From Arenibacter hampyeongensis (GTDB taxonomy: Bacteria > Bacteroidota > Bacteroidia > Flavobacteriales > Flavobacteriaceae): a stretch of 64,000 nt of DNA. Positions 1 through 64,000 of this stretch are shown piece by piece. The stretch's first letter is position 1. Each line of letters opens with the position of its first letter. A model generated the notes under the pieces. The model had not been told where the DNA came from and did not search any database. It worked only from the letters and a program-made list of their open reading frames with translations. A program made the position numbers and the translations under genes. The stretch covers positions 434,001-498,000 of the forward strand of contig NZ_PIOB01000002.1 in NCBI RefSeq assembly GCF_002909255.1, written 5' to 3'.

Positions 1-1555
1 TGTCCCTGAGGGCAGGCTGAATTTCACCTAGGCTATTGGCCGTAGCAATGAACATAACCTTGGATAGGTCGTAACCCATTTCCAAGAAATTGTCATGGAA
101 CTCATTGTTCTGTTCAGGATCCAAGACCTCCAACATAGCAGAAGATGGGTCTCCTTGATGACTATTGGACAACTTGTCTATTTCATCCAAAATAAAAACG
201 GGGTTGGATTTACCCGCCTTTTTTAGGCTTTGAACTATTCTGCCTGGCATTGCACCTATGTATGTTTTACGATGGCCACGTATCTCTGCCTCATCTCTGA
301 GTCCCCCAAGGGATATCCTTACATATTCCCTTCCCAAAGCTTCCGCAACAGATTTCCCCAAGGAAGTTTTACCAACACCAGGAGGTCCGTACAAACAAAG
401 GATAGGCGATTTCATATCGTTACGCAGTTTTAAGACAGCCAAATATTCAATGATTCTCCTCTTTACATCTTCCAATCCATAATGATCTCTATCCAATATT
501 TTTTGAGCTCTTTTTAAATCAAATTTATCCTTGGAATACTCGTTCCAGGGCAATTCTATAAACAAGTCCAAATAATTACGTTGGATGGAGTACTCGGCCA
601 CCTGTGGGTTCATCCGTTGCATTTTTGCCAATTCCTTGTCAAAATGCTCGGCAACTTCCTTACTCCACTTTTTCTTTTTGGCTTTAATCCGCATCTCATC
701 CACTTCCTCTTCATATGAAATACCACCCAATTCTTCTTGGATAGTCTTCATTTGTTGATGAAGATAGTACTCCCTTTGCTGTTGATCCATATCGGTTCTA
801 ACCTTGGACTGAATGTCATTTTTCAGTTCCAGCTTCTGAAGCTCTATGTTCATGTATTTAAGTGTGGCCAATGCCCGATCCTGCAAATTACCTATCTCCA
901 AAAGCTCCTGCTTATCCTTTACGCTCAAGTTGAGATTGGAAGAAACAAAATTGATCAAGAATGAATCGCTCTGAATATTCTTTATGGCAAATGAGGCCTC
1001 ACTTGGGATGTTGGGATTATCCCTAATAATTTGCAGGGACAGTTCTTTAATAGAATCTATTATTGCCCTAAATTCCTTATTGTCCCTCTCTGGTCTTACT
1101 TCTTTTGTTTCCCTTACCGTAGCGGTGATATATGGTTTTTCTGTAAGCACTTCCGCCACTTCAAAACGTTTCTTGCCTTGAATGATCACCGTAGTGTTTC
1201 CATCGGGCATTTGAAGCACCCTCAAAATTCTGGCTACAGTTCCCAAGGTATTTATATCCTTTACCCCAGGATTTTCCGTTTCCTCATCCTTTTGGGAAAC
1301 AACCCCGATTACCTTTGAACCGTTATTGGCATCCTTTATTAATTTAATGGATTTATCCCTTCCTGCTGTAATAGGAATAACCACACCAGGAAACAAAACA
1401 GTATTGCGCAACGGCAATATAGGCAAGGTTTCGGGCAATGTTTCATTGTTAATTTCCTCCTCATCCTCTGGTGTCATCAATGGTATTAATTCCGAATCCT
1501 CCTCGATCCCGTGCAATGACATAGTGTCAAATTTTATGTTTTTTGTTTTAGCCAT
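1..1555 (-). CDS. lon: ATP-dependent protease Lon, N-terminal part (cut by window edge)
   Basis: Cytoplasmic AAA+ serine protease that degrades misfolded and regulatory proteins. The frame stays open from an ATG at 1555 to the window edge, giving about 518 residues. The N-terminal substrate-binding domain begins after a short acidic leader (motif LPILPLRNTVLFPGVV). The AAA+ module follows, with Walker A GPPGVGKTS near residue 388 and Walker B VFILDEIDKL near residue 450. The rest of the ATPase lid and the Ser-Lys protease domain lie outside the window. It is transcribed away from the ECF sigma operon at 1773, with 217 bp between them. Family assignment is firm; only completeness is unknown. 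Confidence 0.96.
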   Translation of the reverse strand, partial: MAKTKNIKFDTMSLHGIEEDSELIPLMTPEDEEEINNETLPETLPILPLRNTVLFPGVVIPITAGRDKSIKLIKDANNGSKVIGVVSQKDEETENPGVKDINTLGTVARILRVLQMPDGNTTVIIQGKKRFEVAEVLTEKPYITATVRETKEVRPERDNKEFRAIIDSIKELSLQIIRDNPNIPSEASFAIKNIQSDSFLINFVSSNLNLSVKDKQELLEIGNLQDRALATLKYMNIELQKLELKNDIQSKVRTDMDQQQREYYLHQQMKTIQEELGGISYEEEVDEMRIKAKKKKWSKEVAEHFDKELAKMQRMNPQVAEYSIQRNYLDLFIELPWNEYSKDKFDLKRAQKILDRDHYGLEDVKRRIIEYLAVLKLRNDMKSPILCLYGPPGVGKTSLGKSVAEALGREYVRISLGGLRDEAEIRGHRKTYIGAMPGRIVQSLKKAGKSNPVFILDEIDKLSNSHQGDPSSAMLEVLDPEQNNEFHDNFLEMGYDLSKVMFIATANSLGEIQPALRD

Positions 1556-1772
1556 ATTCTTATATCGGTCATTCTGTCATTCACAGACAGAAAAATAATT
1601 TATATTCAATCCTAAATACACCCTCATTCCTATAAAAATAAGGAGGTTATGGATCTTGTTATTTCCTTTTAATTCTAATTGGGCAATTCTTATGCCAACA
1701 AGTCAAATCTTTTTATAAATAAACTGTAACATTCCCTAAATTACTTCATCTATTAAGCAAACCAATTTCTTT

Positions 1773-2336
1773 TTGAGCCTAGAAAAGACACATATTGATG
1801 AACTAATACCAATGTGCTTAAGTAGTAACAGACACGCACAAATGGAAGTTTACAATCGCTATTACAAGGGAATGTACAATGTTTCTTTTAGGATTGTAAA
1901 AGATAGCGCCATTGCCGAGGATGTTATGCAGGAATCGCTTTTAAGTGCGTTGACCAAACTTGATACCTTTAAAGGAGAAGTATCTTTTGGGGCCTGGTTA
2001 AAGCGCATTGTTGTAAACAACAGTATTCATCAATACAGGAAGCAATTAAAGCGTCAAGAAATTGATCTTGACAAAGTAATGTACAAGGTCGAAGACAATG
2101 ATGGATATGTCCCAGATAATGGTATGATTGAACTAAAGGCTCAAAAAGTGATTGAAACCATGAAACTGCTAAAAGACAATTACAGAATTTCTTTGACCTT
2201 ACATTTAATAGAAGGATATGATTATGAAGAAATAAGCGAAATCATGAATTTGAGTTATGCCAATTGCAGGACAATGATTTCAAGGGCCAAAGAGAGCCTA
2301 AGACAAAAATTAAATACGGTATACGATGGAAAATGA
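1773..2336 (+). CDS. RNA polymerase sigma factor, ECF (sigma-70) family
   Basis: Directs RNA polymerase to an alternative promoter set. The 187 residues show a sigma region 2 (AEDVMQESLLSALTKLDTF, about residues 48-66) and a region 4 helix-turn-helix near the C terminus (YDYEEISEIMNLSYANCRTM). The start is TTG: an in-frame stop at 1737-1739 lies upstream and no in-frame ATG occurs before residue 14. The last 11 bases overlap the next gene, which fits translational coupling to an anti-sigma factor. It heads a four-gene operon that encodes two exported solenoid proteins. The target regulon cannot be read from the sequence. Confidence 0.93.
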   Translation: MSLEKTHIDELIPMCLSSNRHAQMEVYNRYYKGMYNVSFRIVKDSAIAEDVMQESLLSALTKLDTFKGEVSFGAWLKRIVVNNSIHQYRKQLKRQEIDLDKVMYKVEDNDGYVPDNGMIELKAQKVIETMKLLKDNYRISLTLHLIEGYDYEEISEIMNLSYANCRTMISRAKESLRQKLNTVYDGK

Positions 2337-2886
2337 CCATATAGAAAATCTGTTTAGGGAATTACAAGGCTCCTTTGATAAGGAAGAACCTACCGAAGGA
2401 CATAAGCAACGGTTTTTAACAAAATTGGAGACCTCCTCAGCTGAAGGAAAAAGAGGAAAAAGGACTGGTATATGGTGGAAATCACTATCCATAGCTGCGA
2501 CCGTGATTTTGCTTTGCACAATTGGATTTGATTTATTTAACCCATCCCCAAGTGTACAACAACAAGTTTCAAAAATTTCACCGGAAATCACCAACACCGA
2601 ATACTACTTTGCAAGTTTAATTGAGGAACAGGTAAAAAAAATGCAAAGTGAAAATGCACCTGCAACACAGAAGTTGATTGCCGATACCATGACTCAACTT
2701 AGGACGCTGGATAACGATTACAAAGAAATGGTGCAGGATTTATTAAATGGCGGAAATAGCAAACTGATATTAAGCGCCATGATTACCAATTTTCAAACCA
2801 GAATTGATCTATTGAATGAAGTATTGGAGCAAATAGAAGAAATAAAGATTTTAAAAAACTACAAAGATGAAAATATTACAGCTTAG
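2326..2886 (+). CDS. probable anti-sigma factor, single-pass membrane protein
   Basis: No named domain is recognised with certainty. The 186 residues have a charged cytoplasmic N-terminal part of about 50 residues, one membrane segment (SLSIAATVILLCTIGFDLF, about residues 50-68) and a periplasmic tail rich in helix-forming, Glu- and Lys-rich sequence that looks like a coiled coil. Position directly behind an ECF sigma gene (11-base overlap), the N-in topology and the size fit an anti-sigma factor that holds the sigma factor at the inner membrane. It also overlaps the next gene by 20 bases. Function is inferred from context and architecture, not from a signature motif. Confidence 0.6.
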   Translation: MENDHIENLFRELQGSFDKEEPTEGHKQRFLTKLETSSAEGKRGKRTGIWWKSLSIAATVILLCTIGFDLFNPSPSVQQQVSKISPEITNTEYYFASLIEEQVKKMQSENAPATQKLIADTMTQLRTLDNDYKEMVQDLLNGGNSKLILSAMITNFQTRIDLLNEVLEQIEEIKILKNYKDENITA

Positions 2887-3958
2887 ATATATGCTCGCCA
2901 TATCATTGATTATTCCTTTCATGTTATTTTCCAACAACGATATACCCAGGGGCAAGTATACCAAGGAAAAAACCATTAAAAAAGAGTACAACGTAAATTC
3001 GGACGCCCTTTTGAAAATCTCCAATAGCTACGGCAGTCTAAATATAACCTCATGGAACGAAGATAGGGTCACGATAGAGGTGCATATTAAGACCACAGGG
3101 GACAATGAAGACAAGGTGCAAAGTAAGCTTGATGGTATTACAGTGGATTTTGAAGCCAATAACAATATGGTTTCCGCTTCAACTATCTTCCACAAGGAAA
3201 GAAATAGTTGGGGCTGGAACTGGGGCAATAACAACAACGTAAATATGCAAGTGAACTATACGGTTAGAATCCCTATTAAAAACAGCGTTAACCTCAGCAA
3301 CGATTACGGCAGCATAATTCTGGATAGGATAGACGGCCACGCCAAAATTAATTGTGATTATGGCAGGTTGGAAATTGGGGAACTACATGGCAGAAGCAAC
3401 CAGTTGTCCTTTGACTATACCTCCAAATCTACCATTGGTTATATAAACAGTGGCAAAATCAACGCAGACTACTCCGGTTTTACCATTGAAAAGGCAGGAA
3501 ACCTAGATATTGTTGCGGACTATACCAATGCTACCATCCACACTATGAATGACCTTTCCTATGTTTGCGATTATGGTAATTTGGAAATCGGGAAGGCCAA
3601 AAATATTCAGGGCAATGGCGATTATGTAAATGTAAAATTAGGGGATATCCATGGTAATGTGGATATAAAATCGAGCTACGGGTCCGTGAAAATAGACCAG
3701 ATGGCCTCTGATGCCAAAAATCTTCAAATAAGTAGCGATTATACGGGTATTAAGATAGGTTACTCACCTGAGTATCATTTCAATTTTGAAATTGAAACCG
3801 AATATGCAGGAGTAAGTGGCAAAGATGATTTCGAAACAAACATAAGCAAGGAAAAATCCAACACAAGCTACTACCAGGGTTATCACGGGAGTCAAAATAG
3901 TGGTAATCTGATGTCTATAAATAGCGAATACGGCGGAATATCGTTCATAAAAAAATAA
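2867..3958 (+). CDS. exported DUF4097-type beta-solenoid protein with tyrosine ladder
   Basis: A 363-residue protein with an N-terminal signal sequence (hydrophobic MLAISLIIPFMLFS after a basic start), hence exported. The body is made of about 12 short repeats of the form [D/S/E]-Y-[G/T/S/A]-x3-[I/L], for example NDYGSIILD, CDYGRLEIG, DYTGIKIG and SEYGGISFI, spaced roughly 17-25 residues. This spacing fits one strand per turn of a right-handed beta-solenoid, with the tyrosines stacked. DUF4097 and putative-adhesin families have this layout. The gene lies between a probable anti-sigma gene and a GIN-domain gene, probably co-transcribed. Role is unknown; envelope sensing or adhesion is a guess. 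Confidence 0.75.
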   Translation: MKILQLRYMLAISLIIPFMLFSNNDIPRGKYTKEKTIKKEYNVNSDALLKISNSYGSLNITSWNEDRVTIEVHIKTTGDNEDKVQSKLDGITVDFEANNNMVSASTIFHKERNSWGWNWGNNNNVNMQVNYTVRIPIKNSVNLSNDYGSIILDRIDGHAKINCDYGRLEIGELHGRSNQLSFDYTSKSTIGYINSGKINADYSGFTIEKAGNLDIVADYTNATIHTMNDLSYVCDYGNLEIGKAKNIQGNGDYVNVKLGDIHGNVDIKSSYGSVKIDQMASDAKNLQISSDYTGIKIGYSPEYHFNFEIETEYAGVSGKDDFETNISKEKSNTSYYQGYHGSQNSGNLMSINSEYGGISFIKK

Positions 3959-3973
3959 TATTAAATTATAAAA

Positions 3974-4699
3974 ATGAAACAATCAACAACTATCCTCATC
4001 ATATTATTTGCCATGGGTGCTTTGACCGCTCAGAAAAATAAAAAAATAAGCGGTAATGGCAATGTGACCACCATAGAAAGAACCACATCGGATTACGATC
4101 ATATTGCAATTTCCGGTTCATTTGAAATTGAACTAGTGGAGGGCCGTGAAGGCAAAATTATCCTAGTAGGGGATGAAAATATTTTGGATCATATCATCAC
4201 CGAAGTTACCAGCAATAAATTAGTAGTAAAAGTTGAAGAAGGGTATAACCTGAATCTATCCCTTTGGAAAAAAGGAGTTTCCATAACCATTCCCGTAGAG
4301 CATATTAACAGTCTATCTTTGTCCGGATCAGGCGATATTGTTGGCAAAAAGACGATAAAAACAGATTTTTTTGAAACCTCGATGTCCGGCTCGGGAGATA
4401 TCGCATTAAGTTTGGATGCCACTTCGGTAAAAGCCAGTATGTCAGGATCTGGAGATATGGCCTTAAGTGGAATTACCACCAATTTTGAAGCATTTATTTC
4501 AGGATCTGGAGATATCAATGCCTATGACCTTATTGCAGATAATGTAGTAGCCACTGTTTCGGGTTCGGCTAATATTGAGGTTACCGCCAACACGAAACTA
4601 GATGCCAAAGTATCGGGATCCGGCGATATAGATTACAGAGGGAATCCTGAAAAAATAAGTAGTAAAGTTTCAGGTTCCGGAGATATCACCAAACATTAA
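3974..4699 (+). CDS. exported head-GIN-domain protein (DUF2807) with SGSGD repeats
   Basis: A 241-residue secreted protein. A signal peptide (TTILIILFAMGALTAQ) is followed by a DUF2807/GIN domain, built as a beta-solenoid. Six copies of SGSGD[I/M] plus two variants (SGSFE, SGSAN) recur about every 17-22 residues from the middle of the protein to its end, giving a Ser-Gly ladder. The codons of the copies differ widely, so the repeats are old or recombination between them is avoided. The gene is last in the ECF sigma operon, 15 bases after the DUF4097-type gene. Members of this family are often called putative auto-transporter adhesins, but no function is proven. Confidence 0.8.
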   Translation: MKQSTTILIILFAMGALTAQKNKKISGNGNVTTIERTTSDYDHIAISGSFEIELVEGREGKIILVGDENILDHIITEVTSNKLVVKVEEGYNLNLSLWKKGVSITIPVEHINSLSLSGSGDIVGKKTIKTDFFETSMSGSGDIALSLDATSVKASMSGSGDMALSGITTNFEAFISGSGDINAYDLIADNVVATVSGSANIEVTANTKLDAKVSGSGDIDYRGNPEKISSKVSGSGDITKH

Positions 4700-4813
4700 T
4701 TTACAATATTATTGCTATCCAATAATTATTGTTGCTGGGCAAGGTTTTGTTTTAAGGTACTGTCCATAAGTTGAGCTGTAACTATGCTCGCTGTAGGAAT
4801 TCATCCTAAGAGT

Positions 4814-6142
4814 TTAATAATCCTTGACCTTGTTTACCCTGGTCAAAAGAAATGCGCCACCTAAAAAAAACAATCCCAATAATATTATGGCATATCGCAT
4901 GCTTCCAGAATATTGTGCTGCAAAACCATACAAAAAGGTACCGATTACAATTCCTATCTTTTCCGCTACATCATAAAAACTGAAGAAAGAGGCCGTATCT
5001 TTAGTGTCTGGAATAAATTTGGAATAAGTTGATCGCGAAAGCGCCTGAATCCCTCCCATAACAATTCCAACGCAGCCTGCGGCTATATAAAAATCTATGG
5101 GTGTAATTAGAAAATAAGCATAAATGCATATTATTACCCACAATATATTAACTACAATAAGTGTCCCAATATTACCGAATGCTTTGGAAGCCCTAGCCGT
5201 TAGGGTAGCCCCTAAAATTGCCACCAACTGAATAAGTAGGATGCTTATAATTAATCCAGTTGTGCGTTCGGAATCCGAATGCCATTGAATCTCTTCTTCC
5301 CCGAAATAGGTCGCAATCAGCATAACGGTCTGTACCGCCATGCTATAAACAAAAAATGCACCCAAATATCGCTTCAATTTTTTTTGTGCCCCAAGTTGAT
5401 GCCAAACACCTCTTAGCTCCCTAAATCCATTTAGTATTATATGCCGCCTTTCCCCTTCCCTTTTAAAACCTTTTGGCAGAAAATAAAAGGTGTACTGTGC
5501 AAATACTATCCACCAAATACCCACCGATAAAAATGAATACCTCATAGCTTTTATTTCGGCAACACCATTAACATCGGATTCAATACCAAACAAATTGGGT
5601 TCCATTACCATTGCCAAATTAAACAACAGCAAAATAACACTCCCAGCATATCCCAATGAAAAACCTTTTGCACTGATGCCATCTTGTTGTCCTGGAAAAG
5701 CAACATCCGGCAAATAGGAATTATTAAAGGCAAAACTCACCCAGAAACCTACCAGTCCAAAAAAATAGCAGATGAGACTGAAATAAATATTATCCAAAGA
5801 AAACCAATATAACCCAATACAGGACAATGCCCCCAGGTAACAAAATAATTTCATAAATAGCCTTTTATTACCCAAATAATCGGAGATGCCGGACAAAATT
5901 GGCGTAATAACGGCTATGAACAAAAATGCTGCCGAGGTTACATAACTTATTAAGGGAGCCCTAGCAATTTCCCCACCAAAGACAACTACCTTCTCAATTT
6001 CGGCCACCCGAAACAAGGCTCCGTAAAAAATGGGAAATATTGCCGAAGAAATTACAAGACTATAAACTGAATTTGCCCAGTCATAAAATGCCCAGGCATT
6101 CAACAATTTTTTACTGCCCTTTTTTGGAAATGTTCTAGCCAT
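4814..6142 (-). CDS. MFS permease of the UMF1/Atg22-like family
   Basis: An integral membrane transporter of about 442 residues with roughly 11-12 hydrophobic segments. The N-terminal motif LNAWAFYDWANSVYSLVI is typical of bacterial Atg22-like (UMF1) permeases. The C-terminal half holds GGIQALSRSTYSKFIP, another hallmark of this group. Substrate is unknown; the yeast relative exports amino acids from the vacuole. The ATG at 6142 (MARTFPKKG) is preferred to an upstream in-frame ATG at 6181, because that longer version would run through a stem-loop with a T run at 6153-6178, which looks like the terminator of the upstream peptidase gene. Confidence 0.87.
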   Translation of the reverse strand: MARTFPKKGSKKLLNAWAFYDWANSVYSLVISSAIFPIFYGALFRVAEIEKVVVFGGEIARAPLISYVTSAAFLFIAVITPILSGISDYLGNKRLFMKLFCYLGALSCIGLYWFSLDNIYFSLICYFFGLVGFWVSFAFNNSYLPDVAFPGQQDGISAKGFSLGYAGSVILLLFNLAMVMEPNLFGIESDVNGVAEIKAMRYSFLSVGIWWIVFAQYTFYFLPKGFKREGERRHIILNGFRELRGVWHQLGAQKKLKRYLGAFFVYSMAVQTVMLIATYFGEEEIQWHSDSERTTGLIISILLIQLVAILGATLTARASKAFGNIGTLIVVNILWVIICIYAYFLITPIDFYIAAGCVGIVMGGIQALSRSTYSKFIPDTKDTASFFSFYDVAEKIGIVIGTFLYGFAAQYSGSMRYAIILLGLFFLGGAFLLTRVNKVKDY

Positions 6143-6152
6143 ACATAAAAAA

Positions 6153-6178
6153 AAGCTGCCCCATAAAAAGAACAGCTT
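6153..6178 (-). terminator. intrinsic terminator of the M48 peptidase gene
   Basis: On the reverse strand AAGCTG (6178-6173) pairs with CAGCTT (6158-6153) and is followed by a run of eight T. It lies 40 bases after the stop of the M48 gene and just before the MFS start. The stem is short (6 bp) and the loop 14 bases, so strength is uncertain. Confidence 0.5.
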
Positions 6179-6218
6179 CATAAATGAAATTACTTTATAA
6201 TTCTTATTCTAAAAACCA

Positions 6219-7028
6219 CTATTGAAATGAGGTAACACCAAATTTTGCAGCTTCTTGTTTTGCCAATGGTGCCCATTGGGTAAGGTTGGCGATCCGCGTA
6301 TCATTTGATGGGTGTGTACTTAAAAACTCTGGTGGTGCGGCACCTCCACTATTGGCCTTCATTCTTTGCCAAAGTTCCGCAGCCTCATCCGGATTATAAC
6401 CGGCAATGGCCATAATTTGCAAACCAATTCTATCGGCTTCCGTTTCATGACTTCGACTAAAAGGAAGCATTATCCCCACTTGGGATCCAATGCCATAAGC
6501 TTGGTTAAATATGTTCCTTTTTTGTTCGTCCTGAATAGCCACATTACCAGCTACTGCTCCCAATTGCTGTAAGGTACCGGCACTCATGCGCTGTGCACCA
6601 TGATCGGCAAGGGCGTGGGCCACTTCATGCCCCATTACCACGGCAACCCCTGTTTCACCTTTACAAATAGGTAGAATGCCAGTGTAAAAAACAATTTTAC
6701 CTCCAGGCATACACCAGGCATTGACGGTTTCGTCATTTACTAAATTATATTCCCATTTGTAATCCTTCAAATAACCGGGATAACCGTTGGCGGTCAACCA
6801 ACGTTCGGCGGCAGCGGAAATACGTTGGCCTGTTCTTGTAATCATTCTAGCGTCCTCGGTCCCTGTTATTACCTTGTTCTCACCAAGAAATTGGTCATAT
6901 TGAGCAAAAGCCGTTGGAAAAATCTGACTATTGGGGTAAAAATTCAAAACCTTCTGCCCCGTAAAAGGATTGGTCTTACAAGCCGCAACTCCTAAAAAGA
7001 CCATTATTATTAAAACAATTTTTTTCAT
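6219..7028 (-). CDS. M48 family zinc metallopeptidase, lipoprotein
   Basis: A 269-residue periplasmic or outer-membrane lipoprotein peptidase. The signal sequence ends in a lipobox (VFLGVAAC, Cys17). The active site HEVAH (HExxH zinc motif with catalytic Glu) lies near residue 134 in VVMGHEVAHALADHGAQRM. The third zinc ligand is the Glu in HETEADRIG, about 60 residues later. The family is the BepA/LoiP/YcaL type of M48, usually involved in outer-membrane protein quality control. No TPR extension is present, which makes it closer to the short LoiP-like proteins. It ends before a likely terminator at 6153-6178. Confidence 0.92.
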   Translation of the reverse strand: MKKIVLIIMVFLGVAACKTNPFTGQKVLNFYPNSQIFPTAFAQYDQFLGENKVITGTEDARMITRTGQRISAAAERWLTANGYPGYLKDYKWEYNLVNDETVNAWCMPGGKIVFYTGILPICKGETGVAVVMGHEVAHALADHGAQRMSAGTLQQLGAVAGNVAIQDEQKRNIFNQAYGIGSQVGIMLPFSRSHETEADRIGLQIMAIAGYNPDEAAELWQRMKANSGGAAPPEFLSTHPSNDTRIANLTQWAPLAKQEAAKFGVTSFQ

Positions 7029-7068
7029 CTTGGAATTATGTATTTATTCATCGAAAATTACAAAAAAA

Positions 7069-9468
7069 TTAGGCGCCAATAATGTGCAACACAGTAAAAT
7101 CTTTGCTCAAATGAATATTATTATTGCCATTTAACTTCACTTCCTTTAAATCAACAATCTCATTATCTACCTGTATTTGCTTTATTTTAAAGGGCAATCC
7201 ATGAAGATTCATTTTAAAGGTTTTATAGGAAGTAATAAAACTACCGTCCTTAAACTGTTGGATCACCAATTCATTTTCTTTACCTTTAAAATTAAAGTTT
7301 CTAAGACTGTACCTGCCTTTTTTGTAGTCATATCCGTCCTCACCATCTTCGTAAACGGTTGAAGTTTCCACTCCTTTTTTATAATATACGTCCAGAACCA
7401 GTTCTTTAATTTCCAGTTCCCCAACATATTGCTGGACCGGATATTTAGGAATCATGGCCCCTTCCTTAATGAAGATCGGGATTTTATCCAAACCGGCTAC
7501 CACCCATTTCTCCATGCCACCAACAACAGCTTCATTGGTCCAATAATTATACCAGGTACCTCTAGGAATGTACATCCTACGACCTTGGGCATTGGGTTCC
7601 TGTACTGGACATATTAAAATTTGCTCCCCAAAAATAAATTCATCTGTCCTAAAATGGGTCTGATGATCCTCCTGATCAAAATGCACCAACGGCTTTAACA
7701 TTGGCACTCCCTCTTTGGAATACCTGTAGAACATAGTGTACAGATACGGTAACAATTGATAGCGTAATTCAATAAATTTACGCACTATACTGGTTACTTC
7801 GTCATCAAAAGACCAAGGCTCTTGATCTCCGTGATCACCACTGGAATGAACCCTGCAGAAAGGATGAAACACTCCCAACTGAATCCATCTCGCAAACAGC
7901 TCCCCATTGGGTTGCTCTGCAAAACCACCAATATCCGAACCTATGAACGAATACCCACTCATACACATCCGTTGGGCCTGTACATTTGCAATCCATAAGT
8001 GTTCCCATGTGGCAACATTATCTCCGGTCCATGTAGATGAAAATCTTTGGGTTCCAGCAAATGCGGCCCTGGTAATTACAAAAGGTCTTTTTGGATAAAC
8101 GTATTTTTTTATTCCCTCATAGGTAGCACGTACCATCTGCATTCCGTAAACATTGTGGGCCTTCCTGTGCGAACAAGGATGGCCATCATAATCATGACGG
8201 GTATCCAAAGGTGCTGTCTTGGTGGGCACCTCCATAACGGCCGGCTCATTCATATCGTTCCAAACGGCATGTACGCCAATTTCGGTCATCATCTCCTTAT
8301 AAAGTTCAGCCCACCATTCCCTTACCTTTGGGTTGGTAAAATCGGGGAAATTACATTCCCCTGGCCATACCTTACCTTTCATAATAGCACCATCGGCCCT
8401 TTTACAGAAATAATCGTTTTCTACACCCTCTTGATATACCCAATAATCCTTATCGATCTTAATCCCGGGATCGATCATAACCACAGTCTTAAATCCCTTC
8501 TCCTCCAAATCGGAAATCATCTTTTTGGGATTGGGAAAACGGGATTTGTCCCATGTAAAACACTTAAATCCGTCCATATAATCTATGTCCAAATAAATGG
8601 CATCACAAGGGATTCTCAATTTTCTAAAAGTTTTGGCCAGTGCCCTAACATTGCTTTCCGGATAATAGCTCCATTTGGATTGATGGTAGCCCATGGCCCA
8701 CATTGGAGGCAATTCCGGGGTCCCTGTTAGATTTGTATAAGACTTTACCACTTGGCTCATTTGCGGGCCATAGATAAAATAATAATTCATCTCACCCCCA
8801 TCTGCCCAAAAGCTGGTTACGTTTCTTCGCTCGTGCGCAAAATCAAAATTGGTTTTAAAGGTATTGTCAAAGAAAATACCGTAAGACTTATTATTATGTA
8901 ACCCAATAAAGAAAGGAATTGCCTTGTATAACGGATCTTGATCTTTACCATAGGCATATTGGTCGGTTACCCAGTTGCTTACACGCTTACCTTTTAGGTT
9001 TGAATGTGTGGCCTTATCGCCCAAGCCATAGAAACTTTCAGCGTTTTGGGTAATCTTACTCATTTTTACGGAATTCCCCCCAAACTCATAGTTTTCCTCC
9101 CAATGAAAACCAAGTTCATCCTCATTAATGATATTGCCCTCCAAATCCGAAATCTGTATCCTTAAGGTCTTTTTATCGACCAATACCCTAAGTTTCGCAG
9201 TATGTACCAGATATTCCGTTGCATTCTCCTCTACCTTAAGGTGATTAAACCCCAAACTCACATCTTCACTGATCGAATAGGAGAAGTCAGGTTCAAAAAT
9301 ATTTTCGGTAGCATATCTAAACCTAAATATACTATCACGCAAAATTGTCATCTCTAAAACAACCCCGTTTGAAGTAGTAAAATACAATTTATCCGTATCC
9401 CTGCGGTACTCGACAATTGTATTGGGGTATAAATTGCCTTTGTATTCAAGTTCAGTATTGGTGATCAT
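7069..9468 (-). CDS. glycoside hydrolase family 31 (alpha-glucosidase-like)
   Basis: Hydrolyses alpha-glycosidic linkages at non-reducing ends. The 799 residues contain an N-terminal beta-sandwich, the GH31 (beta/alpha)8 barrel with nucleophile motif WNDMNEP (catalytic Asp) and acid/base motif TWTGDNVATWEHL, and C-terminal beta domains including a DUF5110-like part. No signal peptide is visible, so a cytoplasmic role on malto-oligosaccharides or glycogen-derived glucans is likely. It follows the branching-enzyme gene on the same strand after a 99-base gap, which supports a role in alpha-glucan turnover. Substrate preference (glucose or xylose side chains) cannot be read from the motifs. Confidence 0.93.
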   Translation of the reverse strand: MITNTELEYKGNLYPNTIVEYRRDTDKLYFTTSNGVVLEMTILRDSIFRFRYATENIFEPDFSYSISEDVSLGFNHLKVEENATEYLVHTAKLRVLVDKKTLRIQISDLEGNIINEDELGFHWEENYEFGGNSVKMSKITQNAESFYGLGDKATHSNLKGKRVSNWVTDQYAYGKDQDPLYKAIPFFIGLHNNKSYGIFFDNTFKTNFDFAHERRNVTSFWADGGEMNYYFIYGPQMSQVVKSYTNLTGTPELPPMWAMGYHQSKWSYYPESNVRALAKTFRKLRIPCDAIYLDIDYMDGFKCFTWDKSRFPNPKKMISDLEEKGFKTVVMIDPGIKIDKDYWVYQEGVENDYFCKRADGAIMKGKVWPGECNFPDFTNPKVREWWAELYKEMMTEIGVHAVWNDMNEPAVMEVPTKTAPLDTRHDYDGHPCSHRKAHNVYGMQMVRATYEGIKKYVYPKRPFVITRAAFAGTQRFSSTWTGDNVATWEHLWIANVQAQRMCMSGYSFIGSDIGGFAEQPNGELFARWIQLGVFHPFCRVHSSGDHGDQEPWSFDDEVTSIVRKFIELRYQLLPYLYTMFYRYSKEGVPMLKPLVHFDQEDHQTHFRTDEFIFGEQILICPVQEPNAQGRRMYIPRGTWYNYWTNEAVVGGMEKWVVAGLDKIPIFIKEGAMIPKYPVQQYVGELEIKELVLDVYYKKGVETSTVYEDGEDGYDYKKGRYSLRNFNFKGKENELVIQQFKDGSFITSYKTFKMNLHGLPFKIKQIQVDNEIVDLKEVKLNGNNNIHLSKDFTVLHIIGA

Positions 9469-9567
9469 GGTTTGTTATTTTTGCGAATACAAAAAAAAGA
9501 CATTCACCCGAATTAACGAAATGATATGCTTCGCATTTATAATCAATTGCGCTAAAAGACCTCATAA

Positions 9568-11463
9568 TCACTTAAAAACGACTACTCCAAGTGGTGGAAT
9601 AGTGATTTCCACGGACTTATCGTATCCATGCCATGGAGTTTTACTTATTTTTAGTGTACCATTTTTCATTCCAGTACCACCGTATTTTGTATCATCACTA
9701 TTAAAAATTTCCTTTAATTGTCCTGTTTTGGTAATTCCCATTCTATATTTTTCCCTTGGAACAGGAGTAAAATTACAGGCTATGTATACATTTTCTTTGG
9801 GATTAAGTCCTTTTCTAATATAGGTCAAGACCGAATTGGCATGATCCCCATAATCTATCCATTGAAAACCTTCGGGACTAAATTGTTTCTCGTATAGGGC
9901 AGGATACTCTTGATAAAGTTTATTCAAATCCTTTATCAGATTTTGGATTCCAATGTGAAAATCATATTGCAGTAAGTGCCAGTCCAAACTTTTTTGAAAA
10001 TTCCATTCTGAAGATTGCCCGAATTCACCGCCCATGAAAATTAAATTAGCGCCAGGATGGGTATACATGTACCCAAAAAGCAATCTTAAATTGGCAAATT
10101 GTTGCCATTCATCTCCCGGCATTCTGTATAACAGTGACTGTTTACCATAAACCACTTCATCATGTGAAAATGGGAGCATAAAATTCTCGGTAAATGCATA
10201 GGTGGCACTAAATGTCAAATCATTTTGATGGTGTTTCCTGTAAACAGGTTCCTTTTTAAAATATTCAAGCGTATCGTGCATCCATCCCATCATCCATTTC
10301 ATTCCGAAACCCAACCCTCCCATACTAACTGGTTTGGACACCATAGAAAAGGAAGTAGATTCTTCTGCAATCATCTGTATTCCTTCAAAATTGGAATAAA
10401 CGGTTTCATTTAATTCCCTTATAAATGAAATGGCCTCCAAATTTTCATTGTTCCCATATATATTGGGCTCCCACTCACCTTCTTCCCTGGAATAATCCAA
10501 ATATATCATGGACGCCACTGCATCTACCCGTAGGGCATCAACATGGAATTGATCCAACCAAAACATGGCATTACTGATCAGGAAGGCCCTAACCTCATTT
10601 CTACCGTAATTAAATATTAGACTTTTCCAATCTGGGTGATATCCCCTTCTACTATCAGGGTGTTCGTAAAGATGGGAACCATCAAAAAATCCCAATCCAT
10701 GTGCATCCTCGGGAAAATGAGAAGGCACCCAATCCAGGATTACCCCAATTCCATTTTGATGCAATGTATCTACCAACATTTTAAAGCCTTCAGGTTTTCC
10801 AAATCTAGAGGTTGGGGCAAAATAACCTGTTAATTGATATCCCCATGAAGGATCATAAGGGTACTCCATGATGGGCATAAACTCCACATGTGTAAAATTC
10901 ATTTCCTTTACATATTCCACAAGATCCTTGGCAAATTCTGAATAGGTCAGATAATCATTATTCGATTTTCGCTTCCATGAGGCCAAATGCACCTCATACA
11001 CCGCATATGGTTTATCCAGGGCATTTTTGTCCTTTCTTGTTTTCATCCATGTACTATCCGTCCATTCGTGTTTGGCATCCCATACAATTGAGGCTGTCAT
11101 TGGAGGGTGTTCACAACTTCTGGCGAAAGGGTCAGCCTTTTCCGTAACTACTCCATGATTGGTAGAATGAACAATATATTTATATAAAGTACCCTGTCCC
11201 AATTCGGGCACAAACCCTTCCCAGATACCACTTCCGTCCCAACGAACATTGAGTTGATGATCTGCTTCATACCAATTGTTAAAGTCGCCCACCACCGAAA
11301 CAGACCGCGCAGACGGGGCCCAAACAGCAAAATAAGTACCCTTTACTCCGTTGACCTCTATGAGATGGGACCCCAACTTTTCATATAATTTGAAATGTTT
11401 ACCGGCCTTAAAAAGATTAATATCAAAATCTGTAAATAAACTATAGGATACTACTTTGGTCAT
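9568..11463 (-). CDS. glgB: 1,4-alpha-glucan branching enzyme
   Basis: Cuts an alpha-1,4-glucan chain and re-joins it by an alpha-1,6 bond in glycogen synthesis. The 631 residues comprise an N-terminal CBM48-type sandwich (GDFNNWYEADHQL), the GH13 barrel with nucleophile Asp in ALRVDAVASM, acid/base Glu in MIAEESTSF and the third Asp in LPFSHDEVVYGK, and a C-terminal sandwich. The ATG at 11463 (MTKVVSYSLF) is chosen over an in-frame ATG 18 codons upstream, because homologues begin near this point; the longer start is not excluded. The other glycogen genes (glgA, glgC, glgP) are not in the window. Confidence 0.94.
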   Translation of the reverse strand: MTKVVSYSLFTDFDINLFKAGKHFKLYEKLGSHLIEVNGVKGTYFAVWAPSARSVSVVGDFNNWYEADHQLNVRWDGSGIWEGFVPELGQGTLYKYIVHSTNHGVVTEKADPFARSCEHPPMTASIVWDAKHEWTDSTWMKTRKDKNALDKPYAVYEVHLASWKRKSNNDYLTYSEFAKDLVEYVKEMNFTHVEFMPIMEYPYDPSWGYQLTGYFAPTSRFGKPEGFKMLVDTLHQNGIGVILDWVPSHFPEDAHGLGFFDGSHLYEHPDSRRGYHPDWKSLIFNYGRNEVRAFLISNAMFWLDQFHVDALRVDAVASMIYLDYSREEGEWEPNIYGNNENLEAISFIRELNETVYSNFEGIQMIAEESTSFSMVSKPVSMGGLGFGMKWMMGWMHDTLEYFKKEPVYRKHHQNDLTFSATYAFTENFMLPFSHDEVVYGKQSLLYRMPGDEWQQFANLRLLFGYMYTHPGANLIFMGGEFGQSSEWNFQKSLDWHLLQYDFHIGIQNLIKDLNKLYQEYPALYEKQFSPEGFQWIDYGDHANSVLTYIRKGLNPKENVYIACNFTPVPREKYRMGITKTGQLKEIFNSDDTKYGGTGMKNGTLKISKTPWHGYDKSVEITIPPLGVVVFK

Positions 11464-11642
11464 GATTACGTTATTTAGTGCAATATTAGACAACTTTGGT
11501 CCGTATCTTTGATACAAGAACCCTAAGTTTTAACTAAAACCTAACTTTGCAAGTATAGATATAAAAATTGGAACGCTTTTTGAAACTACTATAAAAATAC
11601 AATAACAATTATACAATTCGTTAAAACTCTAAAATAAATATT

Positions 11643-12227
11643 ATGAAAAAAGTTACCTTATTACTCGGCGCATTTATTGCTTTATTTTTTATCTCCTGCG
11701 AAGGACCGGCAGGACCTCCAGGCTTTGACGGTTTTGATGGACAGGATGGATTGGACGGACAAAATGGACAGGATGGTATCCAAGGACAGGTATTTGAAGT
11801 GGACAATGTCAACTTCAACTATGATGCTGGAGGAGATATCTTTACCTATATTATAACATTTGCCGATTTTACCAGTTTTGAGGTCTTTGAATCGGACGCG
11901 GTTTTGGTCTACAGATATGATGGAACTGTTGATTATCAAGACAACACGAGCGCAGATGCTTGGAGCTTAATTCCACAAAATTTCTTTCTACCGGAAGGTA
12001 CCATTCAATATACAAATGCCCATACCTTTATAGACGTGGAATTATTTATTGACGGAAATTTTAATCTAGCCAATTTAGACCCAGATTTCACAGACAATCA
12101 ATTATTCAGAATTGTTATTCTTCCTAGCCAATTTGCAGAATCGAAATTGGACAAATCAAATATCAATGCGGTAATGAGGACTTTGGGTGTTGAGGAGAAG
12201 AATGTACAGCGCTTTAAGTTAAATTAG
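11643..12227 (+). CDS. collagen-like repeat lipoprotein
   Basis: A 194-residue lipoprotein. A signal peptide ends in a lipobox (LFFISC, Cys19). Nine to ten Gly-X-Y triplets follow directly (EGPAGPPGFDGFDGQDG and onward to GIQGQ). They are rich in Asp, Asn and Gln, like short bacterial collagen-like stalks. The remaining 145 residues form a beta-rich, acidic domain that I do not recognise, with aromatic-rich strands. Triplets next to the lipid anchor suggest a short triple-helical stalk that would make the protein a trimer on the cell surface. It stands alone, with a terminator at 12248-12279. Function unknown. Confidence 0.75.
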   Translation: MKKVTLLLGAFIALFFISCEGPAGPPGFDGFDGQDGLDGQNGQDGIQGQVFEVDNVNFNYDAGGDIFTYIITFADFTSFEVFESDAVLVYRYDGTVDYQDNTSADAWSLIPQNFFLPEGTIQYTNAHTFIDVELFIDGNFNLANLDPDFTDNQLFRIVILPSQFAESKLDKSNINAVMRTLGVEEKNVQRFKLN

Positions 12228-12247
12228 AGGTTGCCTAATAATTTTCT

Positions 12248-12279
12248 TAGCCCTTATTTCCCAACGGAATTAAGGGCTA
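12248..12279 (+). terminator. intrinsic terminator
   Basis: TAGCCCTTA (12248-12256) pairs with TAAGGGCTA (12271-12279), followed by TTTTTATATTTT. It lies 21 bases after the stop of the collagen-like lipoprotein gene. Confidence 0.7.
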
Positions 12280-12379
12280 TTTTTATATTTTGAAACCTCA
12301 ACTATAAAATTCCCGTACATATGTATTGCAAGGAAACTTCAACATTTCCGTCTAAATCATTAAAAAAAACAAAAGTCAA

Positions 12380-12874
12380 ATGAAAAAAATAATATTTGCA
12401 CTTTGTATCGTATTCATTGGATGCAAAGGAACTTCACAGGAAAAGGAAGTATCCAAAATAGATTCCAAAAAAAAGGAGCAGTTTAAAGTTACCAAAACCG
12501 AAGCTGAGTGGCGTAAACAATTAACGGATATGCAGTTTTATGTGCTGCGCAAGGCAGGTACAGAAAACCCTGGATCAAGCGAATTACTGAAGAACAAACA
12601 AAAAGGTATTTATACATGTGCCGCCTGTGGGACGGAACTTTTTAAAAGCGAACACAAGTTTGATTCCGGAACGGGATGGCCTAGTTTTGACAGGGAGATA
12701 AAAGGAAATGTTTCCTTTGATGTGGATTACGATTTAGGCTATGCCAGAAAAGAAGAACACTGTGCAACTTGCGGTGGTCACCTTGGTCATGTTTTTAACG
12801 ATGGCCCTAAAAATACCACTGGCGAGAGGCATTGTATCAACGGGGCGGCCTTAAACTTTGTCCCGGAAAAATAG
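12380..12874 (+). CDS. msrB: peptide-methionine (R)-S-oxide reductase, lipoprotein form
   Basis: Reduces methionine-R-sulfoxide in oxidised proteins. The 164 residues start with a lipoprotein signal (IIFALCIVFIGC, Cys15), so the enzyme works outside the cytoplasm. The MsrB fold follows: FDSGTGWPSF, the two structural zinc CxxC pairs (CAAC and CATC), and the catalytic Cys in ERHCINGAALNF. A periplasmic or surface MsrB fits repair of exported proteins. No MsrA domain is fused. The gene stands alone, with its own terminator at 12913-12942. The assignment is firm. Confidence 0.95.
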   Translation: MKKIIFALCIVFIGCKGTSQEKEVSKIDSKKKEQFKVTKTEAEWRKQLTDMQFYVLRKAGTENPGSSELLKNKQKGIYTCAACGTELFKSEHKFDSGTGWPSFDREIKGNVSFDVDYDLGYARKEEHCATCGGHLGHVFNDGPKNTTGERHCINGAALNFVPEK

Positions 12875-12912
12875 GCCTGTCCAAAAGTTAAAAAAAATTA
12901 CGTATTGTATTG

Positions 12913-12942
12913 GGCTGGCCAATTCATTCATTTGGGCCAGCC
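12913..12942 (+). terminator. intrinsic terminator after msrB
   Basis: GGCTGGCC (12913-12920) pairs with GGCCAGCC (12935-12942), and TTATTTATT follows. It lies 38 bases after the msrB stop. Confidence 0.65.
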
Positions 12943-12996
12943 TTATTTATTCCAATTAATTTAAAATGGCATCCGTGTGAATTCAGTATGGTTTTG

Positions 12997-13004
12997 TAAC
13001 TTTG
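12997..13004 (+). promoter_or_regulatory. candidate -7 element of lpdA promoter
   Basis: TAACTTTG matches the flavobacterial -7 consensus TAnnTTTG. GTG at 12975-12977, 19 bases upstream, could act as a weak -33 element (consensus TTG). Transcription would start near 13010, leaving about 29 bases before the ATG of lpdA. Confidence 0.45.
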
Positions 13005-13038
13005 CCACTTCATAATTTATTTATCAAAAAAAATACAA

Positions 13039-14430
13039 ATGAGCAATTTCGATATTATTGTATTAGGTAGTGGTCCTGGAGGTTATGTAGCCGCAATCAG
13101 AGCCTCTCAATTGGGATTTAAGACTGCCATTATAGAAAAAGAAAATCTTGGTGGCGTTTGTTTAAATTGGGGATGTATCCCTACCAAAGCATTATTGAAA
13201 TCCGCTCAGGTTTTCGAATATTTGCTTCATGCAGCAGATTACGGACTTAAGGCGGAAGGTGTGGACAAGGACTTTAACGCTGTAGTAAAAAGAAGTAGGA
13301 ATGTAGCGGAAGGCATGAGCAAGGGCGTTCAATTTTTGATGAAAAAGAATAAAATTGAAGTCATTAATGGTTACGGAACCTTAAAACCGGGCAAAAAGGT
13401 GAGTGTTAAATCTGATGATGGTAAGGAAACCGAGTATTCGGCCAATAATATCATTATTGCTACCGGTGCCCGTAGCCGGGAACTACCAAGCTTACCACAG
13501 GATGGCAAAAAAATTATAGGTTACCGCGAAGCCATGTCTTTGGATAAACAACCAAAGAAAATGATAGTAGTAGGTAGTGGAGCCATTGGAATAGAATTTG
13601 CCTATTTCTATAATGCCATGGGTACGGATGTAACCGTAGTGGAGTTTTTGCCAAATGTTGTACCAGTAGAGGACGAAGAGATTTCAAAACAATTGGAACG
13701 CAGTCTTAAAAAGACAGGTATCAAGATTATGACCTCATCAGAGGTAACAAAGGTAGACACTTCCGGTGCTGGGGTGAAAGCCACTGTTAAAACTAGCAAA
13801 GGCGAAGAAGTTCTTGAGGCCGATATTGTTTTGTCTGCCGTGGGTATTAAAACCAATATCGAAAATATTGGCTTGGAAAATGTTGGAATTGCTACGGATA
13901 GGGATAAAATTTTAGTAAACGATTATTACCAAACCAACATTCCCGGATACTTTGCCATCGGTGATGTTACCCCGGGACAGGCTCTGGCCCACGTTGCCTC
14001 GGCAGAAGGTATTCTATGTGTTGAAAAAATAGCGGATATGCATGTAGAGCCATTGGATTATGGCAACATCCCAGGGTGTACTTACTGCTCTCCGGAAATT
14101 GCCTCGGTCGGACTGACCGAAAAGCAGGCCATTGAGAAAGGATACGAAATAAAGGTTGGTAAATTCCCATTTTCGGCAAGTGGAAAAGCCAGTGCTTCTG
14201 GTAACAAGGACGGATTCGTAAAAGTAATATTCGACGCCAAATACGGCGAATGGCTAGGATGTCATATGATCGGTGCCGGAGTTACGGACATGATTGCCGA
14301 AGCTGTTGTGGCCCGTAAATTGGAAACCACTGGACATGAAATCTTGAAAGCGGTACACCCCCACCCTACCATGAGTGAAGCGGTAATGGAGGCTGTTGCA
14401 CATGCCTACGGGGAAGTAATACATATATAA
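13039..14430 (+). CDS. lpdA: dihydrolipoyl dehydrogenase
   Basis: FAD flavoprotein (E3) that reoxidises dihydrolipoamide in the pyruvate and 2-oxoglutarate dehydrogenase complexes or the glycine cleavage system. The 463 residues show the FAD-binding GSGPGGYVAAI near the N terminus, the redox disulfide GGVCLNWGCIPTKAL (Cys42 and Cys47), the NAD-binding GSGAIGIEFA near residue 180, and the C-terminal catalytic His-Glu in HPHPTMSEAV. Length is normal. The gene is not next to E1/E2 genes, as is common for a shared E3. A candidate -7 element lies at 12997-13004. Confidence 0.96.
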   Translation: MSNFDIIVLGSGPGGYVAAIRASQLGFKTAIIEKENLGGVCLNWGCIPTKALLKSAQVFEYLLHAADYGLKAEGVDKDFNAVVKRSRNVAEGMSKGVQFLMKKNKIEVINGYGTLKPGKKVSVKSDDGKETEYSANNIIIATGARSRELPSLPQDGKKIIGYREAMSLDKQPKKMIVVGSGAIGIEFAYFYNAMGTDVTVVEFLPNVVPVEDEEISKQLERSLKKTGIKIMTSSEVTKVDTSGAGVKATVKTSKGEEVLEADIVLSAVGIKTNIENIGLENVGIATDRDKILVNDYYQTNIPGYFAIGDVTPGQALAHVASAEGILCVEKIADMHVEPLDYGNIPGCTYCSPEIASVGLTEKQAIEKGYEIKVGKFPFSASGKASASGNKDGFVKVIFDAKYGEWLGCHMIGAGVTDMIAEAVVARKLETTGHEILKAVHPHPTMSEAVMEAVAHAYGEVIHI

Positions 14431-14456
14431 TTAAAGGCTTATTGGTCCTTAACAAA

Positions 14457-14494
14457 TTTAGACCCGTCAGGTTTTAAAGCCTGACGGGTCTAAA
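14457..14494. repeat. intergenic palindrome with 15-bp arms
   Basis: TTTAGACCCGTCAGG (14457-14471) is perfectly complementary to CCTGACGGGTCTAAA (14480-14494), with an 8-base loop. It starts 26 bases after lpdA. There is no real T run on either side, so it is not a classic intrinsic terminator. The GTCAGG/CCTGAC core resembles palindromes that recur between genes in Bacteroidota genomes (from memory). It could stabilise the lpdA mRNA 3' end. Confidence 0.7.
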
Positions 14495-14529
14495 ATAATA
14501 CTCTGATCACGAACACCACCGAAAAAATT

Positions 14530-14814
14530 ATGTTGAAGATTTTCAGTTTGACCGCAATTCTCGAAGGTATTTCCTATTTATTGCTTTTTGGCGTTGGAAT
14601 GCCCTTAAAATATTTGGCCCAAATACCTGAACCTAATATCTATATTGGGTATGCACATGGATTTCTGTTCATGGCCTATGTGGTCCTGGCCATACTGGTA
14701 TGTATTGAAAGAAAGTGGGACTTAAAGATGTTTGCTATCCTTTTTATTGCCTCCCTTGTTCCTTTTGGGACTTTTTATATAGATAAGAAGTATCTAAAGC
14801 CACAGATGGCATAA
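14530..14814 (+). CDS. DUF3817 domain small membrane protein
   Basis: A 94-residue integral membrane protein with three predicted membrane helices and the typical DUF3817 opening: hydrophobic helix, EGISYLLLFGVGMPLKY, then a His-containing segment IGYAHGFLFMAYVVLA. The C-terminal end is FGTFYIDKKYL. In other bacteria this domain is found alone or fused to MFS transporters; its role is unknown. The gene lies between two repeat elements, the palindrome at 14457-14494 and the heptad array at 14816-14871. Confidence 0.85.
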   Translation: MLKIFSLTAILEGISYLLLFGVGMPLKYLAQIPEPNIYIGYAHGFLFMAYVVLAILVCIERKWDLKMFAILFIASLVPFGTFYIDKKYLKPQMA

Positions 14815-14815
14815 A

Positions 14816-14871
14816 AAGTGAACAGTCTTTGGTAAACAGTCCTCAGTGTGCAGAGAATAGTGCCGAGTGAG
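14816..14871. repeat. degenerate 7-bp-period array (nAGTnnn)
   Basis: Eight consecutive 7-base units share an AGT-like core: AAGTgaa, CAGTctt, TGGTaaa, CAGTcct, CAGTgtg, CAGAgaa, TAGTgcc, GAGTgag. The 7-base spacing is unbroken while the other bases vary. It begins two bases after the stop codon of the DUF3817 gene, in the convergent gap before aroQ. Confidence 0.6.
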
Positions 14872-14965
14872 GTGGTTACAGATTAGTCTATAATAATCCC
14901 AGCAATTAAAAAATCACTGTTTTCAATTTTGGATGGCAATTGATTTCTTCAATCCAACAACTACT

Positions 14966-15391
14966 TTAGCCCTTATTTAAAAAGCTTTGAATGGCCAGGT
15001 CGTAACCTTTTAGCCCAAAACCTAAAATAACGCCTTTGGCAACAGGGGAGATATAGGAGGTGTGTCTAAACTCCTCACGTCCAAAAGTATTGCTAATATG
15101 CACCTCTACTACAGGGGTAGTTATACCTTTTATAGCATCGCCGATACCAATGGAAGTATGGGTATAGGCACCAGCATTTAAAACAATGCCCTGATATCCT
15201 TCAAAGCCACAATCGTGTAATTTATTAATGATTTCCCCTTCTATGTTGGACTGATAATATTCCAATTGCACATCTTTAAACTGGAATTGCAGGTTAGTAA
15301 AATACTCTTCAAAAGTTGTTCTTCCGTAAACCTCTGGCTCGCGTTTTCCCAAAAGGTTAAGGTTTGGTCCGTTGATAATTATGATTTTCAT
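14966..15391 (-). CDS. aroQ: 3-dehydroquinate dehydratase, type II
   Basis: Converts 3-dehydroquinate to 3-dehydroshikimate in the shikimate pathway, as a cytoplasmic dodecamer. The 141 residues contain the type II signature IIIINGPNLNLLGKREPEVYG at the N terminus with the catalytic Arg and Tyr, the motif GIVLNAGAYTHTSI with the substrate-binding Asn, and VEVHISNTFGREEFR with the catalytic His. Length is normal for the family. It is divergent from the XerD-type recombinase at 15658, an arrangement I recall from other flavobacteria. Confidence 0.96.
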   Translation of the reverse strand: MKIIIINGPNLNLLGKREPEVYGRTTFEEYFTNLQFQFKDVQLEYYQSNIEGEIINKLHDCGFEGYQGIVLNAGAYTHTSIGIGDAIKGITTPVVEVHISNTFGREEFRHTSYISPVAKGVILGFGLKGYDLAIQSFLNKG

Positions 15392-15657
15392 GTGCTAAAA
15401 GTAATAAATAGTAATTCATAAAAAAAGAGGGCCAAATAATACTTTTGGTCGCTTCCTTACAAGGGAAAAACAATCATTTCCACAGCCACCCCAATTGGAC
15501 ACTTAAATTAGCTTAAATATAGGATTCTACATCAAACATATTTGCCTGACATAAGAAGCCATAATCATTATAAAATAAATGTAGAATATCCCCTAAAAAT
15601 TGGAGTTAAGACGAATTAATCCTATTTCAACCCAAAAAAGTACTTTATATTTAGCCC

Positions 15658-16560
15658 ATGAATTGGAAGCAGGCCCTTCATGATTTTCAGCATTACTTGA
15701 ATTTGGAACGAGGTTTATCCAAAAATTCCATTAGTAACTACGTTTTGGACGTTGAGAAATTAATATTGTTCCTAGAAAAGCACCAACTTGCAGACACCCC
15801 TTTACAAATTAAAAAAGAGACCATACAACAATTTATTTATGAGCTGGCCAAGCAGGTAAATCCCAGGTCCCAATCAAGGATAATATCCGGATTAAAAAGC
15901 TTTTTCAATTACTTGGTCTTCGAGGATTATCGCAAGGACAACCCCATGGAATTAATAGAATCCCCAAAGATTGGCCGCAAACTCCCGGATACACTTTCCG
16001 AGGGTGAGATCAATGATTTAATTGGGGCTATTGACCTTTCCAAGCCTGAAGGGGAGCGTAACCGTGCCATTTTGGAAACACTTTATGGGTGTGGACTAAG
16101 GGTTTCCGAACTTCTTGGCCTAAGACTTTCCGATCTTTATTTTGAGGAAGACTTTATTAAGGTAACCGGAAAAGGAGATAAACAACGCTTTGTTCCCATT
16201 AGTGAAATAAACAAGAAATACATAAATATCTATAGGAAAGAGGTACGCATACATATGGCGATCAAAAAAGGTTTTGAAGACATTCTATTTTTGAATCGCA
16301 GAGGAAGACAATTAACACGTGCCATGATATTTACCATTATAAAACAACTTGCCGTGGATATTGGACTTCATAAAAGCATAAGTCCACATACCTTTAGGCA
16401 CTCTTTTGCCACCCACTTATTACAAAATGGGGCCGATCTGCGAGCCATTCAACAAATGTTGGGACACGAAAGCATAACGACTACCGAGGTATATATGCAT
16501 GTAGACCGTACACATTTGGCTGAAGTTATGAACAAGTACCACCCGAGAAAGACGGATTAG
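15658..16560 (+). CDS. xerD: site-specific tyrosine recombinase, XerD type
   Basis: Resolves chromosome dimers at the dif site together with a partner recombinase. The 300 residues have an N-terminal SAM-like core-binding domain and a C-terminal catalytic domain with Arg in YGCGLRVSELLGL, the catalytic Lys in KVTGKGDKQRF, HxxR in SPHTFRHSFATHLL, His in MLGHESITTTE and the nucleophilic Tyr in TEVYMHVDRTHL. Length and neighbour (aroQ) fit the housekeeping Xer protein rather than an integron or phage integrase. No dif-like site was identified nearby. Confidence 0.93.
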   Translation: MNWKQALHDFQHYLNLERGLSKNSISNYVLDVEKLILFLEKHQLADTPLQIKKETIQQFIYELAKQVNPRSQSRIISGLKSFFNYLVFEDYRKDNPMELIESPKIGRKLPDTLSEGEINDLIGAIDLSKPEGERNRAILETLYGCGLRVSELLGLRLSDLYFEEDFIKVTGKGDKQRFVPISEINKKYINIYRKEVRIHMAIKKGFEDILFLNRRGRQLTRAMIFTIIKQLAVDIGLHKSISPHTFRHSFATHLLQNGADLRAIQQMLGHESITTTEVYMHVDRTHLAEVMNKYHPRKTD

Positions 16561-16596
16561 CCAAGCTTAAATATTGATTTTGACTAATAGTGCTCA

Positions 16597-17889
16597 TTAA
16601 TCCTTAAAAGCACTGTAATCCCTATTGAAGGGCCTAATAATCAATCGAGCTTCCCTGTCGAACCTAATATAGTTGTACACCCAATTCACAAAGACGATCA
16701 TTCTGTTTCTAAACCCGATAAGAAAGAAAAGGTGCACGAACATCCATACAAACCAAGCAAAAACCCCTTGAAATCTAATATTTTTCATGTCCACCACTGC
16801 CTTGTTCCTGCCAATAGTGGCCATACTCCCCTTATCCTTGTAGACAAATGGCTCCAAGGGTTTGTTTTCAATTAAGCGCACCAAATTCTCACCCAAGTTC
16901 CTTCCCTGTTGCATGGCCGGCTGAGCCATCATTGGATGCCCTTTTGGGGTTTCTTTGGTTTGCATACAGGCTACATCTCCCACAGCGAAAATATTGTCAT
17001 GACCAATGATTTGATTATATTGATTCACTGGCAGCCTACTTCCGCCCAACAAAAGATCTTTGGCATTTAAACCTTTAATCTCAACACCTTTAACTCCTGC
17101 CGCCCAAACCAAGGTTGCCGTTTCAAAATCAGCCTCTGTATCTGTCGTCACTGTTTTGCCATCATAACCTGTTACCCTCGTATTTTTCCATATTTGCACC
17201 CCAAGACTTTCCAAAAAGTCCTCCGCTTTTTGCGAGGCTTTTTCACTCATTTCCTTAAGGATTCGTTCACCGGACTGTATTAGGTGTATCTGTACCCTTC
17301 TGGTATCCAAATCAGGATAGTCCTTAGGTAGGATTCCTTTTTTTATTTCTGCCAAGGCACCCGCCAATTCAACTCCTGTAGGACCTGCCCCTACTATAAC
17401 GAAATTCATTAGGGCATCCCTTTCATGATATTGATCTGTAAGTAATGCCTGCTCAAAATTTTCCAAAATCAAACTTCGAAGATTTAGGGATTCCGGTATG
17501 GTTTTCATGGCCATACTGTTTATTTCAATCTCCCTATTCCCATAGTAATTTGTTTCAGAACCAGTTGCAATCACTAAATAATCATATTCCAAGGTACCAA
17601 TATTGGTCACAATGGTATTTTCCTCCGTTTTTATTTCCTCCACGTTGGCCAGCCTAAAGAAAAAATTGGTAAAGCCCTTTAAAACCTTGCGTATAGGATA
17701 CGCAATGGAATCTGGCTCCAGCCCTCCGGTGGATACTTGATATAGTAGTGGTTGAAAATTATGGTAATTATGTTTATCCAAAAGTACTACCTGTACTTCC
17801 TTATTTTTTAATTTTTTGGCCATGGAAATACCTGCAAAACCACCGCCTATAATAACAATTCTTGGAAAACTAGTCTTAGGAATATTCAT
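16597..17889 (-). CDS. ndh: type II NADH dehydrogenase (NDH-2) family flavoprotein
   Basis: Non-proton-pumping NADH:quinone oxidoreductase on the inner face of the membrane. The 430 residues have two dinucleotide folds: FAD-binding IIGGGFAGISMAKKL at the start and NADH-binding IVGAGPTGVELAGALAEI near residue 165. An FAD-binding motif, IFAVGDVACM, follows near residue 300. The C-terminal 60 residues hold a hydrophobic stretch (FAWFVWMFVHLFFLIGFRNRM) that would dock it to the membrane. No calcium-binding EF hand is present. It is transcribed alone. Other FAD/NAD oxidoreductases share the folds, but this tail is typical for NDH-2. Confidence 0.9.
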   Translation of the reverse strand: MNIPKTSFPRIVIIGGGFAGISMAKKLKNKEVQVVLLDKHNYHNFQPLLYQVSTGGLEPDSIAYPIRKVLKGFTNFFFRLANVEEIKTEENTIVTNIGTLEYDYLVIATGSETNYYGNREIEINSMAMKTIPESLNLRSLILENFEQALLTDQYHERDALMNFVIVGAGPTGVELAGALAEIKKGILPKDYPDLDTRRVQIHLIQSGERILKEMSEKASQKAEDFLESLGVQIWKNTRVTGYDGKTVTTDTEADFETATLVWAAGVKGVEIKGLNAKDLLLGGSRLPVNQYNQIIGHDNIFAVGDVACMQTKETPKGHPMMAQPAMQQGRNLGENLVRLIENKPLEPFVYKDKGSMATIGRNKAVVDMKNIRFQGVFAWFVWMFVHLFFLIGFRNRMIVFVNWVYNYIRFDREARLIIRPFNRDYSAFKD

Positions 17890-18164
17890 ACTCGTAAATA
17901 TGGTTAAAAATAAACATTCGCCAACTAATCAAGAAGAAGAAAATTAGTTTTCAGTATATTTAAGCCCCCCAAATTTCAATTAATATGCATCTTTGATTTT
18001 TTTTATTTATTAAATATCCATATCTCTATTGTCTTAACAAGCTGTTTCTTGACATAAGTCATTCTACAAATTGGAATACAGGTATTGAACTTAATATTTC
18101 TGAATTTCCTTTGTAACAAAACTTAATTTATGGCTACTAATCATCAACTAACTACTAAAACCGA

Positions 18165-18659
18165 GTGACCAAAGATTTGGAACATCAATTCGTGACAGAA
18201 TTAGAGTGCAATCAGAATATTGTACACAAGGTCTGTACTTTGTATACCAATGACAGGGATTCCCATAATGATTTATTTCAGGAAATAACAATTCAATTAT
18301 GGAAAGCCTACCCCAAGTTTAGGGGCGAATCCAAATTTAGTACTTGGATGTACCGGGTTGCACTAAATACGGCGATTACACTTTATAGAAAATCTAAAAA
18401 AAGTGTACCGACCCAGGATTATGAATCGGTCATTTTTAAAATAAAAGCAGATGAATATGACCCTACCGAGGAACAACAACTTAGATTAATGTATAATGCG
18501 GTAAAACAATTGGGAGACATAGACAAAGCTTTGGTCTTTCTTTATTTGGAAGACAAGGACTATGCAGAAATATCACAAACTTTAGGTATTACCGAAGTAA
18601 ATGCCAGAGTAAAGATGAACCGAATAAAGAATAAGCTAAAAACCATATTAAATCCCTAG
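18165..18659 (+). CDS. RNA polymerase sigma factor, ECF (sigma-70) family
   Basis: A 164-residue sigma factor with region 2 (HNDLFQEITIQLWKAYPKF and STWMYRVALNTAI, about residues 30-75) and region 4 (DYAEISQTLGITEVNARVKM). The GTG start at 18165 is forced: an in-frame stop lies at 18156-18158 and no in-frame ATG occurs for about 60 codons. It is followed after 4 bases by a membrane protein gene, probably its regulator. This is the second ECF unit in the window that starts with a non-ATG codon. Confidence 0.92.
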   Translation: MTKDLEHQFVTELECNQNIVHKVCTLYTNDRDSHNDLFQEITIQLWKAYPKFRGESKFSTWMYRVALNTAITLYRKSKKSVPTQDYESVIFKIKADEYDPTEEQQLRLMYNAVKQLGDIDKALVFLYLEDKDYAEISQTLGITEVNARVKMNRIKNKLKTILNP

Positions 18660-18663
18660 GTAT

Positions 18664-19311
18664 ATGATGGATGAATTGGAATTATTAAAAAGGGATTGGC
18701 AAAAAAAGGACAAACAATTGCCACATATCTCCTTTGACGAAATTTATAAAATGATATGGAAGAAATCCTCTTCTATCGTTAAATGGATTTTCTTCATAAG
18801 TATTATTGAATTTGCCTTGCCCCATTTATTGTACTTTCTACCTTCCATGTCCAAAAGTTTGGCAGTATGGAAAGATTTGGGCCTCGGAAATTTCTTATTG
18901 GTTTCCAACGTAATTCAATATTCCGTGGTGCTGTTTTTTATCTTTCAATTCTATAAAAGATACAAGGAAATATCGTCATTGGACAATGCCAAACAACTAT
19001 TGTCCAACATCTTAAAGACTAGAAAGACCGTTAAATACTATGTCATTTTTTGTTTATCCTTAATATTCGCGTCCTTTATGGTAATGGCCGTTGGAATATA
19101 TTTGAACGAGGACCCAATGGCCGCCATGGGCTATAGCTACAGACCGGAAAATATTTCTCCCGAAAAATTAAAGACCACTTTGATTGCCACGGTAGTTGTT
19201 CTAGGGGTTGCTGTTACCCTGGTAATGGGATGCATCTATTTTTTACTATATGGAATACTCCTAAAGAAACTTAAAAAGAACTATAAGGATCTTAGGGACA
19301 TGGATATTTAA
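18664..19311 (+). CDS. polytopic membrane protein, likely partner of the ECF sigma factor
   Basis: I recognise no domain. The 215 residues have a hydrophilic N terminus of about 38 residues (ELELLKRDWQKKDKQLPHIS, then SFDEIYKMIWKKSS) and four hydrophobic segments at about residues 40-60, 75-98, 125-148 and 175-200. The gene begins 4 bases after the sigma gene, so the two are almost certainly co-transcribed. In flavobacteria such pairs are common and the membrane protein may act as an atypical anti-sigma factor. It ends with a 4-base overlap against the convergent acyltransferase gene. Confidence 0.6.
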   Translation: MMDELELLKRDWQKKDKQLPHISFDEIYKMIWKKSSSIVKWIFFISIIEFALPHLLYFLPSMSKSLAVWKDLGLGNFLLVSNVIQYSVVLFFIFQFYKRYKEISSLDNAKQLLSNILKTRKTVKYYVIFCLSLIFASFMVMAVGIYLNEDPMAAMGYSYRPENISPEKLKTTLIATVVVLGVAVTLVMGCIYFLLYGILLKKLKKNYKDLRDMDI

Positions 19312-20111
19312 ACCCTGAATTTTCTTTTTTTGTTTTCCTCTTCGTAAGCCATCAATTCACTTTTGGGAATAACTTTCAGGAAAGAAGGGTGTTGCTCAAT
19401 GGCATATTCCAATTTTTCTATTATGGAGTCAAAAGATTCATTTTCGTAGTCGATCTCCAAAGGCTCCTTAATCACCATAGATTGTAGAATTCCCTTCTTC
19501 TTAATGCGTAAACCCTTTTTATCAAATGATCGGCGAAAACCATCTATAACCACAGGAACCACAATAGGTTTGTATTTTTTAATAATATGCGATGTTCCTT
19601 TTCTCAAAGGCTTCCAGGGTGTTGTAGTACCTTGAGGAAAGGTAATTACCCAACCGTCATTAAGGGCCGTACCAATATTGGATATATCGCTAAATTTAAC
19701 CTTGCGGTTAACATCCTTGCCTTCAGATCGCCAGGTGCGCTCCACGCTTATAGAACCGGCATAGGCCAAAATCTTGGTCAACAGACTTTTTTTCATGGTT
19801 TCCGCTGCGGCCACATAATACATATTTAACTTGGGCTGCCATATGTATCCTAGATTTTTTATGGAATCTTCACGACCACTTAAACTAGCATTAAAAACAT
19901 GGAACATTGCCACAACATCGGCAAAATAAGTCTGATGGTTACTTACGAAAAGTACATTTTGTGGTGGCAGTTTTCGAATAATATCGGACCCCTCGATTTC
20001 AATAGTATTAAATCCCCTATATCTTTTATGGGTAATAACGGCCAATAGACGTATAAGCCACTTTTTTAACAACAAATTATGTCCAAACGGATTTTTCTTA
20101 AACAAGCCCAT
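19308..20111 (-). CDS. lysophospholipid acyltransferase family protein (PlsC-like)
   Basis: Membrane-associated acyltransferase of glycerolipid synthesis. The 267 residues contain the catalytic NHxxxxD box as VSNHQTYFADV (about residues 61-71). The third block reads TFPQGTTTPW where PlsC enzymes have FPEGT. The substrate may be lysophosphatidate, but related proteins acylate other lipids. The ATG at 20111 (MGLFKKNPFG) is preferred to a TTG seven codons upstream. It is on the same strand as the Nudix gene, with a 39-base gap. The Glu-to-Gln change in the third block may mark a flavobacterial subfamily. Confidence 0.85.
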   Translation of the reverse strand: MGLFKKNPFGHNLLLKKWLIRLLAVITHKRYRGFNTIEIEGSDIIRKLPPQNVLFVSNHQTYFADVVAMFHVFNASLSGREDSIKNLGYIWQPKLNMYYVAAAETMKKSLLTKILAYAGSISVERTWRSEGKDVNRKVKFSDISNIGTALNDGWVITFPQGTTTPWKPLRKGTSHIIKKYKPIVVPVVIDGFRRSFDKKGLRIKKKGILQSMVIKEPLEIDYENESFDSIIEKLEYAIEQHPSFLKVIPKSELMAYEEENKKRKFRV

Positions 20112-20150
20112 ATTTTTTTGGTTAACATTCAAAATTACAAAATAAGTGCC

Positions 20151-20792
20151 TTATAACACCTGTCTAAACATTTCCTTAATTTCGTTCAGCATCATTGCCG
20201 TTGCTCCCCAGACTGTATAACCATTTAGTTTAAAGGCAGGTACCTCCACATTATTGGCGTATGATGTATTCAAAATTTGTTGGAATATTTTCTTATCGTC
20301 CATAAAATCCTGTAAAGGAACCTCTACTATGGCCGCAACCTCATCGGCTTGCATTAAAAATGGTTCCTCCTTTTTATACAACCCCAAATATGGAGTGACT
20401 TCAAAATTGCTAGGAGGGATATAGATTTCACTCATGGAACGGATTACCGTTATTCGCTCCCGAACGGCCCCCACTTCTTCCTGGGTTTCCCGCAGTGCAG
20501 TTTCCAATAGATTAAGGTCCTTCTTTTCCGCCTTGCCACCCGGCAGCCCAATTTGGTTACTGTGAATGCCCTTATAGGTATTTCTTAATATAAGGAGAAG
20601 ATTGGTCTCGTTGGCTACATTTGGGTAAAAAAGGGCCATAACTGCTGCACGTTTGGGATTTTTCTTTATAATTTTACCCTCCTCCAATTCCTTTAACCTG
20701 AACAAAGGGGCCATTTTATAATGCGAAGCGTTCCCTGGAAGTTCTAGATTTTCTATTTTTGATATTCTATTGGAAAATTCGTCAAAATTCAC
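20151..20792 (-). CDS. Nudix hydrolase, CoA diphosphatase type
   Basis: Probably hydrolyses coenzyme A or its derivatives to phosphopantetheine and adenosine 3',5'-bisphosphate. The 213 residues carry the Nudix box GGKAEKKDLNLLETALRE followed by TQEEVGA. The preceding block, LLLILRNTYKGIHSNQIGLP, matches the NuCoA motif that distinguishes CoA pyrophosphatases. The start is GTG at 20792. It lies immediately upstream of the acyltransferase gene, probably in the same transcript, linking CoA turnover and acyl transfer only by position. Substrate has not been shown. Confidence 0.9.
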   Translation of the reverse strand: MNFDEFSNRISKIENLELPGNASHYKMAPLFRLKELEEGKIIKKNPKRAAVMALFYPNVANETNLLLILRNTYKGIHSNQIGLPGGKAEKKDLNLLETALRETQEEVGAVRERITVIRSMSEIYIPPSNFEVTPYLGLYKKEEPFLMQADEVAAIVEVPLQDFMDDKKIFQQILNTSYANNVEVPAFKLNGYTVWGATAMMLNEIKEMFRQVL

Positions 20793-20893
20793 AAATCCTA
20801 TTTTTTGTATTTTTCAGCAAATTAATTAAAAACAACCGTCCATAAGAGGGATAGTTATCATTTAACACACTAATATAAAATAATACAAAGTAC

Positions 20894-21613
20894 ATGGCAA
20901 TTAAAGAGATTTCACTTTTTGGAATATTGTTTTTGTTTCTTTTAGGGAGCTGCAAAGATCAGCAGTCCCCAAAGGAAAAAGTCCTACCCCAAAACAATGT
21001 AAAAAAAGATAGCGTTATTGCCAAGGAGCCAGCTTTGGCTGAAGAAGAGGAGGAAAAGCAGGCCTTTGAACTCAATGAGGATAATGCCATTGAATTTTTC
21101 TTTAACTACAACAAAACCTTAAAAGAGGATAAGGTAAAACTTACCACTAGTATGGGAAACATAACCATTCAATTGTTCGACAACGTCCCCTATCACAAGG
21201 CCAACTTTATCTACCTTAGCAAAATGGGGTATTTTAACAACACCTATTTTCACAGAGTAGTGAAAAATTTTATTATCCAAGGAGGAAATGCCGACAATGT
21301 AGAAACCGCGGAAAAAAGGTCTAAAATAGGGCGCTATTTATTGCCCCCTGATACAAGAAAAGGCCACAAACACCATAGGGGAATCGTATCCATGCCCAGC
21401 AGTGAAATAAACAATCCCCATAAGTTGGCATCGCCCTACGAATTTTTTATTGTGGTTACCAAGCCTGGATCTTATCACCTGGATGGCGGGTATACCGCAT
21501 TTGGGAAAGTTATTGAAGGAATGGATGTTGTTGACGAAATTAACAGCCAACCGGTGGACAACGGGGACTGGCCTTCCCAAAACATATATATACTAAAAGC
21601 GGAAGCGTTTTAA
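20894..21613 (+). CDS. cyclophilin-type peptidyl-prolyl isomerase, lipoprotein
   Basis: Catalyses cis-trans isomerisation of prolyl bonds in exported proteins. The 239 residues begin with a lipoprotein signal (GILFLFLLGSC, Cys20). A charged, Glu-rich linker of about 50 residues comes next, and then a cyclophilin domain with YFHRVVKNFIIQGGN (catalytic Arg, and the Phe and Gln of the active site) and a downstream TAFGKVIEGMDVVDEI. The domain has insertions relative to E. coli PpiA, as is usual in Bacteroidota. It stands alone between divergent and convergent neighbours. Confidence 0.93.
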   Translation: MAIKEISLFGILFLFLLGSCKDQQSPKEKVLPQNNVKKDSVIAKEPALAEEEEEKQAFELNEDNAIEFFFNYNKTLKEDKVKLTTSMGNITIQLFDNVPYHKANFIYLSKMGYFNNTYFHRVVKNFIIQGGNADNVETAEKRSKIGRYLLPPDTRKGHKHHRGIVSMPSSEINNPHKLASPYEFFIVVTKPGSYHLDGGYTAFGKVIEGMDVVDEINSQPVDNGDWPSQNIYILKAEAF

Positions 21614-21712
21614 TAATCTATAAAGATTTAATAGCGATCAATCCGAAAGTTTTCCACTCCAAGTACCTGAATATTTAACCAATTTAGTCCAAGCCCTATA
21701 ATATAGATACCA

Positions 21713-22324
21713 TCATCTAACAGGGCGATATATATTGGGAAGGGATATCTTAAATCTAACAGCTAGCAATCTAATCCCTATCACTATCAATATGGTAGCT
21801 ACATAGGCATAAGCATCGTCATATGGCAATTTGCGTATAAGGAAAAAGCTAAGGCCGCCCATTATACAGGCCGTAGCATAAATTTCCTTTCTAAATATTA
21901 CTGGTATTTCATTACATAATATATCGCGTATTACACCTCCGAAGCAAGCTGTAATGGTCCCAAGGGCAATACACATGACCGGAAGTAGGCCTGCGTTGAG
22001 TCCATGTGATATACCAACCATGGTATACAAACCTATTCCAATAGTATCGAAAAGAAAAAGAGATTTTCGTACATATTTCAATTGACTCCTAAAAACAATG
22101 GAAAAAATAACGGTTCCTGCAATTACATAAACATAGATAGATTCCTGCATCCACAAAACCGGTGTATTTCCAATAAGCAGATCTCTTAATGTACCACCTC
22201 CAATAGCTGTTACAAAGGCAATGATAAACACCCCAAATAAATCCAATTTCTTATCCATTGCTACCATAACCCCCGAAATAGCAAAAGCAACTATCCCTAA
22301 AATATCAATTACAAAATAGAACAT
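21713..22324 (-). CDS. trimeric intracellular cation (TRIC) channel family protein
   Basis: A 203-residue membrane protein with seven predicted helices made of two inverted repeats of the UPF0126/YadS type. Each half has a glycine-rich kinked motif, FVTAIGGGTLRDLLIG and ITACFGGVIRDILCNEIPV, both typical of prokaryotic TRIC channels, which conduct potassium and sodium as trimers. It follows the RDD gene with only 3 bases between them, so the two are probably co-transcribed. Physiological role in bacteria is unclear. Confidence 0.93.
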   Translation of the reverse strand: MFYFVIDILGIVAFAISGVMVAMDKKLDLFGVFIIAFVTAIGGGTLRDLLIGNTPVLWMQESIYVYVIAGTVIFSIVFRSQLKYVRKSLFLFDTIGIGLYTMVGISHGLNAGLLPVMCIALGTITACFGGVIRDILCNEIPVIFRKEIYATACIMGGLSFFLIRKLPYDDAYAYVATILIVIGIRLLAVRFKISLPNIYRPVR

Positions 22325-22327
22325 GGG

Positions 22328-23053
22328 TTATGATTTTTGAGTGTAAAAATTATAATCTTTTAATACGGTATCAATATATTGAACGTCGTATAAATCTGAG
22401 TTTGAACTTAATAGACTTTCAACTTTGTCTCGCAAGGCTTTCAAAGTTTTAAAGTCATGACTTTTCCTGGCAATATAATAAGTTTCCTTTATTAAGCGTA
22501 CATCTTTATCTGTCAATAAAGTAACATTAACAAACTTGGGAACATAGGTTTCCTCTACCTCTTCCAAAATGGTATGTGAGATTTTAACTTTATTTTTCGT
22601 ACTTATTACTACTGTGCCCGCAGCGGCATCCCCTAGACGCTGTTTCTTATCCGTGAACAAAATGGTCAATAATCCGACGGATCCAACAAAAAGCCAAATA
22701 TCTACAAAACGTAGCATCCACCTTACCAATAAATTCGACCAGTGTACAGGTGATCCGTCCAATCTTACTACCCTAATTTTCATAATCATCTTTCCTACAG
22801 TTTGCCCGTTGAACAAGCTGTGCATGATCAGGCTATAAAACATGGCAGGTAGAAAAATAAGGCCCACCAATCCTATTTGTGTCCAACTGTCATCAAAAAC
22901 ATATCCTATGGCCCTTCCTATTAATTGGACAAGGGCAGCATAGAGATATAACAAAAATCCATCAATCAAAAAAGCCAAGATTCTTTCACCAATACCCACA
23001 ATTTTATAATCCAGGTTCACATTTTGCGATGTATTGATTTGAAGTTTGGACAT
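22328..23053 (-). CDS. RDD family membrane protein
   Basis: A 241-residue membrane protein with an RDD domain. The characteristic Arg and Asp residues are in GERILAFLIDGFLLYL (helix 1) and in the block KIRVVRLDGSPVHWSNLLVRW; three to four hydrophobic helices fill the first 150 residues. A cytoplasmic tail of about 95 residues follows. The ATG at 23053 (MSKLQINTS) is chosen because upstream codons to 23140 run into the divergent gene. Only 38 bases separate it from the SpoIIM-like gene. RDD, SpoIIM, DUF4129, DUF4350, MoxR and DUF58 genes cluster in several phyla, so it probably belongs to the same system. Confidence 0.88.
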   Translation of the reverse strand: MSKLQINTSQNVNLDYKIVGIGERILAFLIDGFLLYLYAALVQLIGRAIGYVFDDSWTQIGLVGLIFLPAMFYSLIMHSLFNGQTVGKMIMKIRVVRLDGSPVHWSNLLVRWMLRFVDIWLFVGSVGLLTILFTDKKQRLGDAAAGTVVISTKNKVKISHTILEEVEETYVPKFVNVTLLTDKDVRLIKETYYIARKSHDFKTLKALRDKVESLLSSNSDLYDVQYIDTVLKDYNFYTQKS

Positions 23054-23091
23054 ATTAGTACTATTTTTATTTTTTAAATGATTATCCCTGT

Positions 23092-24072
23092 ATGCGTGAG
23101 GCAGCTTTTGTGAAGCAAAATAAAGAAAAATGGATAGCATTTGAAAAGGCTATCAACTATAAGGCCAACATTAACCCGGACGAACTAGCAAATGGCTATA
23201 TTCAACTCACCAACGATCTGGCCTACGCACAAACCTATTACGCGGAAAGCAAGACTTTATTGTATTTAAATTCCCTAGCTTCCCAAGCCCATCAAAAAAT
23301 ATATAAAAATAAAAAAGAGAGTCGGAATAGAATAATTGATTTTTGGAAAACCGAATTCCCACTTTTTTTTAAACAATATCATAAAACGCTGGGAATTGCA
23401 TTCCTAATCTTTATGATGGCCACAGCCATAGGCAGTATTTCTGCTATTAACGATGTTACTTTCGTGAGATTAATTTTAGGGGATGCCTATGTTAATGAAA
23501 CCCTCAATAACATTGCGAATGGCGACCCAACGGCAATTTACAAAGGAGGAAGCGAAATTGGCAGTTTTTTGGGGATTACCATCAACAATATTAAAGTAGC
23601 CTTTATGGCATTTTCCTTTGGTGTAATCACTAGTATTGGCACTGCTTATATTCTTTTTAGTAATGGGGTAATGTTGGGAGCGTTCATTACTTTTTTTTAC
23701 ACCCAGGAAGTCTTTTATCAGGCCAACAAGCAAATATGGCTTCATGGGACCATAGAAATATCGGTGATCATCATAGCAGGGTGTGCAGGATTGATTATGG
23801 GAAATAGTATCCTATTTCCTAAAACCTATTCCAGACGCGTCTCCTTTATGAAAGGTGCCAAGGATGGATTGAAAGTAGTGGTCAGCACTATACCTTTTTT
23901 TATTATTGCCGGTTTTATTGAAGGATTTATTACGCGGTACTCCAATATGCCTGCATGGTTGGCGTTTTTAATTATAGGCAGTTCATTATTACTCATATTG
24001 TTTTATTATATCGTTTATCCCATATTGTTAAACCAATCCTATGCAAATAAAAGACCAAGAAAAATATATTGA
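23092..24072 (+). CDS. stage II sporulation protein M-like (SpoIIM/DUF95) membrane protein
   Basis: A 326-residue integral membrane protein. A cytoplasmic N-terminal helical region of about 100 residues (MREAAFVKQNKEKW onward) precedes a SpoIIM/DUF95 domain with about six membrane helices, including ITINNIKVAFMAFSFGVITS and the glycine-rich IIAGCAGLIMGNSILFP. The organism does not sporulate. In spore formers SpoIIM is part of the peptidoglycan-remodelling engulfment complex, and the domain is widespread outside sporulation. The last 32 bases overlap the next gene. It is the first gene of the co-directional MoxR module. Confidence 0.9.
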   Translation: MREAAFVKQNKEKWIAFEKAINYKANINPDELANGYIQLTNDLAYAQTYYAESKTLLYLNSLASQAHQKIYKNKKESRNRIIDFWKTEFPLFFKQYHKTLGIAFLIFMMATAIGSISAINDVTFVRLILGDAYVNETLNNIANGDPTAIYKGGSEIGSFLGITINNIKVAFMAFSFGVITSIGTAYILFSNGVMLGAFITFFYTQEVFYQANKQIWLHGTIEISVIIIAGCAGLIMGNSILFPKTYSRRVSFMKGAKDGLKVVVSTIPFFIIAGFIEGFITRYSNMPAWLAFLIIGSSLLLILFYYIVYPILLNQSYANKRPRKIY

Positions 24073-24991
24073 ACTAAGGGTAGATAGGGACTTTGGTGAT
24101 ATCATCAATACCTACTTCGACTTTTTTAAACAGAACCTTAAAAAATTTACCAATGTTTTTTTAAGCTACAATGGTATTTTTCTTATAGGGCTATTGATTG
24201 TAAGTTACTTGCTGGTATCTGGGGTAATAGGCCTTATTACCAACAGCCAAAATTCAGTCTTGGAAACGGTAGGATCCAGCAGCGAAGCCTATATCATGTA
24301 TTTTATTTTTGGTGGAATATTGTTCTTTCTAATTTTCTTAATGGTGGCCGTGTTGAATTATAGCCTAAGCACTTCCTATATGATAAAATATGAAGAAAAT
24401 AAAGGACAAAATTTCATTAAAACCGACGTTTGGGCAGAGGTGAAAAACAATTTAGGAGATATTGTAGTTTTTATTTTAATATTAATAGTGCTCTTCTTGG
24501 GCCTTATGATCGCTGCGGTTGTTTTGACCTTCATCCCATTGGCCGGAATGCTTGCACAATATGTAATGCAATACTTTGTAATGGCCTGGGTAGGTGTGTC
24601 TTTTTTTGTTATGTTGAAAGAGAAAAGAGGCGTTACCGATTCTCTTGGGGAAGGTTGGAATTTGGTGACCAAAAACTTTTGGAGATCGGTAGGGGTTAAT
24701 TTTATCTTGGGATTCCTAATTGGTCTTTTGTTTATGGTAGTTATTATGATACCAGGCATTCTCATTGGAATCTACACTTTCCACGTGGTTCAAAATGATG
24801 TTGACCTAGGTGCCTCAATTGTGCCGACCATAATTTACACCCTGGGTACCTGCCTTCTCTTGATTATAGCTGTTTATTCCCAATGTTTATCCCAATTTGT
24901 AAATGGTCTGCTGTATTTTTCCTTGCACGAAAAAACGTATAATTTAAATTCGAGAAGCAAAATAGACCAAATAGGACTTGAGGAACAGTGA
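24041..24991 (+). CDS. polytopic membrane protein of the MoxR/DUF58 cluster
   Basis: I recognise no named domain. The 316 residues have a cytoplasmic N terminus (YIELRVDRDFGDIINTYFDF) and about six hydrophobic segments arranged in pairs. The layout recalls the membrane domain fused to some glycerophosphodiester phosphodiesterases (GDPD membrane domain), which accompanies this type of cluster in actinobacteria; that is a resemblance, not a demonstrated match. The start overlaps the SpoIIM-like gene by 32 bases and the stop shares bases with the GTG of the DUF4129 gene. Tight coupling suggests fixed stoichiometry in a membrane complex. Confidence 0.65.
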   Translation: MQIKDQEKYIELRVDRDFGDIINTYFDFFKQNLKKFTNVFLSYNGIFLIGLLIVSYLLVSGVIGLITNSQNSVLETVGSSSEAYIMYFIFGGILFFLIFLMVAVLNYSLSTSYMIKYEENKGQNFIKTDVWAEVKNNLGDIVVFILILIVLFLGLMIAAVVLTFIPLAGMLAQYVMQYFVMAWVGVSFFVMLKEKRGVTDSLGEGWNLVTKNFWRSVGVNFILGFLIGLLFMVVIMIPGILIGIYTFHVVQNDVDLGASIVPTIIYTLGTCLLLIIAVYSQCLSQFVNGLLYFSLHEKTYNLNSRSKIDQIGLEEQ

Positions 24992-25716
24992 TAAAATTAC
25001 AATATACCCTTTACTGTTTTTTATTCATATGCTCAGGGTCCGCCCAAGAGGTAAAAGATTCTATGGCGTTAAAGTTGGATAAGGATGGCAACATTCTATT
25101 GCGGTCTTTAGATCAAAATCTTTCACAAAAATATCAGGGGAAGGAATTTAACTACGACATTAAGGATGGTGAATCCCAAAATTTATTGGCACGTTTTCTC
25201 AATTGGCTTATGAACGGATTAAGGGATGTTTTTGGCATAAACCTTCCCCCGGGGATCACCCAAATATTGGAATACCTTATATACTTCCTTATGGGCATAT
25301 TGGCCATATACCTGCTTGTGAGATTCTTGACCGGAGAAACTGCCTCTGCCATATTTAGAAAAAAGGCTACTTCATTTATAAATATTAACCTAGCCGAGAA
25401 ACATATAGAAAGTTTCGATTTGGATGTTCTGATAAGCGATGCCATTGAACAAAAAAATTACCGATTGGGCATTCGCTATCAATACTTAAAAGTTCTAAAA
25501 ACACTTTCACAGCAACAGATTATTGAATGGCATTATGAAAAAACAAATCAGGATTATGAAAAAGAAATAAAAGGGCAGAAAACAAAGCTGCTCTTTAAAG
25601 ATGTATCCTATTTGTACGACCATATTTGGTACGGGGAACAGGAGATAGACGAGGATAGGTACAGGGCCTTCCAGGTCAAATTTACCAATTTAAATAATAT
25701 GGGGACCAATGGATAA
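24988..25716 (+). CDS. DUF4129 domain protein
   Basis: A 242-residue protein with an N-terminal signal or anchor (LYCFLFICSGSAQ), an extracytoplasmic part of about 65 residues, a membrane helix (ILEYLIYFLMGILAIYLLVRF, about residues 88-108) and a cytoplasmic DUF4129 domain at the C terminus (EKNYRLGIRYQYL...YLYDHIWYGE). The start is GTG in a GTGA overlap with the previous gene. DUF4129 domains occur next to MoxR-type ATPases and transglutaminase-like proteins. The cytoplasmic domain could be the contact point for the MoxR ATPase, but this is inferred. Confidence 0.85.
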   Translation: MIKLQYTLYCFLFICSGSAQEVKDSMALKLDKDGNILLRSLDQNLSQKYQGKEFNYDIKDGESQNLLARFLNWLMNGLRDVFGINLPPGITQILEYLIYFLMGILAIYLLVRFLTGETASAIFRKKATSFININLAEKHIESFDLDVLISDAIEQKNYRLGIRYQYLKVLKTLSQQQIIEWHYEKTNQDYEKEIKGQKTKLLFKDVSYLYDHIWYGEQEIDEDRYRAFQVKFTNLNNMGTNG

Positions 25717-26899
25717 GCGTTCTAAAATTATATTGGCCATCTTTCTTGCTGTACTTATAGGTATTGTGGTAACCGAAATTGTACGCCCCAAACCCCTGAA
25801 CTGGAGACCATCATATACTTCATCGGACAAGATACCTTTTGGTTGTTATGTTTTGTACAAAGAACTTACAAATCTATTCCCAGGACAAGAAATATATTCG
25901 TCCAACGAAAGTCTTTACAATATCTTGGTAGGTCGGGATTCCTCCAAAACTTCCAATTATTTGTTGATAAATGATTTTCTGGATTTTGACAAACAGGAAA
26001 CCCATCAATTACTGCAGTACGTACATGATGGCAACGACACTTTTATTGCAGCTACCAGCTTTGGCACCTTCTTGGCCGACACCCTAAATATAGAGTTGGA
26101 AACCCAACATTCGATAAAAGAAGATACCGTACAAATTCGTCTTACCAATAATTCCTTTTCAAGGGGTGTTTACAATACGCATTTCTCCTCTGTAGACACC
26201 ATAAACAGTACTATTTTAGGTTACCTTGAATTCGACCCTAAAGAAGGGCTTATAAATTCGTCCACCCAAGAAAAGACCGAAAGCCCCAATTTTGTGAGAA
26301 TAAAATTTGGTAAGGGGAATTTTTACCTGAATACTACACCGCAGGCGTTTACCAACTATTATATGTTAAAGGAGAACGCCGGATATGTTGCCAATGCCTT
26401 TTCCTATTTAAAAGATAAGGATGTATATTGGGACAATTATAAAAAATCCGGACGTATTGTTATAAACTCTCCCATGCGCTTTGTACTTAATCAAGAATCC
26501 CTAAAATGGGCCTATTATCTAAGTATGATCGGTTTATTTATTTTCATAATATTCAAGGCCAAACGGGAACAACGAATTATTCCAGTGATCAAACCTTTGG
26601 AGAATTCATCCATTGAATTTGCCAAAACCGTTGGGGGCCTTTATTACGAACACAGGGATTATACCGATTTAATTTATAAAAAAATCAACTTTTTCCTGGA
26701 GCATATCAGAAGTCATTATTACCTCAACACCGAAACCATAGACGATAAAACTGCTAGAGATTTAGCCGCTAAAATGAGCAAGCCACTTTCGGAAATCCAA
26801 GACATTTTAGATTTCATAATACTTCTCAGGAATAAACCACATCACAGTGAACAGGACGTAATTCAACTGAACAAAAAATTGAATCAATTTAAAAAATAA
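25709..26899 (+). CDS. DUF4350 domain protein
   Basis: A 396-residue protein with an N-terminal membrane anchor (IILAIFLAVLIGIVVTEIV), an extracytoplasmic domain of about 240 residues that includes a GATase-like DUF4350 fold (IPFGCYVLYKELTNLFPGQ at its start), a second membrane helix (WAYYLSMIGLFIFIIFKA, about residues 270-288) and a cytoplasmic helical tail of about 105 residues. It overlaps the DUF4129 gene by 8 bases, and the MoxR gene begins 3 bases after it. The family accompanies MoxR/DUF58 genes in several phyla. Biochemical function is unknown. Confidence 0.85.
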   Translation: MDKRSKIILAIFLAVLIGIVVTEIVRPKPLNWRPSYTSSDKIPFGCYVLYKELTNLFPGQEIYSSNESLYNILVGRDSSKTSNYLLINDFLDFDKQETHQLLQYVHDGNDTFIAATSFGTFLADTLNIELETQHSIKEDTVQIRLTNNSFSRGVYNTHFSSVDTINSTILGYLEFDPKEGLINSSTQEKTESPNFVRIKFGKGNFYLNTTPQAFTNYYMLKENAGYVANAFSYLKDKDVYWDNYKKSGRIVINSPMRFVLNQESLKWAYYLSMIGLFIFIIFKAKREQRIIPVIKPLENSSIEFAKTVGGLYYEHRDYTDLIYKKINFFLEHIRSHYYLNTETIDDKTARDLAAKMSKPLSEIQDILDFIILLRNKPHHSEQDVIQLNKKLNQFKK

Positions 26900-26902
26900 G
26901 AC

Positions 26903-27907
26903 ATGGAAGAAATTCAGAAAGGGGAAGATAACAACCCGTTGGAATTTAAGAGCAGAATAGACCTTGGCCAGTTGCAGACCTCGGTAACAAGGATAAAATC
27001 GGAATTGGGGAGAGTGATTATTGGTCAACAAGACATGATCGAATTGCTCATTATATCTATCCTTGCCAACGGACATTCCCTAATCGAAGGAGTACCTGGA
27101 GTAGGCAAAACTGTTACCGCAAAACTATTGGCAAAAACTATGGATGTTGGTTTTAGTAGAATCCAATTTACCCCGGACCTAATGCCGAGCGACATTTTGG
27201 GCACCTCCATTTTTAATGTAAAAATTTCTGAATTTGAATTTAAAAAAGGCCCCATATTTTCCAATATTATTTTGATCGATGAAATAAACCGCGCTCCGGC
27301 AAAGACGCAGGCGGCCCTTTTCGAGGCCATGGCAGAAGGACAAATTACTATGGATGGTCTCACCTATGAAATGGAACCTCCCTTTTTGGTATTCGCTACC
27401 CAAAACCCCATTGAACAAGAAGGCACATACCGACTTCCAGAAGCTCAATTGGATCGATTCCTATTTAAAATTAAAGTGAATTATCCGTCCTTGGAGGAAG
27501 AGATACAGATATTGGAAAGTAAACATCGTCAGAAAAACAAAAACATTGAAGGCCTAATAACTTCAATACTTACGGCGAAGCAAATAGCAAACTATCAGGA
27601 TACCATTAAGGAAATTATAATAGAGGACAATTTGATGAAGTACATTGCTGGCATTGTCAACAACACCCGCAGCAATGCAAATCTATATCTTGGAGCCTCC
27701 CCTAGGGCCTCCCTAGCCATAATGGATGCCTCCAAAGCGTTGGCCGCAATCAACGGTCGCGATTTCGTAACCCCGGATGATATTAAAAAAGTAGCGGTTC
27801 CCATTTTAGTGCACCGGGTTTTATTGACTCCGGAAAGGGAAATGGAAGGCTTTACCCCTGATAAAGTCATAAAACAAATTTTGGAGACCATTGAAATTCC
27901 AAGATAA
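26903..27907 (+). CDS. MoxR-family AAA+ ATPase
   Basis: Cytoplasmic hexameric ATPase thought to act as a chaperone that assembles or inserts cofactors into partner complexes. The 334 residues carry Walker A GVPGVGKTVTAKLLAKT (about residue 61), Walker B ILIDEINRAPAKTQAALFEAM, sensor 1 in VFATQNPIEQEGTYRLPEAQ, the arginine finger region QLDRFLF and sensor 2 in GASPRASLAIMDASKAL. It is flanked by DUF4350 and DUF58 genes. It lacks adjacent BatA-type VWA genes, so the DUF58 protein is the likely partner. Substrate unknown. Confidence 0.96.
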   Translation: MEEIQKGEDNNPLEFKSRIDLGQLQTSVTRIKSELGRVIIGQQDMIELLIISILANGHSLIEGVPGVGKTVTAKLLAKTMDVGFSRIQFTPDLMPSDILGTSIFNVKISEFEFKKGPIFSNIILIDEINRAPAKTQAALFEAMAEGQITMDGLTYEMEPPFLVFATQNPIEQEGTYRLPEAQLDRFLFKIKVNYPSLEEEIQILESKHRQKNKNIEGLITSILTAKQIANYQDTIKEIIIEDNLMKYIAGIVNNTRSNANLYLGASPRASLAIMDASKALAAINGRDFVTPDDIKKVAVPILVHRVLLTPEREMEGFTPDKVIKQILETIEIPR

Positions 27908-27989
27908 TAGGTTCATTATCAATTTGATCCTGTGCAAACGCAATAGTTGGTGATTTATCCAATGGGGAAATGTATAGCATAAACAAATC

Positions 27990-29324
27990 ATGAGAAAAAT
28001 CATAAAAAGTATTTATCTACAAAAGCGATTTTTTATCGTTTTATCTAGCTTGGTACTCGGCTTTATAATATCCTATATGGTCCCTGATATTTTGGGGGCA
28101 ATAGAATTGATGTTCTATATTTTTTCCTTGATTTTTTTGGTTGATATTATTTTGGTTCTTGGCTCCAAGGGCGGAATAGGTGCTGAACGCATAGTTCCCG
28201 AAAAACTTTCGAATGGGGACGGGAACGAAATTGAAATAAAAATAAGCAATTCATATTTGTTCCCGGTAGGTTTGAAGATTTTGGATGAAATTCCCCATCA
28301 ATTTCAAAAGCGCGATTTTGGTATTGAAACCGCTCTAGGCAAAGGCAAGGAAAAGGTATTCCAATATTACCTTAGGCCTACGGAACGCGGTGTGTATTCC
28401 TTTGGAAATTTAAACGTCCTTGCCCATTCCCCAATTGGTCTGATCGCTAAAAAATACACTTTTGGAAACGCCTTGGAAGTCCCAGTGTACCCTTCCTTTT
28501 TACAATTGCAGAAATACGATTTAATGGCCTTTACCAATAGATTGTTCGAATATGGTCTAAAGAAAATTCGCCGTATTGGCCATACCATGGAGTTTGAGCA
28601 AATAAAGGATTATGTTCAAGGGGACGATATTAGGAATATTAACTGGAAAGCTACTGCCAAAAAGAGCCAGTTAATGGTAAATCAGTATCAGGATGAAAAA
28701 TCACAGCCTATATATTCCGTAATCGATAAAGGTAGGGTGATGAAAATGCCTTTTGACGGACTTAGCTTACTGGATTATGCCATTAACGCTACTTTGGTCA
28801 TATCTCACATTGCCCTTAAAAAGCAGGATAAGGCCGGAATGTTCGCTTTTGGCAAGAAGATTGAAAACCGGGTGGTAGCCGAAAGGCGTAGCTCCCAAAT
28901 GAACCTAATATTGGAAACACTTTACAATTTGGAAACCAATTTTGAAGAAAGTGATTACAGCCGATTGTATGCCGATATTAAGCGCAATATTAACCATAGA
29001 AGTCTAATATTACTATATAGTAATTTTGAGACCTTGGACGCCCTGCAACGGCAACTCCCCTATCTGCAGGCTATTGCCAGGCAACATTTATTAGTGGTCA
29101 TTTTCTTTGAAAACACCGAATTGACCAAGTTTGTGGATGAAAAAGCGGAGACCATCCAGCAAATTTTTGAAAAAACAATCGCAGAGAAATTTGTTTATGA
29201 GAAGAAACTTATCGTCAACGAATTAAGAAAGTATGGCATGCAGACTATACTGACCAAACCCGAGAATCTTACCATAAATAGCATCAACAAATACTTGGAA
29301 ATAAAAGCTCGGGGACTAATTTAA
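27990..29324 (+). CDS. DUF58 domain protein (MoxR partner)
   Basis: A 444-residue protein with two N-terminal membrane helices (FFIVLSSLVLGFIISYMV and LMFYIFSLIFLVDIILVL) and a cytoplasmic part with the DUF58 signature: the block YVQGDDIRNINWKATAKKSQ followed by a domain related to von Willebrand factor A folds. DUF58 proteins are nearly always encoded next to MoxR ATPases. It closes the module, 82 bases after the MoxR stop. The expected role is a membrane-tethered substrate or adaptor of the ATPase; nothing more specific can be said. Confidence 0.92.
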   Translation: MRKIIKSIYLQKRFFIVLSSLVLGFIISYMVPDILGAIELMFYIFSLIFLVDIILVLGSKGGIGAERIVPEKLSNGDGNEIEIKISNSYLFPVGLKILDEIPHQFQKRDFGIETALGKGKEKVFQYYLRPTERGVYSFGNLNVLAHSPIGLIAKKYTFGNALEVPVYPSFLQLQKYDLMAFTNRLFEYGLKKIRRIGHTMEFEQIKDYVQGDDIRNINWKATAKKSQLMVNQYQDEKSQPIYSVIDKGRVMKMPFDGLSLLDYAINATLVISHIALKKQDKAGMFAFGKKIENRVVAERRSSQMNLILETLYNLETNFEESDYSRLYADIKRNINHRSLILLYSNFETLDALQRQLPYLQAIARQHLLVVIFFENTELTKFVDEKAETIQQIFEKTIAEKFVYEKKLIVNELRKYGMQTILTKPENLTINSINKYLEIKARGLI

Positions 29325-29370
29325 TGCTTTATATTGGCCGTATTGGACAAGATACCGTGATTATTAATGT

Positions 29371-29754
29371 TCACTGTTCAATACTCACAGCCGTCCCTTT
29401 GGATAGGCTAATCAACATCTCTTTGTTCCTTCTTTTTTTCTTTTCCGAAAAAATATCAATGGTAACCCCAACAGAGACCCCGCCCAATACTGTGGCCGTT
29501 AGGTCCCTATTATCCCAGCCGTTATACCTTTGCTCATCATAAGCCTCTTTGGCCAAACCTGCCAATAAACTGGATGCGAAGGCACCCGCTATTCTCCAAT
29601 ATCGATTTCCATCGGAGATACGATCTGCTATATCCGCACCAATGGCACCGCTGAGTGCACCAGCTGCAAAATGCTTCACCTTATCTTCCTGCAGTTGTGC
29701 GCAAATTGATAAAGTTGAAAAAGAAATGAGAATACCTAAAATTATTCCTTTCAT
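29371..29754 (-). CDS. small exported protein of unknown function
   Basis: A 127-residue protein starting with a signal peptide (ILGILISFSTLSICAQ). The mature part begins EDKVKHFAAGALSGAIGADI and holds two glycine/alanine-rich hydrophobic stretches (GAFASSLLAGLAKEAYDE and ATVLGGVSVGVTIDIF). The pattern resembles small periplasmic or membrane-associated 'lipoprotein-like' proteins of Bacteroidota, with an HFxxG motif after the signal. The ATG at 29754 is preferred to an upstream in-frame codon at 29829 because only the shorter form has a signal peptide at its very start. It converges on the DUF58 gene with a 46-base gap. Confidence 0.7.
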   Translation of the reverse strand: MKGIILGILISFSTLSICAQLQEDKVKHFAAGALSGAIGADIADRISDGNRYWRIAGAFASSLLAGLAKEAYDEQRYNGWDNRDLTATVLGGVSVGVTIDIFSEKKKRRNKEMLISLSKGTAVSIEQ

Positions 29755-29850
29755 GGGCAACAAAGATACTAAGGCCTTTATAAATACTTTTAGAATATGA
29801 GCCAAAAATAAATTATGTAAATTGCCCAAAACTCATTAACACAGAAGAAA

Positions 29851-30090
29851 ATGGATTCCAATTACACCAAGATATTTGCCGGTAATTTTATTTTGTCCCA
29901 AGCGATAATAAATCAATTAAGGGAAATAGGTATAGAACCGGTGATAAAAGACGAATCGGAATCAGGAAGATTGGCAGGTTTTGGTTCTCCCATGCAGGGC
30001 GATCAAGAAATATTCGTCAATGCTGAAGAGTTGGTTAAAGCACAAAGTATTGTCCTAAAAGTTATTGGTGCGCAAAAGACTACTCCTTAA
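29851..30090 (+). CDS. DUF2007 domain protein (putative signal-transducing protein)
   Basis: A 79-residue cytoplasmic protein that is one DUF2007 domain: an N-terminal strand and helix (YTKIFAGNFILSQAIINQL), a second strand (GIEPVIKDESESG), and the conserved end QEIFVNAEELVKAQSIV. The PII-like ferredoxin fold is known for this family, but ligand and role are not. It is divergent from the small exported protein at 29754, with 96 bases between them. Size and motif spacing match the family. Confidence 0.85.
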   Translation: MDSNYTKIFAGNFILSQAIINQLREIGIEPVIKDESESGRLAGFGSPMQGDQEIFVNAEELVKAQSIVLKVIGAQKTTP

Positions 30091-30553
30091 ATTGTCCTCT
30101 AATTAATTGAGAAAATTGACAATAAGTGGTGTTAACCCCTAGGACAAGATAAGGTCCTCTTTAAGGAACCTAGCCAATGGTAGGCCACTAAACTGGAAAT
30201 ACTGCCAAAAAGGTGGCATTCATTCGACTATTGCTTTTTCAATTTGCCCGCTGCTTTTAAAGTAGAGGCTTCACGAATATAAGTAGGTGGTATGGGCTCC
30301 TTTGTCCAGAAATACCCTAATAAAATAAATCGATTCTGGCATAACTCCCTAGAATTCACTACTTTTAGATAAAGAAAATATAGGTTTTTTCTTCCCCCCT
30401 TCAGTTGGGCATTATTAATTCTCCCCTTGCAAATTGGATTAACACTATTATGAACCCAGGCAATCTATTTTTAAACATAGGTTGGCTTTATATGGCAGCT
30501 TAATAACCCCCAAAGTAAAAGCAATTAACACATCAATACAAAATTTGAAGATC
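30091..30553. other. 463-base intergenic stretch with possible stem-loops and a short open frame
   Basis: Three successive complementary pairs occur on the forward strand: AGGAC (30141-30145) with GTCCT (30154-30158); CCTAGCC (30169-30175) with GGTAGG (30179-30184), one base bulged; and GCCAC (30184-30188) with GTGGC (30213-30217). The second and third pairs share base 30184. On the reverse strand a frame is open from about 30430 to a stop at 30228. No promoter for the TPR gene at 30554 stands out. Confidence 0.4.
30228..30359 (-). CDS. possible small protein or gene remnant
   Basis: A reverse-strand frame of 43 codons from GTG at 30359 to TAG at 30228. The frame itself stays open further upstream, to a stop near 30427, without an ATG. 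The encoded sequence has a protein-like composition, with LLGYFWTKEPIPPTYIREAS in the middle and a basic, alanine-rich end (LKAAGKLKKQ). I do not recognise it. It may be a short real gene, the 3' end of a decayed gene, or chance. Confidence 0.3.
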   Translation of the reverse strand: MNSRELCQNRFILLGYFWTKEPIPPTYIREASTLKAAGKLKKQ

Positions 30554-32284
30554 ATGAAAACAAAATTAAGTCTCTTGATAATAGCCTTAGTGCTATTACC
30601 ACTTGTTTATTATTGGACACCCGAACCTACACCGGAAGTATTGGAAGTAACACAGGAAGCTAGTTTTTACTCCATGAAATGTACCGTTGCCAAATACCTC
30701 TTGAAGGATGTGGACACTACACAACAAATTGCACCTCTGTTCGAGAATCTAGGTAATTTACATTTCGGCATAAGCACCGAAAACCAGAAGGCCCAAGCTT
30801 TTTTTAATCAGGGCATAAAACTCACCTTTGCCTTTAATCATGCCGAAGCCCACCGTTCGTTTAAGGAGGCATCCCGACTTGACCCTAAGGCTGCAATGAC
30901 CTATTGGGGTCAGGCATATACCTTAGGTCCCAATATAAATGACCCCATGCCCGATGATGAGCGTAGGACAAAATCCTATGAAGCACTTAAAAAAGCTAAA
31001 AACTTGGCCCAAAATGGTACTCCAAAAGAAATGGCTTTAATAGATGCTTTGACCCATAGATATAGTGGTGAATTAACAAAGGATATTCCTGAATTAAATA
31101 TGGCTTACATGAATGCCATGGAAAAAGTAGCGGAAAAATTTCCCGACGATGCAGATGTACAAACCTTATATGCGGCTTCAGTAATGAACACAATGCCCTG
31201 GAATTATTGGGACAATAATGGCAACCCAGCTCCCAATACACTCAAGGGGAAAACCGCCTTAGAGCGTGCCATGGCCCTGAATCCCGATCATCCTGGTGCT
31301 CATCATTATTATATCCATATGGTAGAACTTCCCAAACCGGACCTCGCCATTCCCAGTGCGGATAAGCTAGGGTCCCTAATGCCCGCAGCAGGACATATTG
31401 TACATATGCCCTCCCATATCTATATAAGGGTAGGTAGGTACGAGGATGCCGTAAAGGTAAATCAGGCCGCTATTTTGGCAGATGAAGATTATATTTCCCA
31501 GTGTTATTCACAGGGTATGTACCCACTGGGTTATTATCCTCATAATTTACATTTTCTATGGTCTGCCTCTACCCTTTTGGGTAATAGTGATATTGCTATT
31601 GACGCCGCCAAAAAAACCGCTGAAAAAGTCCCTATTGGCGAAATGATAACTATGCCATTTCTACAAGATTTTGCATCCACGCCTCTTTTGGCCTATACCC
31701 GGTTTGGAAAATGGAATGAAATCTTAACAATACCCTATCCGGGCGATGAATATAAACACCTAAAACTTATTTGGCACTATGCAAGGGGCATTGCCTTTAT
31801 TAGAAAAAATAACATTAAGGAGGCCATGGAAGAACAAGAAGCTCTTACCGTTATGAAGAACGACCCGCAGTTGGAAACGGTAGTTGCCAATTATACCAAT
31901 CCATCCTCAATTATTGCTCAGATTGCCCATGCCGTTATTTCGGGTGAGATTGCCGCCGCAGAAGGCGATATACCCAAGGCCCTGGAGCACCTATCAAAAG
32001 CCATTTACCTTGAGGATCATTTAATTTACAGCGAGCCAACTGCCTGGCATATACCCGTGAGGCAGACATTGGGTGCCATCTTGTTAAAAGCTGAAAGATT
32101 TTCGGAAGCTGAAAAATTGTATAAGGAAGATCTAGCAGTTCTACGCCAGAATGGTTGGTCTTTAATGGGTCTACACGAAAGCCTAATTGGGCAAAGTAAA
32201 TTGGAAGAAGCTAAAATAATCAGGCAAGAATTTGATACCGCTTGGAAACATGCAGATATAAAGATAACATCATCTATACTATAA
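30554..32284 (+). CDS. exported TPR-repeat protein
   Basis: A 576-residue protein. An N-terminal membrane segment (LSLLIIALVLLPLVYYW) serves as signal or anchor. The first TPR-like pair begins at KAQAFFNQGIKLTFAFNHAE. Further helical repeats cover the protein up to the C terminus (ALEHLSKAIYLEDHLIYSEP and AERFSEAEKLYKEDLAV). A His-rich block in the middle (PDHPGAHHYYIHMVEL and GHIVHMPSHIYIRVGRYED) is conserved in this family and could bind metal. The ATG at 30554 is preferred to a TTG at 30482 because the membrane segment begins there. Function unknown. Confidence 0.82.
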   Translation: MKTKLSLLIIALVLLPLVYYWTPEPTPEVLEVTQEASFYSMKCTVAKYLLKDVDTTQQIAPLFENLGNLHFGISTENQKAQAFFNQGIKLTFAFNHAEAHRSFKEASRLDPKAAMTYWGQAYTLGPNINDPMPDDERRTKSYEALKKAKNLAQNGTPKEMALIDALTHRYSGELTKDIPELNMAYMNAMEKVAEKFPDDADVQTLYAASVMNTMPWNYWDNNGNPAPNTLKGKTALERAMALNPDHPGAHHYYIHMVELPKPDLAIPSADKLGSLMPAAGHIVHMPSHIYIRVGRYEDAVKVNQAAILADEDYISQCYSQGMYPLGYYPHNLHFLWSASTLLGNSDIAIDAAKKTAEKVPIGEMITMPFLQDFASTPLLAYTRFGKWNEILTIPYPGDEYKHLKLIWHYARGIAFIRKNNIKEAMEEQEALTVMKNDPQLETVVANYTNPSSIIAQIAHAVISGEIAAAEGDIPKALEHLSKAIYLEDHLIYSEPTAWHIPVRQTLGAILLKAERFSEAEKLYKEDLAVLRQNGWSLMGLHESLIGQSKLEEAKIIRQEFDTAWKHADIKITSSIL

Positions 32285-32403
32285 CTTTGAAAAGATAATT
32301 TGCAAGTGAAGTTACACTTCAATGCTATTGGGTTTGGAAAAGTGGTTTCCCCAATTGCGTTATGCAACCTAGGTTTGGCAAAATACCTTAAATAATAACA
32401 ATT

Positions 32404-33345
32404 TTACAAACGCTTCACCTCGGCCTTCGCAAGTGTAAATTCCTTTATTAGATCGGACACGATTTGCGCAGCGGGTTTAATATCATGGATAATAGCGGCA
32501 ACTTGGCCTATTTCCAATTCTCCTTCTTCCAAATCACCCTCGAACATACCTCTTTTGGCACGCGCACGGCCCAACAGCACTTTTAGTTCCTCTACGGAAG
32601 CACAATCGGCATAGGCCTGCTGTATGTCGTGAAAAAATTTATTTTTTATCAATCGTACCGGAGCCAATTCCTTTAAGGTCAAAAGGGTTGCCCCTTCACC
32701 AGCCTCTACCACTTTTTGCTTAAACAAGGGATGGGAAGATGCTTCATCACTGGCTACAAATCTACTACCTACCTGGACCCCATCGGCACCCAAAACCATA
32801 ACGGCCAACATTGCCCTACCTGTAGCTATTCCCCCAGCAGCTATTAGAGGAATACTTATCTTTTCTTTCACGGCAGGAATTAATGTCAATGTAGTGGTCT
32901 CATCCCTTCCATTATGTCCACCGGCCTCAAAACCTTCCGCTACAATAGCGTCTACTCCTGCTTCCTCAGCCTTTTGGGCAAATTTTACACTACTCACCAC
33001 ATGTACTACTGTAATCCCCTTATTTTTTAAAAAGGAGGTCCAAGTTTTTGGATTGCCAGCCGATGTAAATACAATCTTTACACCTAGGTCTACAATAATA
33101 TCCATTAGCCTATCAATATCCGGATAAAGCATGGGCACATTTACGGCAAAAGGCTTATTGGTAGCCAATTTACATTTCCCTATATGTTTACGCAGTACCT
33201 CAGGGTACATGGATCCTGCTCCCAATACACCTAGTCCTCCCGCATTGGAAACCGCTGAAGCCAAACGCCATCCGCTGGCCCAAACCATTCCAGCTTGAAT
33301 TAATGGGTATTCTATTCCAAAAAGATCGGTTATTCTATTTCCCAT
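32404..33345 (-). CDS. nitronate monooxygenase (2-nitropropane dioxygenase family)
   Basis: FMN-dependent TIM-barrel enzyme that oxidises alkyl nitronates such as propionate 3-nitronate. The 313 residues begin with the family's opening DLFGIEYPLIQAGMVWASG and hold the phosphate-binding LIAAGGIATGRAM and GADGVQVGSRFVASDEAS. The related enoyl-ACP reductase FabK has a similar fold, so that activity is the main alternative. Its ATG shares one base with the stop of the upstream S8 protease gene (TAATG), indicating translational coupling although the two functions are unrelated. Confidence 0.88.
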   Translation of the reverse strand: MGNRITDLFGIEYPLIQAGMVWASGWRLASAVSNAGGLGVLGAGSMYPEVLRKHIGKCKLATNKPFAVNVPMLYPDIDRLMDIIVDLGVKIVFTSAGNPKTWTSFLKNKGITVVHVVSSVKFAQKAEEAGVDAIVAEGFEAGGHNGRDETTTLTLIPAVKEKISIPLIAAGGIATGRAMLAVMVLGADGVQVGSRFVASDEASSHPLFKQKVVEAGEGATLLTLKELAPVRLIKNKFFHDIQQAYADCASVEELKVLLGRARAKRGMFEGDLEEGELEIGQVAAIIHDIKPAAQIVSDLIKEFTLAKAEVKRL

Positions 33346-34967
33346 TAGTTTTTAATAAATTTAAATTCCTTACGAACACCATCAACCCTCACCTCCACAA
33401 TATACAAAGCCCTACTTAAATTTTCCACAGGGATTTCCTGATTGTTTGGAGTAATTTGTTTTTGCAAAATTAGTTTTCCGTAGGTGTCAAAAAGTGATAT
33501 TGAGGCACTGCCATAGGTCGGAGGAAGTTCTACCTGAAACTCGGATTTGGAGGGATTCGGAAATAGGTACCACAAAGTCTCATCCAAATCGGATTCATTT
33601 ATCCCCAACATCACCAATGGTAAGGAAAAATTAGGTATACCATAGCCCATTTGGGAGTTTGGGTTTTGATAATGGGAAGATGATTCCCGTACCATTGCCA
33701 TAATCTCAAGGTTGGTTTTTTGTGGGAACGCCTGCCAAAAAGAAGCTATGGCACCTGCCATTATAGGTGAAGCAAAAGAAGTCCCATTGTTTGGTACGAG
33801 TCGATCATCCGGACCAATAACTGTTGCCCTTTCCCCCATAGCCATCCCATCCGGTTTTATCCTGCCGTCCGAGCTTGGTCCCCTTGAACTAAAATTCGCA
33901 TAATTGCCATTTCCATCAACTGCACCAACACCAAAAACGTTGGCATCCGCAGGGGCCGTAATTATTCCCCAATTACTATCCCCGGAATTCCCTGCCGAAT
34001 TCACAACTAAAATTCCTTTTTCCGTAGCTATATTGGCCCCTTTGGAAATAAAAGCGGTATTACCGTCCATATCTGCAGGTGAATAATTATATCTGGGATC
34101 ATCATAAGTGCTGTAACCCAAAGAGCTATTGATAATATCTACCCCAAGACTATCTGCCCTCTCAGCTGCCTCCACCCAATAACTTTCTTCCACCGGGGTT
34201 TCACTGGCAGCATCCTCCGTTCTAAAGAGAATATAGCTGGCGTCCGGAGCTGTTCCCACAAATTGTCTGTCTATAAAACCTGCCATATCCGATAACACCC
34301 GAGTACCGTGATCATTTACATTGGCCCTATAGATGTCTGTTGATCGTACCACAAAATCATACCCTCCCCATAAATCATTGTTGGATCGTAAACGGACAAA
34401 TGCATTCATTTGATCTACATTGGGAAACCCACTGTCCAAAACAGCAATTAATATACCTTCTCCGGTAAAGTTATTTTTGTGCAATACATCTACCCTCAAC
34501 TGTTTTACTTGCGTATCACTATGGCCATAGACAAAATCGGTCCTTTGTTCCTGAAACTTATTTGTATGGTTGTCCCATATATTTCTTGATGCCAAGGTTA
34601 ATTTGGCACTAATACTCCTATCGGCAAAGAAAATGTGGTCTACGAACGGGAGATCTATTAATGCGGTAATATTTGTAATATTGCCAACCACATGGGCACA
34701 ATTGAACCATTTGGACTTAGCCTTGACCGCAATCCCGGTTTGAAGTTTTAACTGGGCAATATAAGCCTCATTGATGGGAACGTCCCTCTCATCTATGGGT
34801 ATATTAAATCTACTCTTTTTTTGTAGTGCCCTTTCAGTTAAAATACTTGTTGGGTCTGCAAGGGACTCCACTACCCTATCCTTATCTTTAAAATATACCC
34901 AAGCATGGTCCTGTGCCTTTCCCCAAATGGAGAATATTAAGCATAGAATGAGGGTAGCCCTTGACAT
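33345..34967 (-). CDS. secreted S8 serine protease with type IX secretion C-terminal tail
   Basis: A subtilisin-like protease of 540 residues. A signal peptide (TLILCLIFSIWGKAQ) precedes an inhibitor-like propeptide of about 120 residues. The catalytic triad is Asp in IAVLDSGFPNVDQ, His in NDHGTRVLSDMAG and Ser in NGTSFASPIMAGAIA, with oxyanion Asn in NSAGNSGDSNWG. The last 75 residues form a type A sorting domain (WYLFPNPSKSEFQVELP, ending in FKFIKN), which directs export through the type IX system. It sits between mnmA (1-base gap) and a nitronate monooxygenase gene on one transcript. Confidence 0.94.
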   Translation of the reverse strand: MSRATLILCLIFSIWGKAQDHAWVYFKDKDRVVESLADPTSILTERALQKKSRFNIPIDERDVPINEAYIAQLKLQTGIAVKAKSKWFNCAHVVGNITNITALIDLPFVDHIFFADRSISAKLTLASRNIWDNHTNKFQEQRTDFVYGHSDTQVKQLRVDVLHKNNFTGEGILIAVLDSGFPNVDQMNAFVRLRSNNDLWGGYDFVVRSTDIYRANVNDHGTRVLSDMAGFIDRQFVGTAPDASYILFRTEDAASETPVEESYWVEAAERADSLGVDIINSSLGYSTYDDPRYNYSPADMDGNTAFISKGANIATEKGILVVNSAGNSGDSNWGIITAPADANVFGVGAVDGNGNYANFSSRGPSSDGRIKPDGMAMGERATVIGPDDRLVPNNGTSFASPIMAGAIASFWQAFPQKTNLEIMAMVRESSSHYQNPNSQMGYGIPNFSLPLVMLGINESDLDETLWYLFPNPSKSEFQVELPPTYGSASISLFDTYGKLILQKQITPNNQEIPVENLSRALYIVEVRVDGVRKEFKFIKN

Positions 34968-34968
34968 A

Positions 34969-36159
34969 TTAAGAAATTACACCGGACCCAACCAATTCTT
35001 CCCCTATATACCAAGCAACAAACTGCCCTTCCGTAATAGCCGATTGCTTTTCTTCAAAATCCACATACAAACCCCCATCTACTCTATATAATGTTGCCTT
35101 CTGCAATGGTTGCCTATATCTTATCCTAGCCATGACTTCCATGTTCTGATCTACCTCCAGGGCCAAATCTGTACGTACCCAATGTAATTCCTCATTATTT
35201 ACAAATAAGGTCCTTCGGTAAAGTCCAGGATGACTTTTGCCTTGACCAGTATAAATTACATTTTGATCAACATCGGTCTCAATAACGAATAAAGGTTCTT
35301 TAGTACCACCTACATCTAAACCTTTGCGCTGTCCCTTGGTAAAATAATGGGCGCCTTGGTGTTCTCCCACTACCTTCCCGTCTGTTAGGTTATAGTGCGG
35401 CTTTTCTGCGAAAAACGCCAATTCCTCCATCTTGGAATTAAACTCCGGAACATTATGGACATACTGCTCCAATACGGCAGGAACCTCCACGATAAAGCCT
35501 TTTTTTGGTCTTAACTTTTGTTGCAAAAATTCGGGCAAACGAACTTTTCCAATAAAACAAAGACCTTGGGAGTCCTTTTTGTCAGCAGTGATCAGATCAT
35601 TTGCTGCTGCTATCCTACGTACTTCAGGCTTTAATAATTCCCCAATAGGGAATAAGGTTTTGGAAAGCTGTTCCTGGGAAAGCTGACATAAAAAATAGGA
35701 TTGGTCCTTATTTCCATCTGCACCGGCCAATAATTGATAGGTTTCCGTCCCATCTTCATTTTTGATAATACCTTTTCTACAGTAATGCCCTGTGGCCACG
35801 TAATCTGCACCTAGCTGCATGGCTATTTTCATAAACACATCAAACTTGATTTCGCGATTACAAAGCACATCGGGATTGGGTGTCCTGCCTTTTTCATATT
35901 CCCTAAACATATAGTCCACGATACGTTCTTTATACTGGGCACTCAAGTCTACAGTCTGAAACGGAATTCCCAATTTTTCGGCAACAATAAGTGCATCATT
36001 ACTATCCTCCAACCATGGACACTCCTTGGAAATAGTAACGGAATCGTCATGCCAGTTCTTCATAAATAGGCCTATAACCTCATATCCCTGTTCCTTTAAG
36101 AGATATGCCGTAACACTGGAATCCACACCACCGGAAAGTCCGACAACCACCTTTTTCAT
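34969..36159 (-). CDS. mnmA: tRNA-specific 2-thiouridylase
   Basis: Thiolates U34 of tRNA-Lys, -Glu and -Gln using ATP and sulfur relayed through a persulfide. The 396 residues start with the PP-loop [15 protein letters not shown]. The catalytic cysteines are in [15 protein letters not shown] and in [17 protein letters not shown] tRNA-binding central domain and a C-terminal beta-barrel follow. The ATG at 36159 is the family start; an in-frame start 17 codons upstream (36210) is possible because a -7-like element lies at 36233-36240, close to it. It leads an operon with the S8 protease gene. Confidence 0.95.
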
Positions 36160-36232
36160 ACGTTTAAATCTACTTTTGTTTTTGGTAGCCCTTTGGTCGT
36201 AATTGACCAAGAGCGACTTACAATTTAGTATG

Positions 36233-36240
36233 CAAAAATA
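36233..36240 (-). promoter_or_regulatory. candidate -7 element of mnmA
   Basis: On the reverse strand TATTTTTG matches TAnnTTTG. No TTG lies at the expected distance upstream. The same core occurs before pyrG and guaA. Confidence 0.35.
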
Positions 36241-36554
36241 CGAAATAGGAATTTGGTTGTTTTAAAAATATGGCTCAATCACAACCAAGGGATAGCCCAT
36301 GCTTTGATTATCAATAATAATCATCACTGATTAGGAATGGAGCAATAAAAAAAGGCGCCAAAAATAATTTAAGGATTTCAATCGGATATAATGTGAATAA
36401 AAATGCAAGAATCCAATTAATTAAAATGCCAAACAACAAAAGAAGCCACTTTAGCATACTAAATCGGCCCCTTTACAACTATTAGTTTTACACAGTTTAA
36501 AAAATTACAATCTTTGAGGACCCAAAACTTACCAAACTAAACCAAATCAATGCT

Positions 36555-36584
36555 AAAAACCCCGACTTAATGGCCGGGGTTTTT
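36555..36584. terminator. bidirectional intrinsic terminator
   Basis: AAAAACCCCG (36555-36564) is complementary to CGGGGTTTTT (36575-36584), with a 10-base loop. T runs exist on both strands, longer on the forward strand. It lies 27 bases past the stop of the reverse-strand DUF6515 gene, for which it is the likely terminator. Confidence 0.75.
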
Positions 36585-36610
36585 TGTTTTACAAACTATC
36601 CTCCAATACT

Positions 36611-37165
36611 TCAATCTTCTTCTTCCAGGACATCAATTATTTCATAACCATCTTGGACAGCTTTATACACGGCATCATTTAGTTCATACGCCGGGATTCC
36701 ATCAAAGTCGATTTCCTCTGCATCTACAGGCAGCTCATAGACAACAGCTCCCTTGGGTGGTGCAACAATTTCATATTCATCACCAATTTGTTGATAGAAA
36801 ACTCCATCGGCGTATCTATAGGCGCCACCCCTCACTACAATTCTAATTGCAGTTCTTGGTAATATGCGAACTCTAAACCCTGGTCGTGGAAAACTTCTTA
36901 CATAAACGCCTTTCCTAGCAATATAGAACATGCCCCCTACTGGATAATAGGCAACCTTTCTATGCATGATGGCCTTAGTACCCTTTGGCAATCGCCTAAG
37001 GGTTCTACGCTCAACCCTTCTGTTGTGCCTTCTTACCTTTCTTTTGACCTTATGTACTTTCTCAACTTTGGTTCTATTGACTACTTGGGTTTGAGCTTCC
37101 AAATTAGGGTTAGGCAAAAAGAACATTACCAATGCCAATCCTAGAACAAAATTTAAATGTTTCAT
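36611..37165 (-). CDS. exported DUF6515-like basic/acidic protein
   Basis: A 184-residue exported protein. A signal peptide (FVLGLALVMFFLPNPNLEAQ) precedes a very basic stretch of about 40 residues with many Arg-Arg pairs (KVHKVKRKVRRHNRRVERRT). Then comes a domain with beta-strand repeats of Tyr-containing pattern (MFYIARKGVYVRSFPRPGF and GGAYRYADGVFYQQIGDEYE) and an acidic C-terminal end. Family members are common in Bacteroidota envelopes; their function is unknown. The charge contrast between the two halves suggests self-association or binding to acidic surface polymers, but this is a guess. Confidence 0.75.
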   Translation of the reverse strand: MKHLNFVLGLALVMFFLPNPNLEAQTQVVNRTKVEKVHKVKRKVRRHNRRVERRTLRRLPKGTKAIMHRKVAYYPVGGMFYIARKGVYVRSFPRPGFRVRILPRTAIRIVVRGGAYRYADGVFYQQIGDEYEIVAPPKGAVVYELPVDAEEIDFDGIPAYELNDAVYKAVQDGYEIIDVLEEED

Positions 37166-37315
37166 AATAACAGAATTAAGGATTATACATATCTATGACT
37201 CTTGATGAAAAAAAAGGTTTAAACACATCTTAATTCTCCAAATGAAATGAAACCGATGGTAAATCGATTTTCCAGTGGAAACAGACAAATAATCAAGAAT
37301 AACCTCAAAAAAAAA

Positions 37316-37339
37316 AGTGCTTGAAAAAATTCAAGCACT
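37316..37339 (-). terminator. intrinsic terminator of yidC
   Basis: On the reverse strand AGTGCTTGAA (37339-37330) pairs with TTCAAGCACT (37325-37316) around a TTTT loop and is followed by about ten T in all. It lies 28 bases after the yidC stop. This is the cleanest terminator in the window. Confidence 0.85.
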
Positions 37340-37366
37340 CTAATTGTTCAGAAGGCAAATTTTGAT

Positions 37367-39223
37367 TTATTTCTTGCCTATTTTTTTTTGTTCCTCTGCC
37401 TGTTCCATCATCTCCCGCATCTTCTTTTGAAACTTGTTTTCTTTCTTAGGCTTCTTCTTATTCTCTTGTATCTGAGCATGGATCTTATCCTCATCCAAAA
37501 TAAATTTCTTAATGGCCAACATAATAAAAATGGTAATCAAGTTAGACACAAAGTAGTATAAACTAAGTCCACTGGCATAGTTATTAAAGAAAACCAACAT
37601 CATTAACGGAGACAGATACATGATAAATTTCATATTGGGCATTCCGGGCTGGGTCTGCATATTCTGACCAGTTGTCATCATCATATAAAAAAAGATGGCA
37701 ACGGACGCCAATATGGGAAACAAACTAACATGATCCCCATAAAAAGGAATTGTGAATGGCAATTGAGCTATGGCATCATAGGAAGAAAGGTCATCTGCCC
37801 ATAAAAACGATTTCTGACGCAATGCAAAGGAAGTAGGGAAAAACATGAACAGCGCATAGAAAATTGGCATCTGCAGCAATGCAGGTACACAACCGCTCAT
37901 AGGGCTCACCCCTGCCTTGTTGTACAATTTCATAGTTTCCTGTTGCTTTTTCATAGCATTGTCCTTAAATTTCTCATTAAGCTCAGTAATTTCAGGTTTC
38001 AACACCTTCATTTTGGCTTGGGACAAATAGGACTTGTATGTTGCCGGGGACATTATTAGTCTCACCAAAATAGTCATGACCACAATAGCAATACCGTAAG
38101 GTAGAAAGGAACTCAAGAAAGTATAAACCGGGGTAAAGATATACCTGTTTATCCATCCAAAAATTCCCCATCCAAATGGAATGGAATCATCCAGCCCCAA
38201 TTCCTTGTATTGTGCCAAAACCTTAACATCTGTAGGGCCGTAATACCAGTTAAAATTATATGCCAACTCCCCACCTACCAACTTCAAGGGTACTTCTGAA
38301 GCAAACTCTTTGGTAAATTGTTGGGTGTGGCTTTCCTCCTCCACCAGATTAATGGAGTTGAGCTTGGCTGTTTCAAATTTATTGGCATAGGTAAGAATGG
38401 AACTAAAGAAATGCTGTCTGTAGGATATCCATTTTACATCCACTTCAGTTTCTTCATCCTCGCTACCCTCTGAAAGTTTACTTATTTTATCATCATCGTG
38501 ATTATAAGTGACCCTGGTATATCTATTTTCGTATTGTATACTTTTGGAATGCCGAATTGTCTTCAATTTCCAATCCAGATCTATGGGTTTGGAATTATTC
38601 AGAATTCCATTTAAACCTTGGGAACGTACGGTAAAACCAATTAGATATTGGTCCGGCTTCACTTCATATCTATATTCCAAGAATTTGTCCGAGGCAACTT
38701 TGGCCTTCATGGAAAGCACCTGATTTTCTCCGGATTTGGAAAGTGTAGGTTCAAAATATAAATCGTTGGTATTCAGAACGCGATTGTCCGAAGTACTAAA
38801 ATTGAGCGCAAAATTGGCATTTCCGTCCTTAATTAAATAAACCTGAACGGAATCATAGGTAACATACCCCTTCATTCTTGCCTCTACAATCTGACCTCCC
38901 TTGTTGCTTATTTCCAAATAAACCACATCGTTTTCCAAAACTGTGGTCCCTTCTGTAGGAGCCGTAAAGCCAAAAGCGCCAATAGCGCTTTTATAACTTG
39001 CTACAGCCGTTGAATCTTGAAGATCAATCTTCTTGGGCTGAGTAATTTCTTCCTTGACCGTATTGGCCTTTTGCGATTCAGCAGCTTCTACCTGCTCTTG
39101 TTGTGCCTTCTTTGCTTCCAGCTCTTCCGGTGTTGGCTGATTCTGCCAAAACATAAAAATAAGAATACCAAAAATCAGTACAAAACCGATAATGGTATTA
39201 ATATCCAATTTCTTTTCCTCCAT
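37367..39223 (-). CDS. yidC: membrane protein insertase YidC
   Basis: Inserts proteins into the inner membrane alone or with SecYEG. The 618 residues have an N-terminal membrane anchor (TIIGFVLIFGILIFMFW), a Gln/Glu/Lys-rich linker, a periplasmic beta-sandwich domain of about 250 residues, and the conserved YidC/Oxa1 core with five helices, including MSPATYKSYLSQAKMKVLKP, GCVPALLQMPIFYALFMFFP and LMMLVFFNNYASGLSLYYFV. The basic C-terminal tail (KKPKKENKFQKKMREMM) fits ribosome binding. It lies downstream of pyrG but has its own promoter in the gap. Confidence 0.97.
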   Translation of the reverse strand: MEEKKLDINTIIGFVLIFGILIFMFWQNQPTPEELEAKKAQQEQVEAAESQKANTVKEEITQPKKIDLQDSTAVASYKSAIGAFGFTAPTEGTTVLENDVVYLEISNKGGQIVEARMKGYVTYDSVQVYLIKDGNANFALNFSTSDNRVLNTNDLYFEPTLSKSGENQVLSMKAKVASDKFLEYRYEVKPDQYLIGFTVRSQGLNGILNNSKPIDLDWKLKTIRHSKSIQYENRYTRVTYNHDDDKISKLSEGSEDEETEVDVKWISYRQHFFSSILTYANKFETAKLNSINLVEEESHTQQFTKEFASEVPLKLVGGELAYNFNWYYGPTDVKVLAQYKELGLDDSIPFGWGIFGWINRYIFTPVYTFLSSFLPYGIAIVVMTILVRLIMSPATYKSYLSQAKMKVLKPEITELNEKFKDNAMKKQQETMKLYNKAGVSPMSGCVPALLQMPIFYALFMFFPTSFALRQKSFLWADDLSSYDAIAQLPFTIPFYGDHVSLFPILASVAIFFYMMMTTGQNMQTQPGMPNMKFIMYLSPLMMLVFFNNYASGLSLYYFVSNLITIFIMLAIKKFILDEDKIHAQIQENKKKPKKENKFQKKMREMMEQAEEQKKIGKK

Positions 39224-39298
39224 CTAAAGTTTAATTTTAAAATATTTTCGGCAGGGATGCAATCAATATCAACGTTCCCAACAGATTAAAACAGCTTG

Positions 39299-39331
39299 CA
39301 AATATATGCCCAATTAGGTTATTTATGTCAA
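39299..39331 (-). promoter_or_regulatory. yidC: flavobacterial-type promoter of yidC
   Basis: On the reverse strand TTG (39331-39329) and TATATTTG (39306-39299) are separated by 22 bases, in agreement with the TTG-N17-23-TAnnTTTG consensus. Transcription would start near 39293, about 70 bases before the ATG of yidC. The -33 part begins 12 bases after the pyrG stop. Confidence 0.6.
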
Positions 39332-39342
39332 ACTGGCATAGT

Positions 39343-40974
<1,632 letters not shown>

Positions 40975-40997
40975 TTAGGTTGAATTCGTAACGCGAG

Positions 40998-41005
40998 CAA
41001 AAATA
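40998..41005 (-). promoter_or_regulatory. pyrG: candidate -7 element of pyrG
   Basis: TATTTTTG on the reverse strand, 29 bases upstream of the pyrG start codon. No TTG at the expected distance was found, so support rests on the -7 match alone. Confidence 0.4.
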
Positions 41006-41028
41006 CGAATTGCAATAACAATTAACGG

Positions 41029-41292
41029 CTAATATTGGGGAAAATCTTTTTGAATTTTTCTAATAAGCCCCTCCAATCCGTTAATTTTAATTTCCAGCAT
41101 GGCTCTTAACAAATTTCCAAGCTTTCCTTCTGGAAATCCACTTTGTTGAAACCATATCAAGTATGGTTCGGGAAGTTCCACCAAATATCTTCCCTTAAAC
41201 TTCCCAAATGGCATTCTGTAGTGTGCCAATTCTATTAATTGCCTCTTATCCGGAACTACATTCATATTTAATAATCTATTCAAAGATACCAT
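41029..41292 (-). CDS. DUF3820 family protein
   Basis: An 87-residue protein consisting of a DUF3820 domain: ELAHYRMPFGKFKGRYLVEL, then a strand (PEPYLIWFQQSGFPEGKLG) and a C-terminal helix (IKINGLEGLIRKIQKDF). The PFGKxKG block is the family hallmark. The domain has an exonuclease-like neighbourhood in other species, but its own role is unknown. The start at 41292 is chosen because a strong Shine-Dalgarno (AAAGGAGGT) ends 6 bases before it; an ATG at 41265 would give the usual family length and stays possible. Confidence 0.8.
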   Translation of the reverse strand: MVSLNRLLNMNVVPDKRQLIELAHYRMPFGKFKGRYLVELPEPYLIWFQQSGFPEGKLGNLLRAMLEIKINGLEGLIRKIQKDFPQY

Positions 41293-41298
41293 CTTAGG

Positions 41299-41307
41299 AC
41301 CTCCTTT
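41299..41307 (-). promoter_or_regulatory. strong Shine-Dalgarno before the DUF3820 gene
   Basis: AAAGGAGGT on the reverse strand (41307-41299), 6 bases upstream of the ATG at 41292. Such a complete anti-16S match is unusual in Bacteroidota, where ribosomes rarely use it. It decides the choice of start. Confidence 0.6.
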
Positions 41308-41569
41308 CAAATTGTTTGATCGAAATAATCTCCCCAATTTAAACTTGGCTCGATTTGAACAATCTATTTCTAAATTCCGTATTTTTAATACAAATCACCT
41401 ATCTTTATACATGTATAATTTACATTTATAACTGGATAAACCTTAAAATACTGTTATAGTGGTATTTAATGCAGTTAGGGTTTTAATTTATTCTACACTA
41501 CCTTATTGAGTAATAACCTAGTGTGTAGCAGAAATCAACTAAGAAGTTTCAACAAATATAATTAAACCG

Positions 41570-42439
41570 ATGAAAAGAAGAACATTTATAGGAACCTCAG
41601 CAGCCGCATCTGTTGGCTTGCTGGCTTGCAAAAATGGAAATGCAATGGAATTAAATAAAGAAAAAGAAACGAAGCTAAACAACAACATTAACCATAGCGT
41701 ATGCTATTGGTGTTACGGCAGCATCCCACTCGAAGATTTTCTTAAGTCGTTAAATGACCTAGGGGTAAAAAGTGTGGACCTTATTGGGCCTAAGGACTGG
41801 CCGTTACTTAAAAAATACAATATTAATTCCTCTATGTGCAATGGGGCAGAAATTAGCCTTACGGAAGGTTGGAACGATCCCAAGTATCATAAAACTTTAA
41901 TTAAAAATTACACAGAAATGATTCCCAAGGTGGCCGAAGCGGGCTACACCAATCTTATCTGTTTTAGTGGTAACCGAAGGGGAATGGATGATGCTGTTGG
42001 TCTACAAAATTGTGTAGACGGGTTAAAGCAGATTATTCCCCTGGCCGAAAAACATGGTGTGATAATACAAATGGAGTTATTGAATTCCAAGGTGAACCAT
42101 GAAGACTATATGTGCGACCATACTGAATGGGGTGTGGAATTGTGCAAAAAGTTGGGATCCAACAATTTTAAACTGCTTTATGATATTTACCATATGCAGA
42201 TTATGGAAGGGGACATTATACGCAACATTCAAGATTTCAACGCGTATTTTGGACACTACCACACTGGTGGCAACCCAGGAAGAAATGAAATAAACGAAAC
42301 CCAGGAACTGTATTATCCCGCCATTATGAAGGCTATTTTGGCCACAGGATTTAAGGGACATGTGGCACAGGAATTTATACCAACCTGGGACGATAAAATC
42401 GCTGCCCTAAAAGAAGGGGTCACTATTTGTGACGTATAA
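41570..42439 (+). CDS. exported TIM-barrel isomerase, hydroxypyruvate isomerase-like
   Basis: A 289-residue protein of the sugar phosphate isomerase/epimerase superfamily. The N terminus has a Tat-type signal (KRRTFIGTSAAASVGLLAC), with a cysteine at a lipobox position. The barrel shows likely metal ligands: Glu in IIQMELLNSKVNHEDY, Asp-His in LLYDIYHMQIMEGD, then GHYHTGGNPGRNEI and Glu in HVAQEFIPTWD. These match hydroxypyruvate isomerase (Hyi) family members in Bacteroidota. Export implies a role in sugar handling outside the cytoplasm. The actual substrate is unknown. Confidence 0.86.
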   Translation: MKRRTFIGTSAAASVGLLACKNGNAMELNKEKETKLNNNINHSVCYWCYGSIPLEDFLKSLNDLGVKSVDLIGPKDWPLLKKYNINSSMCNGAEISLTEGWNDPKYHKTLIKNYTEMIPKVAEAGYTNLICFSGNRRGMDDAVGLQNCVDGLKQIIPLAEKHGVIIQMELLNSKVNHEDYMCDHTEWGVELCKKLGSNNFKLLYDIYHMQIMEGDIIRNIQDFNAYFGHYHTGGNPGRNEINETQELYYPAIMKAILATGFKGHVAQEFIPTWDDKIAALKEGVTICDV

Positions 42440-42477
42440 CAGCTTGTCTATCCAACAAATTAAAAATGTATAGATCT

Positions 42478-42507
42478 AAAAGGAAACCTTTTACACGGTT
42501 TCCTTTT
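42478..42507. terminator. bidirectional intrinsic terminator
   Basis: AAAAGGAAACC (42478-42488) is complementary to GGTTTCCTTTT (42497-42507), with an 8-base loop. It sits between two convergent genes and its right arm reaches into the stop codon of the DUF922 gene. Confidence 0.7.
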
Positions 42508-43036
42508 AATTGTTTAATGCTTTCTTGATTTTTTTATTCCAAATTAATTGCTGAACCATATCCCTTGAAAAATTGGTTTCAGAATCGTATTTATTTTGAA
42601 AATCGTTTAAATCCTTGAGGATTTTTCTATAAATCTCCTTAACCTCGGATTTTGCATTTTTAGTGAATTTGGTCTTGGCCAATTCCTGTCTCATTTTACG
42701 GGCATAAACTTCAGTGATATCAAAATGCAATTGTTCGTGACCCAAAACTGTAGGGTTGGCAAGTTTAGGCTTATACCAGGATTTGTTGGGATAAAAATGA
42801 CAGCTTACCTTGAAATCGAGTTCCATTTTATCAGCGGTTCCCTGAGCAGAAAAATTGTAGGTTATTCCACTTGCAGTAATAGCAGCGGCATTGGAAATAT
42901 TGGAAGGCTTACCCTTGAAATCGGCCCAAGTCAATTTTTTCCCAGGGTGCCATTCAACAACCTCTTCCTCCTGACCAAAACCCAAATTGAGCACCAGGCA
43001 AACAATAATTAGAGCAATTGATTTTATAGTTCCCAA
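42506..43036 (-). CDS. exported DUF922 protein (putative zinc peptidase)
   Basis: A 176-residue protein with a signal peptide (LGTIKSIALIIVCLVLNLGF) followed by a DUF922 domain: EWHPGKKLTWADFKGKP near the start and an HExxHFD motif (LGHEQLHFDITEVYAR) in the middle. This motif would bind zinc and is typical of the family, whose peptidase activity is predicted but not shown. TTG at 43036 is chosen as start because the signal peptide begins there; a GTG at 43081 would overlap the upstream gene by 32 bases. It is last of the guaA-LysM-OsmC-like-DUF922 run. Confidence 0.78.
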   Translation of the reverse strand: MGTIKSIALIIVCLVLNLGFGQEEEVVEWHPGKKLTWADFKGKPSNISNAAAITASGITYNFSAQGTADKMELDFKVSCHFYPNKSWYKPKLANPTVLGHEQLHFDITEVYARKMRQELAKTKFTKNAKSEVKEIYRKILKDLNDFQNKYDSETNFSRDMVQQLIWNKKIKKALNN

Positions 43037-43049
43037 TTGAAAGTGATAT

Positions 43050-43427
43050 TTAGTTATAATGTACTGGATAGGTCCCAGCACTGTACTCCAATATTTCTTC
43101 CTTTTTATCCGGAATTTTATTGGTCACATTAAATTTAAAATCGACCCTGGTAATACGTCCGTATTCGGCTTCAATGCAATCTTTCACTCCAGGCCCGGAA
43201 TACTCAAAATCCCAATCCAGATTCTCGGCCTTTAGTCCCATAACGAAATTATTGGCCAAAGCTGTGGCAACTGTATCCGTTGAAGAAAATGCATGCCCCA
43301 ATCCATGGTTTTGCAATGGGGCAGCGGTAATATCTGAATTACCTGGAATTATGTTCACAGCTGCGCTTACAATCCTTCGGCATAGGTCACTTTCCAGATC
43401 ATCGTCATTATTCTTTAAGCTCCACAA
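43050..43427 (-). CDS. degenerate OsmC-like protein lacking both cysteines
   Basis: A 125-residue frame. The block ITAAPLQNHGLGHAFSSTDT followed by VATAL matches the OsmC/YhfA-type domain, and the end TYPVHYN matches the family end TCPVH. OsmC peroxidases need two cysteines: the first (normally a GSC after VATAL) is missing along with two residues, and the second is Tyr in TYPVH. In another reading frame the bases just after the LysM stop encode MTMIWKVTYAEGL, which looks like the normal OsmC N terminus and then hits a stop. A frameshifted, decaying gene is likely; a non-redox homologue with a TTG start at 43427 is the alternative. Confidence 0.6.
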   Translation of the reverse strand: MWSLKNNDDDLESDLCRRIVSAAVNIIPGNSDITAAPLQNHGLGHAFSSTDTVATALANNFVMGLKAENLDWDFEYSGPGVKDCIEAEYGRITRVDFKFNVTNKIPDKKEEILEYSAGTYPVHYN

Positions 43428-45573
43428 TCCTCATATTTTCATAGCCCAGTATATAGGAAGCCCTATTAAAATATCCTGATGAGATGTCCTTGTTAAAATT
43501 AAACTTGTTACCAATATATTCAGTTTCACCAATAAGTTTGGAGGCCACAACCAGGTCGTTTTTATATGCAAGTTTTAGAAGCATATCCAATGTTAGATCA
43601 AAACCACGAACTGCATATTCATCAGGATCCGAACCATATTTTGTTCTATACATTTTTAAGAAACCATTTCCTTCGGCCTCTTTTGAAGCGGAAGGATATG
43701 TAAACTTCAAATTGGAGAGGTGGGAATAAGAAACGGCTTCACTATCAAAAGCCTTGTTCTTGTCCGTTGTAAAAAGCCTAATACCAATTTCCTTGCTTAT
43801 CAAGGAATTCAACAATGATCCCACGTGATACACAACATTGGCCTGATCGGTTTCAAGAAACACCCAATTCTCAGTCTCCAATGACAATATCTTGGTAATT
43901 TTATCAATGTCCACCGTTCGATCTTCTTTTAAGGCCACTATTTTAGCCCCAGGAAATTTAAACATCAAAGCAGATTCCGTAGCCTTATTCTTTTGATCCG
44001 CAATTATAATAATATTTTCTTTGGTCCTTAAGCCCTCAACATAGGTCATCATATGCTCCTCCATAACTTTTTCAGAGGGAAGGGCGAAAAACACGTTGTT
44101 TAAACTTAAATCACTTTTTTCGGTCAGAGGGGCAACCACCGGAACTCCGTATTCCCCAGCCTGCAGTGCAACCTCTTTTAAAGATTGCGGCTCCAAGGGA
44201 CCAAAAATTGCCGAGACTCCAATCAGATTCTCCTTTTGTAATATTCCTTTGGTACGATTTATGTCCAATTGGGTATCATAGGTTTTCACATCTACGGAAA
44301 TCCCCAATTTGGCTATTGAATCCAGGGCCACCATTGCCCCGGAATATAGTCCCAAACTATATTTTACATCCTTTCTATTTTCTATGGCATTTTTGGTGGC
44401 AGCATTGTCCTTTAAATCCAGCCTATCCAGTCGGAAGGGCAAAAGAAATAGTACCCTGGGCCTGTTAAGTCTGTTTATGCTATCCACTAATCTTATCTTA
44501 TCTAAAATCAGGGCATTTTTCACATCAAAATTACCTGTCTGTGCCTTGGGCAATTTTAAGACCATTCCAGCCTTTAAACCGTCCTTTAACTCTGGATTAA
44601 GTTCCAATAATTCTTTATAAGTTACCCCAAATTTACGGGTAAGTGAAAACTCGGTCTGCTTAGGTTTCACCTCATAAAAATTGTAATTCTCAATATTGAC
44701 TTCCCCGCTCTCTACCTTTTGTACAGGTATCCTCAACACCATTCCTTCCTTTAGGCCACCCCTTTCCTTTATACCAGGATTCAAGGCTATAATTTCGCTG
44801 GAGGTTAATCCAAACTTTTTCTCCAAACTATAAAAAGTCTGTTTGGGGGGAACGGTATATGAATTGTACAACTGGGTTTCTTGATCTTTAAGGGAGCTGC
44901 CCAATGGCCTTGGCAATAACAACTCCTGACCAGAGGATAAATAGTCTGTTATTTTCGATAATTTGGGATTTAGAACCAATAAACTATCAATGGTAATCCC
45001 ATACTTATTGGCTATACTCCAACGAGTTTCCTTAGGTTGAACCGTGTAGATTTCATAATTACCCTCAATAAATGCCTTTTCGGCAGGATCCACCCTTTTA
45101 TATTTGGGAATCTTGAGAATCATTCCCTTTTTCAACTGAACCGAATACAACTCTCTATTGTAGCGTTTAATATCATCTTCCGAAATATTATACTGCTTGG
45201 AAATGCCAAACAGTGTTTCTTTTCTTTTGGTACGGTGAGAGATATAGCCAACTGGCTGCTGCTGTTGAAGACCGGCTTCATTTCCCTTTAATGCCTGCAA
45301 CAAGGCAGTTACTTCGGTTACACTATCTTTTTTTACCACAGTACCGTTTGCCGTGGGAATAACCAAAATAGTATTGGCCCTTAAAGCCTGACCCTTTTTT
45401 ATCTCCTTGTTATAATTTAATATCCCCTGCTCGGGTACATTATAACGTTTTGCTATACTTTCCAAAGTTTCGCCAGCTTTTACAGAATGGGTAGTGAATT
45501 TTTGTGCTATTGCGTTAATGCTCAACAACAATAAAAAAACCGTTGTAATAATTACTTTACTATATATTTTCAC
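43408..45573 (-). CDS. five-LysM protein with periplasmic binding protein type 1 domain
   Basis: A 721-residue exported protein. A signal peptide (IITTVFLLLLSINAIAQ) is followed by five LysM modules, each ending in a [V/K/R][I/L]P motif, at about residues 27-75, 108-155, 170-222, 235-285 and 297-345. From about residue 370 a periplasmic-binding-protein-like fold begins (RPRVLFLLPFRLD), as in the substrate-binding part of amino acid transporters or LppC/LpoA. The start is GTG. The architecture suggests a peptidoglycan-bound sensor or regulator of synthesis. It follows guaA by 123 bases on the same strand. Confidence 0.88.
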   Translation of the reverse strand: MKIYSKVIITTVFLLLLSINAIAQKFTTHSVKAGETLESIAKRYNVPEQGILNYNKEIKKGQALRANTILVIPTANGTVVKKDSVTEVTALLQALKGNEAGLQQQQPVGYISHRTKRKETLFGISKQYNISEDDIKRYNRELYSVQLKKGMILKIPKYKRVDPAEKAFIEGNYEIYTVQPKETRWSIANKYGITIDSLLVLNPKLSKITDYLSSGQELLLPRPLGSSLKDQETQLYNSYTVPPKQTFYSLEKKFGLTSSEIIALNPGIKERGGLKEGMVLRIPVQKVESGEVNIENYNFYEVKPKQTEFSLTRKFGVTYKELLELNPELKDGLKAGMVLKLPKAQTGNFDVKNALILDKIRLVDSINRLNRPRVLFLLPFRLDRLDLKDNAATKNAIENRKDVKYSLGLYSGAMVALDSIAKLGISVDVKTYDTQLDINRTKGILQKENLIGVSAIFGPLEPQSLKEVALQAGEYGVPVVAPLTEKSDLSLNNVFFALPSEKVMEEHMMTYVEGLRTKENIIIIADQKNKATESALMFKFPGAKIVALKEDRTVDIDKITKILSLETENWVFLETDQANVVYHVGSLLNSLISKEIGIRLFTTDKNKAFDSEAVSYSHLSNLKFTYPSASKEAEGNGFLKMYRTKYGSDPDEYAVRGFDLTLDMLLKLAYKNDLVVASKLIGETEYIGNKFNFNKDISSGYFNRASYILGYENMRIVELKE

Positions 45574-45696
45574 AAGTATGGATTTTATTTGTTCTATTTA
45601 TAATAAGCCAAGTACAAAATTGAGAACGAACACAAACACAACAATGTTATACTAAAAATTAAATTTTATTGTCAAACTTGGAAATTTAATGGCTAA

Positions 45697-47229
45697 TTAT
45701 TCCCATTCAATCGTTGCAGGAGGTTTTGAACTAATATCGTATACTACCCTATTTACCCCTCTAACCTTATTTATAATGTCGTTGGAGGTTTTCTGCAAAA
45801 ACTCATAAGGTAAATTTACCCAATCCGCGGTCATCCCGTCCGTACTTTCAACTGCCCTTAAAGCTACACATTTTTCATAAGTCCTTTCATCGCCCATTAC
45901 ACCTACACTATTGACGGGCAAGAGCATTGCTCCCGCTTGCCATACCTTGTCATAAAGTCCCCATTCCTTTAATCCGTTAATAAAAATGGCATCTACCTCT
46001 TGAAGTATAGCCACTTTCTCACGAGTTATGTCACCTAAAATACGGATCGCCAACCCTGGTCCCGGAAAAGGATGCCTCCCCAATAATTCCTTATCAATGC
46101 CCAAGCTTGCACCAACCCGCCTTACTTCATCCTTGAACAACATTCGCAATGGTTCTACTACCTTCAACTTCATATAATCTGGCAATCCACCTACATTGTG
46201 ATGACTTTTAATAGTGGCAGATGGGCCTCCTGTGGCTGAAACGGATTCAATAACATCAGGATATATTGTACCCTGAGCCAGCCATTTTGCATCTTCCACC
46301 AAGTGCGATTCATCATCAAAGACCTCTATAAAAACCCTGCCAATGGCCTTTCTTTTCTTTTCGGGATCACTTTCTCCTTCCAAGTTATCCAAAAAGCGTG
46401 CCGAAGCGTCCACGCCCTTAACATTTAACCCCATACCTTCATATTGGTCCAATACCGATTGAAACTCATTTTTACGAAGCAGTCCGTTATTTACAAAAAT
46501 GCAATGCAAATGTTTCCCAATTGCTTTGTGTAGCAAAACTGCCGCAACGGTAGAATCTACTCCACCGGATAGGCCAAGAATTACCTTTTCATTACCAATT
46601 TCAGCCTTTAATTTGGCTACGGTAGTTTCCACAAACGAATCCGGGGTCCAAGTCTGCGCCACACCAGCTATATGTACCAAAAAGTTTTCCAATAACCTTT
46701 TCCCATCGGTGGTATGATACACCTCCGGGTGAAATTGAATGGCATAGGTCTCTTCGTCTTTTAACTTATAGGCCGCATTATCCACATCGTGGGTACTGGC
46801 CAATTTAATTGCTCCAGCTGGTAATTCCTTTATGGTATCACTATGGCTCATCCAAACCTGGCTACCTTCCGAAATTCCTTCAAAAAAGGATTCGGTGTGA
46901 TCAATAAAGGACAATTTAGCCCTCCCGTATTCACGGGTATCGGAAGGCGCTACCTTACCCCCATTAAAATGGGCCAAATACTGGGCACCGTAACAAACAG
47001 CCAACAAGGGCATTTTGCCTTTAATTTGTGATAGATCAGGATGGGGGGCATCATCGCCCCTTACAGAAAATGGTGACCCCGAAAGAATCACGGCTTTGTA
47101 TTCCGATACATTCTCGGGCAAATGGTTGTAAGGTTTTATTTCGCAGAAAATATTTAGTTCCCTGACCCTTCTAGCGATGAGCTGCGTATATTGGGAACCA
47201 AAATCTAATATGAGGACGTTATTTTGCAT
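45697..47229 (-). CDS. guaA: GMP synthase (glutamine-hydrolysing)
   Basis: Converts XMP to GMP with ATP and glutamine. The 510 residues start with the class I amidotransferase ([20 protein letters not shown]; nucleophile Cys in [16 protein letters not shown]; His-Glu in IQFHPEVYH). The ATP pyrophosphatase PP-loop [17 protein letters not shown] comes next, and a C-terminal dimerisation domain ends in PPATIEWE. The ATG at 47229 is taken rather than upstream codons because [11 protein letters not shown] is the family start. A TATTTTTG element ends only 3 bases before it. Confidence 0.97.
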
Positions 47230-47232
47230 GGG

Positions 47233-47240
47233 CAAAAATA
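47233..47240 (-). promoter_or_regulatory. guaA: -7 element directly before guaA
   Basis: TATTTTTG on the reverse strand ends 3 bases before the ATG, so transcription would begin at or within a few bases of the start codon. No TTG at 17-23 bases upstream was found. Confidence 0.4.
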
Positions 47241-47463
47241 GTAATTTGAAATTTTTGTAAAAGTATCTTTGAGGTATATTAATCACAAAACTTATAAACA
47301 GAATAAATTTGCACACCAATATTTGCCAAATAGGCCCTAAAATAATGGGATTCGTTCAGTTGATAGCAAATAGAATTATTCCGGATCGGGTTTTTAAAAT
47401 TGGAATTATAGAAGTTTAAAATATAGCTGGATGCCCATTCTTCCATCAATTTAAGACAAAAAT

Positions 47464-47488
47464 AAAGCCCGGTAACCAACCGGGCTTT
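47464..47488 (-). terminator. stem-loop with T tail on the reverse strand, no gene assigned
   Basis: AAAGCCCGGT (47464-47473) pairs with ACCGGGCTTT (47479-47488), with a 5-base loop. On the reverse strand TTTATTTTTG follows. No reverse-strand gene ends nearby, so it may terminate a short transcript or shield guaA from read-through. Confidence 0.5.
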
Positions 47489-47652
47489 CTAATCAAAACC
47501 AACCTAAACCAATTAACTAATTATAACTACTCACAATTTCATTCGAAATTATTTTCAAATTCATAGCAATTTATATCTATAACAACTGAGAAAAGAAAAA
47601 CCCTACTCCAACTTTTATTTTTATCTTTAAGAAAACAAACTAAACGATATTC

Positions 47653-48198
47653 ATGGCTACCGCTTATTTACAGGAAATTAGGGAAGAGCTGCAAAAGGGG
47701 CCCACTGAAAAAGACCACCCCTTTAGATTTTTTACGTTCTCAACCGTGGGATTAGATCAGGTTGCGCGTTTGCGAACGGTGGTCCTAAGGGATGTTTCCA
47801 AGGACCTAAAACTAACTTTTTACACTGATAGACGTTCTAAAAAGATAACCCATATCAAAGAAAACAAAAGGGTAAGCCTACTCCTTTACCACCCTACCAA
47901 ATTGCTGCAATTAAAGATCGAAGGCACAGCAACCTACAAAGATGATGTTGCCACCAAAGAGAAATATTGGAGTAATCTGGATGCGTACGCAAAAAAGCAG
48001 TACACAACAAGCAGATCTCCCGGAAGTAATTTAATTAATCCCCAGAATTTGGAATATTTAAGTGAAGAAAATCATTTCTGTGTAGTAGAGATTACGCCGT
48101 ATAAAATTGAATATTTAAAATTAAGTCAACCCAATCATATTAGGGTCCGTTTCTCCAAGGTTGGTATTCAATGGGAAAGTGAGTATTTGGTACCCTAA
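47653..48198 (+). CDS. pyridoxamine 5'-phosphate oxidase-like FMN-binding protein
   Basis: A 181-residue protein with an FMN-binding split-barrel: VARLRTVVLRDVSKDLKLTF with FYTDRRSKKITHIK, and the later block LLYHPTKLLQLKIEGTATY. The Alr4036-like group of PNPOx relatives has this size and order. True PdxH is longer at the ends and has conserved substrate residues not evident here, so pyridoxamine phosphate oxidation is not assured. It is alone on its strand and converges on the PLP decarboxylase gene, whose cofactor is the related vitamin B6 form; this may be chance. Confidence 0.82.
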   Translation: MATAYLQEIREELQKGPTEKDHPFRFFTFSTVGLDQVARLRTVVLRDVSKDLKLTFYTDRRSKKITHIKENKRVSLLLYHPTKLLQLKIEGTATYKDDVATKEKYWSNLDAYAKKQYTTSRSPGSNLINPQNLEYLSEENHFCVVEITPYKIEYLKLSQPNHIRVRFSKVGIQWESEYLVP

Positions 48199-48224
48199 GC
48201 TCCTTGCCAACTTTATAGTACGCC

Positions 48225-49601
48225 CTAACCCATGGAATCCAATATCATTGAAATATCCTTCTCCGTTGTATCCGGGTTAATAAAACAAAATCGTGCCACT
48301 GTTTCATAGACACCCTTTTGCTTGTACTTTGTAGGAGTTACCAAAGCAAATCCTTCCCTGTGATTTTTATAGGTCCAATGGGTATAATCCTGAGGGGACC
48401 ATCCTTTTCTTCTAAATAACACACATGAAAGACTCGGCTCCCTGACCAATTCCACCAAGGGATGCTCACGAATAAGCTCCCCAGCCTTATTGGCCAATTC
48501 AATACCTTGATCAACTGCCCAAGAATACTTATCCGTACCGTGCATGGCCAACGAAAACCAAAGCGGCAATCCCCTTACCCGGCGCGTTAACTGTATTTGA
48601 TAGTCCGAAGGATTAAATCCATGAGCACCTTCATCCTTAAATATTTCCAAATAAGATCCTTCTTGGGAATGAGCTTCCTTGGCCAATTCCGGATTTTTAT
48701 AAATTATGGCTCCACAATCATAAGGTGAGAAAAGCCATTTATGGGGGTCAATAGTAATACTATCCGCTTGCTCAATCCCATGGAACAGCGGTCGGGCCAT
48801 TCTGGAAGCCAAGGCACCACCACCATAGGCCGCATCTACGTGAAACCAAAGGTATTCCTTATTACAAACTGCGGCAATACCCGACAAATCATCAATAATA
48901 CCCGCATTGGTTGTACCTCCGGTTGCAACAACTGCAAACAACCTATCCCTTTGTTGGGAGTCTAGGGAACCTATTTTTTCAATTAGCGCCTCAGCGGTCA
49001 TTTGTTCCTCGGTCTCTACCAAAAGCACATCACAGTCAATAACCTTGGCCATGGATTTTACCGATGAGTGGGCCCCGGAGGAAGTTATGATCAATCCTTT
49101 TTTATTGGAGTTACTAGGGTTTTTGCGCCAATTTTCCCTAGCGGTAACCATAGCGGATAAGTTTGCGGCCGTACCCCCGCTTGTGAATACCCCAAAGGAA
49201 CCCCTTGGCAAACCTGTTAGGGAAACCAACCATTTCATAGCCTCGTTCTCACAAAATATTCCGCCCGCACCTTCCATCCAATAAGCTCCATGGATACTTG
49301 ATGCCGAAGTGACCAAATCAAACATAACCGCTGCGCGCGTTGGTGAGGCGGGTACAAATGCCAAATGTCTGGGATGATCTATGGGTACTGTAGCTTTTAT
49401 CAGCACTTCTTTGAACAATTGAAATGCTTTTTCTCCCCCAATGCCCTCCGGAGTTACAGTTTCCCCAACTAAGGCCTTTAACTCCTCTTCTTTCTTGGGC
49501 TTGCCCAATTCCGGAGATGGATTGGTAATGCGGCCAATGGCGTATTTAACGACATCCAATGTCATTTCCACCATTTCAAAATCTACTTTGTGCATGGACA
49601 T
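48225..49601 (-). CDS. PLP-dependent group II amino acid decarboxylase
   Basis: A 458-residue decarboxylase of the aromatic-L-amino-acid/glutamate group. The PLP-binding Asp is in LWFHVDAAYGGGALAS and the Schiff-base Lys in SITIDPHKWLFSPYDC. The N-terminal part has the usual helices (HRHLAFVPASPTRAA-like region as HPRHLAFVPASP) and the C terminus the small domain. Candidate substrates are aromatic amino acids, aspartate, 2,4-diaminobutyrate or cysteine sulfinate; the motifs do not separate these. A -7 element TATATTTG lies at 49615-49622. Confidence 0.9.
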   Translation of the reverse strand: MSMHKVDFEMVEMTLDVVKYAIGRITNPSPELGKPKKEEELKALVGETVTPEGIGGEKAFQLFKEVLIKATVPIDHPRHLAFVPASPTRAAVMFDLVTSASSIHGAYWMEGAGGIFCENEAMKWLVSLTGLPRGSFGVFTSGGTAANLSAMVTARENWRKNPSNSNKKGLIITSSGAHSSVKSMAKVIDCDVLLVETEEQMTAEALIEKIGSLDSQQRDRLFAVVATGGTTNAGIIDDLSGIAAVCNKEYLWFHVDAAYGGGALASRMARPLFHGIEQADSITIDPHKWLFSPYDCGAIIYKNPELAKEAHSQEGSYLEIFKDEGAHGFNPSDYQIQLTRRVRGLPLWFSLAMHGTDKYSWAVDQGIELANKAGELIREHPLVELVREPSLSCVLFRRKGWSPQDYTHWTYKNHREGFALVTPTKYKQKGVYETVARFCFINPDTTEKDISMILDSMG

Positions 49602-49614
49602 AGTCTGTTTTTAA

Positions 49615-49622
49615 CAAATATA
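49615..49622 (-). promoter_or_regulatory. candidate -7 element of the decarboxylase gene
   Basis: TATATTTG on the reverse strand, 13 bases before the ATG. A TTG lies 24 bases further upstream (49649-49647), one base longer than the usual range. The leader would be under 10 bases. Confidence 0.4.
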
Positions 49623-49675
49623 ACCTTTTGGATTGTTACCATCTTTCAAGGGATCGCAATAAAAAAGAATAGATT

Positions 49676-51277
49676 TCAGTCCATTTTTACAATGGAAAAA
49701 ACTCCGGATAACGGCCTCAATGCCTTCATTAAACTTGGAATCAATCGATCTCCATACTCTAGATATAGTTCGGAAAAATTAAGATTGCGCTCTTGTAGTG
49801 ATTTATTGGGAAAAAGCTGATTCTGAATTTCGGTCATACGCATCACTTGATCCTCCAACTTTCGTTTTTGCGCTTTTAGCAACCTTTTCTCTAAGTGATC
49901 CAGACCTTGCAATTGCTTTACCTCCTGCGCTTTTACTGCCCCTAAAAAAGAAGCGTCCGTTTGGGATGCCAGTTCGTACAATCCTTTAAACTGCTCTTCC
50001 AAATGTTTTTTTTGAGGTGTAAAATCGATATCAATATTGGAAATCTCCCTAATCTTTTTATTGATAAAACTACTTTGCCCTAAAAATATATCCGCTAGGG
50101 AAATATTCATGCGATGTAATTTCTCCATCTGTTTACCAGTAATGATCAAAGCCGAATTACGAAGTAATAATACAGGGAAAGTCACGTTCATTTCCCCAAA
50201 CATAGCCTTCAGCTCCAACCAATAAGCCAATTCCCCACCCCCACCTATATAACAAAGGTTGGGTAAAATAACTTCTTGGTATAAAGGTCTAGTGATTACA
50301 TTCGGAGAAAAACGTTGAGGGTAATTTTCCAGTTCGTCAAGTATTTCTTTCTGACTGAATTCGATTTTCGTTTCGTTTACATAAAACTTGCCATCACGCT
50401 CCAATATCCTTTCACGAACACCATCGACCAGATAAAAATAATTTATCTCCCTAGGATTAACCTGAATACCATAATTATCCGGTAATGCCTGAAGTTGATC
50501 TATTGTTGCAATTACTTTCTTATAGGAAGCATTCTCCAACAAATCCCGTTTTACATAGGGCTGTAATAAACGTTTTAATTCGGTATTATTTCCATCTAAA
50601 ATAACCAGCCCGTATTCACCAAACAGCTCATTGGCCAAAAAGCGGGTGGCATCCGTCAGGTTATCGTGCTCCAAATACGCCTTAGAAAACCATTCCTTTA
50701 GCCTATTGGCATTGATGCTGTTGCCCATTTCATTTGAAAATGCCTCCAAGATAGCTTCCAACCCATCAGTTTCCAGAGGTCCAACCGCACCGGAGGTCCT
50801 TTTATTCCACTGTAATTTCTTCCCCTTAAAATTGAAGTAGTTTATTTCATCAAAATCGTGATCTTCTGTCGCCATCCAGTAAATAGGCACAAAATTATTC
50901 TCAGGATTGGACAGCTTCAGTTCCTTGGTTAGATTAATGGTAGAGATGATCTTATATAAAAAATACAGGGGACCTGTAAACAAGTTTAATTGATGCCCGG
51001 TAACAACGGTATATGTTGAGGCTTCCTTAAGAAGCGATATATTTACCTTGGTATCTTCCGAAATTTCAATATCCCTATACTGATTTTTCAAAACCGAATA
51101 CAGCACTTCACGATGCGATTTTGGAAAATTTTGTTTGGCCTTAATCTGCTCCTTAAATTGCCCTATATGGGGAGGTTTACCATAAAAAGGCAATAGAGTT
51201 TCCTTGCCTTCCAGATAATCACATATTAAATCAGAAAAATAACCAGTTTTTTTAAAGGGTATGCCTTCGACTTCCAT
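49676..51277 (-). CDS. bshC: bacillithiol biosynthesis cysteine-adding enzyme
   Basis: Adds cysteine to glucosaminyl-malate in the last step of bacillithiol synthesis. The 533 residues match the family in length and order: an N-terminal Rossmann-like core with VVTGHQLNLFTGPLYFLYKI and VPIYWMATEDHDFDEINYF, a connecting region, and a C-terminal coiled-coil dimerisation segment (LKAQKRKLEDQVMRMTEIQ). BshA and BshB genes are not in the window. It points to bacillithiol as the low-molecular-weight thiol of this organism. It is transcribed in the same direction as the PLP decarboxylase gene. Confidence 0.95.
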   Translation of the reverse strand: MEVEGIPFKKTGYFSDLICDYLEGKETLLPFYGKPPHIGQFKEQIKAKQNFPKSHREVLYSVLKNQYRDIEISEDTKVNISLLKEASTYTVVTGHQLNLFTGPLYFLYKIISTINLTKELKLSNPENNFVPIYWMATEDHDFDEINYFNFKGKKLQWNKRTSGAVGPLETDGLEAILEAFSNEMGNSINANRLKEWFSKAYLEHDNLTDATRFLANELFGEYGLVILDGNNTELKRLLQPYVKRDLLENASYKKVIATIDQLQALPDNYGIQVNPREINYFYLVDGVRERILERDGKFYVNETKIEFSQKEILDELENYPQRFSPNVITRPLYQEVILPNLCYIGGGGELAYWLELKAMFGEMNVTFPVLLLRNSALIITGKQMEKLHRMNISLADIFLGQSSFINKKIREISNIDIDFTPQKKHLEEQFKGLYELASQTDASFLGAVKAQEVKQLQGLDHLEKRLLKAQKRKLEDQVMRMTEIQNQLFPNKSLQERNLNFSELYLEYGDRLIPSLMKALRPLSGVFSIVKMD

Positions 51278-51446
51278 AGAAACATTGGTAATAGCTGGTA
51301 AAGATAAAATTATCCCTTTTTTCAGTTCCTAAAAATACGTTAAGAAGTTTAATTTATACTCTATTAATATTTTTTTTGATGTGCGCCTTAAGCAATCTTA
51401 AAATGTCAAGAATTAACGGAAGACAACTAATTTCACGAATATTCCT

Positions 51447-51454
51447 TAGATTTG
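51447..51454 (+). promoter_or_regulatory. candidate -7 element of the M14 carboxypeptidase gene
   Basis: TAGATTTG, 25 bases before the ATG at 51480. No TTG at the consensus distance was found. Confidence 0.3.
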
Positions 51455-51479
51455 ATTCTTAGCAAATCAATGGATTTAA

Positions 51480-53936
51480 ATGAAAAAACTTCTACTAGCC
51501 TTTTTTCTTCTTACGAACACCTTTGGCAATTCCCAAACTTTACTATCCCCCTCCGAATTTTTAGGATATGAATTAGGGTCAGAATTTACGCGGCACCATC
51601 AAGTGGTCGACTATTATAAATATCTGGCCGAAAATGCTTCAGATCGCGTTAAGCTCACAGAATATGGAAAAACCAACGAACGTAGACCATTGATCCTGGC
51701 CTATGTATCCACAGCTGAAAACATTGGTAATCTGGAGGCCATTAGGGCGGAACATATAAAAAACACTTCAGGTGAGGGATCGCCTACCAAAGCCATTGTA
51801 TGGTTAAGCTATAATGTACACGGAAATGAAAGTGTAAGCACCGAGGCATCAATGCAGACCATTTATGAACTATTGACCAGCAAAGCGTCCTACCTAAAAA
51901 ATACCTTGGTTATTTTGGATCCATGTATTAATCCTGATGGGCGGGATCGATATGTTAACTGGTACAATCAATTTAAGAACACTCCCAACAATATAGACCC
52001 CAATAGTAAGGAACACCATGAAAGTTGGCTAAGCGGGCGTTCCAACCACTATATGTTCGACTTAAATAGAGATTGGGCATGGCTCACCCAAGTGGAAAGT
52101 CAACAGCGCATAAAGGTTTTTAACCTTTGGCTGCCACATGTCCATGTAGATTTTCATGAACAGGGAGTGAATAAACCTTATTATTTTGCTCCGGCCGCAG
52201 AACCCTTTCATGAAGTTGTAACTAATTTTCAGCGCGATTTTCAAGTTACTATAGGCAAGAACCACGCTAAATATTTTGATGACAATGGCTGGTTTTACTT
52301 TACAAAAGAAATTTTTGATCTTTTATACCCTAGCTACGGTGATACCTACCCCACTTACAACGGCGGTATAGGAATGACCTATGAGCAAGGAGGTAGTGGA
52401 CGCGCCGGATTGGGCATCAAGACTATTATTGGGGACACCCTTACCCTTCAAGATCGTATAGCACACCATCTTACTACGGGACTGTCTACAGTGGAAGTAG
52501 TCTCCCAGAATACAGAAAAACTAAACAGGGAATTCAAAAAGTTTTATCAAAACAAGAATTTCAAGTACAAGAGCTATATACTGAACGGGGATCCCGATAA
52601 AATTGATGCCATTGCGGCACTACTTAATTCCCATGAGATCAAATATGGCTGGGCCAAGGAAGGTACTGCCAAGGGACATCTATATAGTTCGGGGAAATTG
52701 GGAACCTTAAAAACCACCCCTTCCAGTTTGATTGTCTCCACCAACCAGGTCAAAGGTACTTTGGCCCAAGTACTTCTGGAGCCCAATACAAAGCTAAGTG
52801 ATTCTCTAACCTATGATATTACGGCTTGGTCCTTACCCTATGCCTACGGATTGGAGGCTATTGCTTCCCAGACCTTGGTGGAATCCGTCCCTTCAGGGGA
52901 TTGGGAAATTCTCCCGCCCAAGCGTGCCAACATCAACCTTGACACCTATGCCTATGTAAGCGATTGGTCCAGCATGAAAGATGCCCGTTTTTTAACTGCA
53001 TTGGTGAAGGAAAATATCAGGGTGCGATTTGCAAAAAACCCTTTTTGGGCGGAAGGCAAAAAATTTGAAAGGGGCAGCTTGATCATCACTAAAGGAGATA
53101 ATAAAAACCATAAAGACTTTGTAGAGACCTTGAGCCAGGTTGCCTATGACAATAAGACTATATTAACTCCGACGAATACAGGTTTTGTTGAAAAAGGAAA
53201 TGATTTTGGTTCCAGCTATGTACCTATGATAGCGAATTCCAAAATAGCAATGCTATCGGGCGAACCTACAAGCACCTTGGAATTTGGGGAAATTTGGCAC
53301 TTTTTTGAACAACAACTCCGCTATCCACTAACTATTTTGGATACCGAATATTATGATGAAGTGGATATATCCGAATACGATGTCCTTATTCTCCCCAACG
53401 GATGGTATACCAAGTTCTTCAACGAAAGCAGGCTTAAAGATTTAAAGGAATTTGTAAGCAATGGAGGGAAATTGATCGCCATGGAAGGAGCCATAAAAGG
53501 GATCAATGGGGAAAATGGGTTTGCCATTAAGGAAAAGGAAATAAAGAAAGACAGCACAGAAATCATACTTCCGTACGAAGAGGCGGAACGGGAAGAAATC
53601 AAAAATACGATTACTGGAGCTATTTTTAAAACCAAGGTTGACCAAACCCACCCCTTGGCCTATGGTTTTGGCGACCACTATTTTACCCTTAAATTAAGCG
53701 ATGACGCCTATGAAACTTTAGAGACAGGTACTGTAGTCTATTTGGAGAATGCGAATTCGCAGGTTGCGGGATTTGCGGGAAGTGAGGCAAAGAAAAAAGT
53801 TGCCAATACTTTGGTTTTCGGAGTAGAGGAAGTGGGCAAGGGACAAGTTATTTATATGGTAGACAACCCATTGTTTAGGGGATTTTGGGAAAATGGCAAA
53901 CTCTTCTTCGTCAATGCCCTATTTATGGTAAAATAA
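51480..53936 (+). CDS. secreted M14-family zinc carboxypeptidase
   Basis: An 818-residue exported peptidase. A signal peptide (LLLAFFLLTNTFGNSQ) is followed by the M14 catalytic domain: zinc ligands His and Glu in YNVHGNESVSTEASM, the substrate-binding block LDPCINPDGRDRYVNWY, and the third ligand His in PHVHVDFHEQGVN. The remaining 450 residues include an extension and a C-terminal glutamine-amidotransferase-like domain (MLSGEPTSTLEFGEIW and LILPNGWYTKFFNE). This two-domain form is common in Bacteroidota. No type IX sorting tail is visible. Confidence 0.92.
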   Translation: MKKLLLAFFLLTNTFGNSQTLLSPSEFLGYELGSEFTRHHQVVDYYKYLAENASDRVKLTEYGKTNERRPLILAYVSTAENIGNLEAIRAEHIKNTSGEGSPTKAIVWLSYNVHGNESVSTEASMQTIYELLTSKASYLKNTLVILDPCINPDGRDRYVNWYNQFKNTPNNIDPNSKEHHESWLSGRSNHYMFDLNRDWAWLTQVESQQRIKVFNLWLPHVHVDFHEQGVNKPYYFAPAAEPFHEVVTNFQRDFQVTIGKNHAKYFDDNGWFYFTKEIFDLLYPSYGDTYPTYNGGIGMTYEQGGSGRAGLGIKTIIGDTLTLQDRIAHHLTTGLSTVEVVSQNTEKLNREFKKFYQNKNFKYKSYILNGDPDKIDAIAALLNSHEIKYGWAKEGTAKGHLYSSGKLGTLKTTPSSLIVSTNQVKGTLAQVLLEPNTKLSDSLTYDITAWSLPYAYGLEAIASQTLVESVPSGDWEILPPKRANINLDTYAYVSDWSSMKDARFLTALVKENIRVRFAKNPFWAEGKKFERGSLIITKGDNKNHKDFVETLSQVAYDNKTILTPTNTGFVEKGNDFGSSYVPMIANSKIAMLSGEPTSTLEFGEIWHFFEQQLRYPLTILDTEYYDEVDISEYDVLILPNGWYTKFFNESRLKDLKEFVSNGGKLIAMEGAIKGINGENGFAIKEKEIKKDSTEIILPYEEAEREEIKNTITGAIFKTKVDQTHPLAYGFGDHYFTLKLSDDAYETLETGTVVYLENANSQVAGFAGSEAKKKVANTLVFGVEEVGKGQVIYMVDNPLFRGFWENGKLFFVNALFMVK

Positions 53937-54210
53937 CTCTCGCGGGACCAATTTGTCCGGTTGGATCAGCAGGAGCCAAATAATTTTGAAACCATTAAAT
54001 CTAAGTTCAATTATTGGTACATTCAGGTTATTCCATCCCGGAACTTTGAAACTAGAATTAATTTTTACATATAACAAAACCAAAACAGGGCCTATGAACC
54101 CGCATTTTGGCATCATTGCCACAAACCCATAAAACCTTCCAAACAAGCGTTTATTAAAACAGATCAATACAACCGAAATAAGTATTAGTAATAACCAAAA
54201 ACACAAGAAA

Positions 54211-54663
54211 ATGAAAAATATTTTCGAAAAAAAAGTAGTAGATGAGTTAATAGGTAGAATAAACAAATTAAACTCCAAAAGTACCGGCCTATGGGGTAAA
54301 ATGACTGTGGCCCAGATGTTGGCCCATTGTAACGTACCCTATGAAATGGTTTATACTGATAAACATCCCAAACCCAACGGAATAATGAAATTTATGCTTA
54401 AACTATTTGTAAAACAACCAGTAGTAAGTGAAAAGCCATACAAAAAAAACAGCAGGACGGCTCCAGCATTTCTAATTGTAGACGAAAGGGACTTTGAAAT
54501 TGAAAAAAAGCGATTGACAGACCACCTAACAAAAACACAAGAGCTTGGAGAAGATTACTTTCACAATAAGGAATCCCATTCTTTTGGCCCACTTACCAAC
54601 ATAGAATGGAACAATTTGTTTTATAAACATCTCAACCACCATTTGGAACAATTTGGAGTATAA
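54211..54663 (+). CDS. DUF1569 domain protein (DinB-like fold)
   Basis: A 150-residue cytoplasmic protein. A DUF1569 domain extends over nearly the whole length: LNSKSTGLWGKMTVAQMLAH near the start, with the first conserved His; a middle helix; and HLNHHLEQFGV at the end with further His residues. The helical-bundle fold is related to DinB/YfiT, where three histidines bind a metal. The enzymatic role is unknown. The gene stands alone between the M14 and GH20 genes. Confidence 0.85.
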   Translation: MKNIFEKKVVDELIGRINKLNSKSTGLWGKMTVAQMLAHCNVPYEMVYTDKHPKPNGIMKFMLKLFVKQPVVSEKPYKKNSRTAPAFLIVDERDFEIEKKRLTDHLTKTQELGEDYFHNKESHSFGPLTNIEWNNLFYKHLNHHLEQFGV

Positions 54664-54760
54664 ATAATTATTTAACAACAACTAAAACCCTCCCTGGCCT
54701 GACCTTCAAAGTTCTTGTGGACATTTTTCCAAAAATATTCCATAATTGAGTATTATTCAA

Positions 54761-54768
54761 TATTTTTG
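54761..54768 (+). promoter_or_regulatory. candidate -7 element of the GH20 gene
   Basis: TATTTTTG, 55 bases before the ATG at 54824. No TTG at the consensus distance upstream. Confidence 0.3.
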
Positions 54769-54823
54769 CAAATTAATCAACCTTTTAAGTGCTTAAAAAA
54801 AGCAAATACATTTTAAATACCTT

Positions 54824-56923
54824 ATGAAAAATTTAACCGGCATCTATCTATTGACAGTTTCCTTATTACTTTTCTCCTGCAACCAAAAGGAGAATAAACT
54901 GGGCGACTTTAAACTACTGCCCCAACCTCAGGAATTTCAGGTTACGGGAGCCAGTTCAATATCTTACAATGAAACCTTAAAAGTTATAGCCCAAAACAGT
55001 GAAGCACTGCCAATAATTAACACGGATGTCTTAATAATTAGTGAAGACCAGGGTAAGGCCACTTTAACTTACGAAATAGACGCCAATTTGGATACACCGG
55101 CGGAAGGGTACACCTTGGCCATTGCGGACAAACAAATTAACATAATTGGGAAGGATAAAGCTGGATTGTTTTATGCATTCAAGACCTTGGAACAATTGGT
55201 GGTAGATGCGAAAGACCAAAAAGCAAACCTACCATTGTGCCAATTAAAAGATTTTCCACTTTTGGCCTATCGTTCCGTGCATCTGGATGTAAAACATCAT
55301 TTGGAAAAGACCGAATACTATTATCAATTGATGGACAAGTTTGCCAGCTACAAAATCAATGGAATTATCTTGGAAGTTGAGGATAAATTAAAATTCAAGC
55401 GCCAGCCTATAGTTGCCTCCGATGATGCACTGAGTATTGAGGAATGGAAAAAGATCAGTGATTATGCCAAAGATCGTAATATAGAGATCAGTCCTTTGAT
55501 ACAGGGGTTAGGTCATGCCTCATTTATACTAAAGCACCCAGAGTACATGGAGCTAAGGGATAATCCAGAAAGCGATTGGGCTTTTAATCCATTGGATGCC
55601 AAAACTTACGAGGTGCAGTTTGACCTCTATTTAGACGCTATGGAAGCCTTTCCATACGGTAAATACCTGCATGTTGGTGGTGATGAAGTACATACTACAG
55701 GAAAAGGCAGTAAGGAATCGCCCTTAAAATTGCAATTATTGTGGCTTGACAAAGTAGCCAAATTTGCTGAAGAACATGGAAAAACTCCTATTTTTTGGGA
55801 TGATATGCCCCTTAAACAGGCAGATGTTTATGATCCTATGTTTAAAAAGGACATGACCCAGGAAGAAGTGGATCAAGTCTGGCTGGAGAATGAGCATAAA
55901 TTGTTGGAGTTTCTGGATATTTTTCCTAAGAATTGCATTTATATGAGATGGAACTATAGTTCCCCCCAAGCTTTAGGAAATATTAAGGCCATGAAATGGT
56001 TTACAGATCACGACCTTCAAGTAATGGGGGCAACTGCTGGCCAAACCCGATGGGTTTTGATGCCCCAGGAAGAAAGTAATATGGAAAATATTAGATCTTT
56101 TGCTGTTAGCTCTATTAATAGTGGCCTAAATGGGCTGTTATTAACCCTATGGGATGATGATTCCCCACATTTCGAATTGTACATGAGGGGTATCTTGGCC
56201 TTTGCCGAATATTCCTGGATCGGTGATAAGCGGACAAAAGAGGAAATTAAATTGGCATTTAGACAGAGAGAATATGGGTACACTATGGCCAGTGAAGACA
56301 ATGCCTTTATTACCGAACTGGAAACACCAGTGATTTTTTGGAAAAATGCATTACTAAAAGGCAACCAACGAAACTATTTACCTTCTATGGAAAATCCATT
56401 GGAGAAGTCTATAATCGATTTTCCTGATAAGAAAAATATAGGAACATGGAGTTTGGCCAATGAAGAGAGGATAAAAACTGCTACCGAAATGCTATCGCAA
56501 ACCGATAGTATAGCAAAAAAAATAGAAAATGCCCGTTCTATCGCGCTACGCAACGACCATAACCTACAAGTTTATGAGCAAGTGAACAAACTGGCCCAAT
56601 TTAGCCCTAAAATGTTACTAGCCCTGAGAGATTACGACAAGGCGGAAAGCAGGGATGATATTTTAGCAACAGCTACCAAGCTGAAGTCACTGGAGGGAGA
56701 ATTCAGCACACTTAGAAATGATTTGGAAATGGTCTACGGTAAAACACGTATTTTAAACAAACCGGATAATTACATACTAGATCAAGACCATCATGTACAT
56801 TTGGCCAACCAATCCATAAATTTCGATTGGCAATTCTATGCCGAAATATTGTTCTTTAAAAAATTGAACAATGCACTGGAAAAGGAATTGTATATGGAAA
56901 ATGCAGATCCCATAATAAAATAA
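54824..56923 (+). CDS. beta-N-acetylhexosaminidase (GH20), lipoprotein
   Basis: Releases terminal N-acetylglucosamine or N-acetylgalactosamine from glycans. The 699 residues begin with a lipoprotein signal (LLTVSLLLFSC, Cys19). A GH20b-type N-terminal domain leads to the catalytic barrel, with HLDVKHHLEK at its start and the Asp-Glu pair in YLHVGGDEVHTTG. Proton donor Glu and assisting Asp are both present. The C-terminal 200 residues form a helical region seen in family members from Bacteroidota. Surface location fits scavenging of amino sugars, for example from chitin or peptidoglycan. Confidence 0.91.
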   Translation: MKNLTGIYLLTVSLLLFSCNQKENKLGDFKLLPQPQEFQVTGASSISYNETLKVIAQNSEALPIINTDVLIISEDQGKATLTYEIDANLDTPAEGYTLAIADKQINIIGKDKAGLFYAFKTLEQLVVDAKDQKANLPLCQLKDFPLLAYRSVHLDVKHHLEKTEYYYQLMDKFASYKINGIILEVEDKLKFKRQPIVASDDALSIEEWKKISDYAKDRNIEISPLIQGLGHASFILKHPEYMELRDNPESDWAFNPLDAKTYEVQFDLYLDAMEAFPYGKYLHVGGDEVHTTGKGSKESPLKLQLLWLDKVAKFAEEHGKTPIFWDDMPLKQADVYDPMFKKDMTQEEVDQVWLENEHKLLEFLDIFPKNCIYMRWNYSSPQALGNIKAMKWFTDHDLQVMGATAGQTRWVLMPQEESNMENIRSFAVSSINSGLNGLLLTLWDDDSPHFELYMRGILAFAEYSWIGDKRTKEEIKLAFRQREYGYTMASEDNAFITELETPVIFWKNALLKGNQRNYLPSMENPLEKSIIDFPDKKNIGTWSLANEERIKTATEMLSQTDSIAKKIENARSIALRNDHNLQVYEQVNKLAQFSPKMLLALRDYDKAESRDDILATATKLKSLEGEFSTLRNDLEMVYGKTRILNKPDNYILDQDHHVHLANQSINFDWQFYAEILFFKKLNNALEKELYMENADPIIK

Positions 56924-57068
56924 TTAATTACAAGAATTTGTGATTAGGAATATAGGTACAAAAAAGAGTAGCTAAAATAACTTGTGTCCCCTGTTGACCA
57001 AAATAAGAGTTTAATTAAGTATATTTCGCCCATAAATCCGATTTATTAATCGGAGTTAAGGAGTGTTT

Positions 57069-57803
57069 ATGAAAGAGAAGGAAGCCACCCGAATAAACAA
57101 ATTTTTAAGCGAAGTAGGCTATTGTTCGCGACGTGCCGCGGACAAACTTATAGACCAAGGCAGGGTTACCATTAATGGCAAAGTTCCTGAAATGGGAACA
57201 AAAATTACCGCTTATGATGAAGTCAGGGTAGATGGCGAGCTTATTTCCGAACCTCAAGAGAAGCCGGTATATATTGCTTTCAATAAACCCATTGGCATAG
57301 TATGCACCACAGATACCAGGGTTGAAAAAGACAATATTATCGACTTCATTAATTATCCTAGTAGAATATTCCCTATAGGTAGATTGGACAAGCCTAGTGA
57401 AGGCCTTATCCTTTTGACCAATGATGGTGACATAGTCAATAAGATCTTAAGGGCCAGAAATAAACATCAGAAAGAATATTTAGTAACAGTGGATAGGCCT
57501 ATTACCAAAACTTTCCTCGAAAAAATGGCCAATGGGGTACCTATACTTGATAGGGTAACCCGAAAATGCGAGATCGAGGAAATTGGCAAATTCCAGTTTA
57601 GAATTGTACTAACACAAGGCCTTAACCGTCAGATCAGAAGAATGTGCGAGTATTTGGGTTACAATGTTACCGCTCTTAAACGCATAAGGATCATGAATAT
57701 TCAATTGGATGTTCCCGTGGGTAAATGGCGATATTTATCCCTAGAGGAGTTAAAAGAAATTAATGATATGATTTCGAACTCCACTAAGACACATCAGAAA
57801 TAA
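57069..57803 (+). CDS. rluF: ribosomal large-subunit pseudouridine synthase, RluF/RsuA type
   Basis: Isomerises uridine to pseudouridine in 23S rRNA (position 2604 in E. coli for RluF). The 244 residues have an N-terminal S4 RNA-binding domain (INKFLSEVGYCSRRAADKL) and the catalytic domain with Asp in FPIGRLDKPSEGLILLTND. The block LTQGLNRQIRRMCEYLGY is typical of the RsuA/RluB/E/F group, and ALKRIRIMNIQL fits RluF. ATG at 57069 is preferred to GTG at 57063, because TAAGGAG (57057-57063) is placed 5 bases before it. The next gene starts 37 bases downstream. Confidence 0.9.
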   Translation: MKEKEATRINKFLSEVGYCSRRAADKLIDQGRVTINGKVPEMGTKITAYDEVRVDGELISEPQEKPVYIAFNKPIGIVCTTDTRVEKDNIIDFINYPSRIFPIGRLDKPSEGLILLTNDGDIVNKILRARNKHQKEYLVTVDRPITKTFLEKMANGVPILDRVTRKCEIEEIGKFQFRIVLTQGLNRQIRRMCEYLGYNVTALKRIRIMNIQLDVPVGKWRYLSLEELKEINDMISNSTKTHQK

Positions 57804-57840
57804 AAGCAGTATAATAATCCCCTAATTTAATTTTAATAGT

Positions 57841-59376
57841 ATGACTATGAAGATGGAAGATATTGAAAATATTGAGTTAATATATTTAAGTTTAGACGAC
57901 TATCAAGAGCTTAAGACCGCTATGATAGCCTCCTATTCCAATATGCCCAACTCATATTGGAGGGAGAAGCAAATAGAGAATTTAATATCCAGATTTCCGG
58001 AAGGACAGGTAGTCATAAAAGTAAACAACCAGATTGCCGGCTGTGCACTTTCCCTTATTTTGGATTATACCGAATTCGAAAACAAGCATACCTATCAACA
58101 GATTACGGGCAATTATACCTTTAACACCCATTCCCCTGATGGGGATGTGCTTTATGGGATCGATGTTTTTATAAAACCTGAGTATAGGGGAATGCGTTTG
58201 GGCAGAAGGCTGTACGACTATAGAAAAGACCTTTGTGAGCGCCTAAATTTGAAAGGGGTTGCATTTGGCGGCCGAATTCCCAACTACCATAAATATATGG
58301 ACACCATGTCGCCAAAAGCGTATATTGAAAAGGTAAAGCGCAAAGAAATAAACGACCCAGTCCTTAATTTTCAGATTTCCAACGATTTCCATCCCAGTAA
58401 AATTCTAAAAAATTATTTGGAAGGAGATTCTGATTCCAATGATTATGCCGTCCTTTTGGAGTGGGATAATATTTATTATGAAAAGAAGAATAAAAAGGCA
58501 AGTGTCATTAAAAAAGTAGTGCGCTTGGGGCTTATTCAATGGCAAATGCGTCCCTATAAAAATCTGGAAGACGTGCTGCAACAAGCAGAATATTTCATTG
58601 ATGCCGTTTCGGGCTATAGATCGGATTTTGCCTTGTTTCCCGAATTTTTTAACGCTCCGTTAATGGCGGAGAACAATCATTTATCGGAGTCCGCTGCCAT
58701 CAGGGAGCTGGCCAAACACACCGCCACAATAGTTCAGAAATTTTCCGAATTGGCCATTTCCTATAATATTAACATTATTTCGGGAAGTATGCCTGAAATA
58801 AAGGACGAAAGGCTCTACAATGTGGGGTACATCTGCAAAAGGGATGGCACGAAGGAACGATATGAGAAATTACATGTAACACCCGATGAGGCAAAGGTGT
58901 GGGGTATGCAGGGAGGCACTGAACTCAAAGCTTTTGACACCGATTGTGGAAAAATTGGCGTATTGATCTGCTACGATTCTGAATTCCCGGAATTAAGTAG
59001 ACTATTGGCAGACGAGGGCATGGATATTTTATTTGTACCCTACCTAACAGATACCCAAAACGGATTTTCCCGAGTAAGGAATTGCTCACAGGCCAGAGCC
59101 ATAGAAAATGAATGTTATGTGGCCATTGCCGGTAGCGTGGGCAATCTTCCCAAAGTGCACAATATGGACATACAATATGCCCAATCCATGGTATTTACAC
59201 CCTGTGATTTTGCCTTTCCCGCTAACGGTATAAAAGCCGAAGCCACTCCAAATACGGAAATGATCCTCATTGTTGACTTGGATATAGATTTGCTGAGAGA
59301 ACTTAATCAGTTTGGAAGTGTAAGGAACCTTAGGGATAGAAGAACGGATATTTTTGAACTTCGGAAAAAGAACTAA
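57841..59376 (+). CDS. GNAT acetyltransferase fused to carbon-nitrogen hydrolase
   Basis: A 511-residue two-domain protein. Residues 1 to about 200 form a GNAT domain with the acetyl-CoA-binding PEYRGMRLGRRLYDYRKDL. Residues from about 225 to the end form a nitrilase-superfamily domain with the Glu-Lys-Cys triad: Glu in FALFPEFFNAP, Lys in RYEKLHVTPDE and Cys in IGVLICYDSEFPE. The fusion occurs in several bacterial groups; substrates are unknown, but amide hydrolysis coupled to N-acylation is plausible. It follows rluF by 37 bases and may share its transcript. A palindrome at 59528-59563 follows. Confidence 0.9.
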   Translation: MTMKMEDIENIELIYLSLDDYQELKTAMIASYSNMPNSYWREKQIENLISRFPEGQVVIKVNNQIAGCALSLILDYTEFENKHTYQQITGNYTFNTHSPDGDVLYGIDVFIKPEYRGMRLGRRLYDYRKDLCERLNLKGVAFGGRIPNYHKYMDTMSPKAYIEKVKRKEINDPVLNFQISNDFHPSKILKNYLEGDSDSNDYAVLLEWDNIYYEKKNKKASVIKKVVRLGLIQWQMRPYKNLEDVLQQAEYFIDAVSGYRSDFALFPEFFNAPLMAENNHLSESAAIRELAKHTATIVQKFSELAISYNINIISGSMPEIKDERLYNVGYICKRDGTKERYEKLHVTPDEAKVWGMQGGTELKAFDTDCGKIGVLICYDSEFPELSRLLADEGMDILFVPYLTDTQNGFSRVRNCSQARAIENECYVAIAGSVGNLPKVHNMDIQYAQSMVFTPCDFAFPANGIKAEATPNTEMILIVDLDIDLLRELNQFGSVRNLRDRRTDIFELRKKN

Positions 59377-59838
59377 CCATAAATATTTTATTCCAGATTC
59401 CTTTTACAGGTTTAAATAAAAATAAGTGATTCAGCTTTAGCGCAATACAATTGTACAATGGACAAAATATTTCAAAACCATCCTTTAGGGACTTATTGAA
59501 ATACTTGGTTTTTCCATTCACCTAGTCACAATAACGGATAGTTTTAAAACTATCCGTTATTGTATTATTTCGAAGATAATCGATTAATATTAGGCACTTT
59601 ATACTATACAACATAAAAACCTACTCCATTACCTAGACTTCCCCGGCAAGGGTTACTTAAAATATATACTGAAATTTAATAGGGTATATCGTTAAAAATC
59701 ATTAACTTAGGAAGACAATCGTTCATTGATATAAGCAGTAAATGCTTAGCTTGAATTTACCTAAACCAACCTGCACCAACCACGATTTAAATTTATTGCA
59801 AATACCTCTGAGCGATAAAAACAGTAAAATTTGAACAG
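59377..59838. other. 462-base stretch before the CarboxypepD_reg-like gene
   Basis: Holds a perfect 36-base palindrome at 59528-59563 and a C/A-rich stretch beginning with CTAAACCAA at 59761-59769. No convincing open frame or tRNA. Confidence 0.4.
59528..59563. terminator. perfect 36-base palindrome, probable bidirectional terminator
   Basis: ACAATAACGGATAGTTTT (59528-59545) is followed at once by its reverse complement (59546-59563). The core folds into a hairpin with a tight AT loop. It lies 151 bases after the GNAT-nitrilase stop, with T-rich bases on its right side (ATTATTT). It could also be a dimeric protein binding site. Confidence 0.55.
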
Positions 59839-61176
59839 ATGAAACTTAAAAAAAATCCCTTTGTAAAAACTCCCCTTATAACCGCAATTTTAATTTTGCT
59901 GTTGATAGGGGTAACGCCCTCCGTTTCGGCGGCATTGCTGTACCAAGATGTGCAGGAACAGGAAAATTCCTTTAACCAATATCACGGTAAAATTGTTGAT
60001 AGCGAAACCAATAATCCATTGGTCTTTGCCAACCTTACGATTGAAAACTACAATATAAGTACCGTCAGTAATACGGAGGGTTACTTTTCCTTAAAAGTTC
60101 CCAAAGAAATTAGTGAGGGCCAAGTTATTGTTTCCTTTTTAGGATATAAGACCAAAACAATCCCTTTAAGCCAACTTAAGGAGAATAAGAATGAAATTGC
60201 ACTGGAGGTAAGCATTACGGAATTGTCAGAGGTGAGCCTTGCAGTACCAAAAGATGCCAAGGCCCTTGTCAAAGAAACATTACTGAGAAAAGGTGATAAT
60301 TATTTTGACGACCCTACCTTAATGACGGCTTTTTACAGGGAAACCATTAAAAAAAGAAGGAAAAACGTATCCTTGTCCGAGGCAGTGGTCAATATTTATA
60401 AATCTCCCTACAATTCCGATCGCAGGGACGCATTACAGCTTTACAAGGCAAGGAAAAGTACCGATTATAACAAATTGGACACATTGGCCATTAAACTACA
60501 AGGAGGACCTTTTAACACCCTATTTGTGGACATGATAAAATATCCACAGTATATTTTTACCGAAGAAACCTTTGATGATTATACCTTTACTTTTGAAAAC
60601 TCCACCCAAGTAAATAATAAACTAATTTTTGTTATCAATTTTAAGCAACTGGAATCTATAACAGATCCCCTTTACCAAGGAAAGTTGTATATAGATGCTG
60701 AGAAGAAAATTTTGACCAGCGCCATTTATTCCCTGAACATTACTGACCAGGAAAAGGCTTCCAAAATGTTCGTACGTAAAAAACCAGCGCATGCAAATGT
60801 TTGGCCAACAGATATAGCCTATCGGGTGGATTATAGGGAAAAGAACGGAAAATGGTATTACGGTTATAGCAATGTACTCTTGGAGTTCAAGATAAATTGG
60901 GACGACAAACTATTCAATTCGGTATATAGCATGACTTGCGAAATGGCCATTACCGACTGGGAAAAGAATACCAGTGGTGAAACTCCTAAATTTAAGGACC
61001 GTATTAAGTCTTCCATCATTCTGGAGGATGAGGCCATTGGATTCTCCGATCCCGATTTTTGGGGTGAGTACAATATTATAGAACCTGAAAAGTCTATAGA
61101 ATCTGCCATCAAGAAAATACAACGACAATTGAGAAGAGCCAAATCCAAAGAGGACTCATCCTCCCTTGGCATATAG
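59839..61176 (+). CDS. exported protein with carboxypeptidase-regulatory-like domain
   Basis: A 445-residue exported protein. A long signal segment (LITAILILLLIGVTPSVSAA) is followed by a CarboxypepD_reg-like beta-sandwich (YHGKIVDSETNNPLVFANLT, then NTEGYFSLKVP), the plug-proximal domain also found on TonB-dependent receptors. The remaining 300 residues are a domain I do not recognise by name, with DYNKLDTLAIKLQGGPFNTL and a lysine/arginine-rich C-terminal tail. It lacks a receptor barrel. The terminator at 61204-61231 follows. Role unknown; surface-associated by architecture. Confidence 0.8.
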   Translation: MKLKKNPFVKTPLITAILILLLIGVTPSVSAALLYQDVQEQENSFNQYHGKIVDSETNNPLVFANLTIENYNISTVSNTEGYFSLKVPKEISEGQVIVSFLGYKTKTIPLSQLKENKNEIALEVSITELSEVSLAVPKDAKALVKETLLRKGDNYFDDPTLMTAFYRETIKKRRKNVSLSEAVVNIYKSPYNSDRRDALQLYKARKSTDYNKLDTLAIKLQGGPFNTLFVDMIKYPQYIFTEETFDDYTFTFENSTQVNNKLIFVINFKQLESITDPLYQGKLYIDAEKKILTSAIYSLNITDQEKASKMFVRKKPAHANVWPTDIAYRVDYREKNGKWYYGYSNVLLEFKINWDDKLFNSVYSMTCEMAITDWEKNTSGETPKFKDRIKSSIILEDEAIGFSDPDFWGEYNIIEPEKSIESAIKKIQRQLRRAKSKEDSSSLGI

Positions 61177-61203
61177 TTTTATTTTTAAAATACAAATATG
61201 AAG

Positions 61204-61231
61204 TCCGCCACGCACATGGCGGATTTTTTTT
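61204..61231 (+). terminator. intrinsic terminator
   Basis: TCCGCCA (61204-61210) pairs with TGGCGGA (61217-61223) around a 6-base loop and eight T follow. It lies 27 bases after the stop of the CarboxypepD_reg-like gene. Confidence 0.8.
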
Positions 61232-61273
61232 GTTTGATATTTAATATATTTAAGTCTTACAAAAAAAACTAAA

Positions 61274-62326
61274 ATGAAGAAAAGGAGACAATTCTTTAAA
61301 ACAGCCGTAGGTGCAGGCATGGCAACATTAATTCCTTCCGCAATAATGGCAAGTGCCCCAGAAAAAAAATCCAATAATACCATAAAGCCTAAAGCATTAA
61401 AAAAGGGAGATACCATTGGGCTTATTGCACCCGGTTATGCCATTAAATCAGAAATATTGGTAGAAGCCAAAGAAACTTTGGAAAAAATGGGATTTATTCC
61501 TTTCCATACAAATCGCTTATATGGAAATCACGGGTACTTTAGCAATACCGATACTGAAAGGGTCGCAGATTTAAACGAAATGTTTGCCAATAAAAATGTA
61601 GATGGCATTCTTTGTGCCAGGGGAGGATATGGTTGTACCAGAATTATGCATTTGATCGATTATGAACTAATAAGAAACAATCCTAAGGCCCTAATTGGTT
61701 TTAGCGACATAACGGCCCTTTTAAATGGAATTCACCAAGAAACTGGCCTAATTACCTTTCACGGACCTGTTGGAAGCACCATCAACGATCCCTATAGTAT
61801 AGAGCAGTTACAAAATGTAGTAATGAAATCAAAAGCATGGTCCTTTATTGATAATGTTGAAATAACGGATCAAGAGGAATACAATAAACCAGAATATAAT
61901 AGATATTGTATTACCCCGGGAGTAGTATCAGGAAAACTGGCAGGAGGTAGTTTAACCCTGGTAAATGCCCTCATAGGAACTCCACATGAAATTGATTTCA
62001 CCGATGCAATAGTTTTTCTTGAAGACATTGAAGAAGCCCCCTATCGCATTGATAGGATGTTGACCCAGTTAATGCATGGCAAAACTTTTAATAAGGCTGC
62101 TGGATTCGTTTTTGGAGTTTTTAAAGGATGTGACAGCATCCCAGACCCAAAATCTTTTACGTTAAAGGAGGTTATAATGGACCGGATAAAGCCTCTTGGG
62201 ATACCCGCGGTTTATGGTATGACTTTTGGCCATATTGAAAACAACTTTACCCTACCTATAGGAATAAAGGCCAAATTGGACACTGATAAAATGACATTGC
62301 ATTTATTGGAAAAGGCTGTCGAATAG
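61274..62326 (+). CDS. S66 family LD-carboxypeptidase, exported by Tat-like signal
   Basis: Removes the terminal D-alanine from muropeptide tetrapeptides in cell wall recycling. The 350 residues begin with a twin-arginine-type signal (MKKRRQFFKTAVGAGMA). The catalytic Ser is in ALIGFSDITALLN, the Glu in AIVFLEDIEEAPYRIDRML and the His in YGMTFGHIENNFTLPIG. The block LCARGGYGCTRIM is also typical. Export is unusual, because E. coli LdcA is cytoplasmic. Bacteroidota often have such an exported copy. It converges on recQ with 118 bases between them. Confidence 0.92.
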   Translation: MKKRRQFFKTAVGAGMATLIPSAIMASAPEKKSNNTIKPKALKKGDTIGLIAPGYAIKSEILVEAKETLEKMGFIPFHTNRLYGNHGYFSNTDTERVADLNEMFANKNVDGILCARGGYGCTRIMHLIDYELIRNNPKALIGFSDITALLNGIHQETGLITFHGPVGSTINDPYSIEQLQNVVMKSKAWSFIDNVEITDQEEYNKPEYNRYCITPGVVSGKLAGGSLTLVNALIGTPHEIDFTDAIVFLEDIEEAPYRIDRMLTQLMHGKTFNKAAGFVFGVFKGCDSIPDPKSFTLKEVIMDRIKPLGIPAVYGMTFGHIENNFTLPIGIKAKLDTDKMTLHLLEKAVE

Positions 62327-62444
62327 AAAAAGGTCCAAAACTAGCTTGGCCGATTATTCTTGGGGACATAGAAATTGTCATAAAAGAGCACCACGGCACC
62401 TCTTAATGAAGACCACACTTCCCTGATCAAAGAACTGACACCCT

Positions 62445-64000
62445 TTAATTGGCTACTTCGCTAATAAACTTCAACCTATACAACCTAAGTTCTTCGTCTT
62501 CATATTCACCGTCAAATTCCTTTAATGCCACTTCTAGGTCATCGGTTTGGGCCTCTAGGAAATAATCATGGATTTCTTCCTGCTGGTCTTCATCCAACAT
62601 CTCATCAATCCAATAGGCTATATTCAATTTGGTTCCACTAAACACAATTTGTTCCATTTCCTTGATCAATTCTTTCAATTCCAATCCTTTGGCGGAAGCA
62701 ATGTCATCCAAGGGCAACTTCCTATCCACGTTCTGAATGATGTATAGCTTCAATGATGAATTGGCACCCGTACTTTTTACGATCAAATCGTCCGGTCTCA
62801 AAATATTATTATCCTCAACATAGGCGGCAATTAGCTCAATAAAGGGCCTACCGTACTTCTTCGCCTTGCCTTCCCCTACTCCGTAAATATTTACCAATTC
62901 ATCCAAGGATATCGGATATTTAAGTGCCATGTCCTCCAAGGAGGGATCCTGAAATACCACAAAAGGAGGCACCCCCAATTTATGGGCTTCTTTTTTTCTT
63001 AAATCCTTTAAAATCTTCAACAAATTATCGTCGGCCACACCGGCAGAGGATTTTGCCGCACTAACTATGGCATCATCGGCCTCCTTATTGTATACATGAT
63101 CCATCGTCATCATAAAGGAGGTAGGGTTCTTTAGGTATTCCTTTCCAGCAGGAGTTACATGAAGAATACCATATTGTTCTATTTCCTTTTTAAGCAGTCC
63201 GGCAACCAGTGCTTGCCGAATCAAAGCCATCCAATATCCCTTATCCCTATCCTTTCCCGTTCCAAAAAATTCCTTCTCATCGGTTTTATGTGAAGATATC
63301 AAGGCGTTAACCTTTCCTATCAATGCCCTGACAATTTCCTTGGATTTAAATTTTTCACTGGTACCCACCACTACATTGATCAATTTAACCACATTGTCTT
63401 TGGCCTCTTGCTTTTCTTTAGGATTTCTGGTATTGTCATCCATTTCGGCACCATCACCGTTAATTTCGTCGAATTCCTCCCCAAAATAATGAAGAATGAA
63501 TTTTCTGCGTGACATTGAGGTTTCTGCATAACCCACAATTTCCTGAAGCAGAGCGTTGCCTATTTCTTGTTCGGCCACAGGCTTTCCAGACATGAATTTT
63601 TCAAGTTTTTCCACATCCTTATACGAGTAAAATGCAAGGCAATGTCCCTCTCCCCCATCTCTTCCGGCCCTTCCAGTCTCTTGATAATAGCTTTCTATGC
63701 TTTTGGGAATATCGTGATGTATAACAAAACGAACATCCGGCTTATCTATACCCATCCCGAAGGCGATGGTCGCCACTACCACATCCACATCTTCCATTAA
63801 AAACATATCCTGATGTTTGGATCTGGTTTTACCATCCAATCCCGCATGGTAAGGTACAGCGCTAACGCCGTTGACTTGCAATACTTGGGCCAACTCCGTT
63901 ACCCTCTTCCTACTTAGACAGTAAATTATACCCGATTTACCAGAATTTTGCTTTACAAAACGAATAATGTCCCCATCAACATTTTGGGTCTTTGGCCTTA
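62445..64000 (-). CDS. recQ: ATP-dependent DNA helicase RecQ, C-terminal part (cut by window edge)
   Basis: 3'-5' DNA helicase of recombination and repair. The frame is open from the window edge to a stop at 62445, giving about 518 residues. Visible parts are the second helicase domain (GKSGIIYCLSRKRVTEL, then VATIAFGMGIDKPDVRFVIH and YYQETGRAGRDG, motifs IV to VI), an RQC winged-helix region, and an HRDC domain (LRKKEAHKLGVPPFVVF). The usual zinc-binding cysteines of RecQ between these parts are not evident. The C terminus has an acidic extension (EEIHDYFLEAQTDDLEV). The first helicase domain lies outside the window. Confidence 0.94.
   Translation of the reverse strand, partial: RPKTQNVDGDIIRFVKQNSGKSGIIYCLSRKRVTELAQVLQVNGVSAVPYHAGLDGKTRSKHQDMFLMEDVDVVVATIAFGMGIDKPDVRFVIHHDIPKSIESYYQETGRAGRDGGEGHCLAFYSYKDVEKLEKFMSGKPVAEQEIGNALLQEIVGYAETSMSRRKFILHYFGEEFDEINGDGAEMDDNTRNPKEKQEAKDNVVKLINVVVGTSEKFKSKEIVRALIGKVNALISSHKTDEKEFFGTGKDRDKGYWMALIRQALVAGLLKKEIEQYGILHVTPAGKEYLKNPTSFMMTMDHVYNKEADDAIVSAAKSSAGVADDNLLKILKDLRKKEAHKLGVPPFVVFQDPSLEDMALKYPISLDELVNIYGVGEGKAKKYGRPFIELIAAYVEDNNILRPDDLIVKSTGANSSLKLYIIQNVDRKLPLDDIASAKGLELKELIKEMEQIVFSGTKLNIAYWIDEMLDEDQQEEIHDYFLEAQTDDLEVALKEFDGEYEDEELRLYRLKFISEVAN

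Follow-up and report, generated by a model that had tools for sequence, protein, structure and literature searches.

The OsmC-like locus in the window, a stretch of 64,000 nucleotides from Arenibacter hampyeongensis, is very probably a pseudogene, namely the relic of a dispensable two-cysteine gene of the OsmC family in a conserved gene array, with parallel losses of the same gene in Arenibacter. In this family, the two conserved cysteines have a catalytic role. The original prediction had noted an OsmC-like gene without these cysteines and with a broken N-terminus, and had proposed either a decaying gene inside a conserved operon or a repurposed, non-redox OsmC fold. The former is supported by the presence of both cysteines in 12 of 18 Arenibacter genomes, by lesions that are specific to lineages, by an omega that is not different from 1 and by the constraint on the adjoining LysM gene. 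In the portions of the literature covered by a search, no account of this OsmC locus in Arenibacter was found.

The array begins with a gene at 45697-47319 on the minus strand, which we take to be guaA, and continues with the LysM gene, the OsmC-like stretch and the DUF922 gene. Its features, and those of the relic, are:

43408 to 45573, minus strand: LysM-repeat gene upstream of the relic, intact and constrained (Pfam; match in 18 of 18 genus genomes; omega 0.064 on the window branch)
43024 to 43402, minus strand: OsmC pseudogene, the entire stretch homologous to the 134-codon orthologue (alignment with 15 other genus slots; profile E 1.1e-28)
43050 to 43427, minus strand: open reading frame of the original prediction, the main frame of the relic (list of open reading frames and alignment)
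43367 to 43408, minus strand: displaced N-terminal fragment, MTMIWKVTYAEGL followed by a stop, the ATG of which overlaps the LysM stop
43353 to 43375, minus strand: frame break, where codon 12 is an in-frame TAA and where, by codon 15, the length has changed by 1 nt (alignment, read directly)
43242 to 43256, minus strand: loss of 6 nt where the orthologue has its first conserved cysteine, C52 (alignment)
43068 to 43070, minus strand: Tyr codon replacing the second cysteine, C114 (alignment)
43050 to 43053, minus strand: junction of a 19-nt deletion (about 43052/43051), by which the SLHPDIV region was lost and the TAA that ends the open reading frame was created (alignment)
42506 to 43036, minus strand: DUF922 gene with an HEQLH motif, which was read directly (Pfam PF06037; alignment of 13 genomes)

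The LysM gene has 10 named relatives at 85-92% identity, all of them in Arenibacter, and the 11th locus, in an Algibacter MAG, has 33%. For the DUF922 gene, its own relatives indicate a start at the TTG at 43036, 13 nt past the stop of the relic, and this position reads ATG, GTG or TTG among them. The longest DUF922 open reading frame, 42506-43081, opens at a GTG at 43081, and it is the alignment that puts the start at 43036.

The predicted open reading frame of 125 amino acids is present and opens at a TTG within the LysM gene. Its match to OsmC, its shortened first cysteine region and the Tyr at the second cysteine all hold up against 12 intact orthologues, in the alignment of which the likeness extends from about codon 20 (PGNSDITAAPLQNHG...STDTVATALA) to TYPVHYN at codon 119. 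A profile built from intact genes matches the relic at positions 15-119 with an E-value of 1.1e-28. The likeness is far beyond chance, and the slot is syntenic across the genus. The first approximately 20 codons of the open reading frame do not align with OsmC, the C-terminal codons of the orthologue are absent from it, and the in-frame starts near its 5' end, which were read directly, are the TTG inside the LysM gene or a later GTG. Comparison of the open reading frame with Pfam and NCBIfam yielded no family, and no Pfam family was matched even at E <= 0.1.

The expected N-terminus is indeed encoded in a different frame by the LysM stop, at 43408-43367, and its ATG forms a TAATG with that stop. 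The frame break itself had been placed at 43385-43395, and the alignment moves it to about 43375-43353; its exact place is ambiguous, and the longest single-base run there is two. At C52, the window copy is two codons shorter than the orthologues (NNF--VMG versus SCMFSVMG), leaving N or a gap at the cysteine, and C114 is Tyr (codon 43070-43068), while Cys occupies both sites in 11 of 11 intact congeners. The lesions given in the original prediction are thus real, but the 19-nt deletion at the 3' end had not been listed; the disruptions of the frame in the window comprise a stop at codon 12 and losses of 1, 6 and 19 nt. Eighty residues are invariant in the 11 intact genes, and the window copy has changed 26 of them and lost 8 (seven gapped, one a stop); when each intact gene was left out in turn, 0-6 of the invariant residues were changed. 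The window copy therefore shows one mark of a pseudogene, namely lesions that disrupt it in comparison with the intact orthologues of this slot.

These lesions are known from the assembly of one strain, and the N-terminal frame break, taken alone, could be a sequencing or assembly error in a gene that is in truth intact. Such an error would, however, have to explain why the length has changed three times, why a stop lies in frame and why 26 of the residues invariant in 11 intact genes are substituted, and there is no base run longer than two at the break. Moreover, the LysM gene can be aligned over its whole length, free of stops, with the LysM genes of the genus, and the OsmC gene is broken in other ways in other genus genomes. 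In view of the number and spread of the lesions and the different decay in congeners, the error that had been envisaged alongside the original prediction is extremely improbable.

The genus sample consisted of 18 Arenibacter genomes, including that of the window (G000), and in all of them the slot is marked by the LysM gene, with syntenic surroundings. The alignment of orthologues between the LysM and DUF922 genes, which had been suggested as a check, revealed intact, relaxed, broken and absent states. An intact OsmC gene of 134 codons with Cys at positions 52 and 114 is present in 11 genomes. One genome, A. troitsensis (G013), has a full-length gene with both cysteines in which 12 of the 80 otherwise invariant residues are changed. 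The gene is broken in four genomes, namely the window genome, A. arenosicollis (G003), Arenibacter sp. F26102 (G009) and Arenibacter sp. ARW7G5Y1 (G006). The remaining two, G008 and G012, lack any OsmC match genome-wide at E <= 0.01 and any DUF922 match in the 15.5 kb fetched; a DUF922 match was likewise not found within the fetched stretch in G001, G010 and G015, in which OsmC is intact.

The other three relics are broken in different ways. In A. arenosicollis, the gene is interrupted by stops at codons 10, 37, 40 and 131 and has lost 1 nt; in F26102, it has a single stop at codon 131 and no indel, with both cysteines gone; and in ARW7G5Y1, two in-frame deletions have removed 138 and 27 nt (46 and 9 codons), with the frame still open. 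In three of the four relics (window, F26102 and ARW7G5Y1), C114 has become Tyr, and since this change takes one transition, the shared Tyr may be due to chance. In a species tree of eight neighbouring genes, which was built from stretches found by tblastn and not from whole annotated genes, the window genome groups with A. arenosicollis and F26102 (97%), and the sister of this clade is A. catalasegens (G005; 100%), with an intact gene. A. troitsensis stands beside A. palladensis (G014; 100%), which is also intact, and ARW7G5Y1 falls elsewhere. This placement implies at least three separate lapses in the genus, in addition to the absence in G008 and G012. A first lesion shared by the whole clade of the window genome, A. 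arenosicollis and F26102 was considered and set aside: in a comparison that excluded ARW7G5Y1, the clade has three private shared bases, versus 16 common to A. arenosicollis and F26102 alone, so that a shared loss is unproven.

The branch codon model gave a background omega for OsmC of 0.049. On the window branch, omega is 0.683, which is not different from 1 (p = 0.28) and is different from the background (p = 1.2e-15), in agreement with decay in the dN/dS check that had been proposed. The values are 0.697 for A. arenosicollis and F26102 with their stem (p = 0.13 versus 1, p = 2.4e-29 versus the background), 0.724 for ARW7G5Y1 (p = 0.41 and p = 6.1e-13, respectively) and 1.14 for A. troitsensis (p = 0.82 and p = 1.9e-11, respectively). 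The intact sisters have omega values of 0.049 (A. catalasegens) and 0.03 (A. palladensis), and the sister lineage of the decayed clade thus retains an intact, strongly constrained copy. Purifying selection is not detectable on the window lineage, which is a further mark of a pseudogene; when the decayed branches and A. troitsensis were pooled, omega was 0.73 and borderline versus 1 (p = 0.05), as would be expected if some time before the loss, probably under constraint, is averaged into each branch. On the same branches, omega is 0.03-0.08 for the LysM controls (0.064 on the window branch) and 0.15-0.22 for DUF922 (background 0.15), so that OsmC alone is relaxed among the three genes tested.

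It should be noted that these tests were run on one fixed tree, in which some nodes are weak (33, 56 and 65%), with a custom codon-likelihood script and chi-square p-values, and that gap and stop codons were counted as missing (11 of 134 in the window, 5 in A. arenosicollis, 1 in F26102 and 57 in ARW7G5Y1). The neutral-scale length of the window branch is 1.23 for OsmC, 1.13 for LysM and 0.53 for DUF922, and that of the A. catalasegens branch is 2.92 for OsmC and 1.31 for LysM; the fits behind these lengths, and behind the omega values of LysM and DUF922, ended at the iteration limit. Segment values, with intervals that are too narrow because branch lengths were fixed, are 0.44 for window codons 22-60 and 0.48 for codons 1-21 of A. 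arenosicollis and F26102. These segment values count against decay, as do an in-frame run of 102 codons in the window that is free of stops, where about 2.2 stops were expected (P of none about 0.10), and the point estimates of omega in the broken lineages, which are all below 1. With an omega of about 1.1 and its 12 changed invariant residues, the OsmC gene of A. troitsensis apparently shows the same decay in an early phase.

The possibility that the open reading frame at 43050-43427 makes a functional, non-redox protein with the OsmC fold, for which the cysteines are no longer needed, has to be weighed against the same data. The 125 codons are open, codons 22-60 are fairly conserved (the omega of 0.44 at fixed branch lengths), and Tyr recurs at C114 in three relics. 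Nevertheless, omega in the window is not different from 1, and the four relics have no common architecture, as frame break, stops and deletions of 46 and 9 codons are distributed among them. Such a protein would, in addition, carry an unaligned stretch of about 20 codons at its beginning, lack the C-terminal codons and have to start near the 5' end at the TTG in LysM or the later GTG. An AlphaFold2 model from a shallow alignment also predicts no confident fold: the mean pLDDT is 42 and the pTM 0.28 (8 alignment rows), compared with a pLDDT of 64 and a pTM of 0.62 for the intact A. catalasegens orthologue as a control (7 rows). As both alignments are shallow, this contrast is weak, though it points in the same direction as decay. 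With no significant purifying selection on the cysteine-less copies branch by branch, and a borderline result for the pool, the repurposed fold that had been proposed is very unlikely.

Decay of a gene is the reading that is followed here. The window relic is syntenic with a flavobacterial subfamily of OsmC (PF02566) with 134 amino acids, and is homologous to it over approximately codons 15-119; unlike the family, it has lost both cysteines, the in-frame N-terminus, the C-terminal codons, the Pfam match and significant constraint. The two intact orthologues that were tested reach 48.8 and 48.1 bits with PF02566 (cut-off 27.5), and are far below the cut-offs of the curated Ohr and OsmC subfamilies of NCBIfam. 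The only solved relative of the intact profile at E <= 0.001 is 2pn2_A, an uncharacterized protein (E 1.7e-52). The designation "peroxidase" would be carried over to this subfamily from the family.

The window genome contains four other OsmC-domain genes above the Pfam cut-off. At E <= 0.01, the relic is the sole match of the subfamily profile in this genome, and compensation by a relocated intact copy was consequently rejected. Second profile matches in 5 of the 18 genus genomes are weak (E 1.2e-6 to 9.4e-5) and fall within longer frames that belong to other types of OsmC. A gained paralogue was also considered as the source of compensation: an OsmC gene of 162-164 codons occurs in the window genome, A. 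arenosicollis and F26102 and is unlisted for the intact sister A. catalasegens, but similar genes are present in the intact A. palladensis (165 codons) and G015 (163 codons), and none is listed for ARW7G5Y1 and A. troitsensis. This distribution, judged by frame length only, does not reveal a consistent pattern of compensation.

Recurrent parallel gene loss is a feature of ordinary bacterial pseudogenes inside operons. The window locus resembles these in its lineage-specific indels and stops, its omega near 1, its intact neighbours and the recurrent loss in sister lineages, and nothing decisive sets it apart, apart perhaps from the fact that the 3' end of OsmC overlaps the inferred start of the next gene in the relatives. 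One may envisage that the OsmC protein became dispensable, with four other OsmC-domain genes remaining in the window genome, and that the genus saw at least three independent lapses of selection. The relic would then survive because too little time has passed since the loss; in addition, deletion of the 3' end might be disfavoured, given that the last OsmC codons overlap the inferred DUF922 start in relatives.

Loss of the gene extends beyond the genus. The subfamily profile has matches at E <= 1e-5 in at least 155 of 299 sampled genomes of the family, some of which resemble other OsmC types. LysM-type loci were sought in 20 match-less genomes among those listed, and the downstream DNA was inspected at 14 loci, with six genomes with weaker matches left out; at none of the 14 was OsmC found (E <= 0.01). 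DUF922 lies downstream at 10 of these 14 OsmC-less loci, close behind LysM in nine and after an intervening gene in one. G072 shows an almost clean excision of OsmC: the inferred DUF922 start follows the LysM stop after only about 30 nt, and by eye this remnant resembles the first OsmC codons. The OsmC-less loci across the family indicate that loss of the middle gene is not rare and is tolerated.

A further explanation would be that the dead OsmC gene is kept as a translated leader, the stop-free frame of which delivers terminating ribosomes that reinitiate on DUF922. According to Huber et al. 2023 (PMC10666635), translational coupling needs genes that overlap or lie very close together, for two gene pairs the final 15 nt of the upstream gene were enough, and 14-nt gaps led to coupling of 60% and under 20% in two pairs. 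At the level of the genes, the array resembles termination-reinitiation systems in that OsmC overlaps the inferred DUF922 start in intact relatives and in that two relics have a TAGTG, but differs from coupling at overlapping genes in that the window has a 13-nt gap and no overlap. The overlap in the relatives measures 13 nt in all eight intact congeners with an adjacent DUF922 gene, in A. troitsensis and, outside the genus, in G018 and G035. Seven of the eight intact congeners have TTG or GTG as the inferred DUF922 start. Among the relics, the stop forms TAGTG with this inferred start in A. arenosicollis and F26102, and ARW7G5Y1 keeps the overlap.

The absence of stops also speaks for such a leader. 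The relics of the window, F26102 and ARW7G5Y1 have none in 102, 130 and 77 codons, respectively, for which 2.2, 2.8 and 2.0 were expected (joint probability about 0.001), and when A. arenosicollis was added, the count was 4 versus an expectation of 10.4 (post hoc, p about 0.02). A. troitsensis (0.7 expected, none seen) was left out of the count. These expectations come from a neutral simulation with neutral lengths of the analyst's choice, namely 0.82, 0.86 and 0.94, which were discounted for the time before the loss, and 0.96 for A. arenosicollis. However, the stretches were picked after looking, and the stop of F26102 at codon 131 falls outside the counted stretch. A neutral length of 0.6 raises the probability of no stop to 0.18, 0.12 and 0.24, and DUF922 gives a shorter window branch, of 0.53. 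Furthermore, stops are present at codons 10, 37 and 40 in A. arenosicollis, the relic frame in the window has no clear start and terminates 13 nt before the DUF922 start, and the start codons were assigned by alignment only. DUF922 is still present in G072, in which OsmC is reduced to the remnant of about 30 nt, and 10 of the 14 inspected OsmC-less loci retain it downstream of LysM. The long open frames of three of the four relics, which end at or just before the DUF922 start, thus hint at a possible leader for translational coupling, but A. arenosicollis, G072 and the OsmC-less loci argue that any need for one is not strong, and on balance we consider the leader unlikely. If it were true, a pseudogene would outlive its protein function as an element that regulates translation.

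With decay as the preferred reading, the tempting case of a "cysteine-less OsmC" is settled as gene decay, and what the genus offers is a small natural series of one gene in one slot that is intact, relaxed, broken or gone. This series could be used in studies of how an overlapping array loses a middle gene without harm to the next one. A second OsmC paralogue is possibly decaying as well, as another OsmC-domain match, at G008:C49:69561-69830, contains an in-frame TAG and an open frame of 100 codons.
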